Shown here: positions 1-64,000 of the stretch, one piece after another | Numbering within the stretch: the first letter of the stretch is position 1 | Layout of the letters: each line of letters starts with the position of its first letter | DNA from: Spirochaetota bacterium | GTDB taxonomy: Bacteria; Spirochaetota; UBA4802; JAFGJZ01 | Assembly: GCA_027858855.1 (NCBI GenBank) | Contig: JAQIBV010000023.1 | Span: forward strand, 1 to 64,000 | Length of the DNA stretch: 64,000 bases | Direction: 5' to 3' | Made by a program: the position numbers and the translations under genes | The notes under the pieces: model-generated | What the model was told of the DNA's origin: nothing | The model's input: only the letters and a program-made list of their open reading frames with translations | Database searches by the model: none

Positions 1-744
1 AGCAATGTCATTGCTGTAATAACCTGTATACCTCTAAATCCGCATAATATGGCACATTTCTCTTTGTATCTTTCTGTTTGGGATAACTTGACAACATCAT
101 CCGTCAGTTCATTTACAAGTGCATTCTGATAGTTATAATGACCTATTAGTCTATTCAACATTAGCCGATCTTCGTAAGGTAACTCCACTGTGCCTATGAA
201 ATTCATATACATTTGAGTAAACGGTGTTGAACCAGAATATTCTATGCCTTTTCGTAATAAGAAAGCGCATATGGCCTGCTTGATCCTTACCAACTCATTT
301 GTTTGAAATACACGAAATCGAATAAGGTCCCGTTCCTGTTGTTCGTCTGGTACATTAATTGCAGTGAGAAGACCTGTGCGTAAATATATGCCAAGTTTTC
401 GAGCATCAATCCGATCAGTCTTGACTTTTTTATGGTCTGTGGGAATGAGTGATGAGGCAACAATAATACAGTCAATACCATGCTTTATCAGTTTCCGGTA
501 AATAGTGTAGCCGCAGCCACCTGCTTCATAGCAAAGGCTGCATCTGCGAGCAGGTGCGAAGCACCGACCAGCAGGTTTTCAAATGATAATCATCAGAAAG
601 GTTTTTAATCAGTTTGAATAAGGTAGTAAGATTATTTGCTATTTTCTTTGTAAATTCTTCTTCCTTTCTCTGCTCAACAAAAAGAACTAACGTAATTGAA
701 TTCTTGTGGCCATCCATTCCAAGGTATGCTATTTTCTTATTCAT
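1..744 (-). pseudogene. IS110-family transposase, frameshifted and cut by window edge
   Basis: The first 72 codons read down from the ATG at 744, starting with the RuvC-like first Asp (LGMDGHKNS). The reading then shifts by one frame near 530-580 and continues openly to the window edge with CYEAGGCGYTIYRKL, KTDRIDARKLGIYL and further IS110-type sequence (RFRVFQTNELVRIKQ). These are the DEDD Asp/Glu landmarks of IS110 recombinases. A good AGGAGG ribosome site precedes the ATG. The break falls where a short palindromic repeat (541-575) interrupts the gene, and the distance between the two halves is one base out of register. The C-terminal Tnp20 (serine) domain lies outside the window. The element is probably inactive unless frameshifting rescues it. 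The family call is firm; its activity is inferred. Confidence 0.9.
541..575. repeat. short palindromic repeat inserted in the transposase gene
   Basis: The segment contains GGTGCGAAGCACC, a 5-bp stem with a GAA loop, flanked by CTGC and GCAG ends. It sits exactly where the IS110 reading frame breaks and has no counterpart in the conserved protein. Its pieces (GAGCAG, TGCGAA, CGACCAGCA) recur in a cluster at 3207-3260. That suggests a small interspersed repeat of this genome rather than random sequence. The ends are approximate because the original target sequence is not known. Confidence 0.5.
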
Positions 745-861
745 GGGTGTGACCTCCTCTATGTATTTTTACTATTTACTACATAGTAATGTGTCCCTGT
801 TTCTATTTCACATTTTTTTGTAAATAGAATTAGCACACGAACTTTTGAGAGTCACACCCAT
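743..861 (-). repeat. 11-bp inverted repeat bracketing the transposase leader
   Basis: ATGGGTGTGAC at 743-753, which includes the transposase start codon, is exactly inverted at 851-861. The roughly 97 bases between hold two weaker hairpins (TACTATGTAGTA and CTATTTAC/GAAATAG in minus-strand sense). In IS110-group elements the non-coding end upstream of the recombinase encodes the bridge (guide) RNA, so this leader is a candidate for that RNA. What is seen is the repeat and the position. The guide-RNA role is inference, and no target or donor loops were identified. Confidence 0.4.
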
Positions 862-1013
862 ACTATCTATAAAGACGAGGAGCTGCGCAAATGAGCTATC
901 AAGAACACCAAGGACAATAACGTGATGAGAGAACAATGCAGTGTTTGGATCATGACCGAAGGTGATCGCTTGCCGATATCACCGGGTACCCCAATGTGGA
1001 CGGAGGCAGACGG

Positions 1014-2333
1014 ATGAACAAGCACGCAGCCCAGTACAGCAAAGGCAGTCTCAGCCTGCTTGGCACGATCGCGATGGGCACCGGCGTGATGATCGGAGCC
1101 GGCATCTTCGCGCTCACGGGGCAGGTCGCCGAGCTCGCGGGAGGACTTTTTCCGATCGCGTTCATCGTCGCGGCGGTAGTCAGCGGCTTCAGCGCATATA
1201 GCTACATCAAGGTCGCCAGCGTCTACCCTTCCGCCGGCGGCATTGCCATGATCCTCAAGAAGGCGTACGGTAAGACCACGGTGACCGGAGCCGCCGCGCT
1301 CCTCATGGCGCTCTCGATGATCATTGCCGAGAGCCTGGTAGCCCGGACTTTCGGCTCCTACACTCTTCAGCTCTTCCCATCCGACCCGGCGGCGTTCTGG
1401 GTTCCGGTGCTCGCCGTCGGACTCATCGTCGCGGCGTTCCTTGTGAATCTCGCTGGTAACAAGGTCATCGGGACCGTGTCGAAGTTAACCGCGGTCGTCA
1501 AAATCGGCGGGCTCCTCGTGTTCGCAGGGAGTGCCGTGGCAGCCTCTGGGATCAGTCTACAGACCAGCATCGTTCCCCCAAGTGGGGACCCGTCGATCTG
1601 GACCTTCTTCGGTAGTGTTGCGCTGGCGATCCTCGCGTTCAAGGGGTTCACCACGATCACCAATTCGGGCGGCGAGGTCACAAAGCCAAAGAAGAACGTG
1701 GGACGCGCCATCATCATCTCCCTGGCGATCTGCCTCGTCGTGTACCTCGCCGTTTGCTTCGGAGTGGCATCGAGCCTGACGCTCGATGAGCTCATCGTGG
1801 CCAAAGACTACTCGCTCGCCGAGGCGGCTCGGCCCGCCATTGGTGGGTACGGCATGTGGTTCACCGTGGTCATCGCCATGATCGCGACCGCCTCCGGCTT
1901 GCTGGCCAGCGTCTTCGCTGTCTCGCGCATGCTCGCGATGCTCACGGAGATGAAGCTGATCCCACATCGCCATTTCGGAATGCCGGGCAACATTCAGCAG
2001 CACACGTTGGTCTACACCGTGGTCATCGCTGCTGTCCTCGCCGCCGTGTTCGATTTGTCCCGCATCGCTTCACTGGGCGCGATCTTCTACCTGATAATGG
2101 ATATCACCGTTCACTGGGGTGTCTTGCGACACCTGCACACGGACGTCGGAGCGAACCGCGTGGTTCTTGGCACTGCGATCGCCCTCGATATCACGGCCCT
2201 GGGAGCATTCCTGTTTGTCAAAGGCTTCTCCGATCCGCTGATCGTCGCAGTCAGCCTCGTGTCGATCGCCGTCATCGTTGCGTTCGAGCACTTCTACCTG
2301 CGCAGACTTCGAGATACAAACGAACAAGAATGA
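1014..2333 (+). CDS. APC-family amino acid permease
   Basis: A 439-residue polytopic inner-membrane protein, probably an amino acid or polyamine/proton symporter. The N-terminal segment has the helix-1 signature GVMIGAGIFALTG typical of the amino acid-polyamine-organocation family, followed by about twelve hydrophobic stretches. I start at the ATG at 1014 rather than the GTG at 996 because GGAGG lies at 1002-1006, eight bases before it, and the conserved N-terminus (MNKHAAQYSKGSLSL) begins there. The gene is markedly GC-rich with codons ending in C or G, unlike the AT-rich genes around it, so recent horizontal transfer is likely. It is followed by a DUF302 gene of the same composition, and the two probably moved together. 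The substrate cannot be told from sequence. Confidence 0.9.
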   Translation: MNKHAAQYSKGSLSLLGTIAMGTGVMIGAGIFALTGQVAELAGGLFPIAFIVAAVVSGFSAYSYIKVASVYPSAGGIAMILKKAYGKTTVTGAAALLMALSMIIAESLVARTFGSYTLQLFPSDPAAFWVPVLAVGLIVAAFLVNLAGNKVIGTVSKLTAVVKIGGLLVFAGSAVAASGISLQTSIVPPSGDPSIWTFFGSVALAILAFKGFTTITNSGGEVTKPKKNVGRAIIISLAICLVVYLAVCFGVASSLTLDELIVAKDYSLAEAARPAIGGYGMWFTVVIAMIATASGLLASVFAVSRMLAMLTEMKLIPHRHFGMPGNIQQHTLVYTVVIAAVLAAVFDLSRIASLGAIFYLIMDITVHWGVLRHLHTDVGANRVVLGTAIALDITALGAFLFVKGFSDPLIVAVSLVSIAVIVAFEHFYLRRLRDTNEQE

Positions 2334-2395
2334 AACCTTCACGAGCTACTCATAACAAAAAACTCAAAACATGATTGGAAAGAGAAGGAGAAAAG

Positions 2396-2797
2396 ATGAT
2401 GAACGAGACGAAGTATGGTTACGAAAAGATTTTGGATGAGGTTTCACTGGAGGACGCGCGGGCACGCGTGGTCGAAGCACTTGCTGCAGAAGGTTTCGGT
2501 GTTCTTACCGAGATAGATGTGAAGGCGACGCTGAAGAAGAAGCTCGACGTGGACTTTCGACCCTATGTGATTCTCGGTGCTTGCAACCCGAAGCTAGCCC
2601 ACCGCACGCTGGAGGCCGAGCCACAGATCGGGCTGTTGTTGCCTTGCAACGTCGTCCTTCAGGAAAGCCGCGACGGGGTGGTTCTGTCTATTGCCAAACC
2701 CAAAGCGCTGTTTGCTCTCGTCGAGAACTCTGCGCTCGACTCGGTGGTGGGCGAGGTCGACGAGCGGCTCCGCCGGGTACTTGAATCGGTGAGCTGA
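2396..2797 (+). CDS. DUF302 domain protein
   Basis: A protein of about 133 residues matching the DUF302 family across most of its length: GFGVLTEIDVKATLKKKL, then RPYVILGACNPKLAHR and IGLLLPCNVVLQE. The family is a small alpha/beta fold often found with cation or redox genes; its biochemical role is not settled. I chose the ATG at 2396 because AAGGAG sits at 2385-2390, over the TTG at 2375. It lies 62 bases behind the permease, shares its GC-rich codon use, and was probably acquired with it. The two Cys (GAC and LPC) are seen in many family members, but I cannot assign them a function. Confidence 0.9.
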   Translation: MMNETKYGYEKILDEVSLEDARARVVEALAAEGFGVLTEIDVKATLKKKLDVDFRPYVILGACNPKLAHRTLEAEPQIGLLLPCNVVLQESRDGVVLSIAKPKALFALVENSALDSVVGEVDERLRRVLESVS

Positions 2798-3498
2798 TGG
2801 TGGGGATGCAGCTCGAAGGGAGCAGCGCCAGTACTTCATTTTAAGCGGTCTATTCCTTCGGCCGTCCAGCGCTGCCTGGCGTGCCCGATTCGATGTTTAA
2901 AACATCAAAGCACCGCTCTATACGGGTTCTCTCCGCTAGGTAAAGTTTGGCATGAGATTTGCGTTTCTGAAGCATACGCCATCGGAAAACAGGTCATGCG
3001 GTCGAACACAATACTTGCATTTAGAAATATCGAAGAAATCAAAACCATGGGAAAAAATTTTAATTAATCACAGTACTACGCCCTTGTAGGTTTTTGTTTC
3101 ACAAAAATCCTGCGGGTGCCAGGGGATTTCACTGGTAAATAACTCTCTTTAGTACTGTATATAAAAATCAGTATGTCTTAGGTCACATATGCGAGAAGGA
3201 CGCATGCACGAGCAGCGAATGCAGTGAGCGACCAGTGCAGTGAGCTTGCGAACGACCAGCATATTACGGATGATAGAATGAAATACATGGTCGTACTACT
3301 CGCAGTTTTGCTCTCTACTTATGAGTTTTCAAAATAATCATTGTTTGTCTAGCGACAATTATTAAAAGTTTGGTCAGTATAGTGAAGATTTAACAATAAT
3401 TTTGAAAACTCCAAAGGCAATACCTTTTTATAGAATAATATTACAGTACTCTTCACTGATGATTTTCCTTAAAAGATAAAAGGATGAGGGATAATACC
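2798..3498. other. intergenic junction between GC-rich insert and AT-rich backbone
   Basis: No credible gene on either strand. The first part up to about 3000 keeps the GC-rich composition of the upstream insert; after about 3050 the sequence becomes AT-rich. The right edge of the foreign DNA therefore probably lies near 3000-3060. A weak hairpin (TTTTTGT TTC ACAAAAA) lies at 3091-3107 and a degenerate repeat cluster at 3207-3260. No integrase, direct target repeat or tRNA fragment was seen at the junction. Confidence 0.5.
3207..3260. repeat. degenerate short tandem repeat cluster
   Basis: GCAGTGAGC occurs at 3221 and 3237, with interleaved GCGACCAG, GCGAACGACCAGC and CGAGCAGCGAA variants. 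The same word set (GAGCAG, TGCGAA, CGACCAGC) makes up the 541-575 insertion in the transposase, so both belong to one repeat family. It is not coding in any frame. There are no clear target duplications. Confidence 0.5.
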
Positions 3499-3984
3499 AT
3501 GTTCGCTTTTAGAAAAGCTAATTTAGATGATTCAGAAAAACTTACTAATTTAGCCGTGGAATCCGAAAGTCACTGGAACCGTACAGAAGATTTTCTGGAG
3601 AAATTTCGTGAATTATATAAAATAACCAACGAAGCAATTAATCAAAATCTTGTATTTATAATTTCTATAGATAATAAAATGATAGGATTTTATAATGTAT
3701 CTTTTAGCAACGAGATTAAGTCTTTAGAACATTTTTTTTTACATCCTGATTATATCGGAATGGGCTTTGGTAAAGAACTCTGGAAGCATATGATAAAAAA
3801 ATGCAGGGAAAATCATATAAAAAAAATACAGATACTGGCCGATCCGCATGCAAAAGATTTCTATATAAATATGGGAGCTAAATATGTTGGAGAATCCCCA
3901 TCAAAGTTTTCAAGCAATAGCACCGTACCTGAGTTGTTATATGAATTCAAAGGAAGCGACAGAGAGCAATTGGGAGGAATTTAG
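3499..3984 (+). CDS. GNAT-family N-acetyltransferase
   Basis: A 161-residue cytosolic acetyl-CoA-dependent acyltransferase. Motif A is visible around residues 85-100 as HFFLHPDYIGMGFGKELW, with the pyrophosphate-binding Gly-rich loop; motif B is IQILADPHAKDFYINMGA, the usual strand-helix ending in Y/F-x-x-x-GA. The ATG at 3499 is preferred over 3484 because GAGGG precedes it by about nine bases and FAFRKANLDD is a normal family N-terminus. The next small gene begins two bases after its stop codon, with that gene's ribosome site inside this gene's last codons, so the two are translationally coupled. The substrate is unknown. Confidence 0.85.
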   Translation: MFAFRKANLDDSEKLTNLAVESESHWNRTEDFLEKFRELYKITNEAINQNLVFIISIDNKMIGFYNVSFSNEIKSLEHFFLHPDYIGMGFGKELWKHMIKKCRENHIKKIQILADPHAKDFYINMGAKYVGESPSKFSSNSTVPELLYEFKGSDREQLGGI

Positions 3985-3985
3985 A

Positions 3986-4204
3986 ATGCTGCTGACAGAA
4001 ATTGACTCCCGGAACACCTACCCGGATCAGTCCATTCTCAAAGTTAATGAGTCATCGACGATAACACTGGATGAGTACAACTCTATTACCAAGGAAGATG
4101 AATCTGACATGCAGATAATATCTTTTATAGTTTCTTTGGAATTTACAGACAGTTCACTGGTGTATATTGAAGGACTTCCTGAAGATCAGGCCGAAGAACT
4201 TTAG
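3986..4204 (+). CDS. small acidic hypothetical protein
   Basis: A 72-residue soluble protein with many Asp and Glu and no recognised domain. The ATG at 3986 has a strong GGGAGGA site at 3973-3979 overlapping the end of the GNAT gene, which argues for a real, coupled gene. A longer version starting at 3884 would run inside the acetyltransferase in another frame and is not supported. Partner or target of the acetyltransferase is a possibility from context only. Confidence 0.6.
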   Translation: MLLTEIDSRNTYPDQSILKVNESSTITLDEYNSITKEDESDMQIISFIVSLEFTDSSLVYIEGLPEDQAEEL

Positions 4205-4228
4205 CACTAATGTGCTACGCCAGGTCTT

Positions 4229-4262
4229 CCAGCACCACCTCTGAAAAACAGAGTGATGCTGG
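4229..4262. terminator. hairpin with CCAGCACCAC box after the GNAT operon
   Basis: CCAGCA at 4229-4234 pairs with TGCTGG at 4257-4262, and CTCTG with CAGAG inside, closing an A5 loop. It lies between the ends of the plus-strand operon and the minus-strand helicase gene. There is no T-run after it on the plus strand, so it may be a processing stem or a repeat rather than a classical terminator. A similar CCAGCACCAC hairpin occurs at 41822-41857. Confidence 0.4.
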
Positions 4263-4334
4263 ATACCGGAAGATGGGGTTGCCCTTAAATTGTTTTTATC
4301 ACAGGGACTTTATTAAATTTCTAATTTTGGAGAG

Positions 4335-6302
4335 TTATACTATGTCACTGCCCTTTTTTACCGAACGTTTCTTTGCAGCATACGAGCCTTTTTCTGAACC
4401 CTTGCTCGAACTACGTTTTACACTGCTACGTGCATCCGTTGGTTTTTTAGAGCGGGGTTTTGCTTTCGCAGATCCCTTTTCTTCAGCAATCTCTACACGT
4501 ATCTCACGATTCTCTACCGTAACATCTTTCATAGAAGACAATACCAGTTTTTCATCACTCTTTCTAACTTCAAAAAAGGTTAGCTTATCCATGACGTCCA
4601 CTTTACCAATTTCTATGTTACGTGTTCGCGTCTTCTCTTTCACAACACCAATCAGATCCACAACTCCGAAACCATCTTTACGACCAGCATTCATATACAA
4701 CCTGCTGTATTCCTCTTCAGAAGCAACCGGCTTACGCTTATTCGGTGCCGATTCAGAACGTGGAGCTCTTTTTCTGGTTTCATCACGAGGACCTGTTTTT
4801 TCGAAACTTCGACTTCTTGATGAATCGCGACCACTGCCTGCAGCTCTTCCCGCATCTCTGCCACGACCGGAATCACGTCTATTGCCACTATCACGACCAC
4901 GAGACGAATCACGCCCACGGCCGGAATCACGGCCACGTCCAGAATCTCTTCCACGATCCCGACCTCTTCCACTATCAGCACCTCGGGAAGTCGCATTAAT
5001 ATCTTTTGCATTACGATAATATTCAAGAAACTGGTTAAACTCAACAGAGACAAAACGCTTTATTAACTCATCACGTTCTATTCCCGAAAGCTGCTTGATA
5101 ATTGGTTCAATAAAAGAATCAATTTCATCATTCTTCAGTTCCACCTCTTCAACTTTTCGAATCAATTCAAAAAGACGTGTCTGACAGATTTCTCTTCCAC
5201 CAGGAACAAGAGACTTTTTAAAAGATATCTTCATTGAGCGCTCGATCATATCTATCTTGCGCTGTTCACGTGTATTAACAATTGCTACGGCTATACCGGC
5301 TTTACCGGCACGACCGGTACGGCCTGAGCGGTGTGTGTAAACTTCAACGTCATCAGGAAGATTATAATTTATGACATGAGTCAGATCATTTACGTCCAGG
5401 CCGCGCGCGGCAACATCGGTAGCAATAAGAAGTTTAAGATGTTTGTCACGAAATCGTTTCATAACGTGATCACGTTGAACCTGTGTCAACTCTCCATGAA
5501 GAGCATCACAGCTGTATCCGTCTTTTATCAATTTTTCGGCAATTTCCTTTGTCTCATTACGCGTGCGACAAAACACAATTCCGTAAATATGGGGCGCGCT
5601 GTCTACAATGCGTTTAAGGGCAAGATATCTGTCAGGAGCTTTTACCATGTACATCTGGTGCTCTATATTTACATTACCGGCATTCCGTTTTCCCAGAACA
5701 ATCTCTTCCGGGTTTTTCATAAAATTATCTTTTAATGACTCTGGCATTGTGGCCGAGAAAAGAAGCGTCTGTTTGTTTTCAGGTGTTGTTCTTAGAATCG
5801 ATTCCAACTCTTCCCGGAAACCCATCGTCAGCATCTCGTCGGCCTCATCCAGAACCAGCCACTGAATTGAAGAAACATCAAGATACTTACGGCGTAACAT
5901 ATCGTTCAGTCGCCCAGGTGTTCCAACAACTATTTGTGCGCCCCTTCGCAACTCACTTATCTGTGTTTCTATTTTGGCGCCGCCATACACCGGCACAATA
6001 TTTATTTCAGGTCTGTATTTCGCATATGAAAGCATATCCTTCGAAATCTGAATACAAAGCTCGCGTGTTGGTGCAAGTATAAGTGCCTGCACATTTTTAG
6101 CCTTATCTACTTTTTCAAGAATGGGAAGGCCAAAAGCAGCTGTTTTCCCTGTTCCAGTCTGAGCAAGTGCTATCAAATCCCGACTGCTCTCAAGTACAAA
6201 AGGAATAACCTTCTCTTGTACAGGTGTCGGTGTAACAAAACCCAGTTTACTAATTGCATCCATGATTTGTGGCCCAAGGCCGATTGAATCAAATTGTATC
6301 AT
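4335..6302 (-). CDS. deaD: DEAD-box ATP-dependent RNA helicase
   Basis: A 655-residue helicase acting on structured RNA, most like the DeaD/CsdA/DbpA group that assists ribosome assembly and RNA decay. All motifs are present in order: AQTGTGKT (residues 47-54), PTRELCIQI, GTPGRL, LDEADEM, SATMP, ATDVAARGLDV and HRSGRTGRAGK. After the RecA domains comes an Arg/Gly/Asp/Ser repeat tract (RGRDSG units, about residues 445-490), then a DbpA-type RNA-binding fold (YMNAGRKDGFGVVDLIG), then a basic tail rich in Lys/Ser. GGAGA precedes the ATG. The repeat tract is encoded by near-identical codons around 4840-4975 and could vary in length between strains. The family is certain; the exact substrate is not. 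Confidence 0.95.
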   Translation of the reverse strand: MIQFDSIGLGPQIMDAISKLGFVTPTPVQEKVIPFVLESSRDLIALAQTGTGKTAAFGLPILEKVDKAKNVQALILAPTRELCIQISKDMLSYAKYRPEINIVPVYGGAKIETQISELRRGAQIVVGTPGRLNDMLRRKYLDVSSIQWLVLDEADEMLTMGFREELESILRTTPENKQTLLFSATMPESLKDNFMKNPEEIVLGKRNAGNVNIEHQMYMVKAPDRYLALKRIVDSAPHIYGIVFCRTRNETKEIAEKLIKDGYSCDALHGELTQVQRDHVMKRFRDKHLKLLIATDVAARGLDVNDLTHVINYNLPDDVEVYTHRSGRTGRAGKAGIAVAIVNTREQRKIDMIERSMKISFKKSLVPGGREICQTRLFELIRKVEEVELKNDEIDSFIEPIIKQLSGIERDELIKRFVSVEFNQFLEYYRNAKDINATSRGADSGRGRDRGRDSGRGRDSGRGRDSSRGRDSGNRRDSGRGRDAGRAAGSGRDSSRSRSFEKTGPRDETRKRAPRSESAPNKRKPVASEEEYSRLYMNAGRKDGFGVVDLIGVVKEKTRTRNIEIGKVDVMDKLTFFEVRKSDEKLVLSSMKDVTVENREIRVEIAEEKGSAKAKPRSKKPTDARSSVKRSSSKGSEKGSYAAKKRSVKKGSDIV

Positions 6303-6872
6303 TGTTTCTCCAAATGTAGGTCAGACATTTATGCTGACTCTTATATTCGGGCTTTTCCCAAAACTTCTTCAGAATGAAACTGCAAAAAGTGCTCTCCATT
6401 TCTATTGCAAGGAAACTTCTAAATTACGGGTATTTCTAAAAACTCGCTTTAATCAGGTGACCTTCAAAACCCAAATTAGGGCAAATTATAGTCAATTGCT
6501 GATTATCTTAATGAGATTTCAAAAGTTCCCTTGTTAACGTTTCCTCATTGGTTACAGTTTTAAACCAGTTCTGTCATTTCAAATTAACGAAAAATACTGT
6601 TTTAAATAAAAGTAACCATTAGTTTATTAAAATACCCGTTATTAAAACTATGGAACAGCTTCGCAACTCTCGCGTGCTCTTCTGGCAGCCTGAGTGCTTT
6701 ATTCTGCTTAATTTTCTTCTGCTGGTGAAAGGGGCCCTGAACATTGAAATAAAACCGGGGAGACCAGACGGCAGGATAATTTTGGCATTATCAGAAGATC
6801 TGTAATCCTAAATAGTTCTTAGTGCCACTATCAGAGGCGCTATTTTTTTGTAAACACAAATAATTGCGCAAA
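6303..6872. other. gene-free interval with an orphan plus-strand terminator
   Basis: No convincing coding region. Both neighbouring genes are on the minus strand, so this holds the helicase promoter at the left and the 3' flank of the FAH gene at the right. From about 6650 the sequence becomes less AT-rich and shows internal pairing (GATAAT/ATTATC near 6774-6791), ending in the terminator-like hairpin at 6820-6849. A small plus-strand RNA is possible but not shown. Confidence 0.35.
6820..6849 (+). terminator. rho-independent terminator-like hairpin, no upstream gene
   Basis: TAGTGCC (6820-6826) pairs with GGCGCTA (6836-6842) with one G-T pair, followed directly by seven T residues on the plus strand. 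No plus-strand protein gene lies upstream for over 2.5 kb. It is either the end of a small RNA, or a stray hairpin protecting the convergent end of the FAH gene. Confidence 0.5.
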
Positions 6873-7478
6873 TCACTTCACGCTATTCATCAAAACCGGA
6901 AAGCCTTCAATCTCTACACGTACACTGTCTCCACGCTTCATTGGTCCGATTCCCTCGGGGGTGCCGGTTGAAATCAGGTCTCCGGGCAGAAGAGTCATGG
7001 TTTTAGAAATAAACGAGATGCACTGTGAAACAGAAAAGATCATATCCGAAGTATTAGAGTTCTGTTTAATCTCATCATTTAAATACGAGCAGATTCGCAG
7101 ATTATCAGGAGTAATCTCCTCTTTAATCACAATCTGACCTACAGGGCAAAAGGTGTCGAACGATTTGGCCCGTGTCCACTGAATTTCGCGGCTCTGCACA
7201 TCGCGTGCTGTCACGTCATTAACACAGCAGTATCCATACACATATTCAAGAGCTTCACTAATTTCAATGTTTTTACAGTTTCTCGAGATTATGACTCCAA
7301 GCTCTGCCTCATAATCCACCCTCTCGACACTGTTCGGATAAACAATTCCATCACCATTTCTGATTATAGAGCTGGGAGGTTTCATAAATATAATGGGCTC
7401 AGAAGGCAGGGGCATACCAAGTTCAGTTGCATGTTTCCTGTAATTAAGCCCAACACATACTATTTTTGACGGGTTCAT
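6873..7478 (-). CDS. fumarylacetoacetate hydrolase family protein
   Basis: A 201-residue member of the FAH superfamily, which cleaves or decarboxylates beta-diketone acids using a divalent metal. The metal-site residues are visible as YEAELGVII (Glu-x-Glu) and NDVTARDVQ (Asp), with the closing STGTPEGIGPM loop typical of the short HpcE/YcgM/FAHD1-like members. The N-terminal CVGLNYRKHA is also characteristic. GAGAGGAAAG precedes the ATG at 7478. The length fits the single-domain branch, some of which are oxaloacetate decarboxylases or acylpyruvases. The specific substrate cannot be chosen. The neighbour upstream (7516-7896) is unrelated. Confidence 0.9.
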   Translation of the reverse strand: MNPSKIVCVGLNYRKHATELGMPLPSEPIIFMKPPSSIIRNGDGIVYPNSVERVDYEAELGVIISRNCKNIEISEALEYVYGYCCVNDVTARDVQSREIQWTRAKSFDTFCPVGQIVIKEEITPDNLRICSYLNDEIKQNSNTSDMIFSVSQCISFISKTMTLLPGDLISTGTPEGIGPMKRGDSVRVEIEGFPVLMNSVK

Positions 7479-7515
7479 ACTTTCCTCTCAATAAATACAG
7501 GAATATAGAGATAAA

Positions 7516-7896
7516 TCAGGTAGGAAACTCCCCATTCGAAAGAAAAGAGTCTATATCCTCTGAAGAGTACTCTTTATCCGGATCATATCCGGGCATTAAC
7601 ATTAATAACAGTTTAATCAATTTATCGCTATCATTGCAGTTATTGTCTTCATTTTTGCTAGCATCAGACGAAAGACCCTCTTCAAGTACAGAACGATTCA
7701 GAAGTTTAAGTAAACGTTCGCTTTGGCTACTCTTCTCTTCTTCAAATTCCAAAGCAAGTTGAAGCATCGACTCCATGAAGAGGTCTTCGACATCGTGCGC
7801 ATCTTCCTCGTAAAAATCACGCAGCTTCCGCTCTCGAAACTCCATAATGTTTACTATCTTCATGTTTTTTACAGAACTGCTTTTTTTAGAAGCCAT
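7516..7896 (-). CDS. small acidic hypothetical protein
   Basis: About 126 residues, strongly acidic in the C-terminal half and with a short basic N-terminus (MASKKSSSVK). No recognised domain; probably helical around EEDAHDVEDLFMESML. The ATG at 7896 is preceded by AGGG; an in-frame TTG at 7938 is also possible, so the start is uncertain. It is 37 bases upstream of the FAH gene on the same strand and may be cotranscribed. No function is proposed. Confidence 0.6.
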   Translation of the reverse strand: MASKKSSSVKNMKIVNIMEFRERKLRDFYEEDAHDVEDLFMESMLQLALEFEEEKSSQSERLLKLLNRSVLEEGLSSDASKNEDNNCNDSDKLIKLLLMLMPGYDPDKEYSSEDIDSFLSNGEFPT

Positions 7897-8000
7897 AGTC
7901 TTATTTTCCCTGAAATAGTCTCCTTCTAAATATAGCAATAACTTCTGACAATATCAATGACAAAAAGACTTATGTTGCAACACTACCCAAAAATCACGCT

Positions 8001-9374
8001 CTATTCAATTAAACCTGCATAACTGTAATAGAGTGCCATCAGATTCATCTTCTGCTGCAACAGGGATATCTCTTCAGATGCGATATTATTTCTAGTGTTA
8101 ATGATATAGCTCAAATCAAGACGTGCAGCCTGATACTTACGATTCTCTGTCAACAGTTGTGAACGAAGAGCCCGGATGTTTTTCTCTTTATTTAATATAA
8201 TATTTTTAGTTTTCTGAGCTTCAACCTGTATGGATCTTATCTCTGTCTCATAATTCAGCACGGCAGCACGCAGATCCTCCTGCATTTTCAGCAGTTCTAA
8301 AGCTGCTATCTCATATGTAGCTTCAGCGCTATTGTTGCCAAACGAGTGGGTTACCTCTACGCCAACTTTGTAGTCGGTTTTATCATAACTAACCAAGCCC
8401 GAGAAATTCTCATCATTACCCCACTGTGTAATTGATGCCACAGCATCCACACTCGGTCGCAATTTGTTTGCAGCAGTATCACGACTCAGCTTCAACCGGC
8501 TAACAAGCAGATCTACCCTCTGAGCCGAGACTGTAGAATTAAAGGGACGATACTCAAAATCATGTTTCTTTATGCGGTTATATTCTGTATCAAAATGTGC
8601 AACTACCGGCCGAATGCTATCAGCACCAACCTGAACTGCGATCTCCTCTTTTATCTTCATTTCATCAATCAGACTCTGTTCTTTCTTTTGCCTGAAAGAG
8701 AGCAGTGAAGAGTAAGCTTTCTGTACTTCATCATTTTCCGCAAGACCCGATTTTTGTTTACTGATCATCTGATTGTAAATAGTCCACGCATTTGCAATAC
8801 CCTTCTGATTGATTGCACTGATCTTCGAATACATAATCCACTGATTATAAAGTAGAGTATAATAACGAAACAGGGCATTACTTGTAATCATTGTCTGAAC
8901 TTTTTCTATCTCATAGCTGATTTTCGCATCCTCTTCGGCATACTTATCGACGCTTCCCAGAAAATTGTACAGAAGAGGCTGACGCACGCCAAGTGTCACG
9001 GAGGGCTGATGTAAAACCTCGCTATTATCACGGTTAATTACCGAACGAGTATATCCCGTTGAGCCATAGAGTTCAGTACCCGTAGTTATAAATCTTTTCG
9101 ATAATCCGGCCTCTCCGGTTATACCCGAATTAGTCCCGGTCGAATCTGAAAGATCATTATTAAAATAATTGATCGAGCCATTCATTTTAACATCCGAAAC
9201 TCCACGTGCTTTCTGTACTGATCTTTTAGCTATCTCTTCATTCAATCTGCTCTTAACAATTTCCGGAAGATTATTTTTTACATAAGATGAATATGTTTCA
9301 TAATCCAGAACTATTTCAGCCTGAAGAGCAAGACCCTGAATCAGAAACAACAATAGCAATAGACTTTTTTTCAT
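8001..9374 (-). CDS. TolC-like outer membrane efflux protein
   Basis: A 457-residue exported protein: signal peptide MKKSLLLLLFLIQGLALQA, then long heptad-rich helices and strand segments arranged as two repeats, as in TolC/OprM channels (for example SVTLGVRQPLLYNFLGS, and the second half with VGVEVTHSFGNNSAEATYEIA). Such proteins form a trimeric tunnel across the outer membrane and periplasm for type I secretion or RND efflux. No inner-membrane pump or adaptor gene is next to it, so its partner is elsewhere. GGAG stands eight bases before the ATG. The family call rests on overall pattern, not on a short motif. Confidence 0.8.
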   Translation of the reverse strand: MKKSLLLLLFLIQGLALQAEIVLDYETYSSYVKNNLPEIVKSRLNEEIAKRSVQKARGVSDVKMNGSINYFNNDLSDSTGTNSGITGEAGLSKRFITTGTELYGSTGYTRSVINRDNSEVLHQPSVTLGVRQPLLYNFLGSVDKYAEEDAKISYEIEKVQTMITSNALFRYYTLLYNQWIMYSKISAINQKGIANAWTIYNQMISKQKSGLAENDEVQKAYSSLLSFRQKKEQSLIDEMKIKEEIAVQVGADSIRPVVAHFDTEYNRIKKHDFEYRPFNSTVSAQRVDLLVSRLKLSRDTAANKLRPSVDAVASITQWGNDENFSGLVSYDKTDYKVGVEVTHSFGNNSAEATYEIAALELLKMQEDLRAAVLNYETEIRSIQVEAQKTKNIILNKEKNIRALRSQLLTENRKYQAARLDLSYIINTRNNIASEEISLLQQKMNLMALYYSYAGLIE

Positions 9375-9904
9375 ATATTAAGCTCCATAAATATGTTAAT
9401 CATTCATTTGATTATTGAAGACGTCAATAAATCAATTTTTTATTGTATGATAATTTTTCGAAGTTACCTCATGGTATTTTCAGAAGAGTCATCATATTTA
9501 TCAACATATCTGCAATTATTGACAGGTTTTCAACCGAACACTACTACATTCAGACCCGAAAAACCGAGAAAAAGTTCCACGTAAAAAATAATCACAAAAC
9601 CTTCATACCGTATGACGCTTAAATCAGACATCCTAATTCTGACCGACCTCCCCGTCTTCGGCGGGAAAAATGATCAGATGAAAAAAAACATTGGAAGAAG
9701 AGTATTTAAGTTCAAATTATGATATAGCGATTGTGTGGGTTTGCAATTTCCAGCTCCGCCGGATAATCACATTTGTTTAGGACACTTCTTTACTAACGCT
9801 CAAAAAGCTCAGGCATATTTTACTTATTGAGAATTTTTATCGCAGACTCGAAAAGAAGCAAAAATGGTTGCGCTTTAAGAATAGCTATACCATTTTTGCT
9901 TATT
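9375..9904. other. gene-free interval between the TolC-like gene and a small plus-strand gene
   Basis: I see no supported gene here. A weak GC-rich hairpin (CCCGTC TTC GGCGGG, with a G-T pair) lies near 9648-9662 inside CTGA/TCAG flanks. The left part should contain the promoter of the TolC-like gene. The short open frames in this stretch lack ribosome sites and protein-like composition. Confidence 0.4.
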
Positions 9905-10168
9905 ATGCAAAACATTGATCCGATACAATTTGAACTTTCACCTAAAACGGTTCTGCAACAGATTTCCACTAATCACATTGCAATCGTAAAAATTATTAAA
10001 AGCCGAATTATAATGAAGGATGGAGAGAATATTTTAGAGATGGCTCACAAAATATGGGAAAAAAAACCTGGTGTCACCCTGACTCTTCGAACGACGGCCC
10101 CCGTATGCAGTAAAACGGAGGCATTTTTGAAGGATCATGGAATCACTGTCGAGCAGAGTATTTTTTAA
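9905..10168 (+). CDS. small hypothetical protein
   Basis: An 87-residue soluble protein starting at the ATG at 9905 (MQNIDPIQFEL); a longer form from a TTG at 9827 is open but less plausible. The sequence looks like an alpha/beta mini-domain, with VKIIKSRIIMKDGENIL and PGVTLTLRTTAPVCSK. It has no Shine-Dalgarno match of quality, and its stop lies eight bases from the end of the convergent channel gene. No family is recognised. Confidence 0.45.
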   Translation: MQNIDPIQFELSPKTVLQQISTNHIAIVKIIKSRIIMKDGENILEMAHKIWEKKPGVTLTLRTTAPVCSKTEAFLKDHGITVEQSIF

Positions 10169-10176
10169 AACCCTGA

Positions 10177-11829
10177 TTATTCTTCAGCATCTGCCAGATA
10201 AACCCTGATCGAACTACTCCATGGACCAGGACCACCGACATTCACAGCACGAACCTTATAAATATTTTCAACACCAACACCAGGTTCCTGATCTGTAAAA
10301 TGTCTTTCTACAACGGTAGAATCGAGTATCTTCCAGCGGTTATCGCTCTCTTTTCGAATTATCTCAAAATGACATGGTACATCCGTTTCGGATATTATCC
10401 AACTCAACTCTACTCCGGATCCGCTCTGTTTCGCATGGATACCCGTAATAGAATCCGGAACGACAACCTCTTTAGCACTATCCGATGTACCCGTTGAGGA
10501 CGAATCATCATTCTGATCGTGCATAATTTCAGCTTTTCGCTTATCAGCAAGCTCTTTAATCTGTTTTTCAAAACGCGGATATCTTTCAAGAACATCATCA
10601 AAAATATCTTTCTTTAAACGGTACATATCACAGTATTCACGCGCCTTGATGGTAGCTGTTCGAGGCGATGAGAAAAGCAGAGCAATTTCACCAAAAAACT
10701 GCCCGCCCGAAAGTGTCGCGTACACCACTGACTCATCTTCAGAGACGACATCCACCGATCCTTTACTGATAAAAAACATGTCATACCCCATGTCCCCCTT
10801 ATAAACAATAGTATCACCCGGGGTAAAAACAACCGGTTCAAGATTAAGAATAATTTCCTTAATAAACGCTTCGGTTGCCCCTTTAAAGATAGGAACTTTA
10901 GCTATTATATCCTTATTAATATAAAGTGAAACCTGCGTCTGTAGTGATACAGGCAGGTCATTCAAAACTGAACTTTCATCATAACCGCGACGACTCTCCC
11001 ACAAGTAACTGTAATATTCATTAATTCTGGTCTGTAGAGCCGCGGGCAGATTACGGTATTTCATGAATGTATTTATCTTCTCAAGTTTTTCCTTATACTG
11101 AGCCTTGGCAATATCAATATTTGCAATAAGGTTGGCGATATTACCAATAATAAAACCATACATACCGGCACCAAGAATCTCAATAATTATTACATAGATA
11201 GTCTGAAGATTTGTAACCGGGGTAATATCTCCGTAGCCGATAGTCGTCAACGTAGTAATCGTCCAGTAAAAAGCTCTTATATATCGGGTTAGATTATCCA
11301 GATTATGCGGATTGCCAACCATAACCACCCATCCGGCTGCAATAAAGTGAGCCGCAAAAGCTATCCAGAACACCATAAAAAGCAGTCGCAGAACACTGGA
11401 ATTAAACATATTTGTACTATTAATACGTTTCATGGTCTGAGCTACGCGAATAAGCCGAAACAGTCGAAGAAGGCGAGCCAGACGGAAGAGCCGCAGCAGC
11501 CGCGACAAGGCGCCAAACTGTATTGTTACATAGAAAATATCAAAAGGAATTGTTGCTACAAGATCAATCCAGAACCACCCCTTTAAATAGGCCTTTGCAA
11601 CACCTTTTTTATCTACAATAAGCCGTTTTTTTTCAATAATCTTTGTATGAAAATTAAGAATAATATCCACCATAAACGAAACGCTTATCAGAATATCGAA
11701 GCCAAACAGAAAACCCTGCGGCTTTATTCTGAAAATTATCATCAGAGGTGCCTGAATGGCAACTATTATGGTCAGCATAAGGATATACACTTCCCAAACT
11801 AATTTATACCTGTTTTCCGGATGGATCAT
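10177..11829 (-). CDS. cyclic-nucleotide-gated potassium channel with FN3 tail
   Basis: A 550-residue six-helix ion channel. S1 begins near residue 10. The voltage-sensor helix S4 shows regularly spaced Arg (RLLRLFRLARLLRLFRLIR, residues 110-128), and the pore has the K+ filter TTIGYGD (195-201). A linker leads to a cyclic-nucleotide-binding domain near 315-430 with the phosphate-binding cassette FFGEIALLFSSPRTATI. A Ser/Asp-rich linker then joins a fibronectin type III-like domain (about 460-550: SGVELSWIISE, YKVRAVNVGGPGPWS). Members gate K+ flux by cAMP or cGMP at the inner membrane. The C-terminal FN3 domain is unusual and would lie in the cytoplasm. Confidence 0.9.
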   Translation of the reverse strand: MIHPENRYKLVWEVYILMLTIIVAIQAPLMIIFRIKPQGFLFGFDILISVSFMVDIILNFHTKIIEKKRLIVDKKGVAKAYLKGWFWIDLVATIPFDIFYVTIQFGALSRLLRLFRLARLLRLFRLIRVAQTMKRINSTNMFNSSVLRLLFMVFWIAFAAHFIAAGWVVMVGNPHNLDNLTRYIRAFYWTITTLTTIGYGDITPVTNLQTIYVIIIEILGAGMYGFIIGNIANLIANIDIAKAQYKEKLEKINTFMKYRNLPAALQTRINEYYSYLWESRRGYDESSVLNDLPVSLQTQVSLYINKDIIAKVPIFKGATEAFIKEIILNLEPVVFTPGDTIVYKGDMGYDMFFISKGSVDVVSEDESVVYATLSGGQFFGEIALLFSSPRTATIKAREYCDMYRLKKDIFDDVLERYPRFEKQIKELADKRKAEIMHDQNDDSSSTGTSDSAKEVVVPDSITGIHAKQSGSGVELSWIISETDVPCHFEIIRKESDNRWKILDSTVVERHFTDQEPGVGVENIYKVRAVNVGGPGPWSSSIRVYLADAEE

Positions 11830-11952
11830 ATTTAGATTAACCTTGATGTATTGAGGATGAGATTTTAAATACTTTCTTCTTTATTTATCGGCTATAATCC
11901 TAAATTATTATAGACCAGACTACCCTATTTACGATTTATCAGTAAAAAAGCA

Positions 11953-11981
11953 TTGACGAAAAGAGGAACTATCACTATATT
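11953..11981 (+). promoter_or_regulatory. sigma70-type promoter of clpB
   Basis: TTGACG at 11953-11958 and TATATT at 11976-11981 are separated by exactly 17 bases. Both boxes are one mismatch from consensus. The predicted start falls inside or just before the CIRCE operator at 11985. Confidence 0.85.
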
Positions 11982-11984
11982 TTG

Positions 11985-12011
11985 TTAGCACTCTTAACGA
12001 GTGAGTGCCAA
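11985..12011 (+). promoter_or_regulatory. CIRCE element (HrcA operator) upstream of clpB
   Basis: TTAGCACTC, nine bases, then GAGTGCCAA. This matches the CIRCE consensus TTAGCACTC-N9-GAGTGCTAA with a single mismatch in the right arm. It overlaps the transcription start region of the promoter at 11953-11981 and ends 14 bases before the clpB start codon, as expected for repression by HrcA relieved on heat shock. The hrcA gene itself is not in the window. Confidence 0.93.
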
Positions 12012-12025
12012 AACGGAGGACAACT

Positions 12026-14611
12026 ATGAGAATGGACAAGCTTACTATAAAAGCCCAGGAACTGATTGCACTGGCTCAGGAAAACGCGACCAAATCTGAC
12101 CACCATGAAGTGCAACCGCTTCACCTGCTTGCCGCACTGACTGAGCAGTCCGGCTCTATATTTATTTCAATCTGTCAAAAAGTCGGAGTTCCTGTCGACA
12201 TAATCGCATCTGAATGCCGCGATGCAATACAAAAACTGCCCCGTGTTACAGGCGCTGGTCCTGGCGGAGGTTCACTCTCGCAAACTTTTAGCGAAGTAAT
12301 GAACACCGCATGGAACGAGGCTCAGAAGTTACAGGATAAATTTTTAAGCAGCGAACACCTGGTTCTGGCCTTAACCCTGACCAAAAACACGGCATCGCAC
12401 AAAATTCTTCATGCTAACGGATTCAATTACGAAAATGTACTGCGTGTTCTCTCTGAAATTCGCGGAAACAAAAGCGTTAATGATGAACACGCCGAAGACA
12501 AATACAACGCTCTGGAAAAATTCGCGCGCGACCTTACACGCCTGGCTCGACAAAATAAACTTGACCCGGTTATTGGTCGCGATGATGAAATCCGACGTAT
12601 AATGCAGGTACTTACACGTCGCACAAAAAACAACCCGGTACTCATTGGTGAACCAGGAGTCGGTAAAACTGCAATTATCGAAGGACTCGCCCAGCGCATC
12701 GTAAGTGGCGACATTCCTGAAAACCTGCGCGATAAGAGAGTGGTATCTCTGGATATGGGAGCTCTGATTGCCGGAGCAAAATACCGTGGCGAATTCGAAG
12801 AACGGCTGAAATCTGTTATTGAAGAGGTAGAGGGCTCTGCCGGAGAGGTTATCCTGTTTATTGACGAGCTTCACACCCTTGTTGGAGCGGGAGCCGCCGA
12901 AGGGTCAATAGACGCCTCTAACATGCTGAAACCGGCTCTTGCCCGTGGAGAACTGCAATGTATCGGCGCCACAACGCTTGATGAATACAAGAAATACATT
13001 GAAAAAGACAAGGCTCTTGAACGCCGTTTTCAGCCTGTTTTAACCTCAGAGCCGTCAGTTGAAGATACTATTGCAATTTTACGCGGACTTAAAGAACGCT
13101 ACGAGGTTCACCACGGCGTGCGTATTTCTGATGCAGCTGTCGTTGCTGCAGCAATTCTTTCTGACCGGTACATCACCAACCGCTTTCTTCCCGACAAAGC
13201 CGTAGACCTGATCGATGAATCGGCTTCACTCATCAAAATGGAAATCGATTCAATGCCAATTGAAATCGACGAAATCGAACGACGCATACGACAGCTTGTT
13301 ATCGAGCGGGAAGCTGTTAAAAAAGAGAAAGATGCTACATCAAAAGAGCATCTGGATAAAATCGAACAGGAGCTGGCAAACCTGAACGAAAAGAAGAGCA
13401 CGCTAATGGCGCAATGGCAGAACGAAAAAGAGGTCATCTCGGGTGTGCGCCGTGCGAAAGAAGAGATCGAGCACCTGAGAAATGAGGAACAGCAGGCCGA
13501 AAGAGCCGGAGACCTTAACCGTGTCGCCGAGATCCGTTATGGAAAAATTGTTGAACTGGAAAAATATCTGCAGGTTCAGCAGATGGCTTTATCAGAAATT
13601 CAATCACAGAAGAAATTGCTAAAAGAAGAGGTTGGTGAAGAGGAGATTGCCTCGGTTGTTGCACGCTGGACCGGTATTCCCGTATCCAAGATGCTCGAGG
13701 GAGAAACTCAGAAACTTCTTAAGATGGAAACTCTGCTTGAAAAACGGGTCGTAGGACAGCATCAAGCCATCACAGCCATTGCCGATTCGGTCCGTCGTTC
13801 TCGATCGGGAATTCAGGACCCCGACAAACCAATTGGCACCTTCATTTTTCTGGGGCCAACCGGTGTAGGTAAAACTGAAACCGCAAAAGCCGTTGCTGAA
13901 TTTTTGTTCAATGATGAAAAGGCGATCATTCGCATCGATATGAGCGAATACATGGAAAAGCATGCCGTCGCTCGACTTATTGGAGCCCCTCCAGGATATG
14001 TTGGTTACGACGAAGGCGGTCAGTTAACCGAATCAGTGCGCCGCCATCCCTATTCGGTAATCCTGTTCGACGAAATCGAAAAGGCGCATCCGGATGTTTT
14101 TAACATATTTTTGCAAATTCTTGATGACGGTCGCCTGACAGACTCAAAGGGACGGACAATTGATTTTCGCAACACCATTATCGTAATGACATCAAACATA
14201 GGCTCATCCTACATTGCTGATGAATCTATTCCGATAGAGACACGTAATGAGAATGTTTTTATGGAGCTCAAACGTCATTTTAAACCTGAGTTTATTAACC
14301 GGGTCGACGAGACTATAATTTTTAATCCGTTAAGCAAAGAACATATTCTGGGTATAGTGAAGCTTCAACTTGTATTTTTAGCACAGCGCCTGAAGAAGCA
14401 GCAAAACATTGAACTAGAAATTACCAAGGAAGCTCTTGCAGAACTGGCCACCAAGGGATGGGACCCGCAATATGGCGCACGGCCTCTCAAACGCGCCATA
14501 CAGCGCGAATTGCTCAATCCTCTCTCGGTAAAAATATTATCACGCGAAATATTGCCTGGAAGTGCAGTGAAAATTACTTCTAAAAACAATCAGATTGTTA
14601 TTAATTCTTAA
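12026..14611 (+). CDS. clpB: ClpB disaggregase chaperone
   Basis: An 861-residue Hsp100 ATPase that threads aggregated proteins through a hexameric pore together with DnaK. It has an N-terminal repeat domain (residues 5-145), a first AAA+ module with GEPGVGKT near 208, a long coiled-coil middle domain (about 400-530, rich in Glu/Lys/Arg), and a second AAA+ module with GPTGVGKT near 609 and [23 protein letters not shown] after it. The full middle domain and the absence of a ClpP-binding loop distinguish it from ClpA/ClpC. The start at 12026 follows GGAGG at 12015-12019; the upstream GTG at 12005 lies in the CIRCE operator. The gene is single, with its own promoter and terminator. Confidence 0.97.
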
Positions 14612-14620
14612 TTCGAAACA

Positions 14621-14649
14621 AAAGCACCGGTTCTTATTCCGGTGCTTTT
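14621..14649 (+). terminator. rho-independent terminator of clpB
   Basis: AAAGCACCGG (14621-14630) and CCGGTGCTTTT (14639-14649) form a perfect stem with an eight-base loop and a T-rich tail, ten bases after the clpB stop codon. Confidence 0.9.
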
Positions 14650-14796
14650 CTTACTTCTTTTTGACCAATAGCGCTTATTTGGGTATCTTCTACAAAATAG
14701 TAGAAGTATTGTGCTTATAAAACAAAAACTTTCAGAAGCAGTCGAAAGTCATACTGATTCTCTGACAAGATTTTCCTTAAAAAAATGGAGCTCACT

Positions 14797-15861
14797 ATGA
14801 AAAAAACATTTTTCCTGTTATCGGTTCTTTTATTCACCGACCATATGCTGGCTGGAACAATAGTTGTACAGGAAGGAACCTACGCAACGACCGAAGCTTC
14901 TGAAATCATAAATAGTCAGGTACACCAAATTGCCGAAGAGCTAAATAAAGACTCAATAATACTCTTATCAGGTAATCAGAAAAACCTTGCGGACGCTACT
15001 CACAGCGCCGGAACAGGTGTTGCTCTCAGCGGCGCTCTTTATACCGGTTTTGATGCCAGAATTGCGTCTATAGGCTTTGGTGTTGGTGGAGGGATTGAAA
15101 ATCCGTTTCATCTTGAAAATTTCGCCAATAATATCAGACAGGGCGACGACAAGGGCTCAAGCTTTGCTGTAGGCGGATTTACAACAGATATAACGGTTAA
15201 TGCCGACCAAATACCTTTTGTTAAACACAAAGGTATTCTGCTGAATGTGAAATTCGGTTACGCCGACTCTAACGATCTTATTAAGGATGTTCAATTCAAC
15301 TCATTTCTATTTGGCCTGGGTGCGCGCTACAAGCTTTTTGAACTACCGGTTCAAATGCCACTTTTCAGGATCCGTGCGTTAACTATCGGCTCCGGACTCT
15401 ACTACAGCAGCAGCTCTTTAACATTTACGCCCGACCCAATTGAAGAAAATGCCGACGAAGAAAATGGATATTATACCGAGTCTACAACAAATGCATCTTT
15501 TGTATTAAACAACAGCAACTTTGTAATCCCACTCGACCTGGTTACTTCGGCTGAGGCGTTCAATTTTTTCAATATAATTGTCGGTACAGGGATAGACCTC
15601 AGCCTGGGTTCATCCGAAATTTATGCCGATAGCGACACCACAATTAGAGCATACAACAGTCAGCATGTTCTTCAGGAAACTGATGATCCTGCTGAAATGA
15701 AACTCACCGACTATAAAACCAAAGGCTCAGGTCCGATACTTCGATATAAACTTATCTACGGTTTTGGCTTCTCCCTCGGCCCAGCCAGGCTTGAATTTCC
15801 TATCATATACTATCCAGACAAAGGATGGGCTGCTTCAGTCGTATTTGGAGCATCGCTGTAA
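14797..15861 (+). CDS. exported outer-membrane or surface protein, unknown
   Basis: A 354-residue protein with signal peptide MKKTFFLLSVLLFTDHMLA. The mature part alternates short amphipathic strands rich in Gly, aromatic and hydroxyl residues (IGFGVGGGIENPF, FLFGLGARYKLFELP, RYKLIYGFGFSLGPARLEF), which suggests a beta-barrel in the outer membrane. An acidic loop (IEENADEENGYY) would be surface-exposed. I start at 14797 because GGAG precedes it, instead of the in-frame ATG at 14785. It is followed by a strong stem-loop and stands alone. It resembles unassigned spirochaete surface proteins in style, but I recognise no family. Confidence 0.75.
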   Translation: MKKTFFLLSVLLFTDHMLAGTIVVQEGTYATTEASEIINSQVHQIAEELNKDSIILLSGNQKNLADATHSAGTGVALSGALYTGFDARIASIGFGVGGGIENPFHLENFANNIRQGDDKGSSFAVGGFTTDITVNADQIPFVKHKGILLNVKFGYADSNDLIKDVQFNSFLFGLGARYKLFELPVQMPLFRIRALTIGSGLYYSSSSLTFTPDPIEENADEENGYYTESTTNASFVLNNSNFVIPLDLVTSAEAFNFFNIIVGTGIDLSLGSSEIYADSDTTIRAYNSQHVLQETDDPAEMKLTDYKTKGSGPILRYKLIYGFGFSLGPARLEFPIIYYPDKGWAASVVFGASL

Positions 15862-15887
15862 CAGAACAGACCTTTTCTGGCTAAACT

Positions 15888-15923
15888 GTTTGAAACAGTC
15901 CACAGAGGCGGACTGTTTCAAAC
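15888..15923. terminator. 14-bp perfect stem-loop
   Basis: GTTTGAAACAGTCC (15888-15901) and GGACTGTTTCAAAC (15910-15923) form a perfect stem with an eight-base loop, 26 bases after the stop of the barrel-like protein gene. The following TTAACCTTTT is a poor T-tract, so termination may be partial or the stem may stabilise the transcript end. Confidence 0.6.
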
Positions 15924-15959
15924 ATTAACCTTTTAAAAATCCTCTTTAATTTTTTTTTC

Positions 15960-15980
15960 TTGAACTATTAATATGTTCAA
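15960..15980. promoter_or_regulatory. inverted repeat TTGAAC-N9-GTTCAA upstream of the TPR operon
   Basis: A perfect 6-bp inverted repeat with nine AT-only bases between, 65 bases upstream of the 16046 start codon. The geometry suits a dimeric repressor or activator. It is not a LexA box, since the spacing is nine rather than four. The binding protein is unknown. Confidence 0.4.
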
Positions 15981-16045
15981 ATATGGTGCTAATATATATT
16001 TTTTATATGTTTAAATTCGCTTATTCTTTCAAAGGTTACTAAAAA

Positions 16046-16513
16046 ATGTCAAATCACATGGGCTATCCTGACCAGGAAATTCTTGTTAAGGCCCTGGCTA
16101 CATACACCTCAACAAAAGTTTCTAAATCAATATCCATCATCCGGGGCATGATCAGGATGAGTATTGGTGCAATGTGCGAAAAGAGCAAGCTCTCGCTGAA
16201 AGAGGTTAAACCTCTTGAAGAGCGAGATCGTGACGCATTCTTTATGGACGCCATGGTCTATTTCTTTGAAAAGATGAACCTGGACTCAAATACACGAAAA
16301 AAAATGAAATACGACTTTCTTCAGATTTACGAACGCTGGAAAGAGTCTATACGCAAAAATATGGAAGATGCTGACCCTGAAAAAGCTGAATCACTCAAAT
16401 CTTCGCCGCCCCCGGCCGATACTATTAACGAGTCCGTTCCTGAATCAGACGAATCCTTTGAGCTTATTGACAATCTTGATTCTTTGGACGATTTTGATAT
16501 ATTCAACAAATAA
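16046..16513 (+). CDS. hypothetical cytoplasmic protein, first gene of TPR operon
   Basis: A 155-residue soluble protein. The N-terminal 110 residues are basic and helical (KALATYTSTKVSKSISIIRG, then MVYFFEKMNLDSNTRKKMKYD). The C-terminal 45 residues form an acidic, Pro/Ser-rich tail ending in repeated Leu/Asp (DNLDSLDDFDIF). No domain is recognised. It precedes the TPR protein by 12 bases and is probably cotranscribed with it and the lipoprotein that follows. The acidic tail may be a protein-binding segment; that is inference. Confidence 0.7.
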   Translation: MSNHMGYPDQEILVKALATYTSTKVSKSISIIRGMIRMSIGAMCEKSKLSLKEVKPLEERDRDAFFMDAMVYFFEKMNLDSNTRKKMKYDFLQIYERWKESIRKNMEDADPEKAESLKSSPPPADTINESVPESDESFELIDNLDSLDDFDIFNK

Positions 16514-16525
16514 GAGACATTTATA

Positions 16526-17902
16526 ATGAACATTGTAAATATTACACTTTTCCTGATTGTTGTGTCACTAATCTCCTCTTTCATCTACTATTATAAAATC
16601 ATGCGCTTACCAGCACGAGTAAAACGCGCCGAAGAGCTCATTAACAACGGAAATGACAAAGATGCCGCCGAAATTATCAAGACGATCCTGAACAAGAAAA
16701 AAGACTATGTTCCTGCTCGTTATCTTCGCGCACAGATGCTGCACCAGCAGGGACAGTTTGTTCTCGCTATTTCTGAATTTAATGCAATTCTTCAGACTCC
16801 GGATTTCAGCAGATATGTTAACGAACTTAAGATTCACTACGAACTAGCTGAACTTTATAACAGCACCAAAGCTTGGAAAAAAGAGATCGACGAGTACAAA
16901 ACTATTCTGACATTCAATCCTGATGATATTAACGCCAACCATCGTCTTGGGCAGAGCTATTACAAACAGGGGCGCTACAAAGACGCCAAGGACACCCTCA
17001 CAAGAGCTATAAACTCGGATCCCAGCCTTGATGACTGTTATCTTCCTCTTGGTGTATCCAGTTACCAGGTTGCCGACTATAACAATGCAGAAAACTACCT
17101 GCTTAAAGCTATCGAAAAGCCCTACAAGCCGGAGGAGGCGCACTACTACCTGGGTCTAATTTTAAAAGGAAAAAAAGATTACGACAACTCCATTATATCC
17201 TTCGAGCGTGCAAAATCTGATAAAAAACTTTTTCGCAAGAGCCTTATGCGTATTGGCGAAATCTATTTTGAAACGGCCAACTACGATCAGGCAATTTCGA
17301 TACTTGAAACCGGCCTTAGCTCTCTTAAACCGCGCGAGGAAGAGTCAGTCGAGTTTCGTTACCTGCTTGCCGAGTCATATGAAATGGACAACAAAGTTCA
17401 AGAAGCGGTACATCACTGGGAAAAAATTCAATCCGAACAGCCTAACTTCCGCAGCACAGAAACCAAACTTGAAGAATACAAGGCTCTTCTTGATGACGTT
17501 TACATGCGACAGATCTTCACATCCTCTTTCGATGCACTACAGCCACTTCTAAGTGAAATTATTGCCCGATTGAACTACAACATTATCAGTAAAACCTTTT
17601 TAAATAAAAACCAGGCCTATTACAAGGTGTACCACACCAAAAGGATCAACGAACCACCGATTCTGATTTTCTTTGTACGATCTACTCACGAAATCAATGA
17701 AAATGATATCAATACTTTTTCACGACTTTTACGTGATGAGAAATGTAAATCCGGAATATATATCACAACTTCCCGATACAGCTTGAAGGCTAAGTCCTCA
17801 GCTACAGCAAAATCTATAGAACTTTATGCAAAAGATTTTCTTGCAAAATCTATAGAGAAAATTAAGGGTAAGTCAAACAAAACAAAAGGAACCGACCAAT
17901 GA
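16526..17902 (+). CDS. membrane-anchored TPR protein with Mrr-like C-terminal domain
   Basis: A 458-residue protein. Residues 1-24 form an N-terminal membrane helix. Residues 30-330 are tetratricopeptide repeats, with clear units such as AKDTLTRAINSDPSLDDCYL and AENYLLKAIEKPYKPEEAHY, giving a scaffold in the cytoplasm or periplasm. The last 110 residues resemble the Mrr/PD-(D/E)xK restriction-nuclease fold: ILIFFVRSTHE as the core strand, then GIYITTSRYSLKAKSSA and IELYAKDFLAKSI, the pattern ITTS...A...IEL...LA of Mrr domains. The Gln-x-Lys catalytic motif appears lost (FVRST), so it is likely a non-catalytic module. It overlaps the next gene by four bases. Confidence 0.8.
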   Translation: MNIVNITLFLIVVSLISSFIYYYKIMRLPARVKRAEELINNGNDKDAAEIIKTILNKKKDYVPARYLRAQMLHQQGQFVLAISEFNAILQTPDFSRYVNELKIHYELAELYNSTKAWKKEIDEYKTILTFNPDDINANHRLGQSYYKQGRYKDAKDTLTRAINSDPSLDDCYLPLGVSSYQVADYNNAENYLLKAIEKPYKPEEAHYYLGLILKGKKDYDNSIISFERAKSDKKLFRKSLMRIGEIYFETANYDQAISILETGLSSLKPREEESVEFRYLLAESYEMDNKVQEAVHHWEKIQSEQPNFRSTETKLEEYKALLDDVYMRQIFTSSFDALQPLLSEIIARLNYNIISKTFLNKNQAYYKVYHTKRINEPPILIFFVRSTHEINENDINTFSRLLRDEKCKSGIYITTSRYSLKAKSSATAKSIELYAKDFLAKSIEKIKGKSNKTKGTDQ

Positions 17903-18999
17903 AAAACATAGCTCCTCTTTTTCTGCTTCTTCTACTATTTTCATGCACAAAAACACCGGAGGAGCTGTTTCAAAACGCTATCATTGAGTATAACACAAAT
18001 CAGGATCCTGAAGCTCGCATTATTATTGAGGAGAACTACTTTTCGACACTCAAAGCTGTAGAAGTAGAAATCGCCGATACCTATCTGGCTGGTCATAACT
18101 GTATAATCCTGAAAAGCAATGCCGTTACAACCATTATCACTTCAGACGGATATAAAGAACCCTGGAGCGACGACATTCTTTACGCCTATTATGATCCTCA
18201 AACACAGACTCTCTGCACTTCAGACGGATATAAGGCTGAATTTTTTATTTTTTCCAAAGATGAACAGACCGGTGAACAAAACATTGCACGCCTTAAGACT
18301 ATCGAACTCTCTGACGATGAAGAGACAACAATCGACGCATTTTACGTTTATAACAATACGCTCTACTACTTCTTCAAACGACGAATATATTCAGCTGACA
18401 CCGTTACAGGTGAGACAACAAACATCTTTCCTGAATTGACCTTTCCACCGCCATTTACAAAGGAGCAATTCAGAGTTTCTCTCTCAATAAAAGCAGATCA
18501 TCTGGCAGTAAACATCGGAAATGCCGGATCATATCACCTTTCACTTTTTTCGCTTAGTACAAAAAAGAGTCTGTTTCACAATAAAAAGACAAACTCATTT
18601 TTTTATGCGCTTTTAGATGACTCTGTTTACTATATTGGGGGGAAAACAGGGGCATGGATAATTTATCGTTACCCGTTTACAAGCCAAACACCAGAACCTG
18701 TAAAAGAGTTTACCTCATTAAAAGATATCTCAATAAGTGGCGAGACCGTTTTTTATGTAGATGCTGACGATTTTCATATAACCGGCATTAACTTTAAGAG
18801 CCAGATTTCCGAAAAGCCTTTGTACCCAATAAAAAGATTAATAAATGATTATCTTCTAATTGAACATAACAGACAGCTGTATTTGGTTAAAACCAAGAAC
18901 TACTTTGATACAAACAGGCATTTTGAACAACTGGTTCCGGAATTTTTTGAAGTGGACGAAATTTCTGCAGAAGAGCTGACTGAAGAGATGCAGGAATAA
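17899..18999 (+). CDS. lipoprotein, unknown function
   Basis: A 366-residue lipoprotein. The signal peptide MKNIAPLFLLLLLFSC carries a lipobox (LFSC), so the mature protein is anchored by Cys16. The rest alternates short beta strands with repeated motifs of the TITSDGYKEPWSDD and TLCTSDGYKAEFF kind, suggestive of a beta-propeller, but no clear repeat register can be assigned. ATGA overlap with the TPR gene shows translational coupling, and the two probably act together at the envelope. It ends four bases before the convergent MBL gene. Confidence 0.75.
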   Translation: MKNIAPLFLLLLLFSCTKTPEELFQNAIIEYNTNQDPEARIIIEENYFSTLKAVEVEIADTYLAGHNCIILKSNAVTTIITSDGYKEPWSDDILYAYYDPQTQTLCTSDGYKAEFFIFSKDEQTGEQNIARLKTIELSDDEETTIDAFYVYNNTLYYFFKRRIYSADTVTGETTNIFPELTFPPPFTKEQFRVSLSIKADHLAVNIGNAGSYHLSLFSLSTKKSLFHNKKTNSFFYALLDDSVYYIGGKTGAWIIYRYPFTSQTPEPVKEFTSLKDISISGETVFYVDADDFHITGINFKSQISEKPLYPIKRLINDYLLIEHNRQLYLVKTKNYFDTNRHFEQLVPEFFEVDEISAEELTEEMQE

Positions 19000-19003
19000 T
19001 TGG

Positions 19004-19858
19004 TTATTTGAAAAAGAGTTCCTGGCCCTCACGCGCACCAAAAACCTTAAGATCTTTATTTGCCAATTTTCGGGCGCGTGCCACCATTTTACCTACATCC
19101 CGATCAGTATGTAATGGGTCGTGGTGAAAGGTGAACAGCTTCTTTACGCGGAATTTATTACAAATTTTGACAACATTTTCTATTGAAGAGTGTCCCCAGC
19201 CCAGTTTGTTCTTATACTCCTCATCAGTATACTGAGCATCATGTATAACAACATCAGCACCATAAATAAGCGACCCGATATTCTCCCAGTTATGATGTGC
19301 CATCTTCTCATCAGCAAGTATCTCATTATCCGTTACATACGCAAACACATACCCCTTATACGAAATTCTGTAGCCCAGTGACAGTCCGGGATGCAAAAGA
19401 TGTGTAAACAAAATTTTGACATCATTTATCTGAAAATCATTACGCTTGAGCTCTACAAAGTTTATATCAGCTGAAAGCTCATATAACTGCTTAGGGTGGA
19501 ACTCCTCCGATAGTTGAGTCATCACAAGTTTTTCCAGTGTATTAACAGTATGCCCTCCATAAAAAGTAACAGAATTACCAGGAATATATATATGAGATAA
19601 AAATGGAAAGCCCTGAAGATGATCCCAATGCGAATGAGAAATCAGAATGTTTAAATGCACCGGATTCGAACCAAACTCTTTTAAATAACTGAGCCCCAGA
19701 GGACGGATGCCGGTTCCGGCATCCAGGATCAGAAAGGTTTCACCACAGCGTAGTTCAACGCAGGAAGTATTGCCGCCATAACGTGCAAATCTGTTTCCGG
19801 GAACAGGTATTGAACCACGCACACCCCAGAATTTCAATTTTGCACTGTATTTTTTCAT
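19004..19858 (-). CDS. MBL-fold metallo-hydrolase
   Basis: A 284-residue metallo-beta-lactamase-fold enzyme. The zinc ligands are seen as SHSHWDHLQG (HxHxDH, near residue 105), then HLLHPG, then YVTDNE (Asp) and FHHDP near the C-terminus. The N-terminal LKFWGVRGSIPVPG and NTSCVELRCG are typical of the group related to phosphodiesterases such as PhnP and RNase Z, but the exosite of RNase Z is absent. It starts inside the stop codon of the upstream transporter gene (ATGA). The substrate may be a phosphodiester, but this is not determined. Confidence 0.88.
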   Translation of the reverse strand: MKKYSAKLKFWGVRGSIPVPGNRFARYGGNTSCVELRCGETFLILDAGTGIRPLGLSYLKEFGSNPVHLNILISHSHWDHLQGFPFLSHIYIPGNSVTFYGGHTVNTLEKLVMTQLSEEFHPKQLYELSADINFVELKRNDFQINDVKILFTHLLHPGLSLGYRISYKGYVFAYVTDNEILADEKMAHHNWENIGSLIYGADVVIHDAQYTDEEYKNKLGWGHSSIENVVKICNKFRVKKLFTFHHDPLHTDRDVGKMVARARKLANKDLKVFGAREGQELFFK

Positions 19859-20538
19859 TCATCCGAACCCTTAACATAGATTTTTTTCGCAAGGTATATA
19901 AAAGGAGTATCGGCAACTGCTACAAAAACCTTCATTACATATGTGGTAATAATTATTTCAATAAGTATACTCTGCTCCATTCCCCAAAAAGCAATAAGGC
20001 AGAATATTAACGAATCTATGGCCTGAGAAACAAGAGTCGATAGATTATTACGCAACCAGAGTTTTTTACCTGCAGTCTTATTTTTCCAGTAATTAAAGGC
20101 CCAGACATCATGAAGCTGTGATAACAGATACGCAGCTAACGATCCTATAGCAATGCGAGGCATTACAGAAAAAATTGTTGCGAGTGCCTCGTGAACGGCT
20201 CTGCCATCCTGTGTAGGAACAAAATAGAGCGCGAACTGCATAACAACTGTCATAAATACCATAAAAAAGAAACCGAGTATAACTCCTCGACGCGCCTCTT
20301 TCTTTCCGAAAAATTCTGATAAAAGATCAGTCGCAAGGAATATGGATCCATACAGTACATTACCCAAAGTCACAACAAATCCGAATAACTGTATTGTTTT
20401 CGTAACCTGAATATTGCAAAGAATAATATTTGCCACAATCAGAGCATACAATCCTTTTTTACCAAAAATCTTAAATGTCATTAGTGCAAAAAAGAGATCA
20501 AAGATTAAAAACAGCCCCCATAATAATTCATTACTCAT
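19855..20538 (-). CDS. yhhQ: YhhQ/VUT-family queuosine-precursor transporter
   Basis: A 227-residue inner-membrane protein with about six helices. It matches the VUT (DUF165) family: LATDLLSEFFGKKEARRGV and the QLHDVWAFNYWK loop followed by LRNNLSTLVSQAIDSLIF, the family signature around the conserved NN/S-T and Q-x-x-D-S. These proteins import preQ0/preQ1 for tRNA queuosine synthesis or salvage. The ATG at 20538 is chosen because GGAG stands eight bases before it; the upstream in-frame start at 20553 is less likely. No preQ1 riboswitch was found ahead of it. It is coupled to the MBL gene by four bases. Confidence 0.9.
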   Translation of the reverse strand: MSNELLWGLFLIFDLFFALMTFKIFGKKGLYALIVANIILCNIQVTKTIQLFGFVVTLGNVLYGSIFLATDLLSEFFGKKEARRGVILGFFFMVFMTVVMQFALYFVPTQDGRAVHEALATIFSVMPRIAIGSLAAYLLSQLHDVWAFNYWKNKTAGKKLWLRNNLSTLVSQAIDSLIFCLIAFWGMEQSILIEIIITTYVMKVFVAVADTPFIYLAKKIYVKGSDE

Positions 20539-20667
20539 TATATTTTTCTCCAATCGAATATCTGCTCACAATTGAAAGATAACTCATTTTTCGCAAGATA
20601 AAAAATGACGATGAAAACCCGCTCATTACTCATAACAATGGGAATCCTAATAAGCAAATGTTTTGAA

Positions 20668-20698
20668 TTGACAACAATCCGAGATTGTTCACTATAAC
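20668..20698 (+). promoter_or_regulatory. promoter with operator-like inverted repeat
   Basis: TTGACA at 20668-20673 and TATAAC at 20693-20698, spaced 19 bases, lie 140 bases upstream of the 20841 gene. AACAATC CGA GATTGTT (20673-20689), a perfect 7-bp inverted repeat, fills the spacer. A protein bound there would block polymerase. The spacing is long, so an activator that bends or twists the spacer (MerR style) is another option. Confidence 0.5.
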
Positions 20699-20840
20699 AA
20701 TAGGTAAATATGACAATTGCTAAGAAATGATTACTCTTAAACGGGATTACCTCCTGGAAAACAGTAGTTTTTCGAAGATCCTATTTAAAGAAAACAATAC
20801 AGGAGCCTTACTAAATAATAAAATTTGATTTGGAGACGCT

Positions 20841-21779
20841 ATGAAACTATCCCAGGATATTATTGAATCTGTATTCCGACAAATCGAAACCAGAAACCAC
20901 GCCAACAATAATCAGGCTATTATTCATTCTGACGAGTTGAAGAACATTCTTTCGGCTCAAATGGGTGTTTCAAAAGATGTCATAGCACAGGTTCTATCAA
21001 TTCTGCTTGATACTCACAAAATTCTTCATATTGACATCATTGCTGAAGACAAAGTCCGAAATATCGACAAAATAGAGGGCTTTGTCGTAACAGAACTGAG
21101 TGTTATCCGTAACCTTAAAAACTTTTTTGAAAAGCAGCTAATCATTCTGTATGAAAAACAGCACCACAAAAGCATGGGCGCAGCATCGATTATTAAAGAC
21201 CTGTTTCCCCAGATGCAGACGATCAACAATACCGAAATTGGTCAGATCTTAAACAAAACGATAATTCTGGGTGAATACGAAAAGATGATCGAAAAGGAGT
21301 TCACATCCTATTCTCATGAATGGCAAGAAAAAAGGATGATTGAACTGGGTGTTGAGCGTGGCTTCAGATGGCACTCCGACATCCCTGAATTGAATGAAGA
21401 CAACAAATCTCTTGAAGTTGAATTAGCAGCCCCGGTTGAAACTGCAAACACTCCTCCTATAGAGTTGCAACGTGCCGTTGATACTGATGAATTTAACGAC
21501 TTTTCAAATAAGTCATCAAAATATCCACTCGATCGCATATTGAACATCTACGGCATTGGTTTTTTTTCAAAGGTCTATTTTCGCAGGTATAAATTCAACT
21601 ACATTAAGCAGTTGATAGACGATCGGCAGATTATTCGCAAATCCGATCTTTTACAAATAAAGGAGATACTTGGAGTAGTAAAACGGAATATTCTGCGGGA
21701 TCCAGCTCTGAGTGAACACCGGGAGGATATCTATGCTCTGGACAAGGCAATAACCCACGCCATGTTCATCCCAGATTAG
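20841..21779 (+). CDS. conserved hypothetical protein with helical N-terminal half
   Basis: A 312-residue soluble protein. Residues 1-185 are mostly helical with Leu/Ile-rich heptads (for example NIDKIEGFVVTELSVIRNLK) and include winged-helix-like segments (SDELKNILSAQMGVSKDVI). A low-complexity acidic linker (about 190-220) joins a C-terminal domain with DRILNIYGIGFFSKVYFRRY. GGAG lies before the ATG. It has its own promoter region and a stem-loop after it. I recognise no family. A DNA- or protein-binding role is possible but unproven. Confidence 0.7.
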   Translation: MKLSQDIIESVFRQIETRNHANNNQAIIHSDELKNILSAQMGVSKDVIAQVLSILLDTHKILHIDIIAEDKVRNIDKIEGFVVTELSVIRNLKNFFEKQLIILYEKQHHKSMGAASIIKDLFPQMQTINNTEIGQILNKTIILGEYEKMIEKEFTSYSHEWQEKRMIELGVERGFRWHSDIPELNEDNKSLEVELAAPVETANTPPIELQRAVDTDEFNDFSNKSSKYPLDRILNIYGIGFFSKVYFRRYKFNYIKQLIDDRQIIRKSDLLQIKEILGVVKRNILRDPALSEHREDIYALDKAITHAMFIPD

Positions 21780-21792
21780 GCTGTGAAGAAGA

Positions 21793-21833
21793 GCTGTTTG
21801 TTATCTGGCTAATACGCTCAGAAAACAAACAGC
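21793..21833. terminator. stem-loop between convergent genes
   Basis: GCTGTTTGTT (21793-21802) and AACAAACAGC (21824-21833) form a perfect 10-bp stem around a 21-base loop. It lies between the 20841-21779 gene and the end of the V-ATPase operon and could serve both. There is no strong T-tract. Confidence 0.5.
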
Positions 21834-21846
21834 GTGAATCATAAAT

Positions 21847-22275
21847 TTACCCCTGTATAAGAACTATTCCACCAACAAGAGCAAAAAGAGCAAAAGACTC
21901 TACAATACCAGGAGCCATAAACACCTTTCCACTTATCCCCGGATTTTTAGAAACACCCAGAATCGCCGAACTGCAGGCCTTTCCCTGATAAATGGCACTT
22001 GTCATAAATGCAAGACCGGCACAAAGACCAATACCAAACGCCTGCTGTGGCAAAACAGTTGAATTCTGCAAAAGAATCATTAATACAAACCCATAAATTG
22101 TTTGTGAAGCAGGCATCGCTGAAAGACCCAGGAAAATCCCATGGTTTTCATCAGTTTTTGCCATAACGCCGTGTGATGTCATACCGGCAATACCACATCC
22201 GATTGAACTGCCAATAGCTCCAAGACCAAGAGCCAGAATGGCTCCGACAAATTGCGCTGTAATTAATTCAGACAT
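21847..22275 (-). CDS. atpK: V-type ATPase subunit K (rotor ring)
   Basis: A 142-residue four-helix proteolipid built of two fused hairpins that form the ion-carrying ring. The second hairpin has the carboxylate in GIVESFALFAL (Glu126). MPASQTIYGF (Ser57-Gln58) and IYQGKACS (Gln97) align with the Thr64-Gln65 and Gln110 positions of the Na+ site in Enterococcus hirae NtpK, where Glu139 is the carboxylate. This set favours Na+ over H+ coupling, by inference. I start at the ATG at 22275, which has GAGGAG before it, rather than at 22290. It is the last gene of the operon. Confidence 0.93.
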   Translation of the reverse strand: MSELITAQFVGAILALGLGAIGSSIGCGIAGMTSHGVMAKTDENHGIFLGLSAMPASQTIYGFVLMILLQNSTVLPQQAFGIGLCAGLAFMTSAIYQGKACSSAILGVSKNPGISGKVFMAPGIVESFALFALVGGIVLIQG

Positions 22276-22380
22276 GTATATTCTCCTCATTTATTAAAGA
22301 GCTGTACCCTTTATTTTATTTTCTTCAAACATCTGTTAAAACCAAATCAGCTTTCAGACAGATACCTGTTAAACGCATTA

Positions 22381-24267
22381 CTAGCTTTTGATGACTCCAC
22401 CACGCAATAAAAGATCTTCAAAAGGCTTAAACGGTCGACCATCACCGTCAAACGACCACCTATAATATTCCAGAAAATTAAGTCTCAGTCCATGAATAAC
22501 TGCACCCATTAGACAGAGCCCTATGTTCAAAAGATGACCAAAAACAAGAATCAATACTCCCAACACTACTGCAATAGGAGCCGGAGCATTCATACCCATT
22601 ACTCCCATAGCCAGGTCGTTAAAAACAATTGCTATAAGAGATCCCGAAAGCCCAAGCGCAAAAATACGAATGTAACTGAGAACATCGGAAAAAAACTGCA
22701 CTCCGTTATAAACACCCAGCAGGCCTCCACCGACAATCTTCAATGGATTAAGAGAACCGGAACTTGTAAGGAAAACAACAGCAAGGCCACCAGCCATAAT
22801 CATGCCATATCTGGTTTGAAACATACCTGATGTGTCTCCCCCGGCAGAGTACCAGAAGTAGAATGTCCACATAATAATTATCCATGCAATGTTAGAAAGA
22901 GGGGATATAAACTTCTTATTAGTAAAATCACGCAATGTTTTTAAAACAAGCGAAAGCGAAATGTGTCCAAGACCGATCAGTATAGAGACTCGCATCAAAG
23001 CCGAGTTCCTAGCTGCACCCTCCATCGCCTTAAACGAGTTAATCCAGTCAACGGCCGGCTGAATAAATCCTGGAAACGGAATCTGATGCGAAATCAGAAG
23101 GTTAACCCCAAAAATATTATCAAACAGAGCACCATACACAAATGTTGCAAATGTAAGCACCATTCCCATATTCATAAAACGCAGGGTCGAACGTTTTGCT
23201 TTTCGAAACTTTAGACGCATACCCAGAAGAAGTGCAAACAGTGTTAAGCCATAACCACCATCACCCATTATCATGGCAAAAAAGACAATAAAAGAAAGGA
23301 AAACCCAGGTACTTGGATCCCATTCTCTGCTTGAAGGGGTATCATAAAACATTACAAGATCCTGCCCCATTTCGGCAAGTCCGCTATTTTTCAGATTTGT
23401 AGGAACTTTCTCACCCTTATCAGGCTCGATTTCAAGCAGCTGTACCCCACAATCAAGAGCAAGTTCATGCAGGGTATTCAGACTCTCACGAGCCGTCCAC
23501 CCCTGCAAGGCGAAGAGCATTCCGTCCATCGGATTAACCATTGCTCCCAACGCTTTTTTATAGTTTAGCTCATTCAATTCGGACAGATAGTAAAAATATA
23601 TATCTTCCATATATATAGAATAATCGACCAATCGGTTTTCAATTTCTGTCGCTTCTCGCTGAATCCTGACCAATGAGTAAAGTAAATCTTTCAAAGATTC
23701 ATCCATTACAATTTCGGAAGCCCTGTCAGGTGAAATTCTTTTCCGACCTATAGTTATAAAATAGACTTTGGTTTTTTCAGTTTTAACTGTAATTACATGG
23801 CTCTTTTCGGGGAACTCCAGAGTTGGATAATTTTTTTCGGTAGTTTCCCAGAACTGAATGACCGTAGAAGAGATATTTTCAACTTTCCGTATCACTTCGA
23901 TATCAAAATCACCCAACGGCTCTAACAATTCAACCTTCTGGTTGATATCCTTCTCTTCCTCGCGAAGCTGTGACAACTGCCTGTCACATTCGAGGACTTC
24001 TGAAACAATAGTTCCAATTTCAACATCAGTAGCCTTTTTCTCATGATGAAGCTGTACTTCCGACTGGTCACGGTAAGCTTTCAGAATTTTCCAACTATGA
24101 GCAATTCGGTCGGTCACGGTCTCATCAACAATATTTTCTGCTGCTGCAAATTGCGACCCAGTATATGTCTCTATCTGCAAAATGCCGGCCTTTTGCATTT
24201 TCTTCAGAAAACTATCTCGTTCCGAATCTGGCCCTACGAAGAGAACCTTCCGCATATCAAGTATCAC
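22381..24267 (-). CDS. atpI: V-type ATPase subunit I (stator, a-subunit)
   Basis: A 628-residue subunit: a cytoplasmic N-terminal half with coiled coils (residues 1-300), then a C-terminal membrane domain of about seven or eight helices that carries the ion half-channels (FFAMIMGDGGYGLTLF, SDVLSYIRIFALGLSGSLIA; the Arg in SYIRIFALGL is the essential stator arginine). The GTG at 24267 is chosen: it follows the stop codon of subunit D directly, and GGAGG in the end of that gene lies eight bases before it. An ATG at 24255 is the alternative. The gene is coupled to atpD. Confidence 0.95.
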   Translation of the reverse strand: MILDMRKVLFVGPDSERDSFLKKMQKAGILQIETYTGSQFAAAENIVDETVTDRIAHSWKILKAYRDQSEVQLHHEKKATDVEIGTIVSEVLECDRQLSQLREEEKDINQKVELLEPLGDFDIEVIRKVENISSTVIQFWETTEKNYPTLEFPEKSHVITVKTEKTKVYFITIGRKRISPDRASEIVMDESLKDLLYSLVRIQREATEIENRLVDYSIYMEDIYFYYLSELNELNYKKALGAMVNPMDGMLFALQGWTARESLNTLHELALDCGVQLLEIEPDKGEKVPTNLKNSGLAEMGQDLVMFYDTPSSREWDPSTWVFLSFIVFFAMIMGDGGYGLTLFALLLGMRLKFRKAKRSTLRFMNMGMVLTFATFVYGALFDNIFGVNLLISHQIPFPGFIQPAVDWINSFKAMEGAARNSALMRVSILIGLGHISLSLVLKTLRDFTNKKFISPLSNIAWIIIMWTFYFWYSAGGDTSGMFQTRYGMIMAGGLAVVFLTSSGSLNPLKIVGGGLLGVYNGVQFFSDVLSYIRIFALGLSGSLIAIVFNDLAMGVMGMNAPAPIAVVLGVLILVFGHLLNIGLCLMGAVIHGLRLNFLEYYRWSFDGDGRPFKPFEDLLLRGGVIKS

Positions 24268-24894
24268 TTATACCGCCTCCGCAACTGATTCTTCTTCTTT
24301 ACGCTTCAGTTTATCCTTCGCTATTTTAGCGTTACAAATGGATGCAATCTCTTGGTCTCCCAGAAAGATTTTTATCCTTTTAATGTTTTTCTTACATTGC
24401 GGTATCAGTCGTTTTTCAAAAAGGTTAACTTTAATATTTGTCTGTCGCAACTCCTCTTCAAGAAGGCTCTGCCTCAAACTCGTTATTTTCATCTTTTCTC
24501 GAAGATCAATCAACTCTTTCAGGTCTGCTACTGCACGATCAAACCAAATTGGTGTAGCAAAACTTGAAGAATCCTTTTCTTCAAAAACAACTCTGTCGAA
24601 AAAGGGAACCTCTACACCTGCTATATTTTCAAGAGACGAAAGCACATCCTGAACTTTAAGATACTTCTTAATATCAACTGGCTCTTTTTGCGATAGCAGA
24701 AGAGACCATGTCGACAACGACTTCTTCATCTTTTCCATCTGTTCTTCAAGATTTTCCATAAACAGACGAACATTGTTAACCTCTACCTGAAGCTGCTGCT
24801 TCTTAAGCTGCAGAGTCGGCAGATATTTTTCCAGCTGATCCATCAATGTTTTCTGTATTTTCAGCTCTGTCTTGTTGAGTTTTATCTCTGCCAT
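24268..24894 (-). CDS. atpD: V-type ATPase subunit D (central stalk)
   Basis: A 208-residue protein that forms the rotating central shaft inside the A3B3 head. Two long coiled-coil arms at the N- and C-termini are visible (LNKTELKIQKTLMDQLEKYL and ECRKNIKRIKIFLGD-like C-terminal half), with a globular middle. AGGAGC precedes the ATG. It lies nine bases after atpB, and its stop codon abuts the atpI start. Confidence 0.93.
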   Translation of the reverse strand: MAEIKLNKTELKIQKTLMDQLEKYLPTLQLKKQQLQVEVNNVRLFMENLEEQMEKMKKSLSTWSLLLSQKEPVDIKKYLKVQDVLSSLENIAGVEVPFFDRVVFEEKDSSSFATPIWFDRAVADLKELIDLREKMKITSLRQSLLEEELRQTNIKVNLFEKRLIPQCKKNIKRIKIFLGDQEIASICNAKIAKDKLKRKEEESVAEAV

Positions 24895-24903
24895 AGAATG
24901 CTC

Positions 24904-26208
24904 CTATTTGGACCACTTTCCATACTTTTGAATCCATTCATTTTTAATTCCAGTTTCATTATATTCAAAACAATCCGCAAGAATTTCCCATCCCAAGACC
25001 AACTGATCTTCAATGTCCAGGTTAACACTCAGATCCATCATTTTATCTTCAAACATTACAGAAAATTTTATTAATTTCTGATCCCATTCACTCAGACGAA
25101 AACCCATAGACTCCCGATCACGCGCTTTCTTGGCATCAGCATACAGACGAATCATTGCATTGGCTAGGTCTCCATGATCTTCCCGAGTTACCTTTCCCAT
25201 AACCTGCTGCTTCAATCGGGATAAAGAACCAAACGGATCGATAACTCCATTATGCAGATAAAACTGTCCTTCGGTGATGTATCCTGTGTTGTCGGGAACC
25301 GGGTGTGTTACATCATCGCCGGGCATAGTGGTTACTGCTATCAATGTGATTGAACCCGAGCCATCAATATCAACCGCCTTCTCGTAGCGTGCTGCAAGAT
25401 CCGAATAGAGTGAGCCAGGATATCCTCGGTTTGAAGGAACCATCTCCATAGATATCGAAATCTCTTTACCGGCATCTGCAAACGCAGTCATATCTGTAAG
25501 CAAAACAAGCACATCCTTATCCTGAATGGCGAACTCCTCAGCAACAGCCAGCGCCATATCAGGAACCAGTAAGCACTCAACAACCGGGTCAGACGCAGTG
25601 TGAACAAACATACAGGTTTTTTCCATTGCGCCAGAATTGGTAAAATACTGATGAAAAAATTCATAATCATCATATTTAAGACCCATTCCGCCCAGAATAA
25701 TTATATCGGCATCAGTCTGACTTGCAATACGAGCCAGAAGCTCGTTATAAGGTTCACCAGGAATAGAGAAGATCGGGATCTTCTGCGAAATAACAAGAGT
25801 GTTAAACATATCAATCATCGGTATATTGGTTTTAACCATTCGACGCGGAATAATACGACGTGCTGGATTAAAGGAGGGACCACCAATATCGACACTCTCC
25901 TCCATTACTTCAGGGCCATCGTCAATAGGATCACCCGAACCGTTAAACACACGCCCCAACAAAGAGTCACCGAAACGAACCTGCATCGGCTTTCCAAGAA
26001 AACGGGTCTGATCTCCGGTAGAGACACCCATTGTTCCCTGGTAAATCTGAAGGTTAACCCTGTCATCATCAAAAGAAATAACTTCAGCCAGAGTTGATCC
26101 CCCATTCTTCATCTTTATCTGTGCCAACTCGCCAAGAAAAACACCTTCAGCTTTAACCTGAGCAATTGACCCTTTTATCCGTTCAATTTTATTATATGCT
26201 TTAATCAT
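24904..26208 (-). CDS. atpB: V-type ATPase subunit B (regulatory nucleotide-binding)
   Basis: A 434-residue non-catalytic subunit of the hexameric head. It shows the family core [40 protein letters not shown] and the N-terminal beta-barrel [18 protein letters not shown]. The Walker A sequence is degenerate ([13 protein letters not shown]), as expected for B. It alternates with A around the ring. AGAGG lies before the ATG, and the gene begins 18 bases after atpA. Confidence 0.96.
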
Positions 26209-26226
26209 TGGTAACCTCTGTCCCCA

Positions 26227-27984
26227 TTATTTATCTTCCCTAATTCGCTCTAAAATAGCGCCCTTTTGCTGTTTGAATGAAGAGTCACCTTTAGCTGTAT
26301 AGTTCCATTGTATAATCTCATTTGTCAGATCAACAAAGTAGGAGCGAGCATCATCACGTGTATCAAAGCTGAATTTTTTATCAAGAACCTCTCCAACCAC
26401 TTCTGCAAGCTCAAGCTGGCGATGAACATCACAGGTTGTATCAACCTTGTCGAATGCATTCTGCTGAAGCAAAACCGAGTCGTAAAATTCTCCCTTCAGA
26501 AATAAAACAATATCATCAAGAGAAATTCCCTCTTCTCCAACAACCGACATCTTTTTACCAATCTCATCCGATTCTATAAGAATCTGTTGTGCCATGTGAA
26601 TTATTTGCACCATGGTCTTTAATTCTTCATCTCCGGTTTCACGAAAACGGTCAAAATACTTTGACCAGGAAATAAGAGGATCAATAGCTGGATAGCGACG
26701 GGCATCAGAACGAGACCTTGACAGTCCCATAAAACAGCCCACAACCGCAAGCGTAGCCTGAGTAACAGGCTCTTCAAAGTTACCACCGGCAGGTGAAACA
26801 GCCCCCCCCATTGTTAAGGATCCGATATCACCTGAACTGTTTTGAACCAGTCCGGCACGCTCATAAAACTCTGCAATACGCGATGCAAGATAGGCAGGAA
26901 ACGCCTCTTCCCCTGGTATCTCTTCCAGACGACCACTCATTTCGCGCAAAGCCTGTGCCCATCTTGAAGTAGAGTCAGCCAGAAGCAGAGTATCAAGACC
27001 CATCTGTCGGTAATATTCACCGATTGTAGCACCAACATAGACCGAAGATTCACGCGCAGCAACCGGCATGGATGAGGTGTTACAGATAATACAGGTTCGA
27101 TCCATCAGTTTCTTTCCTGTTTGCGGATCATCAAGAAGTGGAAACTCGCGTAAAATTTCCACGACCTCTCCTGCGCGCTCGCCGCAGGCAACAACAATTA
27201 CAACCTGTGCTTCAGCATTCTTCGAAATCTGGTGCTGCAGAACAGTTTTACCAGCACCAAATGGTCCCGGCGTACAGAAGGTTCCACCCTTAGCAACAGG
27301 AAACGGTCCGTCAATAATTCGACATCCAGTCGTCATCGGTTTATCAGGATATTTTCTTTTACCAAAACGCAGGGGAAATTTGGAAGGCCATTTTTGAGAC
27401 ATGGTCACAGAGTGAACCTTTCCGTTTTCATCTTTTATCTTTGCGATCTCTTCTTCAATGGTGTAGTCTCCCGCACTTTTCATTTCGGTAATAGTGCCTT
27501 TGCCTTCGAACCTAAAGGGAACCATAATTTTATGTTCAATAACTCCTTCCGGAACCGAACCTAAATACGAGGCACGCTCAACCGTATCTCCAACTTCGGC
27601 GGAAGGTGTAAAAGCCCATTTTTTTTCTCTGTCAAGGGGAGAAAGATACAAGCCCCGTGGAAGAAAATAACCGGCCTCCTGTGCGACATCCTCCAAAGGA
27701 TTCTGAAGGCCGTCATAAACACTTTGTAACAGTCCAGGTCCAAGCTCTACCGAAAGAAGTTCTTCATCGAACTCAACTGTATCACCATAACGAACACCTC
27801 GTGTCGGTTCAAACACCTGCACCTTTGCCAAATTCCCATTTATTTCAATGACTTCACCCTTAAGACTCTGTCCGCCCGTCTTAACGAAAACCAGTTCATT
27901 TTGACGTATAACACCGGTAAACTTCACTGTCAGCAGGTTTCCCTGAGCCGCAACGATAATACCTGTAGTTTTTTCTGATGCCAT
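26227..27984 (-). CDS. atpA: V-type ATPase subunit A (catalytic)
   Basis: The 585-residue catalytic subunit of the V1/A1 head. The Walker A GPFGAGKT lies at residues 240-247 and the catalytic loop GERAGEVVEILREFP after it (Glu at GER). The bulge or non-homologous insertion typical of A subunits is present before it (about 110-200: LSPLDREKKWAFTP). LADSTSRWAQALREMSGRLEEIPGEE-type sequence, with the arginine finger region, follows. The strong AGGAGA site precedes the ATG. It lies 16 bases after the DUF2764 gene. Confidence 0.97.
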   Translation of the reverse strand: MASEKTTGIIVAAQGNLLTVKFTGVIRQNELVFVKTGGQSLKGEVIEINGNLAKVQVFEPTRGVRYGDTVEFDEELLSVELGPGLLQSVYDGLQNPLEDVAQEAGYFLPRGLYLSPLDREKKWAFTPSAEVGDTVERASYLGSVPEGVIEHKIMVPFRFEGKGTITEMKSAGDYTIEEEIAKIKDENGKVHSVTMSQKWPSKFPLRFGKRKYPDKPMTTGCRIIDGPFPVAKGGTFCTPGPFGAGKTVLQHQISKNAEAQVVIVVACGERAGEVVEILREFPLLDDPQTGKKLMDRTCIICNTSSMPVAARESSVYVGATIGEYYRQMGLDTLLLADSTSRWAQALREMSGRLEEIPGEEAFPAYLASRIAEFYERAGLVQNSSGDIGSLTMGGAVSPAGGNFEEPVTQATLAVVGCFMGLSRSRSDARRYPAIDPLISWSKYFDRFRETGDEELKTMVQIIHMAQQILIESDEIGKKMSVVGEEGISLDDIVLFLKGEFYDSVLLQQNAFDKVDTTCDVHRQLELAEVVGEVLDKKFSFDTRDDARSYFVDLTNEIIQWNYTAKGDSSFKQQKGAILERIREDK

Positions 27985-28000
27985 GGATGATTCTCCTCTT

Positions 28001-28783
28001 TTACCCGTTAATTATTTCCTCTACTAAACTTTCCGCAATATCGCCATCTAAAAGAGCCCAGCGATCTCGGAAAAACAGTGATATGATAAATACATAAATA
28101 GCATGATCTCCAAAAATATCATCGGCACGATACTCAGAAAGCAGGTTCAGAAGAAACAGATCAACCGCCTTATCACGCTCCATTATATCTTTTTCAAATA
28201 AAGCTGTTAAATGAGTAACTTCCGGAAATACTGATGACAGGCCATAATCTGCAGAATTTTTATTCGCCAGTATTGTCGAAACAATCTCTTCTTTACCAAT
28301 TAGAGTCTCCTCCGAAAGCTCTCCCTTTCGGTCAAGACGCATTGCCATAATGATTGTGCGCACAATAAGTGCCGTATCGGCATAGTAACGAAAAAAAGGA
28401 ATTTTACTATCATACATTTCAGTGAAATAGGCCAGATACAGCTCATCAAAGTGGGACAGGCGTGATTCAGAATCAGGATATTTAACAAAAAATTCTTCAA
28501 TATATTCAGGATACTCTTCCGGTCGGTTAAGGCGTGGCAATTCAAGAAAGGCAGCAGCGTCTTCTTTTGTAATCAACGAAGGTGCAAACTCCTCCGCCAC
28601 ATTATTCTGCAGTATCATTTCAAGTGTTCGTAATTCATTATAGAGAAGGATTTTATCTATTCCATCTTTGAAGGGTTCAAACATGAATCCATTCTCTTCA
28701 AAATACTGCTCGAGAGTATCGCGTATGTCTCCTTCCCAGCTGAGCTCTGGCAAAGAGGCAATAATATAGTAGTTTAGTTTCAT
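28001..28783 (-). CDS. DUF2764 protein in the V-ATPase operon
   Basis: A 260-residue soluble helical protein matching DUF2764 (MKLNYYIIASLPELSWEGD at the N-terminus, then IPFFRYYADTALIVRTIIMAMR and WALLDGDIAESLVEEI). It holds the place between E and A where other bacteria have subunit C (AC39) and F. Its size, helical make-up and position suggest it takes the role of subunit C, the funnel linking ring and stalk; this is inference. Treponema and Borrelia V-ATPase operons carry the same family in the same place. It starts eight bases after atpE. Confidence 0.88.
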   Translation of the reverse strand: MKLNYYIIASLPELSWEGDIRDTLEQYFEENGFMFEPFKDGIDKILLYNELRTLEMILQNNVAEEFAPSLITKEDAAAFLELPRLNRPEEYPEYIEEFFVKYPDSESRLSHFDELYLAYFTEMYDSKIPFFRYYADTALIVRTIIMAMRLDRKGELSEETLIGKEEIVSTILANKNSADYGLSSVFPEVTHLTALFEKDIMERDKAVDLFLLNLLSEYRADDIFGDHAIYVFIISLFFRDRWALLDGDIAESLVEEIING

Positions 28784-28790
28784 TTACCGC

Positions 28791-29420
28791 CTACTTTTTT
28801 TCAAAAAGATATGTCCGCAGTTCACTTCGTACAAAAGAAGAAAGCAGCTCGGTTAACGACTCTTCAGAGAAGTCGTACATCAGTTGACTGTCTGAAAGGA
28901 TAACAGCAAAACCGGATGGCACACTTTCATCAGATAATGTAACTTTTGCTGAAAATTTTGCGATAATTTCACTTCTAACATAGTCTGCTATTTTTCCACG
29001 CAAAGAGTCTGAAAGCCTTACCTCAAGAGTCTCATCGCCGGCAGTCTTCACGACATCTGATATAAACTCTTTAACCAGCTCTCCTGAACTTATTACCTGT
29101 GAAACCGGTTTTTCAACAACCTGTTTCAATACTGATTTTTCAAGAGCGATCTTTAAAGTATCAATTGATTGTTTTGATGCAATGCGTAACGCTGAATTCA
29201 AAGAATTCTTTTCACGTATGGCACTTTCCTGAGCATCCGCCTTAATTTTTGCAGCCTCTTCCCGAGCCTTTTCAATTATCCGATTACTCTCTTCATGCGC
29301 AGAAGCAATAATTGCCTGCTTCTCCTGCTGAGCCGGATCCAGAACACGCTCTTTAAGATAATTTGAGATGTCCCTCATTTTTGTCTCGAATGGTTGTGCA
29401 GCCTGCATATTGTCGCTCAT
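28791..29420 (-). CDS. atpE: V-type ATPase subunit E (peripheral stalk)
   Basis: A 209-residue protein with a long N-terminal helix rich in Ala/Glu/Lys (AIIASAHEESNRIIEKAREE, AAKIKADAQ), expected to pair with another coil to make the peripheral stalk, and a globular C-terminal half (SGFAVILSDSQLMYDFSEES). GGAGGGAG precedes the ATG, the best ribosome site of the operon, as fits the first gene. No separate subunit G/H partner is present in the operon. Confidence 0.92.
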   Translation of the reverse strand: MSDNMQAAQPFETKMRDISNYLKERVLDPAQQEKQAIIASAHEESNRIIEKAREEAAKIKADAQESAIREKNSLNSALRIASKQSIDTLKIALEKSVLKQVVEKPVSQVISSGELVKEFISDVVKTAGDETLEVRLSDSLRGKIADYVRSEIIAKFSAKVTLSDESVPSGFAVILSDSQLMYDFSEESLTELLSSFVRSELRTYLFEKK

Positions 29421-29803
29421 TACTCCCTCCGGAAGAATATTCGTTAATTGCTAACATGAAGTTCAGATTTAACTTTAGGGAACTTCGCAAGTTCCTTGAT
29501 AAAACCTAATCAAATAGAGTTTAACATTAGTTTTGTTCACGACTCTATCGTCAATAATCTTTTTTAATAAGACGAAGCCCCGTTAACTCGTAATTAAAAT
29601 CTTTCTAAACCCATTAAATATATTACTTATATTACTTATAATAAATTTTATTATTCTATCTAAACAAAAATCACATCTATAAATCTGCCACTGGGTTTTA
29701 TAAATTTTAATTCGTTACAAAAGCAACTATTACCCTCTTAACCAGACCTTTTTTTGATTTCAACAAGAAAACCTCTATACTTAAAGTAATCATCTACATT
29801 CCT
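29421..29803. other. V-ATPase promoter region, otherwise gene-free
   Basis: AT-rich interval upstream of atpE (leftward) and downstream of the transglutaminase-like gene. A small perfect hairpin, GGAACTT CGC AAGTTCC, sits at 29479-29495 in the likely atpE leader. No coding sequence or clear promoter boxes could be fixed. Confidence 0.4.
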
Positions 29804-31645
29804 CTATTGTACCGAAATGTCGATTTTTTGCTCGATTATTTGTCCATCTATATTGTTACGGGACGGTCGTTCATCAAGGGGTTCATGATCATAATTATTT
29901 CCACTTAGAGTTTCAAGCATCAGGTAATTACGCAGTACAAATTTAGAGTCATCACCGTATTTCGGGTCATCATTCCATGTAGCATCAGTCAGATACCAAC
30001 TTCCATTATAGCTCACATTGCACCAGGCGTGTGCTTCACCCTTTGAATCTGCAGAACTGTATCCATAACCGGCAACAGCCCTGGTTCTAAAACCTGCACA
30101 GCGCAAAAGCGCCGAATATAAACTGGTGTAACCCTCACAAACTGCAGAACTGGTTGCAAGCACTGAAAGCGCATCCTGTTTTTTTCGACGCGCGGGAGTT
30201 AGGGAGTCCATGTCATAAACCAGTTGCGCTACAACATAATCATGAAGTCGCACAATCTGTCGCAGCGGCTCATCCCGCAAATACCAGCTCTCGCGTTGTA
30301 ACAGGTTGTATATATCTACCGAGTCAGACTGAATATATCCCGACGGATAAAGAAATGCCCCTGTCTCATTCCGACTGTTATAAACTTTGAACCGATACAG
30401 CAGACCATCCTTCGAGTCCCACGAATATACAAGTATGTCTCCATCATACTGCTCTTCGACAGTTGAGGCCTGAACAGTACAGCGGTACACCGTAACATCA
30501 TAGTCCCCCTTGCCAAAGGGCAACCAGATACGCTCATTGAATTCTCCGCTCAAGAAGGTATCATACACCGTCCCCTCTTTTTCAATCCGAACCATAAGAT
30601 ACTTCTGATTTCCAGTATAACTCGATGACCCATGCATGGTGAAAAATGCATCTGCTTCAAATTCTTTAAATTGCGGCTGGACAATATCGATATTTGCGTC
30701 ACTTTTCACCACAGGCGAACCAAGGCCAGTCTCACCTGCTCCACCATACTCTATGTCATTATAAACAAAACTATCTCCTTTGTTATCAGTATCCAGAACT
30801 TCAATCAAAGCCGATGTAACTTCCAACCCTTCCACCTGAGCCCGGACAGCAACCTTACCAGGAACTGTGCCCGTAAATCTGTTTTCATCCATAGCCCCAT
30901 CCCCACCTGAAGAGACGAGATCATAGGTAAACTGCTGGCCCGATATTACAGAATTATCCGCACGCAATGCAAAAGCTTGGTATTCAATGACAGTATCATT
31001 CACCACCGCACGCTGCGGCCCAGAGGGAACTATACCCGCACCAACCGCTTCGTTCGCCACTAAAGACACACAGTCTATCCAGGCACTGTTTTCAAAGCCT
31101 ATCGAAGAATCGTTTGAGCTGTTTTGCACATACCAGGATAGAGCAACCGATCCTGTAGAGCTAAATTCTATAGTTCTACTTTTCCAAAGATTTGAATAGT
31201 CAGCCGCTTTGATTATCTGTTCACCATCAATCTCAAATATGAAAGAATATCCGCTTTCGGGGTTGATATCGGTGCGGTAATAGAACGAGATCGCATAATC
31301 ACCGGGTGACAGGTCTGCTTCATACCGTACACCGCTGATTTTACCATTCAGAAGCGGCTTAGTTGCAAGACGAAGCGAGTAATCGCCTTCAAAAGCCGGA
31401 TAATCCAAAATTTCAGGATCTCCGGATAAAACAGACCACCCATCAGGTAGCTGTTGACTGTCGAAAAAGCAGCTCAACAAAGCTTCTTCGCTTTTTTTTA
31501 AAGGGAAATACTCTATAACGCTCTCTGGAAGATTCGCCAACTGAACAGCCGGATTCACTTTTGAAGATCCCGAATCATCTGAAGAACAACCGATGAGCAC
31601 AAACACCAATGTGATAAATAATATATAGTTAACTCTTTTAATCAT
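29804..31645 (-). CDS. transglutaminase-like lipoprotein
   Basis: A 613-residue envelope lipoprotein: signal peptide with lipobox LIGC (Cys20), then Ser/Asp-rich linker. The N-terminal 400 residues are strand-rich (immunoglobulin or jelly-roll-like, with a glycan-binding look: DYAISFYYRTDINPESGYSF). The C-terminal 150 residues are a transglutaminase-core domain with the Cys-His-Asp triad: SAVCEGYTSLYSALLR, EAHAWCNVSY and YLTDATWNDD. Such domains act as peptidases or cross-linkers of proteins. The gene sits alone on the minus strand behind the hairpin and tandem repeat at 31680-31962. A protease or cell-wall role is possible, not shown. Confidence 0.85.
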   Translation of the reverse strand: MIKRVNYILFITLVFVLIGCSSDDSGSSKVNPAVQLANLPESVIEYFPLKKSEEALLSCFFDSQQLPDGWSVLSGDPEILDYPAFEGDYSLRLATKPLLNGKISGVRYEADLSPGDYAISFYYRTDINPESGYSFIFEIDGEQIIKAADYSNLWKSRTIEFSSTGSVALSWYVQNSSNDSSIGFENSAWIDCVSLVANEAVGAGIVPSGPQRAVVNDTVIEYQAFALRADNSVISGQQFTYDLVSSGGDGAMDENRFTGTVPGKVAVRAQVEGLEVTSALIEVLDTDNKGDSFVYNDIEYGGAGETGLGSPVVKSDANIDIVQPQFKEFEADAFFTMHGSSSYTGNQKYLMVRIEKEGTVYDTFLSGEFNERIWLPFGKGDYDVTVYRCTVQASTVEEQYDGDILVYSWDSKDGLLYRFKVYNSRNETGAFLYPSGYIQSDSVDIYNLLQRESWYLRDEPLRQIVRLHDYVVAQLVYDMDSLTPARRKKQDALSVLATSSAVCEGYTSLYSALLRCAGFRTRAVAGYGYSSADSKGEAHAWCNVSYNGSWYLTDATWNDDPKYGDDSKFVLRNYLMLETLSGNNYDHEPLDERPSRNNIDGQIIEQKIDISVQ

Positions 31646-31679
31646 CTTTGTTCCAGAAATTACTCTTTATCTAAAGTTT

Positions 31680-31720
31680 GATTATGTTTCCCCCCGCCTG
31701 CGGCGGGGGGAAACATAATC
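31680..31720. repeat. 19-bp perfect GC-rich hairpin
   Basis: Arms 31680-31698 and 31702-31720 are perfectly complementary over 19 bases around a TGC loop; the inner part is C6GCC/GGCG6, far more GC-rich than the surrounding DNA. It lies 34 bases upstream of the transglutaminase-like gene on its strand. It may be a regulatory leader structure, a REP-like element or a boundary of the tandem repeats that begin at its right arm. Confidence 0.75.
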
Positions 31721-31962
31721 AAATTAATTCTCAATTTTACTCTTTATGAACCACACATGAAATTAGTAATTAACCTATAAGCCATTCTCCTGAAATCGCT
31801 TTTAAGAGCTGACAAAAATAATCAAATTAATGCTCAATTTTACGCTTTGCGAACCACACATGAAATTAATAATTAACCCATAAGCCCTTCTCCTCAAACC
31901 GCTTTTAAGAGCTGACAAAAATTAATCAAATTAATGCTCAATTTTACGCTTTATGAACCTCA
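31717..31962. repeat. tandem direct repeat, 2.4 copies of 103-104 bp
   Basis: Units start at 31717, 31820 and 31924 with AATCAAATTAAT, and the first two run to GAGCTGACAAAAAT. Copies differ at about ten positions, such as TTTACTCTTTATGAACC versus TTTACGCTTTGCGAACC. The third is cut after about 39 bases. They do not code for protein. They are too long and too few to be a CRISPR array. Confidence 0.85.
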
Positions 31963-32273
31963 CCCTATTATATTATCCGGTTTTTTATCAAAATCAAATC
32001 AATATTGCAAAACTATCTGGTTTTTGCGTTTAAGCTGCGAAACAAGAGTTTGATTGACAACTTTATGTAAGTAAATACTGTGGTAAGTTCTGATACTCAA
32101 GACCTCGACAAGGAACTTGCCCGTGTGCATTATCACTTTATGTGATAAAAAAGGAAAACCGCTTTATAAAAACTTCCAATTGACATGTTTATTTATATTG
32201 CAGTAGATAGAGTATTGATTTTTCTCATCTATATTCTATTTATAAAAAACAAACTTAAAACAGAACAAAAAGT

Positions 32274-32708
32274 ATGATTAATATAAAATTAAAAAGATCT
32301 GAAGGAGCCAAAGAGCCGGAATATCAGAGTACAGGATCAGCCGGAGCCGATATCTTCTCATTCATTGAAAATGAGATCACTATCGCCGCCGGAGAAACTG
32401 CTCTCGTTAATACTGGCCTTTATCTGGAAATACCAGATGGGTACGAAGTACAAATACGACCGCGCAGCGGTCTTGCTCTTAAACATGGTATAACACTACT
32501 GAATTCTCCCGGCACTATTGACAGTGACTATCGGGGAGAACTCAAAATCATTGTGACTAACCTTGGCAAAGAGCCCTTCACTATTTTCAATCACATGAGA
32601 ATAGCCCAGATGATTGTATCCAGAGTTTACCGCGCTAATTTTTGCAGCGAATCGTCGTTAACAGAAACAGGCCGTGGTTCCGGAGGATTCGGGCACACAG
32701 GTATATGA
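32274..32708 (+). CDS. dut: dUTP diphosphatase
   Basis: A 144-residue trimeric dUTPase that hydrolyses dUTP to dUMP, keeping uracil out of DNA and feeding dTMP synthesis. Conserved motifs are in order: GSAGADIFS (1), PRSGLALKHGI (2), GTIDSDYRGE (3, catalytic Asp), RIAQMIV (4) and the C-terminal RGSGGFGHTG (5). The ribosome site is weak. Its last codons overlap the ATG of the RNase J gene by four bases, so rnj is translationally coupled. Confidence 0.97.
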   Translation: MINIKLKRSEGAKEPEYQSTGSAGADIFSFIENEITIAAGETALVNTGLYLEIPDGYEVQIRPRSGLALKHGITLLNSPGTIDSDYRGELKIIVTNLGKEPFTIFNHMRIAQMIVSRVYRANFCSESSLTETGRGSGGFGHTGI

Positions 32709-34393
32709 AAAAAAGTACAAAAAACACAAAATCAAAATCAGCACATTCCCTTAAATCAGTAAAAATCATTCCGATTGGCGGACTGGATGCGATTGGCCGT
32801 AACATGACAGTCTTTGAATGCGAAGATACCATTCTTGTTGTCGACTGCGGAATAATGTTTCCAACCCCCGAAATGCCAGGAATCGACTTTATTATCCCCG
32901 ACTTTTCGTATCTTGAAAAAAACCGGGAAAAAATCAAAGGGCTGGTTATTACCCACGGCCATGAAGATCACATCGGGGCTGTACCCTTCTTTCTGAAAAA
33001 GTTCATGGTTCCCGTTTACGGTTCACAATTAACTCTGGGTTTCATCAAAAAAAGGCTCGAAGAACGACCGGTCGGCAAAGAGCCGGAATTTCACGTCATT
33101 GATGGTGGAGATAAAAATACTATTGGCTGTTTTGAAGTTGAAAGCATCCCGGTTAACCACTCCATCGTCGGTGGAATGGGGCTTGCAATCCGTTCAAAAG
33201 CAGGAACGATTGTTCACTCAGGTGACTTCAAGATAGACCACACCCCCGAAGACGGGCGTCGCACCGACATAGCCCGGTTTGCCGAAATTGGCAAAGAAGG
33301 AGTTCTTCTGCTAATGTCCGACTCAACGAATGCCGAACGTCCGGGCTATACCGGCACCGAAAAAGTCCTTAATAACAAGCTCTTCGAAATTTTTGCATCT
33401 GCAAAAGCACGAATAATTGTTGCAACATTTGCTTCCAACATTTCACGAATTCAACAGATACTAAATGCAGCGCAAAAATATAACCGGAAGGTAATTATTT
33501 CCGGTTTAACAATGCAAAAAAATATAGAAATCGCACGCAGCCTCGGCTTTCTCAATTTCAGTGATTCACTTATCGCTGAGTTACGAGAAGTAAACACCAT
33601 ACCCCTAAAAAAACAGACTATCATCTGTACAGGAACCCAGGGCGAACCGATGTCGGCTCTTACACGGATCTCCAACGGCACCCACAAGCACTTTAAAAGC
33701 TGTACGGGTGACACAGTAATTATTACGGCTTCTGTAATTCCCGGAAACGAACGTGACATCGGAGTTGTTATCAACTCTCTGTTAAAGCAGGACACTATTG
33801 TTCACTACGAAAAATCGAAAGATATTCACGTATCGGGTCACGCGTCACAGGAAGAGCTGAAACTGATGATGGGTCTGGTTAAACCTAAATTTTTCCTTCC
33901 AATTCATGGTGAGCATAAACACCTTAAGGCTCACGCAGCACTTGCTCTTGACATGGAAATTAAGTCTTCGGGAATCATTGTTGCCGAAAACGGAGATATT
34001 CTGGAGATGAATCATCGTTCATTTACCAAAACCGGTCACCTTCCGATCAGGAATGTCTACACCGAAGGTAACTATATAGGTGATATCTCTGGAGACACAA
34101 TCAAAGATCGCCAGACAATCTCTTCAGATGGAATTATTTATATTTCGGTTGTACTTGCAGAGAATCTTCTGGTACACAAACCGGTAATCAAAACACGAGG
34201 GTTTTCACCGGCCGTGGATCCACGCTTTATTCAGCGCCTGCAGGAAGAGACAGAATACAGGCTCGATAAAGTTTTGGCTAAACCGACCTCAGCCGACAAT
34301 ATATCTCTTAATGTCCGCAGGAGTCTTAAAAATATGATTTATAAACAAACACGCAGCAATCCTATAATTGATTTAACAGTTATCGAAATATAA
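32705..34393 (+). CDS. rnj: ribonuclease J
   Basis: A 562-residue beta-CASP metallo-beta-lactamase nuclease with 5'-exo and endo activity in mRNA decay and rRNA maturation. The Zn-binding HGHEDH is at residues 84-89, with HSGDFKIDHTP and the beta-CASP HxSGHASQEEL and FLPIHGEHKHL motifs later. The C-terminal domain is present (PVIKTRGF, LDKVLAK). I start at 32705, in the ATGA overlap with dut, not the ATG at 32642 inside dut. Spirochaetes often use RNase J; no RNase E is in view. Confidence 0.96.
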   Translation: MKKSTKNTKSKSAHSLKSVKIIPIGGLDAIGRNMTVFECEDTILVVDCGIMFPTPEMPGIDFIIPDFSYLEKNREKIKGLVITHGHEDHIGAVPFFLKKFMVPVYGSQLTLGFIKKRLEERPVGKEPEFHVIDGGDKNTIGCFEVESIPVNHSIVGGMGLAIRSKAGTIVHSGDFKIDHTPEDGRRTDIARFAEIGKEGVLLLMSDSTNAERPGYTGTEKVLNNKLFEIFASAKARIIVATFASNISRIQQILNAAQKYNRKVIISGLTMQKNIEIARSLGFLNFSDSLIAELREVNTIPLKKQTIICTGTQGEPMSALTRISNGTHKHFKSCTGDTVIITASVIPGNERDIGVVINSLLKQDTIVHYEKSKDIHVSGHASQEELKLMMGLVKPKFFLPIHGEHKHLKAHAALALDMEIKSSGIIVAENGDILEMNHRSFTKTGHLPIRNVYTEGNYIGDISGDTIKDRQTISSDGIIYISVVLAENLLVHKPVIKTRGFSPAVDPRFIQRLQEETEYRLDKVLAKPTSADNISLNVRRSLKNMIYKQTRSNPIIDLTVIEI

Positions 34394-34426
34394 GTAACCG
34401 GCTCAACAATAGCGAGGGGGATTACC

Positions 34427-35266
34427 ATGAAAAACCTGTTTGTCACCTTTTTAGCTCTCGGCATAGTTCAGGGTGTCGCAGAATTTTTACCAATCTCCTC
34501 TTCTGGGCACCTTGTCCTGATGCAGAACATCCCCTGGTTCAATCAGTCGATAAACGCAGTAGCTTCAAACAAGACGCTCTTCATCAATGTAGCTCTTCAT
34601 CTGGCCTCCCTTGCTGCGGTTCTTATCTATTTCAGAAAGGATATCTACACTCTCGCAACTGAATCAATTCTGGCTCTGATCAGGCGGGACTTCAGGAACG
34701 GATCATTATTAATAGCAATTTACATTGTTCTCGCTTCGATTCCTGCAGCCATCTTCGGTATCATGTTTCACAGCTTTATTGAAACGCGTCTCTCGTCTCT
34801 TTTACCAGTTTCTATCATGCTTATTCTTAACGGTCTTGTTCTATTATATACTAAAAGAATAAGCTCATCAGACCGACAATTAGAAGAGATGGGATTTATT
34901 ACTGCCCTGATGATAGGCTGCTGTCAGGCCGTTGCAGTAATTCCGGGTATTTCACGGGCAGGAATGACAATCAGCGGGGGCATGATTCTTGGTATCGAGC
35001 CGGAAAAAGCGGCCAGGTTTTCATTTCTGATGTCAATACCGGTTATTGCCGGCGCCGGATTACTTGAAACAGGCAAAGTGGCATCACAAGGGCTTGGAAG
35101 TTCATTTTATATACCGCTTCTTGCAGGAGCTTTTGTCTGTTTTGTTGTCGCTCTACTCTCTTTAAGCCTGCTTTTTGTAATAATTAAAAAGACCGGTCTA
35201 TCGGTATTCGGTTTTTATACTATTGCTGCTGGCCTTTGCGGAGTAACGGTTCATCTCCTGGTTTAA
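34427..35266 (+). CDS. uppP: undecaprenyl-diphosphatase
   Basis: A 279-residue polytopic inner-membrane phosphatase (BacA/UppP) that recycles the undecaprenyl carrier in peptidoglycan and other wall-polymer synthesis. The signatures GVAEFLPISSSGHLVL near residue 20 and AVIPGISRAGMTISGGM near 180 are both complete, including the Glu/Ser/Arg active-site residues. GAGGGGG precedes the ATG. It lies 33 bases after rnj and likely shares its transcript. Confidence 0.97.
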   Translation: MKNLFVTFLALGIVQGVAEFLPISSSGHLVLMQNIPWFNQSINAVASNKTLFINVALHLASLAAVLIYFRKDIYTLATESILALIRRDFRNGSLLIAIYIVLASIPAAIFGIMFHSFIETRLSSLLPVSIMLILNGLVLLYTKRISSSDRQLEEMGFITALMIGCCQAVAVIPGISRAGMTISGGMILGIEPEKAARFSFLMSIPVIAGAGLLETGKVASQGLGSSFYIPLLAGAFVCFVVALLSLSLLFVIIKKTGLSVFGFYTIAAGLCGVTVHLLV

Positions 35267-35350
35267 ATCCCTCTTTATGCTCTGAATATCTTCGGGAAAT
35301 CCCGAACTGTACCCGAATAAATCTTTTGTCACCGTTCTCCGGAGAAAACC

Positions 35351-38104
35351 GTGAATTCTAGGAATATTTTTTCAAACATATGTGCTCTTGTTTCTTTCGG
35401 AACAGCTCTTTTTCTGATACCCACTCTTTTGACATATGCAGTCGATGATGTCGAAGTTATGGCTATAAATGCCGCCGTCAGCAATTTTTGTGGACCTTTC
35501 GGAGCGTGGGTCGCCGACTTCTTACGCTCTTCTTTCGGATATGCAGCCCTGCTAACACTGCCTCTCTTCTGTATAACCGGTTTATATTTTCTTGATGTAA
35601 TTGATAATGAAAACTATTTTCAGGCCTCATTTTCTATGCTACTGCTCTTCTTCTCTCTTGCAATCACCATTGCCCTGATTTCACCAAACAGTATTCCCCA
35701 ATTTTCTGGTGGCTATATCGGATACTATCTTGGAGCCTTTTTCACCAAGATTGCGGGCTCAAGAGTAACTCTTGTTTTATCGATAACCATTAATACTGTA
35801 TGTCTCTATTTTTCCGGCATTCTTTTACTGCTAAAGACCAGAGGAGTTCACATGTTCACTTTTTTAAAAAGCTCACCTGCAAAAGAGAATTCAACTCCTA
35901 AAAGACAATCTTCTTCTGTGAAACAGAGTCTTCAAGCTTCATATGTGCACATACCACTGCATAGTCAGATAAGAATTAGCAGAGACGCAAAAATGCCCTG
36001 GATAACACGAGAGACCATTTTGAGAAGAGAAGCGTCGCCACTTCCAGAGCCCCCCTCTGCACCTGTTCAATCTCCATTTCCCGGTGAACCTGCTCTTGAA
36101 ACATCACAGGCCTTTCTTGATGAGTTCAAAACCGATCCGGATTTCAATATGGACATAAATGAAATAAAAATTCCGGCGAATGATACCCGTATCTTTATGA
36201 AAGACGCCTTTTTTGACGAGCATGCTCTTGATATGACTAAACCTTTTAACGACTTCTCTGATGATAGAATTGAAGTTGTAGATAACATGGGTTTTACAAA
36301 CAAACGTGATAATTTCAAGATTTTTGATGCCCTGGAAATTACCGCCTCTGATAAAGAGTTCGTAGAAGAAAGCGCCAATGCTGATAACCAGACATCTGCT
36401 GCAGACCACTTTAACACACAACTGCAGGATGATTTTCAAGTCGATAACGAACCTGAACTATCTAATGAGAACGAATTCTTTGAAGAGGATAGTAGCATTC
36501 TTGAAGAGTCCGCAAATATTGCCCGCAGTTATAGTGAACCGCCTCCTGCTGATGTCGTAATAAAAAAAACCGAACCTGAACCCGAATCAAATCATGTACA
36601 GAGCAGAACACTATCTGCTCAAAACCTGCGAGTAGAAAAAGAAGATGAAACTGAAGGCACCGATTACCATAATAAATTCTTCACCTATGGCATCAATGAT
36701 GAGTACATTATTCCATCCTACTACTTCGGGATATCAAAAGAGATTGATTCTCATATCTGGAAGAAGGAGATTGAACGAAATTCTGAACTTCTGGTAAAGA
36801 CTCTTCAGGATTTCGGAATTGAATCCAAGGTTGCCCGCGTTAACCGAGGACCAGTTATTACTCTATACGAGATCCAGATTGCAGCAGGAGTCAAAGTTAA
36901 CCGGGTTTCCAATCTTTCAGATGATATCGCTATGGCTCTGGCGGCTTCACGCGTTCGTATCGTAGCTCCAATTCCTGGAAAATCGGCAGTTGGTGTCGAA
37001 ATTCCGAACCGTTCACGCGAAATGGTAACCATCGGAGACATATTCAATGACTCAACCTATCAAAAAGCCGACATGCAGCTAAAAGTCGGTATCGGTAAAG
37101 ATATTTTGGGGAAAACCGTAATGCTTGACCTCAAGACGCAACCGCACCTTCTGATAGCAGGGGCCACCGGATCCGGTAAATCGGTATGTGTAAACACTCT
37201 GATCTCAAGTCTGGTTTTCAATTATGATCCAGACCGGGTAAGATTTATAATGGTCGACCCGAAGATGGTAGAGCTTCAACTGTACAATGGTCTTCCACAC
37301 CAACTTACACCGGTAATAACAGAACCCGATATTGCGCCAAAAGCTCTTAAGTGGGCAATTTACGAGATGGAGCGGCGTTACCGTCTCTTGTCTGAAATTC
37401 ATACCCGTGATATCGAACGGTATAATCAGAAGGTCGAGTCGTACAAAGGACGGTCTGAACGGGAAAAGTTACCCTATATTGTTATAATCGTGGACGAACT
37501 TGCCGACCTGATGATGGTCGCACCGAAAGAGGTCGAAAACTACATTACCCGAATAGCCCAGAAGGCGCGAGCCGTAGGGATTCATCTTGTACTGGCAACT
37601 CAGCGCCCATCAGTCGATGTCATTACCGGTATCATCAAGGCGAACTTCCCTGCTCGAATAGCCTTTCAGGTTGCCCAGAAAACTGACTCACGAACTATTC
37701 TAGATCAGAATGGGGCCGAAACCCTGCTTGGCAAGGGTGACATGCTCTATCAGTCTCCAACCAGCTCTTTTCCGGTTCGTATTCAGGGCGCCTACATATC
37801 TGAAGATGAAATTATCGAACTTGTACGGCATGCACAAAAATATGGGAACCCTCACTATATCGACATCGAAGAGGAGGTCGACAAACGGGAAGCTGTAGAT
37901 ACCGCGGAGAGTGATGCCGAACAGGACGAAATGTTTGTTGAAGCAATGAAAATTATAGAAGTGACTCAAAAGGCTTCAGCCTCATACCTCCAGCGTCGGC
38001 TAAGTATCGGTTACAATCGCGCTGCCCGAATTATCGAACGGATGGAAGAACTCGGTTATGTTGGTCCTCAGCAGGGCAGTAAACCCCGTGATGTCCTGAT
38101 TTAA
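35351..38104 (+). CDS. ftsK: FtsK/SpoIIIE DNA translocase
   Basis: A 917-residue septal DNA pump for chromosome segregation. An N-terminal region of four membrane helices (1-170) is followed by a long acidic disordered linker (180-440, many Asp/Glu and FxxD stretches), then a RecA-like motor with ATGSGKSVCVN (Walker A near 604) and VIIVDELADLM (Walker B), and a gamma winged-helix domain at the C-terminus (ASASYLQRRLSIGYNRAARI) that reads KOPS-like sequences. The GTG start at 35351 has CGGAG eight bases before. The gamma domain suggests KOPS use, but the motif is not known. Confidence 0.96.
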   Translation: MNSRNIFSNICALVSFGTALFLIPTLLTYAVDDVEVMAINAAVSNFCGPFGAWVADFLRSSFGYAALLTLPLFCITGLYFLDVIDNENYFQASFSMLLLFFSLAITIALISPNSIPQFSGGYIGYYLGAFFTKIAGSRVTLVLSITINTVCLYFSGILLLLKTRGVHMFTFLKSSPAKENSTPKRQSSSVKQSLQASYVHIPLHSQIRISRDAKMPWITRETILRREASPLPEPPSAPVQSPFPGEPALETSQAFLDEFKTDPDFNMDINEIKIPANDTRIFMKDAFFDEHALDMTKPFNDFSDDRIEVVDNMGFTNKRDNFKIFDALEITASDKEFVEESANADNQTSAADHFNTQLQDDFQVDNEPELSNENEFFEEDSSILEESANIARSYSEPPPADVVIKKTEPEPESNHVQSRTLSAQNLRVEKEDETEGTDYHNKFFTYGINDEYIIPSYYFGISKEIDSHIWKKEIERNSELLVKTLQDFGIESKVARVNRGPVITLYEIQIAAGVKVNRVSNLSDDIAMALAASRVRIVAPIPGKSAVGVEIPNRSREMVTIGDIFNDSTYQKADMQLKVGIGKDILGKTVMLDLKTQPHLLIAGATGSGKSVCVNTLISSLVFNYDPDRVRFIMVDPKMVELQLYNGLPHQLTPVITEPDIAPKALKWAIYEMERRYRLLSEIHTRDIERYNQKVESYKGRSEREKLPYIVIIVDELADLMMVAPKEVENYITRIAQKARAVGIHLVLATQRPSVDVITGIIKANFPARIAFQVAQKTDSRTILDQNGAETLLGKGDMLYQSPTSSFPVRIQGAYISEDEIIELVRHAQKYGNPHYIDIEEEVDKREAVDTAESDAEQDEMFVEAMKIIEVTQKASASYLQRRLSIGYNRAARIIERMEELGYVGPQQGSKPRDVLI

Positions 38105-38215
38105 AATCCAAAACAACAAAACACATTATTAGCATAGCTTTTATTTATTATTGACGATTTAATAGCATCATTACTTATAGGAACAATATAAAATTTTAGA
38201 ACAGGATTCACTGAA

Positions 38216-38911
38216 ATGGATATAAAAAGTAAAACCCCTGACATCATAAAAACCAAATTCTCTGAGTTATTAGTGTATGTAAAGGGCAAAGAATTTCGCA
38301 GTAATGTTATTTTTGTAATTTTCCTCATCCTCATACGACTATTTGTTTTGGGCAACTACTCTGTTCCAACAGGTTCCATGAACCCGACAATTCTTGAAGG
38401 GGACAAATTTTTCTCTAACAAGCTGGCCTACAGCCTGAAACTACCCTTTTCAAAGATACATCCACTACGGTGGGGCATTCCAAAACGTGGTGATATTATT
38501 GCGTTTCTGTACCCAGTTGACGAGAGCATTGACTTTACAAAGCGTGTCATTGGTCTTCCCGGGGATAAAATCTTTATAGAGGGCGATACACTTAAAATAA
38601 ATGGTCAGACCATAGAAAAACGGGAAATCGAAGAGAGTGACGAGTACATCTTTTACGAAGAGGATCTTTTTGGAGTTAAACATATGATTCAGCACTCCAA
38701 ATTCGGTGGGCTTGATGTGGTCTTTGAAGAGACTGTACCGGAAAACCGTCTATTTGTAATGGGTGATAACCGCAACAACAGCTCTGACAGTCGTGTTTGG
38801 GGCTTTTTGCCGATAGAAAACGTTACCGGCAAGCTGATTTTCAGATGGCTATCAACTGATCCGAATAAATTCTTCAAAATCAGATTCAAACGGATCGGTC
38901 GAATAAAATAG
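38216..38911 (+). CDS. lepB: signal peptidase I
   Basis: A 231-residue membrane protease that removes signal peptides. One membrane helix (residues 30-46) is followed by the catalytic Ser54 in SVPTGSMNPT and Lys109 in FTKRVIGLPGD, with the C-terminal signature VMGDNRNNSSDSRVWG. The gene has only a weak ribosome site (AGGA). It follows ftsK by 111 bases. A convergent stem-loop lies beyond its end. Confidence 0.96.
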   Translation: MDIKSKTPDIIKTKFSELLVYVKGKEFRSNVIFVIFLILIRLFVLGNYSVPTGSMNPTILEGDKFFSNKLAYSLKLPFSKIHPLRWGIPKRGDIIAFLYPVDESIDFTKRVIGLPGDKIFIEGDTLKINGQTIEKREIEESDEYIFYEEDLFGVKHMIQHSKFGGLDVVFEETVPENRLFVMGDNRNNSSDSRVWGFLPIENVTGKLIFRWLSTDPNKFFKIRFKRIGRIK

Positions 38912-38943
38912 ATACTCGATACAGCCCTAAACAGTTTTTTAAG

Positions 38944-38979
38944 GTTTATCAGTAAAGTGCTGCTATTTTACTGATAAAC
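38944..38979. terminator. convergent stem-loop overlapping the end of the minus-strand gene
   Basis: GTTTATCAGTAAA (38944-38956) and TTTACTGATAAAC (38967-38979) are perfectly complementary over 13 bases. The stop codon of the 38949-39488 gene lies inside the left arm. It probably terminates both lepB and that gene, as an AGTTTTTTAAGG stretch lies to its left. Confidence 0.6.
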
Positions 38980-39488
38980 TCGCTGCTTTTTGACTTATCC
39001 CGCAACTCGACAGTATCAATTGATACCTGTTTAAGCACTTTACCCTTCTGCATTATAATAACCGTTATGCTATTGCCCTTGTCCAGGCAGAACCCGTATT
39101 CTCCATAACGGCAATAAGAGACTATTACTGTTAACGGGCTTTTTCCATTATACTTCTTTTGCTTTAAAGATGAAGCCAACGCCGAAAAAAACTTATCTGC
39201 CTCGGCCGTCAATATCTCATCAGAACGTGCTGCACTGAAAATCAGATCAACCACGATCGGTTCTGATTGAAGCTGAACTTTGACATCATCAATTGCAATT
39301 CCAAAAGGAGTTTTTCCATTCAGATCAACAGTCTGTTTTCGTCCATCACTGTAATGAAAGGTTTTAATGCCTTTTTTCTTATCAAAAATCACCTTTGTTC
39401 CGTCTTTTCGTTCCTCGCTAACGGTTTGAGCCATCAGGACAGTCATATACGAGACCAGTATAATACAAATTAAGCTATATTTTTTCAT
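38949..39488 (-). CDS. secreted hypothetical protein
   Basis: A 179-residue protein with a signal peptide ending near ATVLMAQ-like cleavage (after residue 20, LMA|QTV). The mature part has small strands (SEERKDGTKVIFDKKKGIKT, DGRKQTVDLNGKTPFGI) of an unclear beta fold. AAGGAG precedes the ATG. No family is recognised. It stands alone, with a stem-loop at its end. Confidence 0.7.
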   Translation of the reverse strand: MKKYSLICIILVSYMTVLMAQTVSEERKDGTKVIFDKKKGIKTFHYSDGRKQTVDLNGKTPFGIAIDDVKVQLQSEPIVVDLIFSAARSDEILTAEADKFFSALASSLKQKKYNGKSPLTVIVSYCRYGEYGFCLDKGNSITVIIMQKGKVLKQVSIDTVELRDKSKSSEFISKIAALY

Positions 39489-39616
39489 TATTTAATTACT
39501 CCTTATTACTCTGATCTTCTTTCCTCACCTAATGCGGGGAAATAATTTTCCAACACAGAGTCATTGCTCTTATCATCTCTACTTATGACAAGAGTAACTC
39601 TATTCTATTATCGGAT

Positions 39617-40411
39617 TTATTGGTCAAGAATTAACGAATGTAGAATGGTCTCGTCCTGGATTTTTATCTTTTTTAGAAGTGTTTTATTCAGAGTAATATT
39701 CTGCTCGTGGCTAATATTGAGAATTTTCTCGCGCAGAGCCTTGTTCTCGCGATCATCTTTATACCTGTGAATGTAATCATGAAGCTTTTTAAGCTCGGGC
39801 GCATATGCAATATACCGCTGCAACGCCATAGTACTTACTCCCCAGTAAAGAACAAAAATTAAAACTACTACCGGCACAAACCGTCGACGACCATGCCCTA
39901 TCCATTTGGCATACAAACGGTAAACCCCACAAGCCAGATGAATCATGGTCAGAGTCATAAGAATATGATAAAATATCTGAAATTTGATATCGGCAATTCG
40001 TACAGAGGTAGAGATAATGTTAATTTCAGTAACGCGAGCAAGAACAATAACCGCAACATGCAGTAATGCGAAAAAAATAAGCAATAGACCAGAGAAGAGC
40101 TGAACAAGCCAGAGTGCAGTTTCAGGGTAATGAATATGCCGAAAAGCCTGTGAAAACGAATCAAGTTTATGGCGCTGTTTAAGTAAGGCCACGGTGATAT
40201 GAGTTAGTAGTCCGACAATGACAAGAGGAGTACCCACCTGAGCAAAATAGAACTTTTCCAGAAGAAGAGCCATTTCATTAAATGCATCCGGTCCAAGTAA
40301 AATGGATGCGTCCATAAAAAGATGAGCCATAATAAAAAGAACCAGACAAAAGCCGGTTAAGGATAGCAGCATATCCACCAGCAAAGACCGGTTCTTTGAA
40401 AAAAGTTTCAT
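39617..40411 (-). CDS. FrdC-like dihaem cytochrome b subunit, orphan
   Basis: A 264-residue five-helix protein resembling the quinone-binding cytochrome b of Wolinella-type fumarate reductase. GFCLVLFIMAHLFMDASILLG, PETALWLVQLFSGLLL and HLACGVYRLYAKW match its helix I, III and V regions. Four candidate haem-ligand His are kept at 30, 71, 118 and 158, spaced 41, 47 and 40 residues (49, 50 and 39 in Wolinella). A charged C-terminal tail of about 60 residues is extra. No FrdA/FrdB genes are beside it. It lies 14 bases after the membrane protein gene upstream. Confidence 0.85.
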   Translation of the reverse strand: MKLFSKNRSLLVDMLLSLTGFCLVLFIMAHLFMDASILLGPDAFNEMALLLEKFYFAQVGTPLVIVGLLTHITVALLKQRHKLDSFSQAFRHIHYPETALWLVQLFSGLLLIFFALLHVAVIVLARVTEINIISTSVRIADIKFQIFYHILMTLTMIHLACGVYRLYAKWIGHGRRRFVPVVVLIFVLYWGVSTMALQRYIAYAPELKKLHDYIHRYKDDRENKALREKILNISHEQNITLNKTLLKKIKIQDETILHSLILDQ

Positions 40412-40425
40412 CTGTTAAACTAACG

Positions 40426-41031
40426 TTATCGCATTTTTCGCGAATCGTATTGCTTTAAATAGTCTTCAACCAGGTTCTTACGACCAACTGGCTTCTCTTT
40501 GACAGGAACAAGACGCGAAGTGAAGAATCGTCCAATCGCTGCAAACATAGAACCAATTGCCACAAAGAAGGCTACTATCATACGTCCAAGAAATGCCAGA
40601 AACCGGAAAATAAAATTCGGGCGAGCCGAATACTTACCGGCAGCAACAGACGAAGCTGCAGCACCTGAAACCCCGGACGAGACAGCCGATGCAACCGATG
40701 AACCAGAGGATCGTTTTCCATATACTCCGGAAACAGGAATAACAAGGTTACGGTTGTAAGCACGCTGAAAGTCCTGTCGTGTCGCTGTTCCGGCCTTACG
40801 CCAGAAGAAGATAGGCGCCGAAGACATTGTCATTCGGTCAATGAAAAAGAGCAAAAGATAGTAGAAATACAACAGGATGTTTAAAAAGAACATGAAAAAG
40901 TTATACCAAATGTCCATGAAGGCCCAGAAGACATCTATAATTACTTTTCCAAAATCCACCAGCTTATAAAAAAAGTTAAAGAAGTTATCAATCGCATCAT
41001 TTAAAAATTGTTTAACAAGACGGTAATCCAT
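40426..41031 (-). CDS. hypothetical membrane protein
   Basis: A 201-residue protein with two long aromatic-rich hydrophobic stretches near the N-terminus (about residues 29-65: FFMFFLNILLYFYYLLLFF), an Ala/Ser/Gly-rich linker (100-130), another hydrophobic segment near 145-165 and a basic C-terminus. GAGG precedes the ATG. It is 14 bases upstream of the FrdC-like gene and likely in one operon; a role in the same membrane complex is possible. No family is recognised. Confidence 0.7.
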   Translation of the reverse strand: MDYRLVKQFLNDAIDNFFNFFYKLVDFGKVIIDVFWAFMDIWYNFFMFFLNILLYFYYLLLFFIDRMTMSSAPIFFWRKAGTATRQDFQRAYNRNLVIPVSGVYGKRSSGSSVASAVSSGVSGAAASSVAAGKYSARPNFIFRFLAFLGRMIVAFFVAIGSMFAAIGRFFTSRLVPVKEKPVGRKNLVEDYLKQYDSRKMR

Positions 41032-41184
41032 ATAATCCTCATGCTTGTCTCAAGAACAGTTTCTTCTCATCAAAAAGCAACAGTACGTTACAATCAGCAA
41101 GAGTCTTACCACTATAATAAATCAACATTCAGTCAATAACATTTTTTAGCCATCCCCGCCCCTTCGGGCTTGGATGCAGACCTG

Positions 41185-41733
41185 CTATAACTGATACCTG
41201 ACTGCTTTTCGTAAAGCTTCTGACTTGTCACGACCGGCCAGAAGGGCAATGATTTCAAGTGAAAATAGCATTGCAGAACCAGCAGCATCAGCAGTCACAA
41301 TGTTGCCATCAACAGTGCACGATTCCCCAGTAAAAGTGACAGTGTCATCAAACAGCTTTTCCGTTCCCGGAGAACAGGTAGCTCTTTTGTCTTTTAATAA
41401 CCGTGCTCGAAAAAGAACGCGTGGGGCTGCACATATTGCCGCAACAACACTCCTTCTATCATACAGATGACGAACAAATCCGATAACACGGTCATCGTTC
41501 ATCAGATTATCACTACCTGGAAGGCCACCCGGACAAACAACACAATCATAAGTAGAAGTGTTGGCATTATCAATCAACAAATCACTCTGAATTGTTATTC
41601 CCCGTGCTCCCTTTACCATTCCTCCGCCGATCGATACTATATCAACCGACATCTGTGCCCTACGCAGCATATTAACCGATGTTACTGTTTCAATCTCTTC
41701 AAAACCTTCAGCAAGTAAAACCGCACATTTCAT
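41185..41733 (-). CDS. DJ-1/PfpI family protein
   Basis: A 182-residue protein of the DJ-1/ThiJ group. The nucleophile elbow with catalytic Cys is VVAAICAAPRVL (Cys near residue 103), preceded by the conserved Glu in LAEGFEEIETVT. VVCPGGLPGSDNL is the typical glycine loop. Members act as deglycases, glyoxalases or redox-linked chaperones. GGAGG precedes the ATG. It is separate from its neighbours and probably monocistronic. Confidence 0.93.
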   Translation of the reverse strand: MKCAVLLAEGFEEIETVTSVNMLRRAQMSVDIVSIGGGMVKGARGITIQSDLLIDNANTSTYDCVVCPGGLPGSDNLMNDDRVIGFVRHLYDRRSVVAAICAAPRVLFRARLLKDKRATCSPGTEKLFDDTVTFTGESCTVDGNIVTADAAGSAMLFSLEIIALLAGRDKSEALRKAVRYQL

Positions 41734-41821
41734 ACTTCCTCCAAAGAACTGGTTTTCATTGTCTTTTTACTTAAAATAACAACTATTAGAATCTTTTCAA
41801 CTATGTTACCTGTGCAAGCAG

Positions 41822-41857
41822 CCCAGCACCACTTTGTTTTTCCAAAGTAGTACTGTA
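41822..41857. repeat. imperfect hairpin with CCAGCACCAC box
   Basis: CCAGCACCACTTTG pairs with CAAAGTAGTACTG across a short T-rich loop, with two G-T pairs in minus-strand sense. It sits between the ends of pth and the start of the DJ-1 gene. The box CCAGCACCAC is shared with the hairpin at 4229-4262, suggesting a small family of hairpin repeats. Confidence 0.4.
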
Positions 41858-41904
41858 GAATAAAATCATATTCTTAATATAAAAATTTTATAGAGTTACA
41901 AAAT

Positions 41905-42438
41905 TCATTCAGTCACACAGACTTTTTCAATCAGTGCTATCACCTTCTCATAGCACTCTTCAAGGCTTGATGTCTCGTCATCATTAAAATCTGATAGAAC
42001 ATACGATGCCACTGACATCTCTTCATGTGGAGGTCGACCGATACCGAAACGAATACGTACAAAGTCAGCAGTTCCAATACTACTGATAATTGACCGTATT
42101 CCGTTATGTCCTTTATGACCGCCTCCCCGTTTTTCACGTATATCTCCAAAAGAGAGCTCTAACTCGTCGTGTATAACAATAAGATCGTTTTTATTCAATC
42201 CATAATAGTGTAACGCAACAGCAACGGCCTCACCGCTATTATTCATGAAGGTTTGCGGTAATAAAAGAAGAACATCCTCATTTAGAATTTTAAGACGTGC
42301 AGTTAATGAAAGACTCTCTTTTTTGGTTATTTGCACATTATGCTTCTGTGCCATATAATATCCGCTCAAAAAACCGCAATTATGACGGTTCAAATGGTAT
42401 TTTCGACCGGGATTTCCCAGACATGCTATAAGTTTCAT
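41905..42438 (-). CDS. pth: peptidyl-tRNA hydrolase
   Basis: A 177-residue enzyme that releases peptides stuck on tRNA. The catalytic His is in LNRHNCGFL (about residue 19), with FMNNSGEAV, VIHDELEL (Asp) and RGGGHKGHNGIRSI loops all conserved. AGGAAA precedes the ATG. The STAS-domain gene lies 32 bases upstream on the same strand. Confidence 0.97.
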   Translation of the reverse strand: MKLIACLGNPGRKYHLNRHNCGFLSGYYMAQKHNVQITKKESLSLTARLKILNEDVLLLLPQTFMNNSGEAVAVALHYYGLNKNDLIVIHDELELSFGDIREKRGGGHKGHNGIRSIISSIGTADFVRIRFGIGRPPHEEMSVASYVLSDFNDDETSSLEECYEKVIALIEKVCVTE

Positions 42439-42470
42439 AGTGTTTCCTGATTGTTTTGTGGGTGTTAAAA

Positions 42471-42809
42471 CTATTGATGCAGAAAAGAGAGCGCTTCATC
42501 ATGACTCTTTACGATATTCATGTATCGTTGAACTCCGGTTATTGTAAACAATTTTTCAATATCTTTCTGAACACAACAGAAGCAGATTTTTTTATTACTT
42601 CGCAGGGCAAACGTATGAAGGGAAAAGAACATGCCAAATGCTGCACTGCACAAAAACGATACATCAACCAGATTAACAACCAGACCTGAATCTGAATCCG
42701 AGATTGCGGCAGTTAAAACATCTTTAATTTCGTCAATCATGTCGTTCGAAAGAGAACCTTTCAAACAAACAGAAGAGACTCCATTATCCATTTTAACATC
42801 ATAGTTCAT
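42471..42809 (-). CDS. STAS-domain protein, anti-sigma factor antagonist type
   Basis: A 112-residue single-domain protein of the SpoIIAA/RsbV kind. The strand-turn with the phosphorylated Ser is VVNLVDVSFLCSAAFGMFF, where Ser follows the Cys; a second SLHTFALRSNKKICFCC completes the fold. The start at 42809 is chosen because AGGGG is eight bases before it. No kinase or phosphatase partner is beside it. It may belong to a partner-switching system or a motility or stress pathway; its target is not known. Confidence 0.88.
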   Translation of the reverse strand: MNYDVKMDNGVSSVCLKGSLSNDMIDEIKDVLTAAISDSDSGLVVNLVDVSFLCSAAFGMFFSLHTFALRSNKKICFCCVQKDIEKLFTITGVQRYMNIVKSHDEALSFLHQ

Positions 42810-43073
42810 TACCATTTCCCCTCTTTTACTAAACCTAACCTCTATCTTTCATTAGTCAAGATAAATCTTAAGAGGCTTTTTTAAAAAAAACTTGCGCTAT
42901 TTCAGACATAACAGCTAATAAAATAGATAATAAAAAAATCCTTGTTCAGGAAAGTTTACACTCTAACCCTGATCAGGACATACAGCATTTTTGTCACGGT
43001 TTATTAACAACCTATCATAAATTCTGAAAAAATCAGACGTAACAAATACTATTATTAAATACCGAAGAGATAT

Positions 43074-44066
43074 ATGAAATTAATAAAAATTGCCCTGATA
43101 CTGATACTTACAACCATCCCTGTCGCATCAGCCATTGCGGATGCCAGTGATGAATGGTACACTGTAGATAAAGTAATTGCTCTTGTAAATGATGACCCGA
43201 TTCTTTACAGCGAGCTGTCAAAACGCGTTGAGTTGAACAAAAAAAGAAAAAACGTCTCTAAAAAAGACCGTAAAAACCTGACCTTTTCAACACTTGACTC
43301 CTTTATAAATGAAAAACTGCTTCACCAGGCAGCCAATCGTGAATACATTCTTGTGAGTGAGGAAAAGGTTGATAGCAAAATTAAAGAGTTAATGGAATAT
43401 ACAGGCTCTAAAAACCTGGAGCAATTCAAAAAAGCTGTAGAAAAAAACGAGAACATCCCCTATGAGGCTTACCGTGAAGAGCTGAAAAATCAGCTTATTA
43501 TTGAACAGATCATGGTCTATGCAATGACCTACACTCCACCGACCGAAGCTGAAGCCAAGGCTTGGTACAACAAAAATAAAAGCCAACTTCTGCAACTGAG
43601 ATTTCAGCATATTCTAATCACTCCCAAGGGCGATTCATTCTCTGCCGAAAAGGCCGCCAATGAGCAGATTTCACAGTTGCGAGAAAAAGCTCTTTCTGGT
43701 GAATCGTTCGCTCGATTAGCACGGCAACACTCTGAAGACAAGGCTTCTGCACGAGCCGACGGATTTATAGACTGGATATCTCCTGGACAACTAGATCAGC
43801 GTTTCGCCTATGTTGTCTATAACATGAAAAAGCGGGGAGAGATATCCCAGGTTTTCAAATCATCATTTGGTTACCACATCGTCAAATTTTACGGCCGACG
43901 ATACATGCCGTTTGAAGAAATACGGAACCGTATATTTCAGATGATTTCTCAGGAGGCGCGGATGAAACAGTTTCAGGAATGGGTAAAGTCTGAACGTGAA
44001 AAATCTCACATCAGCGTATATGTCGATGGTTTTGATAAATATCGCGCATCTTTGGAGAAAAAATGA
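43074..44066 (+). CDS. SurA/PpiC-like peptidyl-prolyl isomerase
   Basis: A 330-residue exported chaperone. The signal peptide is MKLIKIALILILTTIPVASA, cleaved before IADASD or nearby. A SurA-type N-domain (VDKVIALVNDDPILYSELSKR) is followed by one parvulin domain (LRFQHILITPKGDSF, GGFIDWISPGQ-like, SFGYHIVKFYGRR). It assists outer-membrane protein folding. It overlaps the next gene by four bases. AGAG lies before the ATG. Confidence 0.92.
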   Translation: MKLIKIALILILTTIPVASAIADASDEWYTVDKVIALVNDDPILYSELSKRVELNKKRKNVSKKDRKNLTFSTLDSFINEKLLHQAANREYILVSEEKVDSKIKELMEYTGSKNLEQFKKAVEKNENIPYEAYREELKNQLIIEQIMVYAMTYTPPTEAEAKAWYNKNKSQLLQLRFQHILITPKGDSFSAEKAANEQISQLREKALSGESFARLARQHSEDKASARADGFIDWISPGQLDQRFAYVVYNMKKRGEISQVFKSSFGYHIVKFYGRRYMPFEEIRNRIFQMISQEARMKQFQEWVKSEREKSHISVYVDGFDKYRASLEKK

Positions 44067-45544
44067 ATAACGCCTTTCTTCTGTACCTGAAAGATGATCT
44101 TAACGACCAGGATCTTCTATTTAACAACTCTGCAATCCCGGCTATTCTTCAGCAAAAATTCGAAGAATCCTTCTCAGGAACTCCTGTAATCATATCTGTA
44201 CCCTCATCATACTCCGGTAATCTGACAACTTTTGAAAACTGTTTCACAAGAGAGAGTAATGAAACCACAAACTGGAAGAATTTAAATAACAGGTTTGAAT
44301 ACGACAATTACATACGAATTAATGCAGACGCCCCTTTTGCCGACATGACAATAATCGACGAAATGCTTGCTGTTCATACAAAATATGCTGCTGAATACAC
44401 CTACTCTGAAAACATTCCTGATGGTTTCTGTTGTGACATTATATCGTGCGAACTTATAAAATCTTTACCAGAACCCGAAGACGAAGCCAAAGTTTTACCC
44501 GTGGAAAAGGTCATTAAAGATAACATTAACCAGTTCGATGTCGAACTCTTTTACAAGGATCCAGATATTAGGCCGCTTCGCCTTGCATTTTTAAATGGAG
44601 ACGAACGGGAACGGATCATCATGCAAAACATATTTTCTGCTGCCGCTAAAATTCCGCTCTATTCAGAGATTCAACAGATAATTAATTCTTCTCCACAGGT
44701 TCTTTACACCTCGCCCTCTTATATCGAAGTTGAGATTTCGCCTATGGTTAATTCGACAACGATCTATTCGGCACAACAGTTGACCAACCCCGATCGCACA
44801 GAGATGTCACCTGAGCTTTTTGATTCAATACTGAAGGGCGCCTCTTCATATAATACACCGTTCGCTCTTACTCTTGGTGGGTGGGGTGAACCTCTGAAAC
44901 ACAGCGCCTTTTATTCACTGTTTGAAAAAGCTCTAAAAGAACCGTCAATCTCACTTCTGCTTCTGGAATCAGACGGTATAGCCCTTGACTCGAACTTCAT
45001 ACAGTTTATTCAAAACCATGATGTCTCTAAACTACGTGTTATTGTGGAGTGTAACGGTCATTCAAAAGAAACCTATACAGCTATTCATGGAACGGATAAT
45101 TTTTCTGTAGTTGAACAGAACATTGTCGCCCTTCAGGATATTCTAAAAGACAGACTCTACATCCAGATCATGAAAATAAACGAAACAGAGCCCTTTCTTG
45201 ACAGCTTCTATGACTTCTGGGAAACGAAGAACGTTCAGATTATTTTACAAAAACAGAACACCTATTGCGGTGCTCTTGAAGATCGTCGTTATTACGACCT
45301 TACCCCGCTTAAACGGATCCCCTGTTGGCATCTGCAGCGCGACCTGGTAATCCTCAGCAACGGAGATGTTCCCTTCTGCAAACAGGATCCTTCTGCCAAA
45401 TTTTCCTCATTATCTGTCAGAAATATGCCGATTCAGGAAATATGGGATGAACGTAAACCCATGTTTCTGGAAAACTATGCAAATAAATTTCCATCGAAAC
45501 CCGATTGCAAGACCTGTGACGAGTGGTTTACCTTCAATCTCTGA
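44063..45544 (+). CDS. spiro-SPASM-type protein, degenerate radical SAM
   Basis: A 493-residue three-part protein. Residues 1-150 resemble an SpsF/cytidylyltransferase-like nucleotide fold (YIRINADAPFADMTIIDEM). Residues 215-400 look like a radical SAM barrel: EISPMVNSTTIYSAQ stands where the CxxxCxxC loop should be, with Val229, Thr233 and Ser236 in the three Cys places, and LGGWGEP (271-277) matches the SAM-binding GGE motif. The C-terminal 75 residues are a SPASM-like cluster domain with Cys421, 439, 482 and 485. Loss of the three Cys implies no classical SAM cleavage. It overlaps the SurA-like gene and precedes the sugar genes. Confidence 0.88.
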   Translation: MNNAFLLYLKDDLNDQDLLFNNSAIPAILQQKFEESFSGTPVIISVPSSYSGNLTTFENCFTRESNETTNWKNLNNRFEYDNYIRINADAPFADMTIIDEMLAVHTKYAAEYTYSENIPDGFCCDIISCELIKSLPEPEDEAKVLPVEKVIKDNINQFDVELFYKDPDIRPLRLAFLNGDERERIIMQNIFSAAAKIPLYSEIQQIINSSPQVLYTSPSYIEVEISPMVNSTTIYSAQQLTNPDRTEMSPELFDSILKGASSYNTPFALTLGGWGEPLKHSAFYSLFEKALKEPSISLLLLESDGIALDSNFIQFIQNHDVSKLRVIVECNGHSKETYTAIHGTDNFSVVEQNIVALQDILKDRLYIQIMKINETEPFLDSFYDFWETKNVQIILQKQNTYCGALEDRRYYDLTPLKRIPCWHLQRDLVILSNGDVPFCKQDPSAKFSSLSVRNMPIQEIWDERKPMFLENYANKFPSKPDCKTCDEWFTFNL

Positions 45545-45607
45545 CTGAAAAACGCACCGATTAAAGAAATCGGCAATCTTCAATGTTGCCTCTGCAAGGA
45601 TTTTTTA

Positions 45608-46369
45608 ATGACTAATTCCGATTCCCAAACTAATATTGTAGCTATTATTCAGGCTCGACAGAATTCAAAGCGACTCTTTGAGAAGTGTTTCAAAGAACTG
45701 AGCGGGAAAGCGGTGCTTACTCATATTATTGAACGGGCACAAGCCATCGAAGGAATCTCTCATGTAATTGTTGCTACGGGAGACGCAAAGAAAAACCAGG
45801 ATATAATCAAACTTACCGAAGACAGTGGTGCAACTACATTTGCTGGTTCGGAATCTAATGTTCTTGAACGTTATTACATGGCATCACAACTGTTTCCATG
45901 TGACTACATTATCAGAATAACCGGGGATAACCCCTTTACTGACGTTGACTATGCATCGATGGCCGTTCAGCACGCCATCGAAAGCAGCGCCGACCTCTCT
46001 TCTATCACTAATATTCCATTAGGAACAGCAGTCGAACTTATCAAACGTGAGGCTCTCAACAAGTGTTACCATAATGCAAACCACACTCACCACCTTGAAC
46101 ACGTAACTCCCTATATAAAGGAAAACCCTCAACTCTTCACCATAAGCCGAAAACCGGTCTATATCTATAACAACATTCCTGACCTTCGTCTGACCATCGA
46201 CACCGAAGAAGATTTTCAACTTGCTTCTGAACTGTACTCTGCTCTCTATACCGAACAGTCGTTTTTTTCACTTCATCAGATATTCAATTATCTTCGACTG
46301 TATCCCGAAATGGTACATATTAACAGCGCCATTAAGCAACGCCCCATGACCCACTTCGAAAATGGTTGA
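45608..46369 (+). CDS. spsF: SpsF-like cytidylyltransferase
   Basis: A 253-residue nucleotidyltransferase. It matches SpsF/CMP-sugar type enzymes: VAIIQARQNSKRLFEKCFKEL, the Q-x-R nucleotide loop, then IIRITGDNPFTDVDYASMAV. These activate sugar acids for surface polysaccharide or flagellin modification. The next gene begins eight bases before its end. The substrate sugar is not known. Confidence 0.93.
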   Translation: MTNSDSQTNIVAIIQARQNSKRLFEKCFKELSGKAVLTHIIERAQAIEGISHVIVATGDAKKNQDIIKLTEDSGATTFAGSESNVLERYYMASQLFPCDYIIRITGDNPFTDVDYASMAVQHAIESSADLSSITNIPLGTAVELIKREALNKCYHNANHTHHLEHVTPYIKENPQLFTISRKPVYIYNNIPDLRLTIDTEEDFQLASELYSALYTEQSFFSLHQIFNYLRLYPEMVHINSAIKQRPMTHFENG

Positions 46370-47246
46370 TTTTGTAATTACCACACGCTGCGGTTCAGAC
46401 TATGGCTCCGGTCATTTCTGGCGAATGACAACTCTGTTAAACCTTCTTCTTAAAGCTAACTACTCTGTTCATCTTTACAGCGACCTTTTTCCCGATAACT
46501 TTCCGGACTCTTTGCGTCCATTTACTTCGAGAAATCTTCCTGCTGCCCGTCATCTGATACACGACATGCGGGACTCCGATGAAACAGGCGCCCAAAAGCT
46601 AAGCCATCAGTTTGGAACTATTACAACCATAGACGACGCTGGTTTTACATCTCTTTATAAACAATCGATCAAACTTCTTCCTTCAGACACAGAAGTGCTG
46701 CTGCCGACTAACGGCTCATTTCCTTTTCTGTATGGTTATCATTTCCACCAAGCTGTCTGTATTCTTGATTCAATCCCAGAAAAAAATATCGACCTTCTTG
46801 TTTACACAGGATTCAACAGTCGTGACTATCCGATAAGCTTTGAACAATTACAGAAATCATACACCATTGCCTGGTTTAACGGTACAAGCTGCACCATAAA
46901 CGGAAAAACCGATCGAAGCTACTCCTTTCACGATCTGCTATTTCGCTCAAAACTATTTCTTTCACACTTCGGACTATCACTGTACGAGGCGGCTTTGGCA
47001 GGGGCGCATGTAGTTGCGCTTAACCCATCCCCGTACCACTCCGCATTAGCCGATAATGAAAAGAGAATCGCCCTTATAAATACCGGCACATTTGATGCGG
47101 ATAAAGAGAAAGCCTCGAAACTGATTCATCAACTTGTAGGAAGTAATAGCTCTTCAGATTTTGAAGCACCCGATCTTTCACCTGAACATCTACATCAAAA
47201 AGTAGCAACACAGCATTCCCTATTTTTAGAGAAGCTGCTTTCTTAA
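46362..47246 (+). CDS. SpsG-like glycosyltransferase or sugar hydrolase
   Basis: A 294-residue GT-B-like protein. The N-terminal loop CGSDYGSGHFWRMTTLL is the GxGHxxR motif of the SpsG/PseG family (nucleotide-sugar hydrolases and transferases), with the C-terminal SHFGLSLYEAALAGAHVVAL nucleotide loop. It is coupled to spsF (8-base overlap) and to the SPASM protein before it. Together they form a likely sugar-modification operon. Confidence 0.85.
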   Translation: MVDFVITTRCGSDYGSGHFWRMTTLLNLLLKANYSVHLYSDLFPDNFPDSLRPFTSRNLPAARHLIHDMRDSDETGAQKLSHQFGTITTIDDAGFTSLYKQSIKLLPSDTEVLLPTNGSFPFLYGYHFHQAVCILDSIPEKNIDLLVYTGFNSRDYPISFEQLQKSYTIAWFNGTSCTINGKTDRSYSFHDLLFRSKLFLSHFGLSLYEAALAGAHVVALNPSPYHSALADNEKRIALINTGTFDADKEKASKLIHQLVGSNSSSDFEAPDLSPEHLHQKVATQHSLFLEKLLS

Positions 47247-47280
47247 AGTTAATTAATATCTATCAACAGAGCGAGAGCCC

Positions 47281-48180
47281 TTAAAAGAGCTGTAATTCTT
47301 TAAATGAAGAGTAAAACTTCTGAATATCATTTGGCATAGGAATACAAATTTCTATATTTTCTGCTGTTAACGGATGCGTAAATCGAAGGCAGCTACAATA
47401 GAGTGCTTGTCGCAGCATAATATGGTGAACATTGCCATACAGCTCATCTCCCGCAATAGGGTGGCCGATAGAGGCCATATGAACACGAATCTGGTGGGTT
47501 CGGCCTGTATGCAATACAAAAATAGTGTCACTGAACTCTTCGCGATGCGAGACAACCCTGTAGTCTGTGACAGATTCTTTACCGGATTTACTGATAACAC
47601 GCCGGATAGTGTCATCGTTAGCACGCGCTATAGCTGCACACACCGTTCCGGCAGGCGGATCGGGTAAACCCTCAACAATACCGCGATACTCCTTATAAAA
47701 CTGCCCCAACCTCTGCTGACGAGCCAAACACTCCTGGCCATAACGATTTTTCGCTATCAGGCAAACACCCGATGTATTACGATCAAGTCTGTTAACAATT
47801 CGTACTTTATGTTTAATACCGCGTTCGGCAAAGATAGCGGCAACTCCATTGGAAAGGGTTCCGCTGATATGACGTGCCGATGTGTGCACAGGCATAAAGG
47901 GTGGCTTGTTTACCGCCAGAAATAGCTCATCTTCATACAGGATCGCAAGCTTCATCTTTTCAGGTTCTTCAAAGAGCTGTTCAGATTCATTTAAACGAAA
48001 GGTAACTGTATCGCCACAGATTAATGATCTGTCTAGCCAGGTGGGCTCACCATTAAGCAGTATTGCCTTTTCCCGTTTAAGAACAGCCAGATACTTCTGT
48101 GATATTTCAAAATGGTTAAAAGCTACCTGTCGCACAGTTTCATAATCTGATTCAGCTGATTTTGTATAAATGAGCTCCAT
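47281..48180 (-). CDS. RluA-family pseudouridine synthase
   Basis: A 299-residue enzyme that isomerises uridine in rRNA or tRNA. An S4-like N-terminal segment (FNHFEISQKYLAVLKREKAI) is followed by the catalytic loop RIVNRLDRNTSGVCLIAKN with the Asp near residue 134, then TGRTHQIRVHMASIGHPIAG and GDELYG. It converges with spsG. Which of RluA/C/D it is cannot be told. Confidence 0.93.
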   Translation of the reverse strand: MELIYTKSAESDYETVRQVAFNHFEISQKYLAVLKREKAILLNGEPTWLDRSLICGDTVTFRLNESEQLFEEPEKMKLAILYEDELFLAVNKPPFMPVHTSARHISGTLSNGVAAIFAERGIKHKVRIVNRLDRNTSGVCLIAKNRYGQECLARQQRLGQFYKEYRGIVEGLPDPPAGTVCAAIARANDDTIRRVISKSGKESVTDYRVVSHREEFSDTIFVLHTGRTHQIRVHMASIGHPIAGDELYGNVHHIMLRQALYCSCLRFTHPLTAENIEICIPMPNDIQKFYSSFKELQLF

Positions 48181-48646
48181 TTGTTAGCAATTCCTTCAAG
48201 CAGTTGATGAACTCCTAACTCAAGGCAATAGCTTTCATCTATCAGTAGGTCAATAAAAAGTTCGCGAACGTTTTGAAAAACAATTGCGATATGCTTTCTT
48301 AATCTTTGCTTTATCAGAAGAATCCCAAACATATGCTAAAACTCAAAATTAACTTGATTATCATTTGAAATGTGATCATCTGTTAATATCGATAGTCTCT
48401 ATTAATCTCTATTAAATAGCGTTTCAACCAGTATAACATATCAGGTGTGCGCTGCAAGAGTCAGCTTGTAAATGAGCAGAGGAACTCGCCCTTGTTGCTT
48501 ATTCTTAACAGAATAATAACACGAATAACACGAAAAATTCTTATAAGCTTAAAAAGCTGAAACTTTTAAGCTGTCTGTAAACCAATAAAAAGTGCTATCT
48601 TCAAAGCGAACTGACGCAAAACTCTATTCATGGAGAAATATGCATA
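48181..48646. other. gene-free divergent region between rluA-like and dsbD-like genes
   Basis: No credible gene. It contains a weak hairpin AGCTTAAAAAG/CTTTTAAGCT near 48545-48571 and a direct repeat AATAACACG at 48516-48533. Promoters of both divergent genes should lie here, but I could not fix boxes. Confidence 0.4.
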
Positions 48647-50482
48647 ATGATTAAAAAACTCTGTCTTTTTATTCTAATTTATTTTGCCATTCAAAGCACT
48701 ATTCTTCATGCAAATGTTACAGTTACAACTCCGGAAACAGCCGCCTATGTTTCCGGCGACTGTTATATAATTATTGAACTGCAAATTGATAATAATGGCT
48801 ACATTTATGCAAACCCCAAGGGGCCTGGCACCGGAAAGGCGATCCAAATTTCCCTTTTGCATGAGGGAAGAGCAGTTGAAACAGTTCTTGCAAGCCAAGC
48901 CTTTGTAAAATACCAGCCCCCGCTTGGAGACTGGGTTAACATTTATAAAAACAGAGCTCTTTTTTATGTTCTGATTCCTGATCATTTAAAGAACAACGCG
49001 AACACGCTCTCGGTTTCAGTAGAGGCCCTTTTCTGTGATGATGACAGCTGTACTCAGGCTTCTGAAATAAATAAAGTTGCTCTTACCGAATCGGCGACTG
49101 CTGCAGTTACAGCTGTGCCGGACTCATTTATTCTGTCTAAAACAGATATTACAGACAAAACCGATGAGATTGCAGACATTAAAACACTACCTCCTGAAAT
49201 AGACAAACCCGAATATATTAACCAGTCATCAGTTAAATCTTTACTGGGAGCCATTATCACAGGACTCATCGCTGGTCTTTTTTTAAACATCATGCCCTGT
49301 GTGCTTCCCGTTGTCTCCCTGAAACTGATGCACCTGATAAAAAGCAGTGGCAAAACTCATGCACAAATTATTGTAAGCTCTGTTTTGTACTCTACCGGTA
49401 TTCTGCTCACATTCTTTCTTTTGGCTTCACTCGCAGCATTTGCTGGCCACAGCTGGGGTAGTCTTTTCCAAAATCAGACCTTTATAATGGTAATGGCTGT
49501 CATTATCTTTGCAATGGCTCTTTCTCTGTTTGGAGTCTTTACCTTCACGCCACCACCGTTTTTATCTTCTATCTCAAACCGTGTATCCGGCGATTATACA
49601 ACTCCATTGTTTAACGGATTTCTGGCTACCCTGCTATCAACACCCTGCAGTGGGCCATTTTTGGGTGCCACTCTAGCCTGGACTCTTACACAGCCCACCC
49701 TCGTTATCTATGCAGTGTTTTTAAGCATCGGAATCGGGCTTGCTCTGCCGTTCTTTGTCATCACTCTTTTCCCGAAACTGATCTCGCTCATTCCGAAAGG
49801 TGGAACCTGGACACTATACAGTGAACGCATCTTTGGCTTCATTCTGGCCGGTAGTACCATCTATTTTCTTTCTTTGTTAAACAGCATTTCACTTATCAGC
49901 GGTCTTATACTAATCTGGTTTGTATCGATGGGATTATGGCAGCTGGGAATCTTTGGTTCATCTGTACGCTCTAACAAAAGCCGATCTATATCATTTACAG
50001 TTCTGCTTGTTCTTCTGACGACAGGTATCTACCTGTCATACCTTTTTGCTAAACCTGCAGAAACAAATATTCCTTCAGAACCCTACAGCCACGCCTTTCT
50101 TAAACAGAAGCTTGATTCAGGCACAATTACAGCAGTCAAATTCACAGCTGATTGGTGCTCAAACTGTAAATATGTCGAACTGACAGTATTTAACAAAGAG
50201 AGCGTCCGCTCTGCAGCGGAAAAAAACAGAGTCAGTTTCCTGATAGCCGACATCAGTGCTGCTTCAACAGAGGGAGAAGCTCTGTTACAGGCTATAGGCA
50301 GCCGTTCGATTCCCTTTCTAGCCATCTTTTACCCTGGAGAGGGTCGCGCAAACCCGATCTGCCTCGATGATTTATACACAGAAGAAGACATTCTGAAAGC
50401 CATTTCGTTAGCATCAGAACGAACAGAAAACCAGAATCAGAACGAAAAGGAGCTTACTCCAATGATAGACCTCACTTTATAA
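48647..50482 (+). CDS. dsbD: DsbD-like thiol:disulfide interchange protein
   Basis: A 611-residue membrane reductase. A signal peptide and DsbD-N-like beta domain (residues 20-160) are followed by about eight helices with the Cys pair (LNIMPCVLPV and STPCSGPF), then a C-terminal thioredoxin domain with FTADWCSNCKYVE (CxxC near residue 504). It moves electrons from cytosolic thioredoxin to the envelope. GGAG lies before the ATG. It stands alone. Confidence 0.93.
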   Translation: MIKKLCLFILIYFAIQSTILHANVTVTTPETAAYVSGDCYIIIELQIDNNGYIYANPKGPGTGKAIQISLLHEGRAVETVLASQAFVKYQPPLGDWVNIYKNRALFYVLIPDHLKNNANTLSVSVEALFCDDDSCTQASEINKVALTESATAAVTAVPDSFILSKTDITDKTDEIADIKTLPPEIDKPEYINQSSVKSLLGAIITGLIAGLFLNIMPCVLPVVSLKLMHLIKSSGKTHAQIIVSSVLYSTGILLTFFLLASLAAFAGHSWGSLFQNQTFIMVMAVIIFAMALSLFGVFTFTPPPFLSSISNRVSGDYTTPLFNGFLATLLSTPCSGPFLGATLAWTLTQPTLVIYAVFLSIGIGLALPFFVITLFPKLISLIPKGGTWTLYSERIFGFILAGSTIYFLSLLNSISLISGLILIWFVSMGLWQLGIFGSSVRSNKSRSISFTVLLVLLTTGIYLSYLFAKPAETNIPSEPYSHAFLKQKLDSGTITAVKFTADWCSNCKYVELTVFNKESVRSAAEKNRVSFLIADISAASTEGEALLQAIGSRSIPFLAIFYPGEGRANPICLDDLYTEEDILKAISLASERTENQNQNEKELTPMIDLTL

Positions 50483-50695
50483 AAGGCAATTTGACTAATC
50501 TGCTAAAAAAACAGAGCCCGAACCATACTATAAAAATCGAAATTAATTCCAGCCCTACGCTGTGACAGAATAGTGCCTGACGATTTGAACTTTATTCTTG
50601 ACTACAGAGCTATTTGATTTTTTGTAGATATGGATTCTTTAGAAAAATCAGTGATTAACATTTTAGCGTAAATTCCGATTCAAAAAGAGGATTAT

Positions 50696-51988
50696 ATGAG
50701 CTGTTCAGTTGTTATTGGTGCGCAATGGGGTGATGAAGGAAAGGCAAAGATGATTGACTTCTTTTCTCAGAAAGCGGATATCATTGTCCGTTATCAGGGA
50801 GGAGCCAACGCCGGACATACTGTAGTCGCAAACGGACAGAAACATATTTTTCATCTTATTCCATCAGGAATCCTTCATCCCGGAAAAATTTGTGTTCTGG
50901 GCAACGGAGTAGTTCTTGACCCAATACAGCTTGTATCGGAAATGGACAATCTGATATCTCAGTCTATTGATATAAGCTATCGCCTGCTGATTTCCGACGC
51001 TGCTCACCTGATTTTACCCTACCACAAAGCTCTTGACGGTGCACTCGAAGAACTTCGCAGCAACAAAATTGGTACCACAGGCCGAGGTATTGGCCCCTGT
51101 TATGCGGATAAATGCCTGCGTACCGGAATCCGAGTGGGTGACATCTTTCTTGACTCCAAGACTCTTGAAAAAAAAGTGCGTCAAACCCTTGAGGTAAAAA
51201 ACCTGCAATTGGTTAAGATGCATAAAAAGGATCCATTTTCTATAGAAGAGATCATGGAGATCATTCTGGCCTTTAAAAAACGAATTCAAAAAATGATTAT
51301 AAACACCGGATACTACCTCAATGAAGAGGCAAAAAAAAACAAAACCATCATTCTTGAAGGTGCTCAGGGTTTTGGGCTGGATATTGATCACGGAACCTAC
51401 CCCTTCGTTACCTCTTCCAACCCGACAATCGGTGGAGCCCTGCTTGGTTCAGGTCTTAACCATTCTGTAATTGATAAAGTTATCGGTATTTCAAAGGCCT
51501 ATATAACCCGTGTTGGCGAAGGCCCGTTTCCAACCGAAGATTTTGGAGACGATGGTAACCTTCTGCGTGACAAAGGGGGAGAGTATGGATCGACAACCGG
51601 ACGTCCAAGACGTTGCGGCTGGTTTGATGTGGAACTGATGAAACAGACCGCGCGCATCTGTGGTCTGACAGATATTACCCTAACCAAGATTGATGTTCTT
51701 TCAGGCTTCGAAAAGATAAAAGTAGCAGTCGGATATGAATACAAGGGCAAAAAGATCGACATGTTTCCGTCGTATCTGCTTGACGACATTAAACCAGTAT
51801 ATGAAGAGCTGGATGGCTGGACAGAGGACATCTCTAAATGCAAAACCTACGACGAACTGCCGCAGAATACACGTGATTACATAGCTTTTCTTGAAAAAGC
51901 AGTAGGCGTTCCAATGTCTATAATTTCTGTCGGCCCCGATCGTGAGAATACAATCGTTCGTGATACGTGGAAAAAAACTAAACTTTAA
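50696..51988 (+). CDS. purA: adenylosuccinate synthetase
   Basis: A 430-residue enzyme of AMP synthesis, making adenylosuccinate from IMP, Asp and GTP. The N-terminal GAQWGDEGKAKMIDFF is the GTP loop with the catalytic Asp, then HTVVANGQKHIFHLIPSGI, TGRGIGPCYADK and the C-terminal TGRPRRCGWFD. AGAGG is before the ATG. Its last 11 bases overlap the end of the convergent 51978-54209 gene. Confidence 0.97.
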   Translation: MSCSVVIGAQWGDEGKAKMIDFFSQKADIIVRYQGGANAGHTVVANGQKHIFHLIPSGILHPGKICVLGNGVVLDPIQLVSEMDNLISQSIDISYRLLISDAAHLILPYHKALDGALEELRSNKIGTTGRGIGPCYADKCLRTGIRVGDIFLDSKTLEKKVRQTLEVKNLQLVKMHKKDPFSIEEIMEIILAFKKRIQKMIINTGYYLNEEAKKNKTIILEGAQGFGLDIDHGTYPFVTSSNPTIGGALLGSGLNHSVIDKVIGISKAYITRVGEGPFPTEDFGDDGNLLRDKGGEYGSTTGRPRRCGWFDVELMKQTARICGLTDITLTKIDVLSGFEKIKVAVGYEYKGKKIDMFPSYLLDDIKPVYEELDGWTEDISKCKTYDELPQNTRDYIAFLEKAVGVPMSIISVGPDRENTIVRDTWKKTKL

Positions 51989-54209
51989 GCTTCATGATAC
52001 TATTTTCATTTATATCTCCGGTTGTCTGACAACCGGACAGTATCATACACTTGCGAAGCTCTTCCTTTACCTGATTTAGATAAAACTCAACACCGTACTC
52101 TTCCATTCCAACAGCGGCAACACAGACTGGTCGCCCTATGGAGACAGCATCGGCTCCAAATGCCAATGCCTTAAAGACATCCACCCCGCTACGAAAGCCT
52201 CCATCGGCAATTATTGTAATCTTCCCCTTTACAGCTCTGCAAATTTCAGGCAATACATCCATCACCCCGGGCATCTGATCAAGAACACGTCCGCCATGAT
52301 TCGAAACAATTATTGTATCGGCTTCTGCGGCAACGGCGTCCTCTGCATCACGTACCGACATAATCCCTTTTAAAATAAAGGGTAACTTTGTCAGAGAAAT
52401 AACCTGACTCAGGTTCTCTACACCTCTTGCCGTTGTTGTCTGATCACGTAAAGTCATGGTCTTTAACACAATAGCATCAATATCCATACCAATAGCAACA
52501 GCGCCGGCCTCTTCTGCTTCACGAATACGGTTAGTTAACTGCGAAATCTCTTTTCTTGGTTTGAAAATCGGTATCCCGCCTTCTGCTTCACGTATAGCCT
52601 GCAACCCCACTCGATACTTTTCAGGAGAGGCTCCGTCACCAACCATGGCAAGTACTCCGCTTCTCCTAGCACCACCAACTACTGCACGATTATACTGCAA
52701 CTCTTCAATTGCACCATTCATGTTGGTCACTGTACCGGTTATAGGTGATACCAAAACAGGCATCTGCATTTTTTTTCCATACAGGGTAATTGACATATCA
52801 GGATCATGAACATCATGAATAAGCCTTGTAACAATTTTATACTCTGATAGGGAACGGATGTTACGTCTGAACGATTCGCCTGTACCCACAGCGCCCATAC
52901 CTGGAATAGAGGATGTACACTGCTCACCATTACAATCCTTGCAGCAAAGGCAAATTTTTCCAAATTTTTCGCGAGCACGGGCACGTATTATTTCAATAGA
53001 AACTTCGTTCTCGGCTGCGATCTTAATAGTCAGAGTATTACGAGCCTTCTGTACTATTGCCTCCGCCTCTTCAAGCGTGTCGGCTGTGGCAATAATATGC
53101 CCCGCCTTTTCAACATTGGATCTGGGTTTTACAACCCTGTCGCCGGGCGACACATTCAAAACTATATCATTCACACCCTTAATTGCACCCGCTTCAACCA
53201 GATTATCGATAGACTTAATAATCCCAGGCTCTGTAATAATTGCCCTCTCAATAGATACCTTGTTTAAAACCGGCTCCAGATTACCAGGTTCCTGCCCCAA
53301 CGAAATTTCAATAGCGGCCTTCATGAGATCGACACCAGTGGCATAGGGGAATGTATGTGTCGACATAAACCCGCCCGAAAGACGTGCGGCAAGCTCACCG
53401 ATCTTTACTCCATCAGGAGTCACCTTAATATCACCCTTGGCAAATCCATGATTTATTCCCAAAGCCTTTATGCCAAGCTTCATAACCCGTCGCGCCTCTT
53501 CTATAACATCCGGGTCAAGATGAGAGGGCATGGTGTGACCCTTCTCAATAAAATAGGGAAGGTCTTCTATAATACGGTCAGCAATACCGGTAAAGGTAAC
53601 CTCACCATCAAAAACAACCGCATCTATAGAAAGTTCGGGCCCTATCATGTATTTTTCCATTATAAGCTCGCCGGATGGTGAGGCATTTTTAGCAGCATGA
53701 AAAGCATCAGAGATATCATTCATATCATCAATAAAACGGACGCCACGCGCGCCCATGTTATCAGAAGGTTTAATTACCAGTGGAAGCCCTAGCTTTTTAC
53801 ATGCGGTCTTAGCTTCTATAAGCGACCAGACAGAGCAAAAGTCCGGCGAAGGTACACCCTGATTTTTAAACCTGGTTCGCATCTTTATCTTGTTTGTTGC
53901 AGCTTCCGCGTCTTCAAACTTTATACCGGGAAGACCCAAAGCATTCGCAACGGCAGCCACTGTCATTGAAGCATCCGTACCGCAGGTAACAACTCCGCTG
54001 ATAGGTGTCAGCTCATGCTGTCTTTTCGCAATACGCACTGAACCCTCAACATCACGGGTACTCATAACAAGCGGAATATCAGCATACTGTAATCCCAGAA
54101 CATCAGGATTGTAATCGGTCACAATAACCAGAAGGCCCATCTCTTTGCCCTTTTTAATTAACGGAAGCTGAAGCAACCCACCACCGATTACCAGTATTGA
54201 TTTTTTCAT
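51978..54209 (-). CDS. ATP-grasp ligase fused to FMN-dependent oxidoreductase
   Basis: A 743-residue two-domain protein. Residues 1-390 are an ATP-grasp ligase: N-terminal Rossmann (VIGGGLLQLPLIKKG), LVIKPSDNMGARGV, and the metal-binding GELAARLSGG. Residues 410-743 are an FMN alpha-hydroxy-acid oxidase-type barrel with the catalytic His loop IIVSNHGGRVLD and the FMN-phosphate loop IADGGFRSGVDVF, preceded by CLCCKDCNGEQC (Cys420, 422, 423, 426, 431), a likely metal or cluster site. The fusion may link peptide-bond formation with oxidation. The substrate is unknown. It converges with purA. Confidence 0.9.
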   Translation of the reverse strand: MKKSILVIGGGLLQLPLIKKGKEMGLLVIVTDYNPDVLGLQYADIPLVMSTRDVEGSVRIAKRQHELTPISGVVTCGTDASMTVAAVANALGLPGIKFEDAEAATNKIKMRTRFKNQGVPSPDFCSVWSLIEAKTACKKLGLPLVIKPSDNMGARGVRFIDDMNDISDAFHAAKNASPSGELIMEKYMIGPELSIDAVVFDGEVTFTGIADRIIEDLPYFIEKGHTMPSHLDPDVIEEARRVMKLGIKALGINHGFAKGDIKVTPDGVKIGELAARLSGGFMSTHTFPYATGVDLMKAAIEISLGQEPGNLEPVLNKVSIERAIITEPGIIKSIDNLVEAGAIKGVNDIVLNVSPGDRVVKPRSNVEKAGHIIATADTLEEAEAIVQKARNTLTIKIAAENEVSIEIIRARAREKFGKICLCCKDCNGEQCTSSIPGMGAVGTGESFRRNIRSLSEYKIVTRLIHDVHDPDMSITLYGKKMQMPVLVSPITGTVTNMNGAIEELQYNRAVVGGARRSGVLAMVGDGASPEKYRVGLQAIREAEGGIPIFKPRKEISQLTNRIREAEEAGAVAIGMDIDAIVLKTMTLRDQTTTARGVENLSQVISLTKLPFILKGIMSVRDAEDAVAAEADTIIVSNHGGRVLDQMPGVMDVLPEICRAVKGKITIIADGGFRSGVDVFKALAFGADAVSIGRPVCVAAVGMEEYGVEFYLNQVKEELRKCMILSGCQTTGDINENSIMKLKV

Positions 54210-54533
54210 TAAATTACCTGTATATTCTGCCCAAAAAGAGTTATCAGTTTATTTGCGACTCTTAAACTATCCTATTATGCCATTACGTCAATTAATAAAC
54301 TTTAAGGTTTTAATATCCTGGGCAGATATAAACAGTTATCAAGAAGCATCAGGCCTATGATATGTTTTATCTGACTCTTGCGCGTAGAACAAACTCTCTG
54401 CTTGTCACCCTTGATAAAAATTAATGGATATTGCTGTACATGAAGGCGTAAAAACATATTCGTTTTAAATATAATCTAGCCGCAACTAGGCATATAACCC
54501 CCGCTGATGAAACAGAAATGACAGAGCTATCTT
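54210..54533. other. gene-free interval
   Basis: A 324-base AT-rich stretch between two minus-strand genes. Nothing distinctive is visible: it should hold the promoter of the ATP-grasp fusion gene, and no hairpin with a T-tract or open frame with a ribosome site was seen. Confidence 0.4.
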
Positions 54534-55409
54534 TTAATCATCACCAAAAAGAGACCTTTGTTGGTTTTCTTCAGGAAAGTGAGAACAGTAGTCAAAAATG
54601 GCCTTTTCACCATGGAGTATATTATTATCCGCACAGAAGCTTCTAATATGTTTTGTGAGAGAGAGACTGTTTGGGCTTTTTATACCGTATGAAGAGCCAT
54701 ATTTTCTCATATACTGTTTCTTAAGATTTGGAAAATACTCATCAAGTTTTTTATAATAGTACTCTCTATTTCCATATCGTAAAGTCATTCCTATTCCAAA
54801 CGTCAGCAAGCCCGTTACACGGGCCTGTTTGCAGTATCTTAGAATTCCTGTAATGTTTTTTTCGCTGTCATTAATATAAGGCAGTATGGGTGTCAGCCAA
54901 ACAACAGTAGGGATACCTGCTTCACACATCTTCATGAGAACTTCAAAACGTCTTTTGGTTGTGCAGACATTGGGTTCCAATATTCCGCACAAATCTTCAT
55001 CGTATGTTGTCAGGGTCATTTGTACGACACATTTTGAGCTTTGATGTATTCTTTTTAATATATCAATATCCCGCAATATTAAATCTGATTTGGTAAGTAC
55101 ACAAACTCCATATCCATGCTTTTCTATCACTTCCAGACACCGTCTTGTATTCTCAAGCTCTTTTTCCAGGGGGATGTAGGGGTCGGTCATGCCGCCGGTA
55201 GTGATCATGCATTTTTTTCTTTTCTTTAGTAGTGTCCTATCAAGCATTTCAACTGCATTTGTCTTTATTTCAATATCTTCAAAATTATAGATCATTCCAT
55301 AGACCTCACTTCTGGAATCACAGTATATACAGCCGTGTGTGCAGCCGCGGTATATGTTCATCGCGTTCCTGTTGGAGAGAATTGACTTGTACTCTTTATA
55401 TCGTGGCAT
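54534..55409 (-). CDS. SPL-like radical SAM protein
   Basis: A 291-residue radical SAM enzyme related to spore photoproduct lyase-like and PA0069/Rv2578c-type proteins. The CxxxCxxC loop is MNIYRGCTHGCIYCDSRS (about residues 18-35), and TTGGMTDPYIPLE after it is the family signature. Such proteins bind a 4Fe-4S cluster and SAM; the substrate is unknown. The ribosome site is weak. It leads a block of small accessory genes on this strand, next to a zinc-ribbon protein. Confidence 0.9.
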   Translation of the reverse strand: MPRYKEYKSILSNRNAMNIYRGCTHGCIYCDSRSEVYGMIYNFEDIEIKTNAVEMLDRTLLKKRKKCMITTGGMTDPYIPLEKELENTRRCLEVIEKHGYGVCVLTKSDLILRDIDILKRIHQSSKCVVQMTLTTYDEDLCGILEPNVCTTKRRFEVLMKMCEAGIPTVVWLTPILPYINDSEKNITGILRYCKQARVTGLLTFGIGMTLRYGNREYYYKKLDEYFPNLKKQYMRKYGSSYGIKSPNSLSLTKHIRSFCADNNILHGEKAIFDYCSHFPEENQQRSLFGDD

Positions 55410-55481
55410 AGGTGTACACCAACATCGCTGTGCGATTGATCTGCCTGTTGGAGAAGTTCATTGAGTTGTATCTGATTTGGT

Positions 55482-55508
55482 GCTGGTTATGCAGAGCGCA
55501 TAACCAGC
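55482..55508. terminator. 11-bp perfect hairpin between radical SAM and zinc-ribbon genes
   Basis: GCTGGTTATGC (55482-55492) and GCATAACCAGC (55498-55508) form a perfect stem around a 5-base loop. It lies between two minus-strand genes, 27 bases after the zinc-ribbon stop. There is no clear T-tract. Confidence 0.5.
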
Positions 55509-55534
55509 TATTCTGTTTGTATACAGTGATTCTT

Positions 55535-55801
55535 TCAGACATGTTTCCATCGTTCAAGACGCGGAATGCCGCGGGTAAACAGCCATGCAACCGGCCGGGG
55601 CACTCCCTGCTCTTTCATTGTCTTGATACAGAACTGCTGCATCTTTTCAGGTGTGTCTATGTCGGGACTGGTAAAAGAGCCATCTGAATAACAATAAGAG
55701 CAATATTTTTTGCTTTTTGCTCCGTTTTTTTCAGTAGCCCCGTGCTGCGGATCCCTTTTCAGCGGCATACCGCAGCTCTGGCAAAATTTGTACTCTTTCA
55801 T
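55535..55801 (-). CDS. small zinc-ribbon protein
   Basis: An 88-residue protein of the putative zinc-ribbon group often found with metabolic and resistance genes. The knuckles FCQSCGMPL and YCSYCYSDG bind one Zn, followed by a conserved tail (SPDIDTPEKMQQFCIKTMKE). A strong AGGAGG ribosome site precedes the ATG. Its function is unknown. Confidence 0.85.
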   Translation of the reverse strand: MKEYKFCQSCGMPLKRDPQHGATEKNGAKSKKYCSYCYSDGSFTSPDIDTPEKMQQFCIKTMKEQGVPRPVAWLFTRGIPRLERWKHV

Positions 55802-55836
55802 CTATAACCTCCTGTATTATCACTCAACATGTACTC

Positions 55837-56187
55837 TTAATTATAACTTTTGTTTCGCAGCTCGTCACAGTTTTTCTGAGCATCTGGCGCATGTGTAAAG
55901 AATTCTGTAAGCTTCCCGCAGGGATAATCCGTACAGACGGCACATCCTGATAATGAAGCATCACGCGCGCATTGTCTGATTTCACACTCCATACAATGGC
56001 CAAACAGAGGTCCGCTTTCTGAAAAACAACCAGCGCAGTTTACCATTTCCGCTGTGATAGTAGCATTATAGGCACTGCTCCACTCCCGCGCGGTTGTGAT
56101 GCGTAATTCGTTGTCATCACTATGTGTTGCAATAAAGGCCGGGCATTCGCTACAATTGAGTCCGCACGCCGCAATTTTTGTATTCAT
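55837..56187 (-). CDS. DUF3795 cysteine-rich protein
   Basis: A 116-residue protein with about eleven Cys in the DUF3795 arrangement: IAACGLNCSECPAFIA, NCAGCFSESG, HCMECEIRQCARD, CAVCTDYPCGKL. It is likely metal- or Fe-S-binding. AGGAGA precedes the ATG. It is close to the zinc-ribbon gene and the WYL regulator, probably in one unit. Its role is not known. Confidence 0.88.
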   Translation of the reverse strand: MNTKIAACGLNCSECPAFIATHSDDNELRITTAREWSSAYNATITAEMVNCAGCFSESGPLFGHCMECEIRQCARDASLSGCAVCTDYPCGKLTEFFTHAPDAQKNCDELRNKSYN

Positions 56188-56227
56188 ATTTCTCTCCTGT
56201 CATTGAATATGGCAGAAGTATAACCTA

Positions 56228-57169
56228 TTAACCCTGACATCCGGTGTCAGGGTTTTGCAAAAAAATTTCCTGAGCCCGATTTTTTACCATTATTCTTAGT
56301 TTTTCCGGTGTAATTACCGTCCACCAGCCGGGTATACTCATCAATACAGAGAGGCTCCACTCATTAACCGGCATACTGACCCGAATTTCGATTCTGTCAT
56401 GATCACGCTCGGTAATCTCGGCCCAGCTGAAGAGCTCGCAAAGTCGAAGTTTGTTATATGAAGCTGTGTGTATGACTACCTCTTCAAATGTATCCTGCTC
56501 CCACTCTTTATTCCAGGGTTTTGTACTCAGATCAACACGGGGAGATTTGCGCGGAGCAGTGCAAGGAGATACCGAACGGATTCTTGAGAGTCTGAAAAGC
56601 CTGAAATCGTTTCGCAGATGACAATAGGTGTACAGATACCATGCACTCCAATGGTATACAAGCGCGAGTGGCTCGATGATGCGTTCTGTATGATGGTTCA
56701 TGGAATCATAGTATGTGATAGTAAGTGTCGTCGATTCACGGATACTCTGTTCAATAATTTCGATACAGCTTTTTTCCTTAAATGGAGGAGAAAAATCGAT
56801 AAATACATGATTGGGATGAACGTGTATTCCTTTTTGTTTTGACTGAAAGAGGAGGAGTCTCAGTTTTTCAATAATGGCCGCACTTTTTTTGTCATGTATG
56901 GCAGTTTGTAGCCCCTCAAGAGATGCCAGTATTTTCTGCACTTCATCGGTTTCCAGAAGCTGCCGCTCTATAGTAAATCCCTCAACCAATTCGATACCGC
57001 CGTCACGCCCCGTTGTTGTATAAACGGGAATTCCCGCCAGTGACAATGTGTCGATATCCCGGTAAATTGTTCTTACGGAGACATTGCAGTGTCGCGCAAG
57101 TTGGGGAGCCGGGATCTTTCTCTTGTTAAGAAGTATGTTAAGAATTGTAAAAAGGCGTTCTGCTTTCAC
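56228..57169 (-). CDS. YafY-type HTH/WYL transcriptional regulator
   Basis: A 313-residue DNA-binding regulator. The N-terminal HTH (ARHCNVSVRTIYRDIDTLS) is followed by a WYL-type sensor domain (ALVYHWSAWYLYTYCHLRN, about residues 165-185). I choose the GTG at 57169, preceded by AGGAAA, over the ATG at 57229. It is likely a regulator of the small genes downstream on this strand, since it is cotranscribed with them. The effector is unknown. Confidence 0.9.
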   Translation of the reverse strand: MKAERLFTILNILLNKRKIPAPQLARHCNVSVRTIYRDIDTLSLAGIPVYTTTGRDGGIELVEGFTIERQLLETDEVQKILASLEGLQTAIHDKKSAAIIEKLRLLLFQSKQKGIHVHPNHVFIDFSPPFKEKSCIEIIEQSIRESTTLTITYYDSMNHHTERIIEPLALVYHWSAWYLYTYCHLRNDFRLFRLSRIRSVSPCTAPRKSPRVDLSTKPWNKEWEQDTFEEVVIHTASYNKLRLCELFSWAEITERDHDRIEIRVSMPVNEWSLSVLMSIPGWWTVITPEKLRIMVKNRAQEIFLQNPDTGCQG

Positions 57170-57327
57170 GGTATATTTCCTACTTTCAATTAATGAATTA
57201 ATGGGGACGGTGTTGTTTCGATATTGCACTCTACCGCCTTTTTAACAATTAAAAAATTTTTACAATTTGCTTTACGCATTTACTGTATTTTAATACCCTC
57301 TGTTATCATAACAACAGGGGATATTCT

Positions 57328-58296
57328 TTGAACCAGACAGACAACCGTATTCGCTACATAGCACGAATAAACCGTGCAATTGATTTTATCGATACCAACC
57401 TGGATCAGGAGCTTACTCTTGATCAGGTTGCTCGTTTTTCCGGGTTTTCGGAATTTCACTTTCACAGAATCTTTTCTAATATTGTTGGAGAGACCTTTGG
57501 CAGGTTTGTTCAACGTGTCAGGGTAGAACGCTCGGCAATTATGCTGGCAAACGATTCAAAGAAATCGATAACCGATGTCGCATATGCCTGTGGTTTTTCC
57601 AGTTCAGCATCATACTCACGTCTGTTTAAGGATTTTTTTTCATGCACCCCCAGTCAGTGGCGCTCGGGAGAAGTACAAAATAGCAGGATTAGCATAGTCC
57701 AGGGCAAGAACTATCATATCGAAAGCACCCCTCCGAAAGACATTCATATATCATCCCTCTATAATAGAAGCATGAACAGTTTTGAATGGAAGATCACGTT
57801 AAAGGGGGAGGAATTTTCTCGCATACGGATTGAGTCGTACCCTGAAAGGGAGATAGCCTACATTCGTCATATAGGGCCCTATGTTAATAACGAGCCGCTT
57901 TTCTGCTCGCTTTTCGAAAAGCTTTTTCGCTGGGCTGTGCCGCGCAAAGTGATTACGGAGGATACGCGCAATTACTGCATCTATCATGATGACCCGGCCA
58001 TTACGGATCCCGAAAAACTTCGTTTAAGTGTGGGAGTAGATATTCCTGCGGGAACCGAAATATCAGGGGAAGTCGGTCGGATGGTTTTACCACGCGGAGA
58101 GTATGCAGTAGCGCGCCTCGAGTTGAGTTCTGATAAATATCCATTGGCCTGGAACATTATCTACAGGGACTGGCTGCCCGAAAGCGGATACATGTGCGGT
58201 GATGGCCTGCCCTACGAGACCATGCTTCAGGATCCAGCCGAACATCCAGAAGGCAAACATGTTTTCGAAATCTGTATTCCCGTTGTACCCTTGTAA
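57328..58296 (+). CDS. AraC-family regulator with GyrI-like effector domain
   Basis: A 322-residue regulator. Two HTH motifs (LTLDQVARFSGFSEFHFHRI and ITDVAYACGFSSSASYSRLF, residues 30-110) precede a GyrI/SbmC-like ligand domain (about 165-322: IESYPEREIAYIRHIGPY, and the LPRGEYAVARLE). Such regulators sense toxic small molecules, such as drugs. The TTG at 57328 is the start; AGGGG precedes it by seven bases. It is divergent from the WYL gene. Confidence 0.93.
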   Translation: MNQTDNRIRYIARINRAIDFIDTNLDQELTLDQVARFSGFSEFHFHRIFSNIVGETFGRFVQRVRVERSAIMLANDSKKSITDVAYACGFSSSASYSRLFKDFFSCTPSQWRSGEVQNSRISIVQGKNYHIESTPPKDIHISSLYNRSMNSFEWKITLKGEEFSRIRIESYPEREIAYIRHIGPYVNNEPLFCSLFEKLFRWAVPRKVITEDTRNYCIYHDDPAITDPEKLRLSVGVDIPAGTEISGEVGRMVLPRGEYAVARLELSSDKYPLAWNIIYRDWLPESGYMCGDGLPYETMLQDPAEHPEGKHVFEICIPVVPL

Positions 58297-58350
58297 TCAG
58301 AAATCTTTCATTGTCTTAACTGTTCCATTATTTTTAAAAGAGGTGGAACA

Positions 58351-60651
58351 ATGCCAGTACAATCAACAGAACCGCAAGTTAAGAATCAGAACGAAGCTAC
58401 CTACTCACGTCATAACATTGAGGTTGTCAACTCACGTGTTCACAATCTTAAAAACCTCTCTGTATCCATACCGCGAAACCAGTTAGTGGTTTTCACCGGG
58501 GTATCAGGAAGCGGAAAATATTCACTGGTTTATGATACTATCTATGCCGAATCAAGACGACAGCTTCTTGAAACATTCAGCTCGTATGCCAGAAACCGTA
58601 TGTCCAAAACGTCACGCCCCGATGCAGACGGCATCTTTAATATTTCGACTCCAATTGTTATCAATCAGCGCCCAATGGGAACAAACCCCCGATCAACAGT
58701 GGGAACGGCGACTGACATCTATTCGTATATTCGACTGCTCTATTCCCGTTTTGATGATAACAAAAACTACTACCCGGCCAGCTCTTTCTCGTTTAACGAT
58801 GTAGAGGGCATGTGCACGACCTGCCGCGGCCTGGGTCTTGAATCGGTACCTGATGTTAGCAGGCTTGTTGATTTTAATCTTTCTGTAAGAGATGGAGCGA
58901 TAAAACATTCGATGTTTGCAGTCGGAAAGTGGTTCTGGAAGGCATTAACGATGTGCGGATTTTTTGATCCCGATAAACCAATAAAAGATTTTACGGATGA
59001 AGAGCTTCACATGCTGCTCTACTCGCAAGAAACAAAATTTAAATCTGATCGCATGGGCGAAGAGTATGAATCGAAGTATACAGGAGTCATAACCAAGATC
59101 CGTGAGCGCCACGAACGCGGAACGGCCAACCCGGCCGGTTTTGAAGACTACATAAGCCAGCAGACCTGTTCTGATTGCAAAGGTTCACGCCTTAACAAGC
59201 GTGCACAAGATGTTTCTGTGTACGGAATAACCCTTAACGAGCTGGTTCATATGGAGATGCCTGAACTCTATAATTTTATAAGTAGTATTAAATTTCCTGA
59301 GGCACAACCGATAACATCCCGCATTGCTGGGGCTACCCGTAATCTAATCGAAATCGGGGCCGGCTATCTTCATTTGAACCGATCTGTCGGTACACTTTCG
59401 GGTGGCGAGTCTCAGCGTGTCAAGATGGCTCGTCAGCTTGACTGCGACCTTATCAACATGATCTATATTCTTGATGAGCCGACTTCAGGCCTGCACCCCA
59501 AAGACGTAGACGCTGTCATAGCAATGTTAAAACGGCTTCGTGACAGAGAAAACAGCGTACTGGTTGTAGAACATGATCCGGAGGTTATACTCTCTGCTGA
59601 TTCTATTGTAGAGATTGGTCCCGGCGCAGGTTCAAAAGGAGGCGAGCTTATCTTCGCAGGATCAAGAGAGAATTTTTTAAAACAAAAAAGCACTACAGCA
59701 ACAGAGCTTGAAAAACAGATTACTATTGGTAAAAAACGAGTCAGCAACTCTGAAGCCTTTATTATCAGAAACGCTTCTAAAAATAATCTTAAAAATATCT
59801 CTGTCAGTATTCCATCTTGTGTACTTGTTGCAGTAACCGGGCCCGCCGGCAGCGGCAAGAGTACTCTTATTCATAACCATTTTATGAGTAACTATCCCGA
59901 TGCGATTTGTGTAGATCAGGGATCCCCATTCAGAAGCAGCCGTTCGACTGCGATGTCGTATACAAAGATCTTTGATGCGATACGATCCGAGTTTGCATCA
60001 GCGACCAGCAGTGCCCCGGGGCTCTTTAGCTTTAACTCAAAAGGTGGTTGCCCGGAATGCAATGGTCAGGGTCAGATCAAAATTGATATGAGCTTTCTTG
60101 AAGAGATGACTACAACCTGCAAGGCCTGTAACGGCAAGCGCTATATCGATTCGGTTCTTCAGCTTGAGTACAAGGGGAAAAACATCTACGATATACTCTG
60201 TATGACCGCACTTGACGCCCGCGACTATTTTGAAGATCCGGTTATAAAGCACGGCCTTGACATGCTTATCAGAGTAGGACTCGACTATATACAGCTAGGT
60301 CAGTCGATGTCGACCTTATCGGGAGGCGAGCTGCAGCGCCTAAAACTGGCTAAGGAGTTTAAAAACCGGGGCCATATCTATGTGCTGGACGAGCCGACCT
60401 CTGGTCTTCATCTGAAAGACATTAATCGGCTTCTTGGCATACTACAGTCGCTGGTTGATAATGGAAATTCTGTAATTGTAATAGAACACAATTTACAGAT
60501 AGTCGCCAACGCCGACTGGATTATCGACCTAGGCCCCGAAGGTGGCAAAAACGGTGGTGAACTTGTCGCCCAGGGAACACCGGAAGCTATATGCAAAAAC
60601 GAAAATTCTGTAACTGGACAGTACCTTAAAAGATTTATGGAAGGGAACTAA
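58351..60651 (+). CDS. short UvrA-like ABC ATPase
   Basis: A 766-residue UvrA paralogue, about 170-180 residues shorter than true UvrA because the UvrB-binding and part of the insertion domains are reduced. Two ABC modules: the first Walker A is GVSGSGKYSL (residues 50-59), with Tyr57 in the place of the Mg-binding Ser/Thr, then TLSGGESQR; the second is GPAGSGKSTL and TLSGGELQR. Zn-knuckles CTTCRGLG, CSDCKGSR and CPECNGQG/CKACNGKR are kept. Such proteins protect from DNA-binding drugs. AGAGGTGG precedes the ATG. It follows the AraC-type gene by 54 bases. Confidence 0.9.
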   Translation: MPVQSTEPQVKNQNEATYSRHNIEVVNSRVHNLKNLSVSIPRNQLVVFTGVSGSGKYSLVYDTIYAESRRQLLETFSSYARNRMSKTSRPDADGIFNISTPIVINQRPMGTNPRSTVGTATDIYSYIRLLYSRFDDNKNYYPASSFSFNDVEGMCTTCRGLGLESVPDVSRLVDFNLSVRDGAIKHSMFAVGKWFWKALTMCGFFDPDKPIKDFTDEELHMLLYSQETKFKSDRMGEEYESKYTGVITKIRERHERGTANPAGFEDYISQQTCSDCKGSRLNKRAQDVSVYGITLNELVHMEMPELYNFISSIKFPEAQPITSRIAGATRNLIEIGAGYLHLNRSVGTLSGGESQRVKMARQLDCDLINMIYILDEPTSGLHPKDVDAVIAMLKRLRDRENSVLVVEHDPEVILSADSIVEIGPGAGSKGGELIFAGSRENFLKQKSTTATELEKQITIGKKRVSNSEAFIIRNASKNNLKNISVSIPSCVLVAVTGPAGSGKSTLIHNHFMSNYPDAICVDQGSPFRSSRSTAMSYTKIFDAIRSEFASATSSAPGLFSFNSKGGCPECNGQGQIKIDMSFLEEMTTTCKACNGKRYIDSVLQLEYKGKNIYDILCMTALDARDYFEDPVIKHGLDMLIRVGLDYIQLGQSMSTLSGGELQRLKLAKEFKNRGHIYVLDEPTSGLHLKDINRLLGILQSLVDNGNSVIVIEHNLQIVANADWIIDLGPEGGKNGGELVAQGTPEAICKNENSVTGQYLKRFMEGN

Positions 60652-60898
60652 CCAGCGTGAAATTCTATTAAAAAATTAAAACACTTATTCCCCTTATTTA
60701 GGTAGATAATGATCAACCAATTAATATCTATTTAAAAGAACACCGGTATAAAATTAAATTTTATAAGCATTTATATCTATATGTTAAGGAAAAACACCAT
60801 TTGTATTAAATAGCCAACTTTTCATGACTAACAATTTATTTGTTTGACAAAATACTTAATACCAACTATTTTTTGCAAAAACAACTTATGGAGAATTT

Positions 60899-61228
60899 AT
60901 GAAAAGACTTTTAATTATCCTGCTTTTACCCTTTTTGTTTATTTTTGCATGTGACGACGACGAAGACAAGGATGAGACATACTTTTTCGCTGTCGATGGC
61001 ATTTGTTTTGAAGCAATATCATCAGACGAAAAAGCTATTGATGAAATTATTGAAAGTGGGTACACAAAAGGAAGTTGTAATACTGATGATGCTTTAGCAA
61101 AATGCGTCACCAAATATCCAGAAGGCACAGTGATAGAATACTATTTCAGTGAAGGTGATTACTATTGGGATTTAGAAGAATTCGAAAGTGAGTGTCTTGA
61201 ATATGATGGTACATATTCTACACTTTAA
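60899..61228 (+). CDS. small acidic lipoprotein
   Basis: A 109-residue lipoprotein: signal peptide with lipobox FIFAC, lipidated Cys18, then an Asp/Glu-rich stretch (CDDDEDKDE) and four further Cys (GICFE, GSCNTDD, AKCVTK, SECLE) that could form two disulfides. GGAG precedes the ATG. No family is recognised. It stands in the AT-rich accessory right end. Confidence 0.7.
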   Translation: MKRLLIILLLPFLFIFACDDDEDKDETYFFAVDGICFEAISSDEKAIDEIIESGYTKGSCNTDDALAKCVTKYPEGTVIEYYFSEGDYYWDLEEFESECLEYDGTYSTL

Positions 61229-61346
61229 TCGCATATATAAATGTTGTGCATATTGCACTGCTTTTATATATAAAAACATTAAACTCATTCTCCGTCGAAA
61301 AATAAGAAAAGCAATTGATAATAAAATACAATACAAATCATAGACA

Positions 61347-61389
61347 TAATTGTAACTGCTCTTAATCATTAACGAAACAGTTACAATTA
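61347..61389. terminator. 12-bp perfect inverted repeat between convergent genes
   Basis: TAATTGTAACTG (61347-61358) and CAGTTACAATTA (61378-61389) are perfectly inverted around a 19-base loop. It lies between the ends of the lipoprotein gene and the kinase gene and may terminate both. No T-tract. Confidence 0.5.
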
Positions 61390-61496
61390 AAACATATGCG
61401 AAATAATCCAGATATGATTTAGTTATATGCAATTTCAAGAACAAATATATATTATCGCAATACAATAACTTCAGCTTTCAGCTATCAGCTTGTGCC

Positions 61497-62027
61497 TTAT
61501 GTGTTTAAATACTCACTGCAGAATTTGTTAAGCCAGTTATTTATTTCATCTTTTTCTGAATTAAAAGTCATTACTTTCTCATCACTACCCGGTTTTTCGA
61601 AAACTTTTAAATGGCTTTCCAAAACGGCATCCGATATATCACTTCTGTTTTTTTTGATTCTGTTTTCTGTAATTCGCTTCCGCACTTCTTCTTCAGATAT
61701 ATCGATAAAAATAATTACAGTCTGATATCCATATTGATCAGCCACAGACTTAAAATTATCGCGCAAAAACTTAAAACAGAATGTATCATCAACAATAACA
61801 TTATTGTTTCTTTTCAGCTCATTTTTAAGCTGCAAGATTGCCTCTTCACTGGTTTTTGCCCACTCAATCTGTGGGATGTCATCTCCGGGAAGAAAACCTT
61901 TTTTTTCATTAATCTCGTCAAAAGAAATTCTTGAATAATTTATTATTTCAGCCAATTTTTTTGATAAGGTGGTTTTTCCAGAAAAAGCCGCACCGCACAT
62001 CAAAAATAAACGATTATTGTTTTTCAA
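61497..62027 (-). CDS. P-loop kinase (AAA_33-like)
   Basis: A 176-residue P-loop phosphotransferase. The Walker A loop is CGAAFSGKTTLSKKL (about residues 12-26), then VIVDDTFCFKFLRDNF as the Walker B-like strand, and the lid with EEEVRKRITENRIKK. Such kinases phosphorylate small molecules, such as antibiotics or nucleosides. The TTG at 62027 has GGAGG five bases before, so it is the start. The substrate is unknown. Confidence 0.85.
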   Translation of the reverse strand: MKNNNRLFLMCGAAFSGKTTLSKKLAEIINYSRISFDEINEKKGFLPGDDIPQIEWAKTSEEAILQLKNELKRNNNVIVDDTFCFKFLRDNFKSVADQYGYQTVIIFIDISEEEVRKRITENRIKKNRSDISDAVLESHLKVFEKPGSDEKVMTFNSEKDEINNWLNKFCSEYLNT

Positions 62028-62206
62028 TTAAACCTCCGGATTCTAAATATAGTACACATAAATGATACTTAACATATTCGCTTTTCAAGAATAAAATTTT
62101 TTACAAAGCAAGTATTGGCTAGAAACTGATGCTGTAAATCCTATTTTTAACAAATGTTAGAGGTAATGTATATCAATTGATGAAGTCAAAAGTTCATCAA
62201 TTTTAA

Positions 62207-62491
62207 ATTCAACAAATTTCAGATAAATATGAACAAATTGAAATTTTTGGTTTACTTGAAAAATATGGAAATACTATCTCAATTGACGCAAAAAAACTTA
62301 AAGCACGTGCAGAAGAGTTAGTCAGTTTCAAGTTTGGCCTTGCTGATGCAGCTCATGTAGCTTATGCTGAATTTTTTAAATCAGATTTTATTAGCTGTGA
62401 TGAGAAACTTATCAAAAAGTGTGAAAAATATGTTACTTTAATAAATCGTTATAATCCTGTATCTTTTTGTAAAGTGGAGAGTTTAAAATGA
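62207..62491 (+). pseudogene. 5'-truncated PIN-domain toxin remnant
   Basis: An open frame of 94 codons with no start codon and an upstream stop. The sequence LADAAHVAYAEFF followed by FISCDEKLIKKC is the C-terminal half of a VapC-like PIN nuclease, with the acidic Asp of DAAH and of SCDEK. The N-terminal half with the first Asp is missing. It ends in an ATGA overlap with the next small gene, as a toxin-antitoxin pair would. An 8-bp inverted repeat, TTGATGAA/TTCATCAA (62177-62184 and 62193-62200), lies before it. Confidence 0.75.
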
Positions 62492-62715
62492 AACAAGCAA
62501 AATATATGAATGAAAATGAAGTTCTTGAAAAAGGTATTACTGCTCTATTGTCAGAGCTTGGACCAGTTGAAACAGCCCGATTTCTTAACTTTTCCAGAGA
62601 CAAACGTATCGAATCTGTTAAACGGCATCGCGAATGGCAAAAAAATCTTTATAAAGATGTTTTTTTAATGATGTCTTTTAGTATTAGCCCCAAAATCTTC
62701 AGAAAAAAGGGGTAG
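62488..62715 (+). CDS. antitoxin-like small protein
   Basis: A 75-residue protein with the pattern VLEKGITALLSELGPVETAR, as in small antitoxins that pair with PIN toxins (GLEALxxxLGPVxxxRFLQ type). The C-terminus (FSISPKIFRKKG) differs from that family and may have been altered. GGAGAG precedes the ATG, which overlaps the end of the PIN fragment. It is likely a survivor of a broken pair. Confidence 0.6.
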   Translation: MKQAKYMNENEVLEKGITALLSELGPVETARFLNFSRDKRIESVKRHREWQKNLYKDVFLMMSFSISPKIFRKKG

Positions 62716-62910
62716 TCACTGCGGAACTCTTGCCAGCTGTACTTCAGAAGCTGCACCAAACGGTATACCACCTTGTTTTAAAAAGATATAGGAATGTGCT
62801 TATTCATATGTTTTAGCTCTGTTAGACTTTTTTGTTATTGTAATTAATTTTGATGTGAGGAATATTAGGGTTGAGAAGTAATACTGCGTATAATATTCTC
62901 ATTCATCCGT

Positions 62911-62932
62911 TTATACGCCATATGGCGTATAA
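62911..62932. repeat. 22-bp perfect palindrome upstream of the cassette
   Basis: A perfectly self-complementary 22-base stretch, with the half TTATACGCCAT followed by its exact complement. It ends seven bases before the GTTAGGTG cassette boundary at 62939. It could be an operator for the lipoprotein gene or part of a degenerate recombination site. A partial copy, GCGTATAAT, is at 62886-62894. Confidence 0.7.
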
Positions 62933-62939
62933 TCTTAAG

Positions 62940-63541
62940 TTAGGTGTAATTGAGGACAATAAATGAAAAAGAATAAGTTAATTTTAATAATCGTTTTAAT
63001 CTCTATTTTTATGGTTTCATGTAAAGATAAAACCAACAAACTTATTTTCCCTTTTCAACTTCTTGAATTTGATAATAACTACTACACTATTGTAAATATA
63101 GTTAATGAACCAGGATCTTATCCTGGTATATTCATTTTAAATGATCAATCAAAAATTAAGCAGCTTTGCGATAGTGCCTATATTGTTGACCTTGAAAAAT
63201 ATCATTACACAACACCACAATGCAAATTAATTATATATAAAAACAATACGTTGCACTCAAGTATACTCTATAATAGTAGTAAGGATATTAACTTCCAGGG
63301 GTATGAATCATTGTTTATTCAGGTTGACTTTCCTATTGAATATTTCACTGATAAGTTACCAGAAGGTATTGTACGATGACAACCTCAACTACACCTAACA
63401 GAGAATGTCCGGCTCCGCTTCGCTCCGACCAAAATTGCACTTTTGTCAAACAACTTGCTATGGTAGAATTGCAGGGAGAAGAGCCGCAAGTGGTTCGCCA
63501 AATCCCTTCGGGACCGTGCAACTTCGGACATTCTCGGAACG
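62940..63541 (+). mobile_element. integron-like gene cassette
   Basis: The unit begins at TTAGGTG (62940) and ends at the G of AAC|GTTAG (63541). It carries one short-leader gene (62963-63379) in the expected orientation, with an attC-like palindrome behind it. The first bases (GTTAGGTGTAATTGAGG, 62939-62955) are complementary to CCTCAACTACACCTAAC (63383-63399) with one mismatch, as needed for a circular cassette whose R' and R'' sites pair. A second unit begins immediately after. No complete attC is visible upstream and no integrase is in the window. Confidence 0.7.
62963..63379 (+). CDS. cassette-borne lipoprotein
   Basis: A 138-residue lipoprotein: signal peptide with lipobox MVSC (Cys20), then a small unassigned fold with many Tyr and Asn (FDNNYYTIVNIVNEPGSYPG). 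The ribosome site is GAGGA at 62952-62956. It is the only gene of the integron-like cassette and begins 23 bases after the cassette boundary, a normal distance. No family is recognised. Its function is unknown. Confidence 0.8.
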   Translation: MKKNKLILIIVLISIFMVSCKDKTNKLIFPFQLLEFDNNYYTIVNIVNEPGSYPGIFILNDQSKIKQLCDSAYIVDLEKYHYTTPQCKLIIYKNNTLHSSILYNSSKDINFQGYESLFIQVDFPIEYFTDKLPEGIVR

Positions 63542-63548
63542 TTAGATG
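63392..63548 (+). other. attC-like recombination site
   Basis: R'' CACCTAAC (63392-63399), one base, then GAGAATGTCCG (63401-63411); at the other end CGGACATTCTC (63525-63535), GGAAC, and R' GTTAGATG (63541-63548). The 11-base L''/L' arms match perfectly. Inner parts also pair imperfectly (CAACTTGC with GCAAGTGGTT). The overall 157 bases are at the long end for attC, and the folded-strand asymmetry with unpaired bases is as expected. This is the key evidence for a cassette. Confidence 0.75.
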
Positions 63549-63617
63549 ACATTGCTTTGAAATCTCACAATTTTCAAGTTTTAATATTAATTCTTCATTC
63601 TTCTACACAAAAATGAC

Positions 63618-63646
63618 TTGACGATTGATAGCAGATATGCTATCTA
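63618..63646 (+). promoter_or_regulatory. promoter with operator palindrome before the PIN gene
   Basis: TTGACG (63618-63623) and TATCTA (63641-63646), spaced 17 bases. GATAGCA GATA TGCTATC (63627-63644) is a perfect 7-bp inverted repeat overlapping the -10 box, as in autoregulated toxin-antitoxin operators. The expected transcription start falls at the ATG (63653), so the mRNA may be leaderless. Confidence 0.65.
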
Positions 63647-63652
63647 ATATTT

Positions 63653-64000
63653 ATGATGATTGTACTAGATACAAATGTATTATATCAGGCTTTACGTGGA
63701 AAAAGTGGGGCGTCTCATTTTATTTTACAATTAATTAGAAACCAAGATATTTCTTTGGCTCTTTCGTTAAAAGTATTCTCTGAATATGAAGATGTTTTAA
63801 AACGCCCTGAAAAACTAAAAGATCTAAAACTTGATTTAGAAGATATTGGGAAAATTCTTCGCTTTCTATCTTATATTTGCAAGCCAATAAGCACTTATTA
63901 TTTATTTAGACCAAATTTACGTGATGAAAAAGATAATATTTTCGTTGAACTTTGTATAAGTAGTAATGCTGAATATTTAATTACAAGCAATGTAAAAGAC
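63653..64000 (+). CDS. PIN-domain toxin, partial at window edge
   Basis: The first 116 residues of a PIN-fold nuclease (PIN_3/putative toxin family). IVLDTNVLYQALRG carries the first catalytic Asp; SLKVFSEYEDVLKRP carries the conserved Glu, and LRDEKDNIFVELCI and AEYLITSNVKD the later acidic residues. Such toxins cut RNA. No ribosome site is seen before the ATG, in line with a leaderless start. The partner antitoxin, if any, lies beyond the window. It is the gene of a second cassette-like unit starting at 63542. Confidence 0.85.
   Translation, partial: MMIVLDTNVLYQALRGKSGASHFILQLIRNQDISLALSLKVFSEYEDVLKRPEKLKDLKLDLEDIGKILRFLSYICKPISTYYLFRPNLRDEKDNIFVELCISSNAEYLITSNVKD

Follow-up and report, generated by a model that had tools for sequence, protein, structure and literature searches.

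Repeated loss of the SAM-cluster cysteines in spiroSPASM, a conserved spirochaete protein encoded beside SpsF

The window analysed here, a stretch of 64,000 nucleotides from a Spirochaetota bacterium, encodes a protein that keeps the frame of a radical SAM enzyme without the three cysteines of its SAM-binding cluster. Its gene lies in the arrangement SurA, spiroSPASM, SpsF, SpsG that is seen across the order of this organism, and the ATG start overlaps the stop codon of the upstream SurA-like gene.

43074..44066, + strand: SurA/PpiC-type periplasmic chaperone-isomerase (conserved; precedes spiroSPASM in 52 of 76 testable loci)
44063..45544, + strand: spiroSPASM (TIGR04321) gene, 493 aa, SAM-cluster cysteines missing
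45608..46369, + strand: SpsF-like CMP-sugar synthetase (CTP_transf_3), conserved neighbour, CTP loop intact (PF02348, 113.7 bits)
46362..47246, + strand: SpsG/PseG-like protein with a GxGHxxR-type N-terminus (most loci of the order have a homologue in synteny)

The SpsF neighbour is a putative maker of a CMP-sugar for flagella. A distant relative of the SpsG/PseG-like protein matches PseG (TIGR03590) with a score below the cut-off.

The window protein scores 380.6 bits against the NCBIfam model TIGR04321 (cut-off 250) over residues 66-492, in agreement with the family named by an earlier sequence-only reading of this DNA, and it contains the whole architecture of that family: an SpsF-like N-terminus, a barrel and a C-terminal four-cysteine domain. 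Functional radical SAM enzymes (PF04055) carry a CxxxCxxC motif, for which the window protein has V229, T233 and S236. In the alignment of same-order relatives these residues occupy the CxxxCxxC columns of an ungapped loop, as exemplified by the pair L001 SYIEVEISPMVNSTTIYSAQQLT and L035 SYLEIELTGRCDLDCLFCYRNTL, so that the ligands have been lost at exact spacing, as the same reading had claimed. Radical_SAM PF04055 gives no Pfam match in the window protein, versus 66 matching proteins among 81 family members.

44708..45262, + strand: radical-SAM-type barrel, residues 216-400 (BtrN 4m7t, Z 22.6 over model residues 214-493)
44747..44749, + strand: Val229, replacing cluster cysteine 1 (alignment columns)
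44759..44761, + strand: Thr233, replacing cluster cysteine 2 (alignment columns)
44765..44767, + strand: Tyr235, kept aromatic of CX3CX(phi)C at the adenine-stacking position (Y/F in 39 of 46 lost members)
44768..44770, + strand: Ser236, replacing cluster cysteine 3 (alignment columns)
44876..44893, + strand: GGWGEP, residues 272-277, kept GGE-type SAM-binding motif (site conservation across the family)
44966..44977, + strand: ESDG, residues 302-305, kept; family motif ETxG (site conservation across the family)

The remainder of the radical SAM partial TIM-barrel is present, with the GGE-type motif at G275-E276-P277, within the GGWGEP already recognised by the sequence-only reading, and the ribose motif at E302/S303/G305. 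No substitute cysteines that could rebuild the site were found in the barrel of the window protein, which has one cysteine only, and a relocated CxxxCxxC was found in none of the lost-type loops. A sequencing or assembly error was rejected, as the congeneric genome G146 (62% identical) and the sister-genus genomes G087 and G219 are also devoid of the cysteines.

Of the sampled genomes, 302 of 392 in the phylum and 44 of 46 in the order of the window organism encode a TIGR04321 member. Among 136 distinct members, collected from the proteins of the sampled phylum genomes and a scan of GTDB genomes, 90 retain all three CxxxCxxC cysteines (intact) and 46 do not (lost), figures that are not a population estimate because GTDB genomes are unevenly sampled and many are MAGs. 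The sequence-only reading had left room for the cysteines being lost in all members; the intact relatives, which it had itself named as grounds for refutation, overturn that version, yet the finding stands in another form, as a loss that has recurred. Within the order, every sampled family outside that of the window organism (f1) keeps the cysteines, and all four f1 genomes are without them. The careful tree places these four in one clade (support 100/98), which implies a single loss in this GTDB family; two separate losses within f1, suggested by an open quick tree, were rejected on the same grouping. Across the phylum, a tree computed with the loop columns left out gives 14 parsimony changes, at least 8 of which are forced by well-supported branches, and 15 maximal lost clades result if loss is assumed to be irreversible. 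As the tree search was a quick one that left 43 forks open, eight is the safe figure. The motif is present in other radical SAM families, and for this reason the state changes are taken to be losses. The pattern is thus one of at least eight independent losses in related spirochaetes, and lost-type proteins are encoded by, among others, Treponema bryantii XBD1002 and one MAG each of Turneriella and Brevinema.

The rest of the protein has not followed the cysteines. When the sequences are weighted, lost members prove to be conserved at the same sites as intact ones, the exceptions being the three cysteines and, less so, D433. Thus G275-E276-P277, E302/T303/G305, Y338, Q368, Q396 and K397 are kept, and position 235 is aromatic (Y/F) in 39 of the 46 lost members. 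In SkfB, the GGE motif binds the methionine end of SAM and the phi residue of CX3CX(phi)C binds the adenine (PMC6231123). Pairwise dN/dS in the barrel is 0.05-0.18 for lost pairs versus 0.06-0.26 for intact pairs, which, together with the retention of the other conserved barrel sites, indicates purifying selection and not decay. Given that the loss is repeated and the rest of the protein is kept, the lasting job of the protein probably does not need the radical.

A structure prediction, which the sequence-only reading had proposed, yields an AF2 model with a mean pLDDT of 94.6, consisting of a BtrN-like barrel and a cytidylyltransferase-like N-domain. Model residues 214-493 superimpose on BtrN (4m7t) with Z 22.6 and an rmsd of 2.6 over 233 residues, followed by SuiB, SkfB, DesII, MoaA, BlsE and viperin, and a profile search with the window protein also retrieves BtrN (6e-19) and the Leptospira cytidylyltransferase 6oew (3e-9). 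PF13186 (SPASM) passes its cut-off over residues 421-486 (27.8 versus 21.5 bits).

45263..45541, + strand: twitch (half-SPASM) domain, residues 401-493 (PF13186 match; BtrN spacing)
45323..45325, + strand: Cys421, predicted auxiliary-cluster ligand 1 (invariant, 136/136)
45377..45379, + strand: Cys439, predicted auxiliary-cluster ligand 2 (invariant, 136/136)
45506..45508, + strand: Cys482, predicted auxiliary-cluster ligand 3 (invariant, 136/136)
45515..45517, + strand: Cys485, predicted auxiliary-cluster ligand 4 (invariant, 136/136)

Equivalents of these four cysteines are present in all 136 members, intact and lost alike. They are separated by gaps of 18, 43 and 3 residues in the window protein versus 18, 45 and 3 in the aligned BtrN, whose first auxiliary ligand lies beyond the printed alignment and is placed on general background. 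The BtrN auxiliary cluster has four cysteine ligands (PMC9012708), whereas the full SPASM motif comprises seven cysteines for two clusters, CX9-15GX4C-gap-CX2CX5CX3C-gap-C (PMC6231123), of which pattern the window protein falls short, as C421, C439, C482 and C485 are its only conserved cysteines. The C-terminal domain is therefore a twitch and not a full SPASM domain, by a four-cysteine spacing known from sequence. The SPASM-like cysteine domain of the earlier reading survives as a PF13186 match with one C-terminal cluster site kept, although its name was slightly off.

44063..44707, + strand: N-terminal degenerate cytidylyltransferase-like (pseudo-SpsF) domain, residues 1-215 (hhalign to SpsF 99.3%; 6oew Z 20.7; no CTP loop)

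The kinship of the N-terminus with the neighbouring SpsF fold, proposed earlier from the sequence, is well borne out: hhalign aligns the domain with the adjacent SpsF over 213 columns (probability 99.3%, E 2.7e-20), and residues 1-222 match 6oew with Z 20.7. The CTP loop R..S.RL..K, expected of an active CTP_transf_3 cytidylyltransferase, is however found in 0 of 136 spiroSPASM N-domains versus 59 of 60 SpsF neighbours, so that lost members are devoid of both catalytic motifs, CxxxCxxC and the CTP loop. Every member, the intact ones included, has this SpsF-like domain, and since the loop is absent from all of them, the arm is old and degenerate family-wide. The notion that the window protein newly gained a nucleotide-binding-like arm is hence rejected.

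The gene surroundings point to sugar metabolism. In 47 of 50 intact and 18 of 20 lost loci, an SpsF gene follows spiroSPASM within 4.5 kb. The link with the sugar enzymes made in the sequence-only reading is supported; the role as a scaffold or sensor that it had attached to this link is possible. In Spirochaetales, the operon runs from spiroSPASM through a protein without a Pfam or NCBIfam match, SpsF, an SpsG-methyltransferase fusion, an ATP-grasp ligase, an amidase and a Germane-domain protein to FlaA (PF04620, 262.7 bits). A flagellin gene is located upstream in genome G364, and the operon there stands between flagellin and FlaA. This cluster (L179:1-11704, G364:C129), flanked by flagellin and FlaA and holding spiroSPASM, SpsF, the SpsG-methyltransferase-like fusion, ATP-grasp, amidase-like and Germane-like genes, is a candidate for a complete flagellar glycan operon.

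Three further observations concern these surroundings. The protein between spiroSPASM and SpsF in Spirochaetales (L168:9295-10296 and homologues, 17 loci) is conserved, about 325 aa long and without a match in Pfam or NCBIfam; by eye it is GT-A-like (WDD), and it is possibly a flagellar glycosyltransferase. The window itself encodes, at 51978-54209 on the - strand, an ATP-grasp/LAL_C2 ligase fused to an FMN-dependent alpha-hydroxy-acid dehydrogenase (PF01070), whose N-terminal half aligns without gaps over 376 aa, at 47% identity, with the ATP-grasp of the Spirochaetales spiroSPASM-FlaA operon; parts of the same pathway may accordingly be split up in the genome of the window organism. A 1.14-Mb genome retains, despite its reduction, a lost-type spiroSPASM with Y, S and R at the cysteine sites, and its size and gene content make it look like a treponeme of the pallidum type.

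L181 (G056:C1), 3736-5412 and 6328-8913: lost-type spiroSPASM and an 862-aa SpsF-containing protein

Flagellin occurs in 70 of 70 sampled spiroSPASM-positive genomes. The 80 spiroSPASM-negative genomes (at least 90% complete) comprise 42 without flagellin, 36 of family f39 and 2 others. The 42 belong to f49, to g96 of f45 and to g157 and g161 of f50, and within f45 and f50 the relatives of the negative lineages have both spiroSPASM and flagellin; these counts are phylogenetically dependent and represent about three independent flagellum losses (f49; f45 g96; f50 g157/g161). Family f39, which looks Borreliaceae-like, has small genomes of 1-2 Mb with flagellin and without spiroSPASM (e.g. G076 and G101), implying that spiroSPASM is dispensable for flagella as such. 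CTP_transf_3 gave no match at E 1e-10 in the nine f39 members tested, which suggests that this family lost the whole sugar pathway. Outside the Borrelia-like f39, spiroSPASM occurs almost exactly where flagellin does, and its flagellar role is well supported by association, although not proven.

We propose, with a probability of about 0.5, that the lost-type spiroSPASM assists SpsF in the synthesis of a flagellar glycan, as a partner that is both a pseudo-radical-SAM and a pseudo-cytidylyltransferase protein. On this reading, the SAM-binding [4Fe-4S] cluster was lost once at the base of the family of the window organism, and selection kept the SAM/nucleoside pocket, the SpsF-like N-domain and the BtrN-like twitch cluster. 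The resulting protein should be unable to start 5'-deoxyadenosyl radical chemistry. It would work with the neighbouring, putatively active SpsF, probably via the degenerate cytidylyltransferase domain, which may pair with SpsF or hold the CMP-sugar, and the two would make or hand on a sugar that modifies the periplasmic flagella; the barrel and auxiliary cluster may serve to bind the substrate or to support the structure. The intact relatives would, beyond this, use the SAM/nucleoside pocket for a BtrN-like radical reaction on a sugar, either an oxidation or an epimerisation; their pseudo-cytidylyltransferase arm would position a substrate linked to a nucleotide or pair with SpsF, and only this latter part would be left in lost forms.

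Several other readings have to be weighed against this partnership. That a former enzyme is turning into a pseudogene might be thought from the catalytic motifs missing in both domains, but dN/dS is about 0.1 throughout, the full length is retained and the twitch cysteines are invariant; the loss has moreover been repeated independently, with the lost-type gene kept even in the 1.14-Mb genome. Decay is effectively refuted by the dN/dS values. Rather unlikely in our view, the protein may still be a non-radical enzyme, in which the pocket and the twitch [4Fe-4S] cluster act on a nucleotide sugar through a two-electron redox or Lewis-acid step, and in which SAM or some other nucleotide may still be bound. 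GEP, ETxG, Y338, Q368, Q396, K397 and the adenine-stacking aromatic are nearly equally conserved in lost and intact members, a conservation of catalytic type without a cluster. These residues may however be kept for binding only, and a four-cysteine auxiliary cluster at the BtrN spacing leaves no open iron site, that of BtrN being fully ligated and of low potential (PMC9012708).

The invariance of this sole metal site left in lost members, together with the constant SpsF adjacency, would also suit an iron-sulfur or redox sensor, or SpsF regulator, whose twitch cluster reads out redox or iron status to switch the sugar pathway. We regard this as improbable, since the constraint is just as strong on barrel residues that have nothing to do with the cluster and the same arrangement exists in intact members, for which the precedent is an electron-acceptor role (PMC9012708). 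It is less plausible still that radical activity is supplied in trans, with a second radical SAM protein replacing the lost half and spiroSPASM serving as its auxiliary subunit. The genome of the window organism does encode another radical SAM protein with an intact CxxxCxxC (G000:C21, 42.5 bits against the family), but this score is far under the 250-bit cut-off, such matches occur in most control genomes, and neither the gene-family clusters of the lost loci nor the two loci that were read showed a recognisable extra radical SAM gene next to spsF.

A bolder reading can be put forward, albeit only as a tentative and somewhat doubtful proposal. The ancestral, essential job of the family may be independent of radical SAM chemistry, with a twitch protein and its dead cytidylyltransferase arm using the former SAM pocket to help make the flagellar sugar without radicals; the radical step would then be a dispensable addition that was dropped at least 8 times and probably 14-15 times.

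No paper was found in the open-access literature under 'spiro-SPASM', 'TIGR04321' or 'pseudo-rSAM', nor one joining SpsF, flagellin, Treponema and glycosylation; that some members are without the motif may already be mentioned in the curators' description of TIGR04321. As far as tested, four points are new: the parallel losses under a constraint that is otherwise unchanged, the assignment as a twitch, the absence of the CTP loop throughout the family and the co-occurrence with flagellin.

Compared with known systems, the window protein shares score, full-length architecture and phylum-wide orthology with TIGR04321, although its clade is without the CxxxCxxC that two thirds of the sampled members have. 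SpsF/KdsB-type cytidylyltransferases (PF02348; 6oew) have fold and homology in common with spiroSPASM residues 1-222 and differ by their CTP-binding loop. BtrN, a twitch radical SAM dehydrogenase of butirosin synthesis, is the best profile and structure match, with the same four auxiliary cysteines, but it has the SAM-cluster cysteines and is without an SpsF-like N-terminal domain. The kind as such is already recognised in TIGR04347, by name a haloarchaeal pseudo-SAM/SPASM protein with a pseudo radical SAM domain, which is unrelated at the family level (an intact spiroSPASM relative scores 18.6 bits versus a cut-off of 525) and otherwise compared by name only. While pseudo-radical-SAM proteins are known as isolated families, spiroSPASM is one orthologous family with both states, and its at least eight independent switches make the role of a cluster-less radical SAM fold testable with natural orthologues. 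It is also nominated as a conserved, uncharacterised protein of the flagella-linked sugar pathway of spirochaetes, the reduced 1.14-Mb genome included.

Follow-up and report, generated by a model that had tools for sequence, protein, structure and literature searches.

A tyrosine recombinase lacking the I2 domain very probably runs an integron-like cassette platform, to which two gene cassettes at the end of the window (the whole stretch of 64,000 nucleotides of Spirochaetota DNA analysed here) belong. The gene unit that had been pointed out in a preliminary description of this DNA is a genuine mobile cassette of such an integron-like system, and part of an array. The recombinase, the palindromic attI, co-directional single-gene cassettes with foldable attC, and cassettes common to different genomes and bounded at GTT are read in the sequences themselves, from which we infer folding, strand choice and chemistry.

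Gene cassettes of the window and platforms of its genome

The first cassette (62939–63540, plus strand, as are all parts described next) extends from the first GTT to the base preceding the next GTT. Its start arm, R' with extension (GTTAGGTGTAATTGAGG, 62939–62955), and its end arm, R'' with extension (CCTCAACTACACCTAAC, 63383–63399), are inverted complements in 16 of 17 positions, the sole mismatch being at offset 11, where A at 62949 stands opposite C at 63389. The gene between them (62963–63379) codes for a protein of 138 aa with a signal peptide and a lipobox, FMVSC, read from the sequence; no family assignment was found for this lipoprotein. In its array form, the attC of the cassette (63392–63548) is comprised of R'' (CACCTAAC), a 1-nt spacer at 63400, L'' (GAGAATGTCCG, 63401–63411), a variable loop, L' (CGGACATTCTC, 63525–63535), the 5-nt spacer GGAAC (63536–63540) and R' of the second cassette (GTTAGATG). 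L'' and L' pair perfectly over all 11 bases. An Rfam scan of the attC region gave no match. These observations bear out the preliminary description with regard to the 17-base inverted pairing with one mismatch, the perfect 11-base L''/L' arms and the lipoprotein of no known family. The unit was listed there under 62939–63548; AAC at 63538–63540 is directly followed by GTTAGATG from 63541, so the cassette itself ends at 63540, and bases 63541–63548 already belong to the cassette that follows.

The second cassette (63541–64000 in the window, plus strand) continues beyond the window; its R'' ends at contig position 64367, after which an attC-like stretch leads to the next GTT, in GTTATGTG, at contig position 64561. 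The cargo is a PIN/RHH toxin–antitoxin pair, comprised of a PIN-family toxin gene (63653–64000, plus strand) and its ribbon-helix-helix partner (contig 64086–64346). The ends of this cassette pair at offsets 1–10 and 12–14, and A is opposite C at offset 11. A scan for such start/end pairs throughout the window and the contig end detected two, which are cassettes 1 and 2, and none on the opposite strand, with 0.05 expected per shuffled window.

An attI-like site (62882–62938, plus strand) abuts the start of cassette 1 and includes a 20-base palindrome (TATACGCCATATGGCGTATA, 62912–62931). It shares 91% identity over 65 bp with the stretch between a recombinase gene and the first cassette on another contig of the same genome, C25. 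No recombinase gene was found in the window 5' of this site, and the attI copy stands alone. C25 carries, on one strand and in this order, a tyrosine recombinase gene, attI, a higBA cassette and attC. A 162-bp copy of the window attC, 94% identical, is located there (C25:161–322). In the C25 cassette, end pairing extends over 25 bases and is broken twice, including at offset 11. On contig C26, a second I2-less recombinase is split between two reading frames (minus strand, 636–302) and followed by an attI-like region and the cassette start GTTAGATG. The platform is complete on C25, has a broken recombinase on C26, and is represented in the window by attI and two cassettes without a recombinase.

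The remaining Phage_integrase genes of the genome are XerC and XerD only, and a search for canonical IntI in this genome found none. The reading as an integron cassette is upheld by the array, the attI-like site and the complete platform in the genome. It fails for an ordinary integron, as the recombinase is without the IntI insertion, canonical IntI is absent, and the perfect 11-bp L stem of the window has none of the extrahelical bases that were to be checked.

Long end pairing and the L stem

To compare cassettes, their limits were set by attC detection independent of the long pairing, with the second cassette of the window and two cassettes of locus L022 added by hand. In 27 non-redundant cassettes, mostly from the window's phylum, starts pair with their own ends in 85–100% of cases at offsets 1–9, in 63% at offset 10, in none at offset 11, and again in 70–93% at offsets 12–18. 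At offsets 12–18 of the same set, pairing drops to 24–48% with the ends of other cassettes, and to 12–36% with the start of the cassette that follows. Among 60 canonical cassettes from the window's phylum, pairing reaches no further than offset 8, and 34 Bacteroidota cassettes pair with their own ends at offsets 1–10 and 12–15. Matches at offsets 12–18 amount to 152 in the set of 27 (61.5 ± 7.2 with permuted ends) and to 122 in the Bacteroidota set (67.2 ± 6.3), and in both cases 0 of 20,000 permutations were as good. The 60 canonical cassettes, with 114 matches against 107.7 ± 7.5 (4363/20,000), do not differ significantly from permuted ends. A covariation score, calculated as pair count on 26 joints, was 0.726, compared to 0.171 ± 0.020 for shuffled and 0.11–0.15 for slid sequences.

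Offset 11 has A opposite C in 49 of 61 cassettes and a Watson-Crick pair in only one. This A.C on the top strand corresponds to a G.T wobble on the bottom strand. Pairing of the first 15–18 bases of each cassette with its own end, offset 11 excepted, is the diagnostic signature of the I2-less class. The end pairing of 17 bp that had been called longer than usual is real, and it turns out to be a feature of the whole class. The comparison with Treponema denticola made at the same time could not be maintained, since canonical IntI arrays of the window's phylum with short, Treponema-like attC have an end pairing of only about 8 bases. Within one family of the phylum (f24), we found IntI arrays whose short attC resemble those of T. 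denticola, which are 63–68 bp long (PMC3607928).

The right arm of the L stem carries a bulge in 79 of 85 canonical sites. There is no such bulge in 29/40 and 47/81 I2-less sites, in which spacers of 1 and 5 nt are the commonest. The regular extrahelical base is missing from the L stem of I2-less sites.

Recombinases without I2 and cassettes beside them

The C25 recombinase passes NF040815; its match to TIGR02249 is split in two around the I2 region and scores 221 bits against the cut-off of 265. The alignment columns around I2 (31 + 10) are present in 20 IntI and absent from all 83 aligned homologues. Where the two arginine motifs could be matched, they are spaced by 85–90 residues in I2-less enzymes, 127 in IntI and 89–91 in Xer. 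IntI make up one clade in the tree, and Xer another, with support of 100/99. We rejected the C25 recombinase as a member of the XerC/XerD dimer-resolution enzymes because Xer are a separate clade and the genome has its own XerC and XerD. IntI are placed among or beside I2-less enzymes, being drawn within the I2-less group, which also takes in the tet(X3) enzyme and the rAID recombinase of Bacteroides ovatus described below. Nesting of IntI inside I2-less recombinases as a firm claim is weakened by the AU test, which does not reject a single I2-less clade (p 0.385) and thus leaves the order of events undecided.

According to published work (PMC7790495), capture and recombination of cassettes require the I2 domain, which no protein other than IntI is said to have. 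In the available text of PMC8138268, the IntI insertion is regarded as essential for integron function, while it is not conserved throughout an “integron-like subgroup” of tyrosine recombinases, and no cassette arrays are reported there for subgroup members without it. This subgroup, together with NCBIfam NF040815, represents the same sequence class as I2-less recombinases. Cassette movement without I2, deduced here from sequence, goes against the published view that the insertion is needed (PMC7790495, PMC8138268).

In a survey of fragmented assemblies, the window's phylum has close homologues of the I2-less recombinase in 37 of 393 genomes, and canonical IntI in 51 of 393. Among sampled Bacteroidota genomes, I2-less homologues are carried by 70 of 393, in contrast to the view of Bacteroidota as nearly free of integrons (PMC9024848). 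Typically, the recombinase stop codon is followed by a stretch of palindromic repeats and then by GTT[A/G], with attI and cassette arrays; attI adjoins the recombinase gene on C25 and at most homologous loci, unlike the lone copy in the window. Several contigs end exactly at attI/GTT[A/G], as repeats would cause. Searching by the pairing signature only, we disclosed 133 distinct cassettes in 505 kb located 3' of I2-less recombinases, and 0 in shuffles. No signature cassettes were found in 137 kb on the 5' side of these recombinases, in 589 kb around canonical IntI (strands counted separately) or in 108 kb surrounding Xer genes. Among the 60 loci where 1.5 kb or more lies 3' of the recombinase, 43 have at least one signature cassette and 17 have none, the number per locus reaching up to 10.

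Some loci show additional features. A hairpin, GCCCG..CGTCCATG..CGGGC, recurs in several genomes from the window's phylum (L014, L079, L087, L090, L093, L096, L110), a short distance downstream of where the first cassette starts. At L108 (G342:C12), an I2-less recombinase is followed on its 3' side by five or more tandem cassettes that have near-identical ends, attC-like sites and a deviating pairing pattern. Repeats at C43:64800–65309 (L009, 800–927 and 1182–1309, minus strand) resemble the template and variable repeats of a diversity-generating retroelement; they directly follow the cassette array and lie beside a gene with formylglycine-enzyme fold and a truncated avd-like gene. Half of the differences between these repeats are at template A. 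No reverse transcriptase was detected near them, and the only one found in that genome is on C53.

A cassette of 1061 bp (97.5% identity) is shared by two genomes, both without canonical IntI, in which it occupies the first position after two unrelated attI; the identity starts at GTT and stops at the next GTT. Further cassettes common to different genomes are 1019 bp (90.8%) and 851 bp (87%) long.

Antibiotic resistance genes were found in comparable units (loci of tet(X2), tet(X3) and blaOXA-347 in NZ_CP123862.1, 18802–20009; NZ_CP054002.1, 3008–4215; NZ_CP045132.1, 4889–6098). Plasmid pWB8 of Sphingobacterium faecium carries tet(X2) as an intact cassette with ends GTTATGTGCC[A]TTTT and AAAA[C]GGCACATAAC and class-type attC on both sides, and the same cassette is present in a Bacteroides fragilis plasmid, between different neighbours. 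In pWB8, blaOXA-347 is located between two class-type sites, with 10 end bases paired. In Acinetobacter plasmids, tet(X3) lies directly 3' of a shortened I2-less recombinase (“xerD” or “tnpF”) and attI, and starts with GTT in GTTATGTGCC; its end has kept the A.C signature at offset 11, offsets 5–7 are unpaired and attC is truncated. In the literature consulted, this unit is described as an ISCR2 module (PMC8635130) rather than as a platform with a cassette. By these ends and sites, tet(X2) is a cassette of the I2-less class, and tet(X3) and blaOXA-347 share its main features.

Proposed mechanism, its alternatives and known systems

In the mechanism that we propose, a circular cassette would bring its own end and its own start together around attC. 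Because only the circle joins these two, the long R arm would be formed in it, as a full-length arm in place of the short R box. The bottom strand of the circle, the proposed substrate, would fold into a hairpin whose L arm has 11 bp, whose spacer is asymmetric (about 1 and 5 nt) and whose R arm comprises 10 bp, the G.T wobble and 4–7 bp more. At the first G/TT, the recombinase would join this folded site to attI in double-stranded form. Strand polarity would come from the wobble, which would favour the bottom strand since it is A.C on the top strand, and which may stand in for the extrahelical base that I2 reads in canonical integrons. Within an array, R' is always part of the neighbouring cassette; the long arm would then be lost and the site would fold less well. 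For the one cassette compared in this respect, cassette 1 of the window, with mononucleotide shuffles as a reference, the circle form gave −42.4 kcal/mol for the bottom and −34.4 kcal/mol for the top strand, and the array form −32.0 and −23.5 kcal/mol, respectively. Looping out of the whole gene inside an array by end pairing was also considered, and dropped because the L arms of neighbouring attC do not match in the arrays inspected.

Double-stranded recombination of the Xer/dif kind, with end complementarity representing two inverted half-sites and no folded strand, would fit a recombinase that is Xer-like in outline, arms of ordinary half-site length and palindromic half-sites in attI. However, double-stranded sites would need neither own-end pairing nor a match of L'' and L' within the site, and we observe both: offsets 12–18 pair specifically with their own end, with compensatory changes, and L'' matches L' within each site even though the sequences differ between sites. 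A role of one strand is also indicated by the asymmetry of the spacers and by the polarity of A.C at offset 11, and we regard this explanation as unlikely. Much lower is the probability of ordinary integron cassettes, moved by canonical IntI in trans or by one since lost, with the adjoining I2-less recombinase being unrelated. The attC plan R''-L''-L'-R' is indeed common, and a few genomes have both systems (4/40 tested genomes with I2-less systems), but canonical IntI is absent from the other 36, canonical IntI loci never contain signature cassettes, which lie 3' of I2-less recombinases, and attC beside canonical IntI are bulged (79/85) and pair over 8 bases.

Hardly credible, finally, is action of the end complementarity in RNA, as a stem between 5' and 3' UTR acting on translation or decay, recombination being secondary. 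In the cassettes of the window and of C25, the stem does extend in the direction of the start codon and its ribosome-binding site; against this, pairing is anchored on GTT/AAC and has its fixed offset-11 mismatch regardless of the gene, and in the transcript-sense strand A.C forms no pair.

Seen as platforms run by the I2-less recombinase, these loci can be compared with known systems. In “reverse” Treponema integrons, cassettes are on the 3' side, as in I2-less platforms. Canonical integrons, for example the chromosomal ones of Treponema (PMC3607928), share with them a recombinase, attI, arrays of co-directional, mobile single-gene cassettes, and R''-L''-L'-R' attC with complementary R''/R' and L''/L' boxes and the GTT/AAC core. 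I2-less platforms differ in the absence of IntI with I2 or additional domain and of a regular extrahelical base in the L stem, in asymmetric spacers, and in end pairing over 15–18 offsets, with offset 11 unpaired or wobble, instead of about 8 bp.

The rAID clusters of gut Bacteroidales, as presented in the available text of PMC12247911, are similar in having a tyrosine recombinase followed by co-oriented small genes with conserved intergenic motifs, and dissimilar in carrying orphan immunity genes only and short intergenic sites; cassette genes described here code for a lipoprotein, PIN/RHH and higBA. We observed an rAID-type array on the Bacteroides ovatus plasmid NZ_CP081918.1 (7983–17059), with a recombinase of the I2-less group, immunity genes and short intergenic palindromic sites, and found no signature end pairing in it. 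The rAID-type array is likely a specialised branch of the I2-less system.

I2-less platforms might even be ancestral integrons, a tentative suggestion that we consider less than probable. Capture through folded attC would then predate I2, with strand choice by the invariant G.T wobble in the full-length R arm, and IntI would be an offshoot of this group that acquired I2, with a shorter R arm in its sites and strand choice handed over to the extrahelical base. Natural I2-less platforms make integron evolution and the role of I2 directly testable. Finders relying on IntI and canonical attC may miss these platforms. In clinical Chryseobacterium with tetX and blaOXA-347, whose genomes are outside the present analysis, IntegronFinder reported no integrons (PMC12382657). 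The occurrence of tet(X2) as an intact cassette, and of tet(X3) after attI of the I2-less kind, would explain how tet(X), a tigecycline-resistance gene, was packaged for spread.
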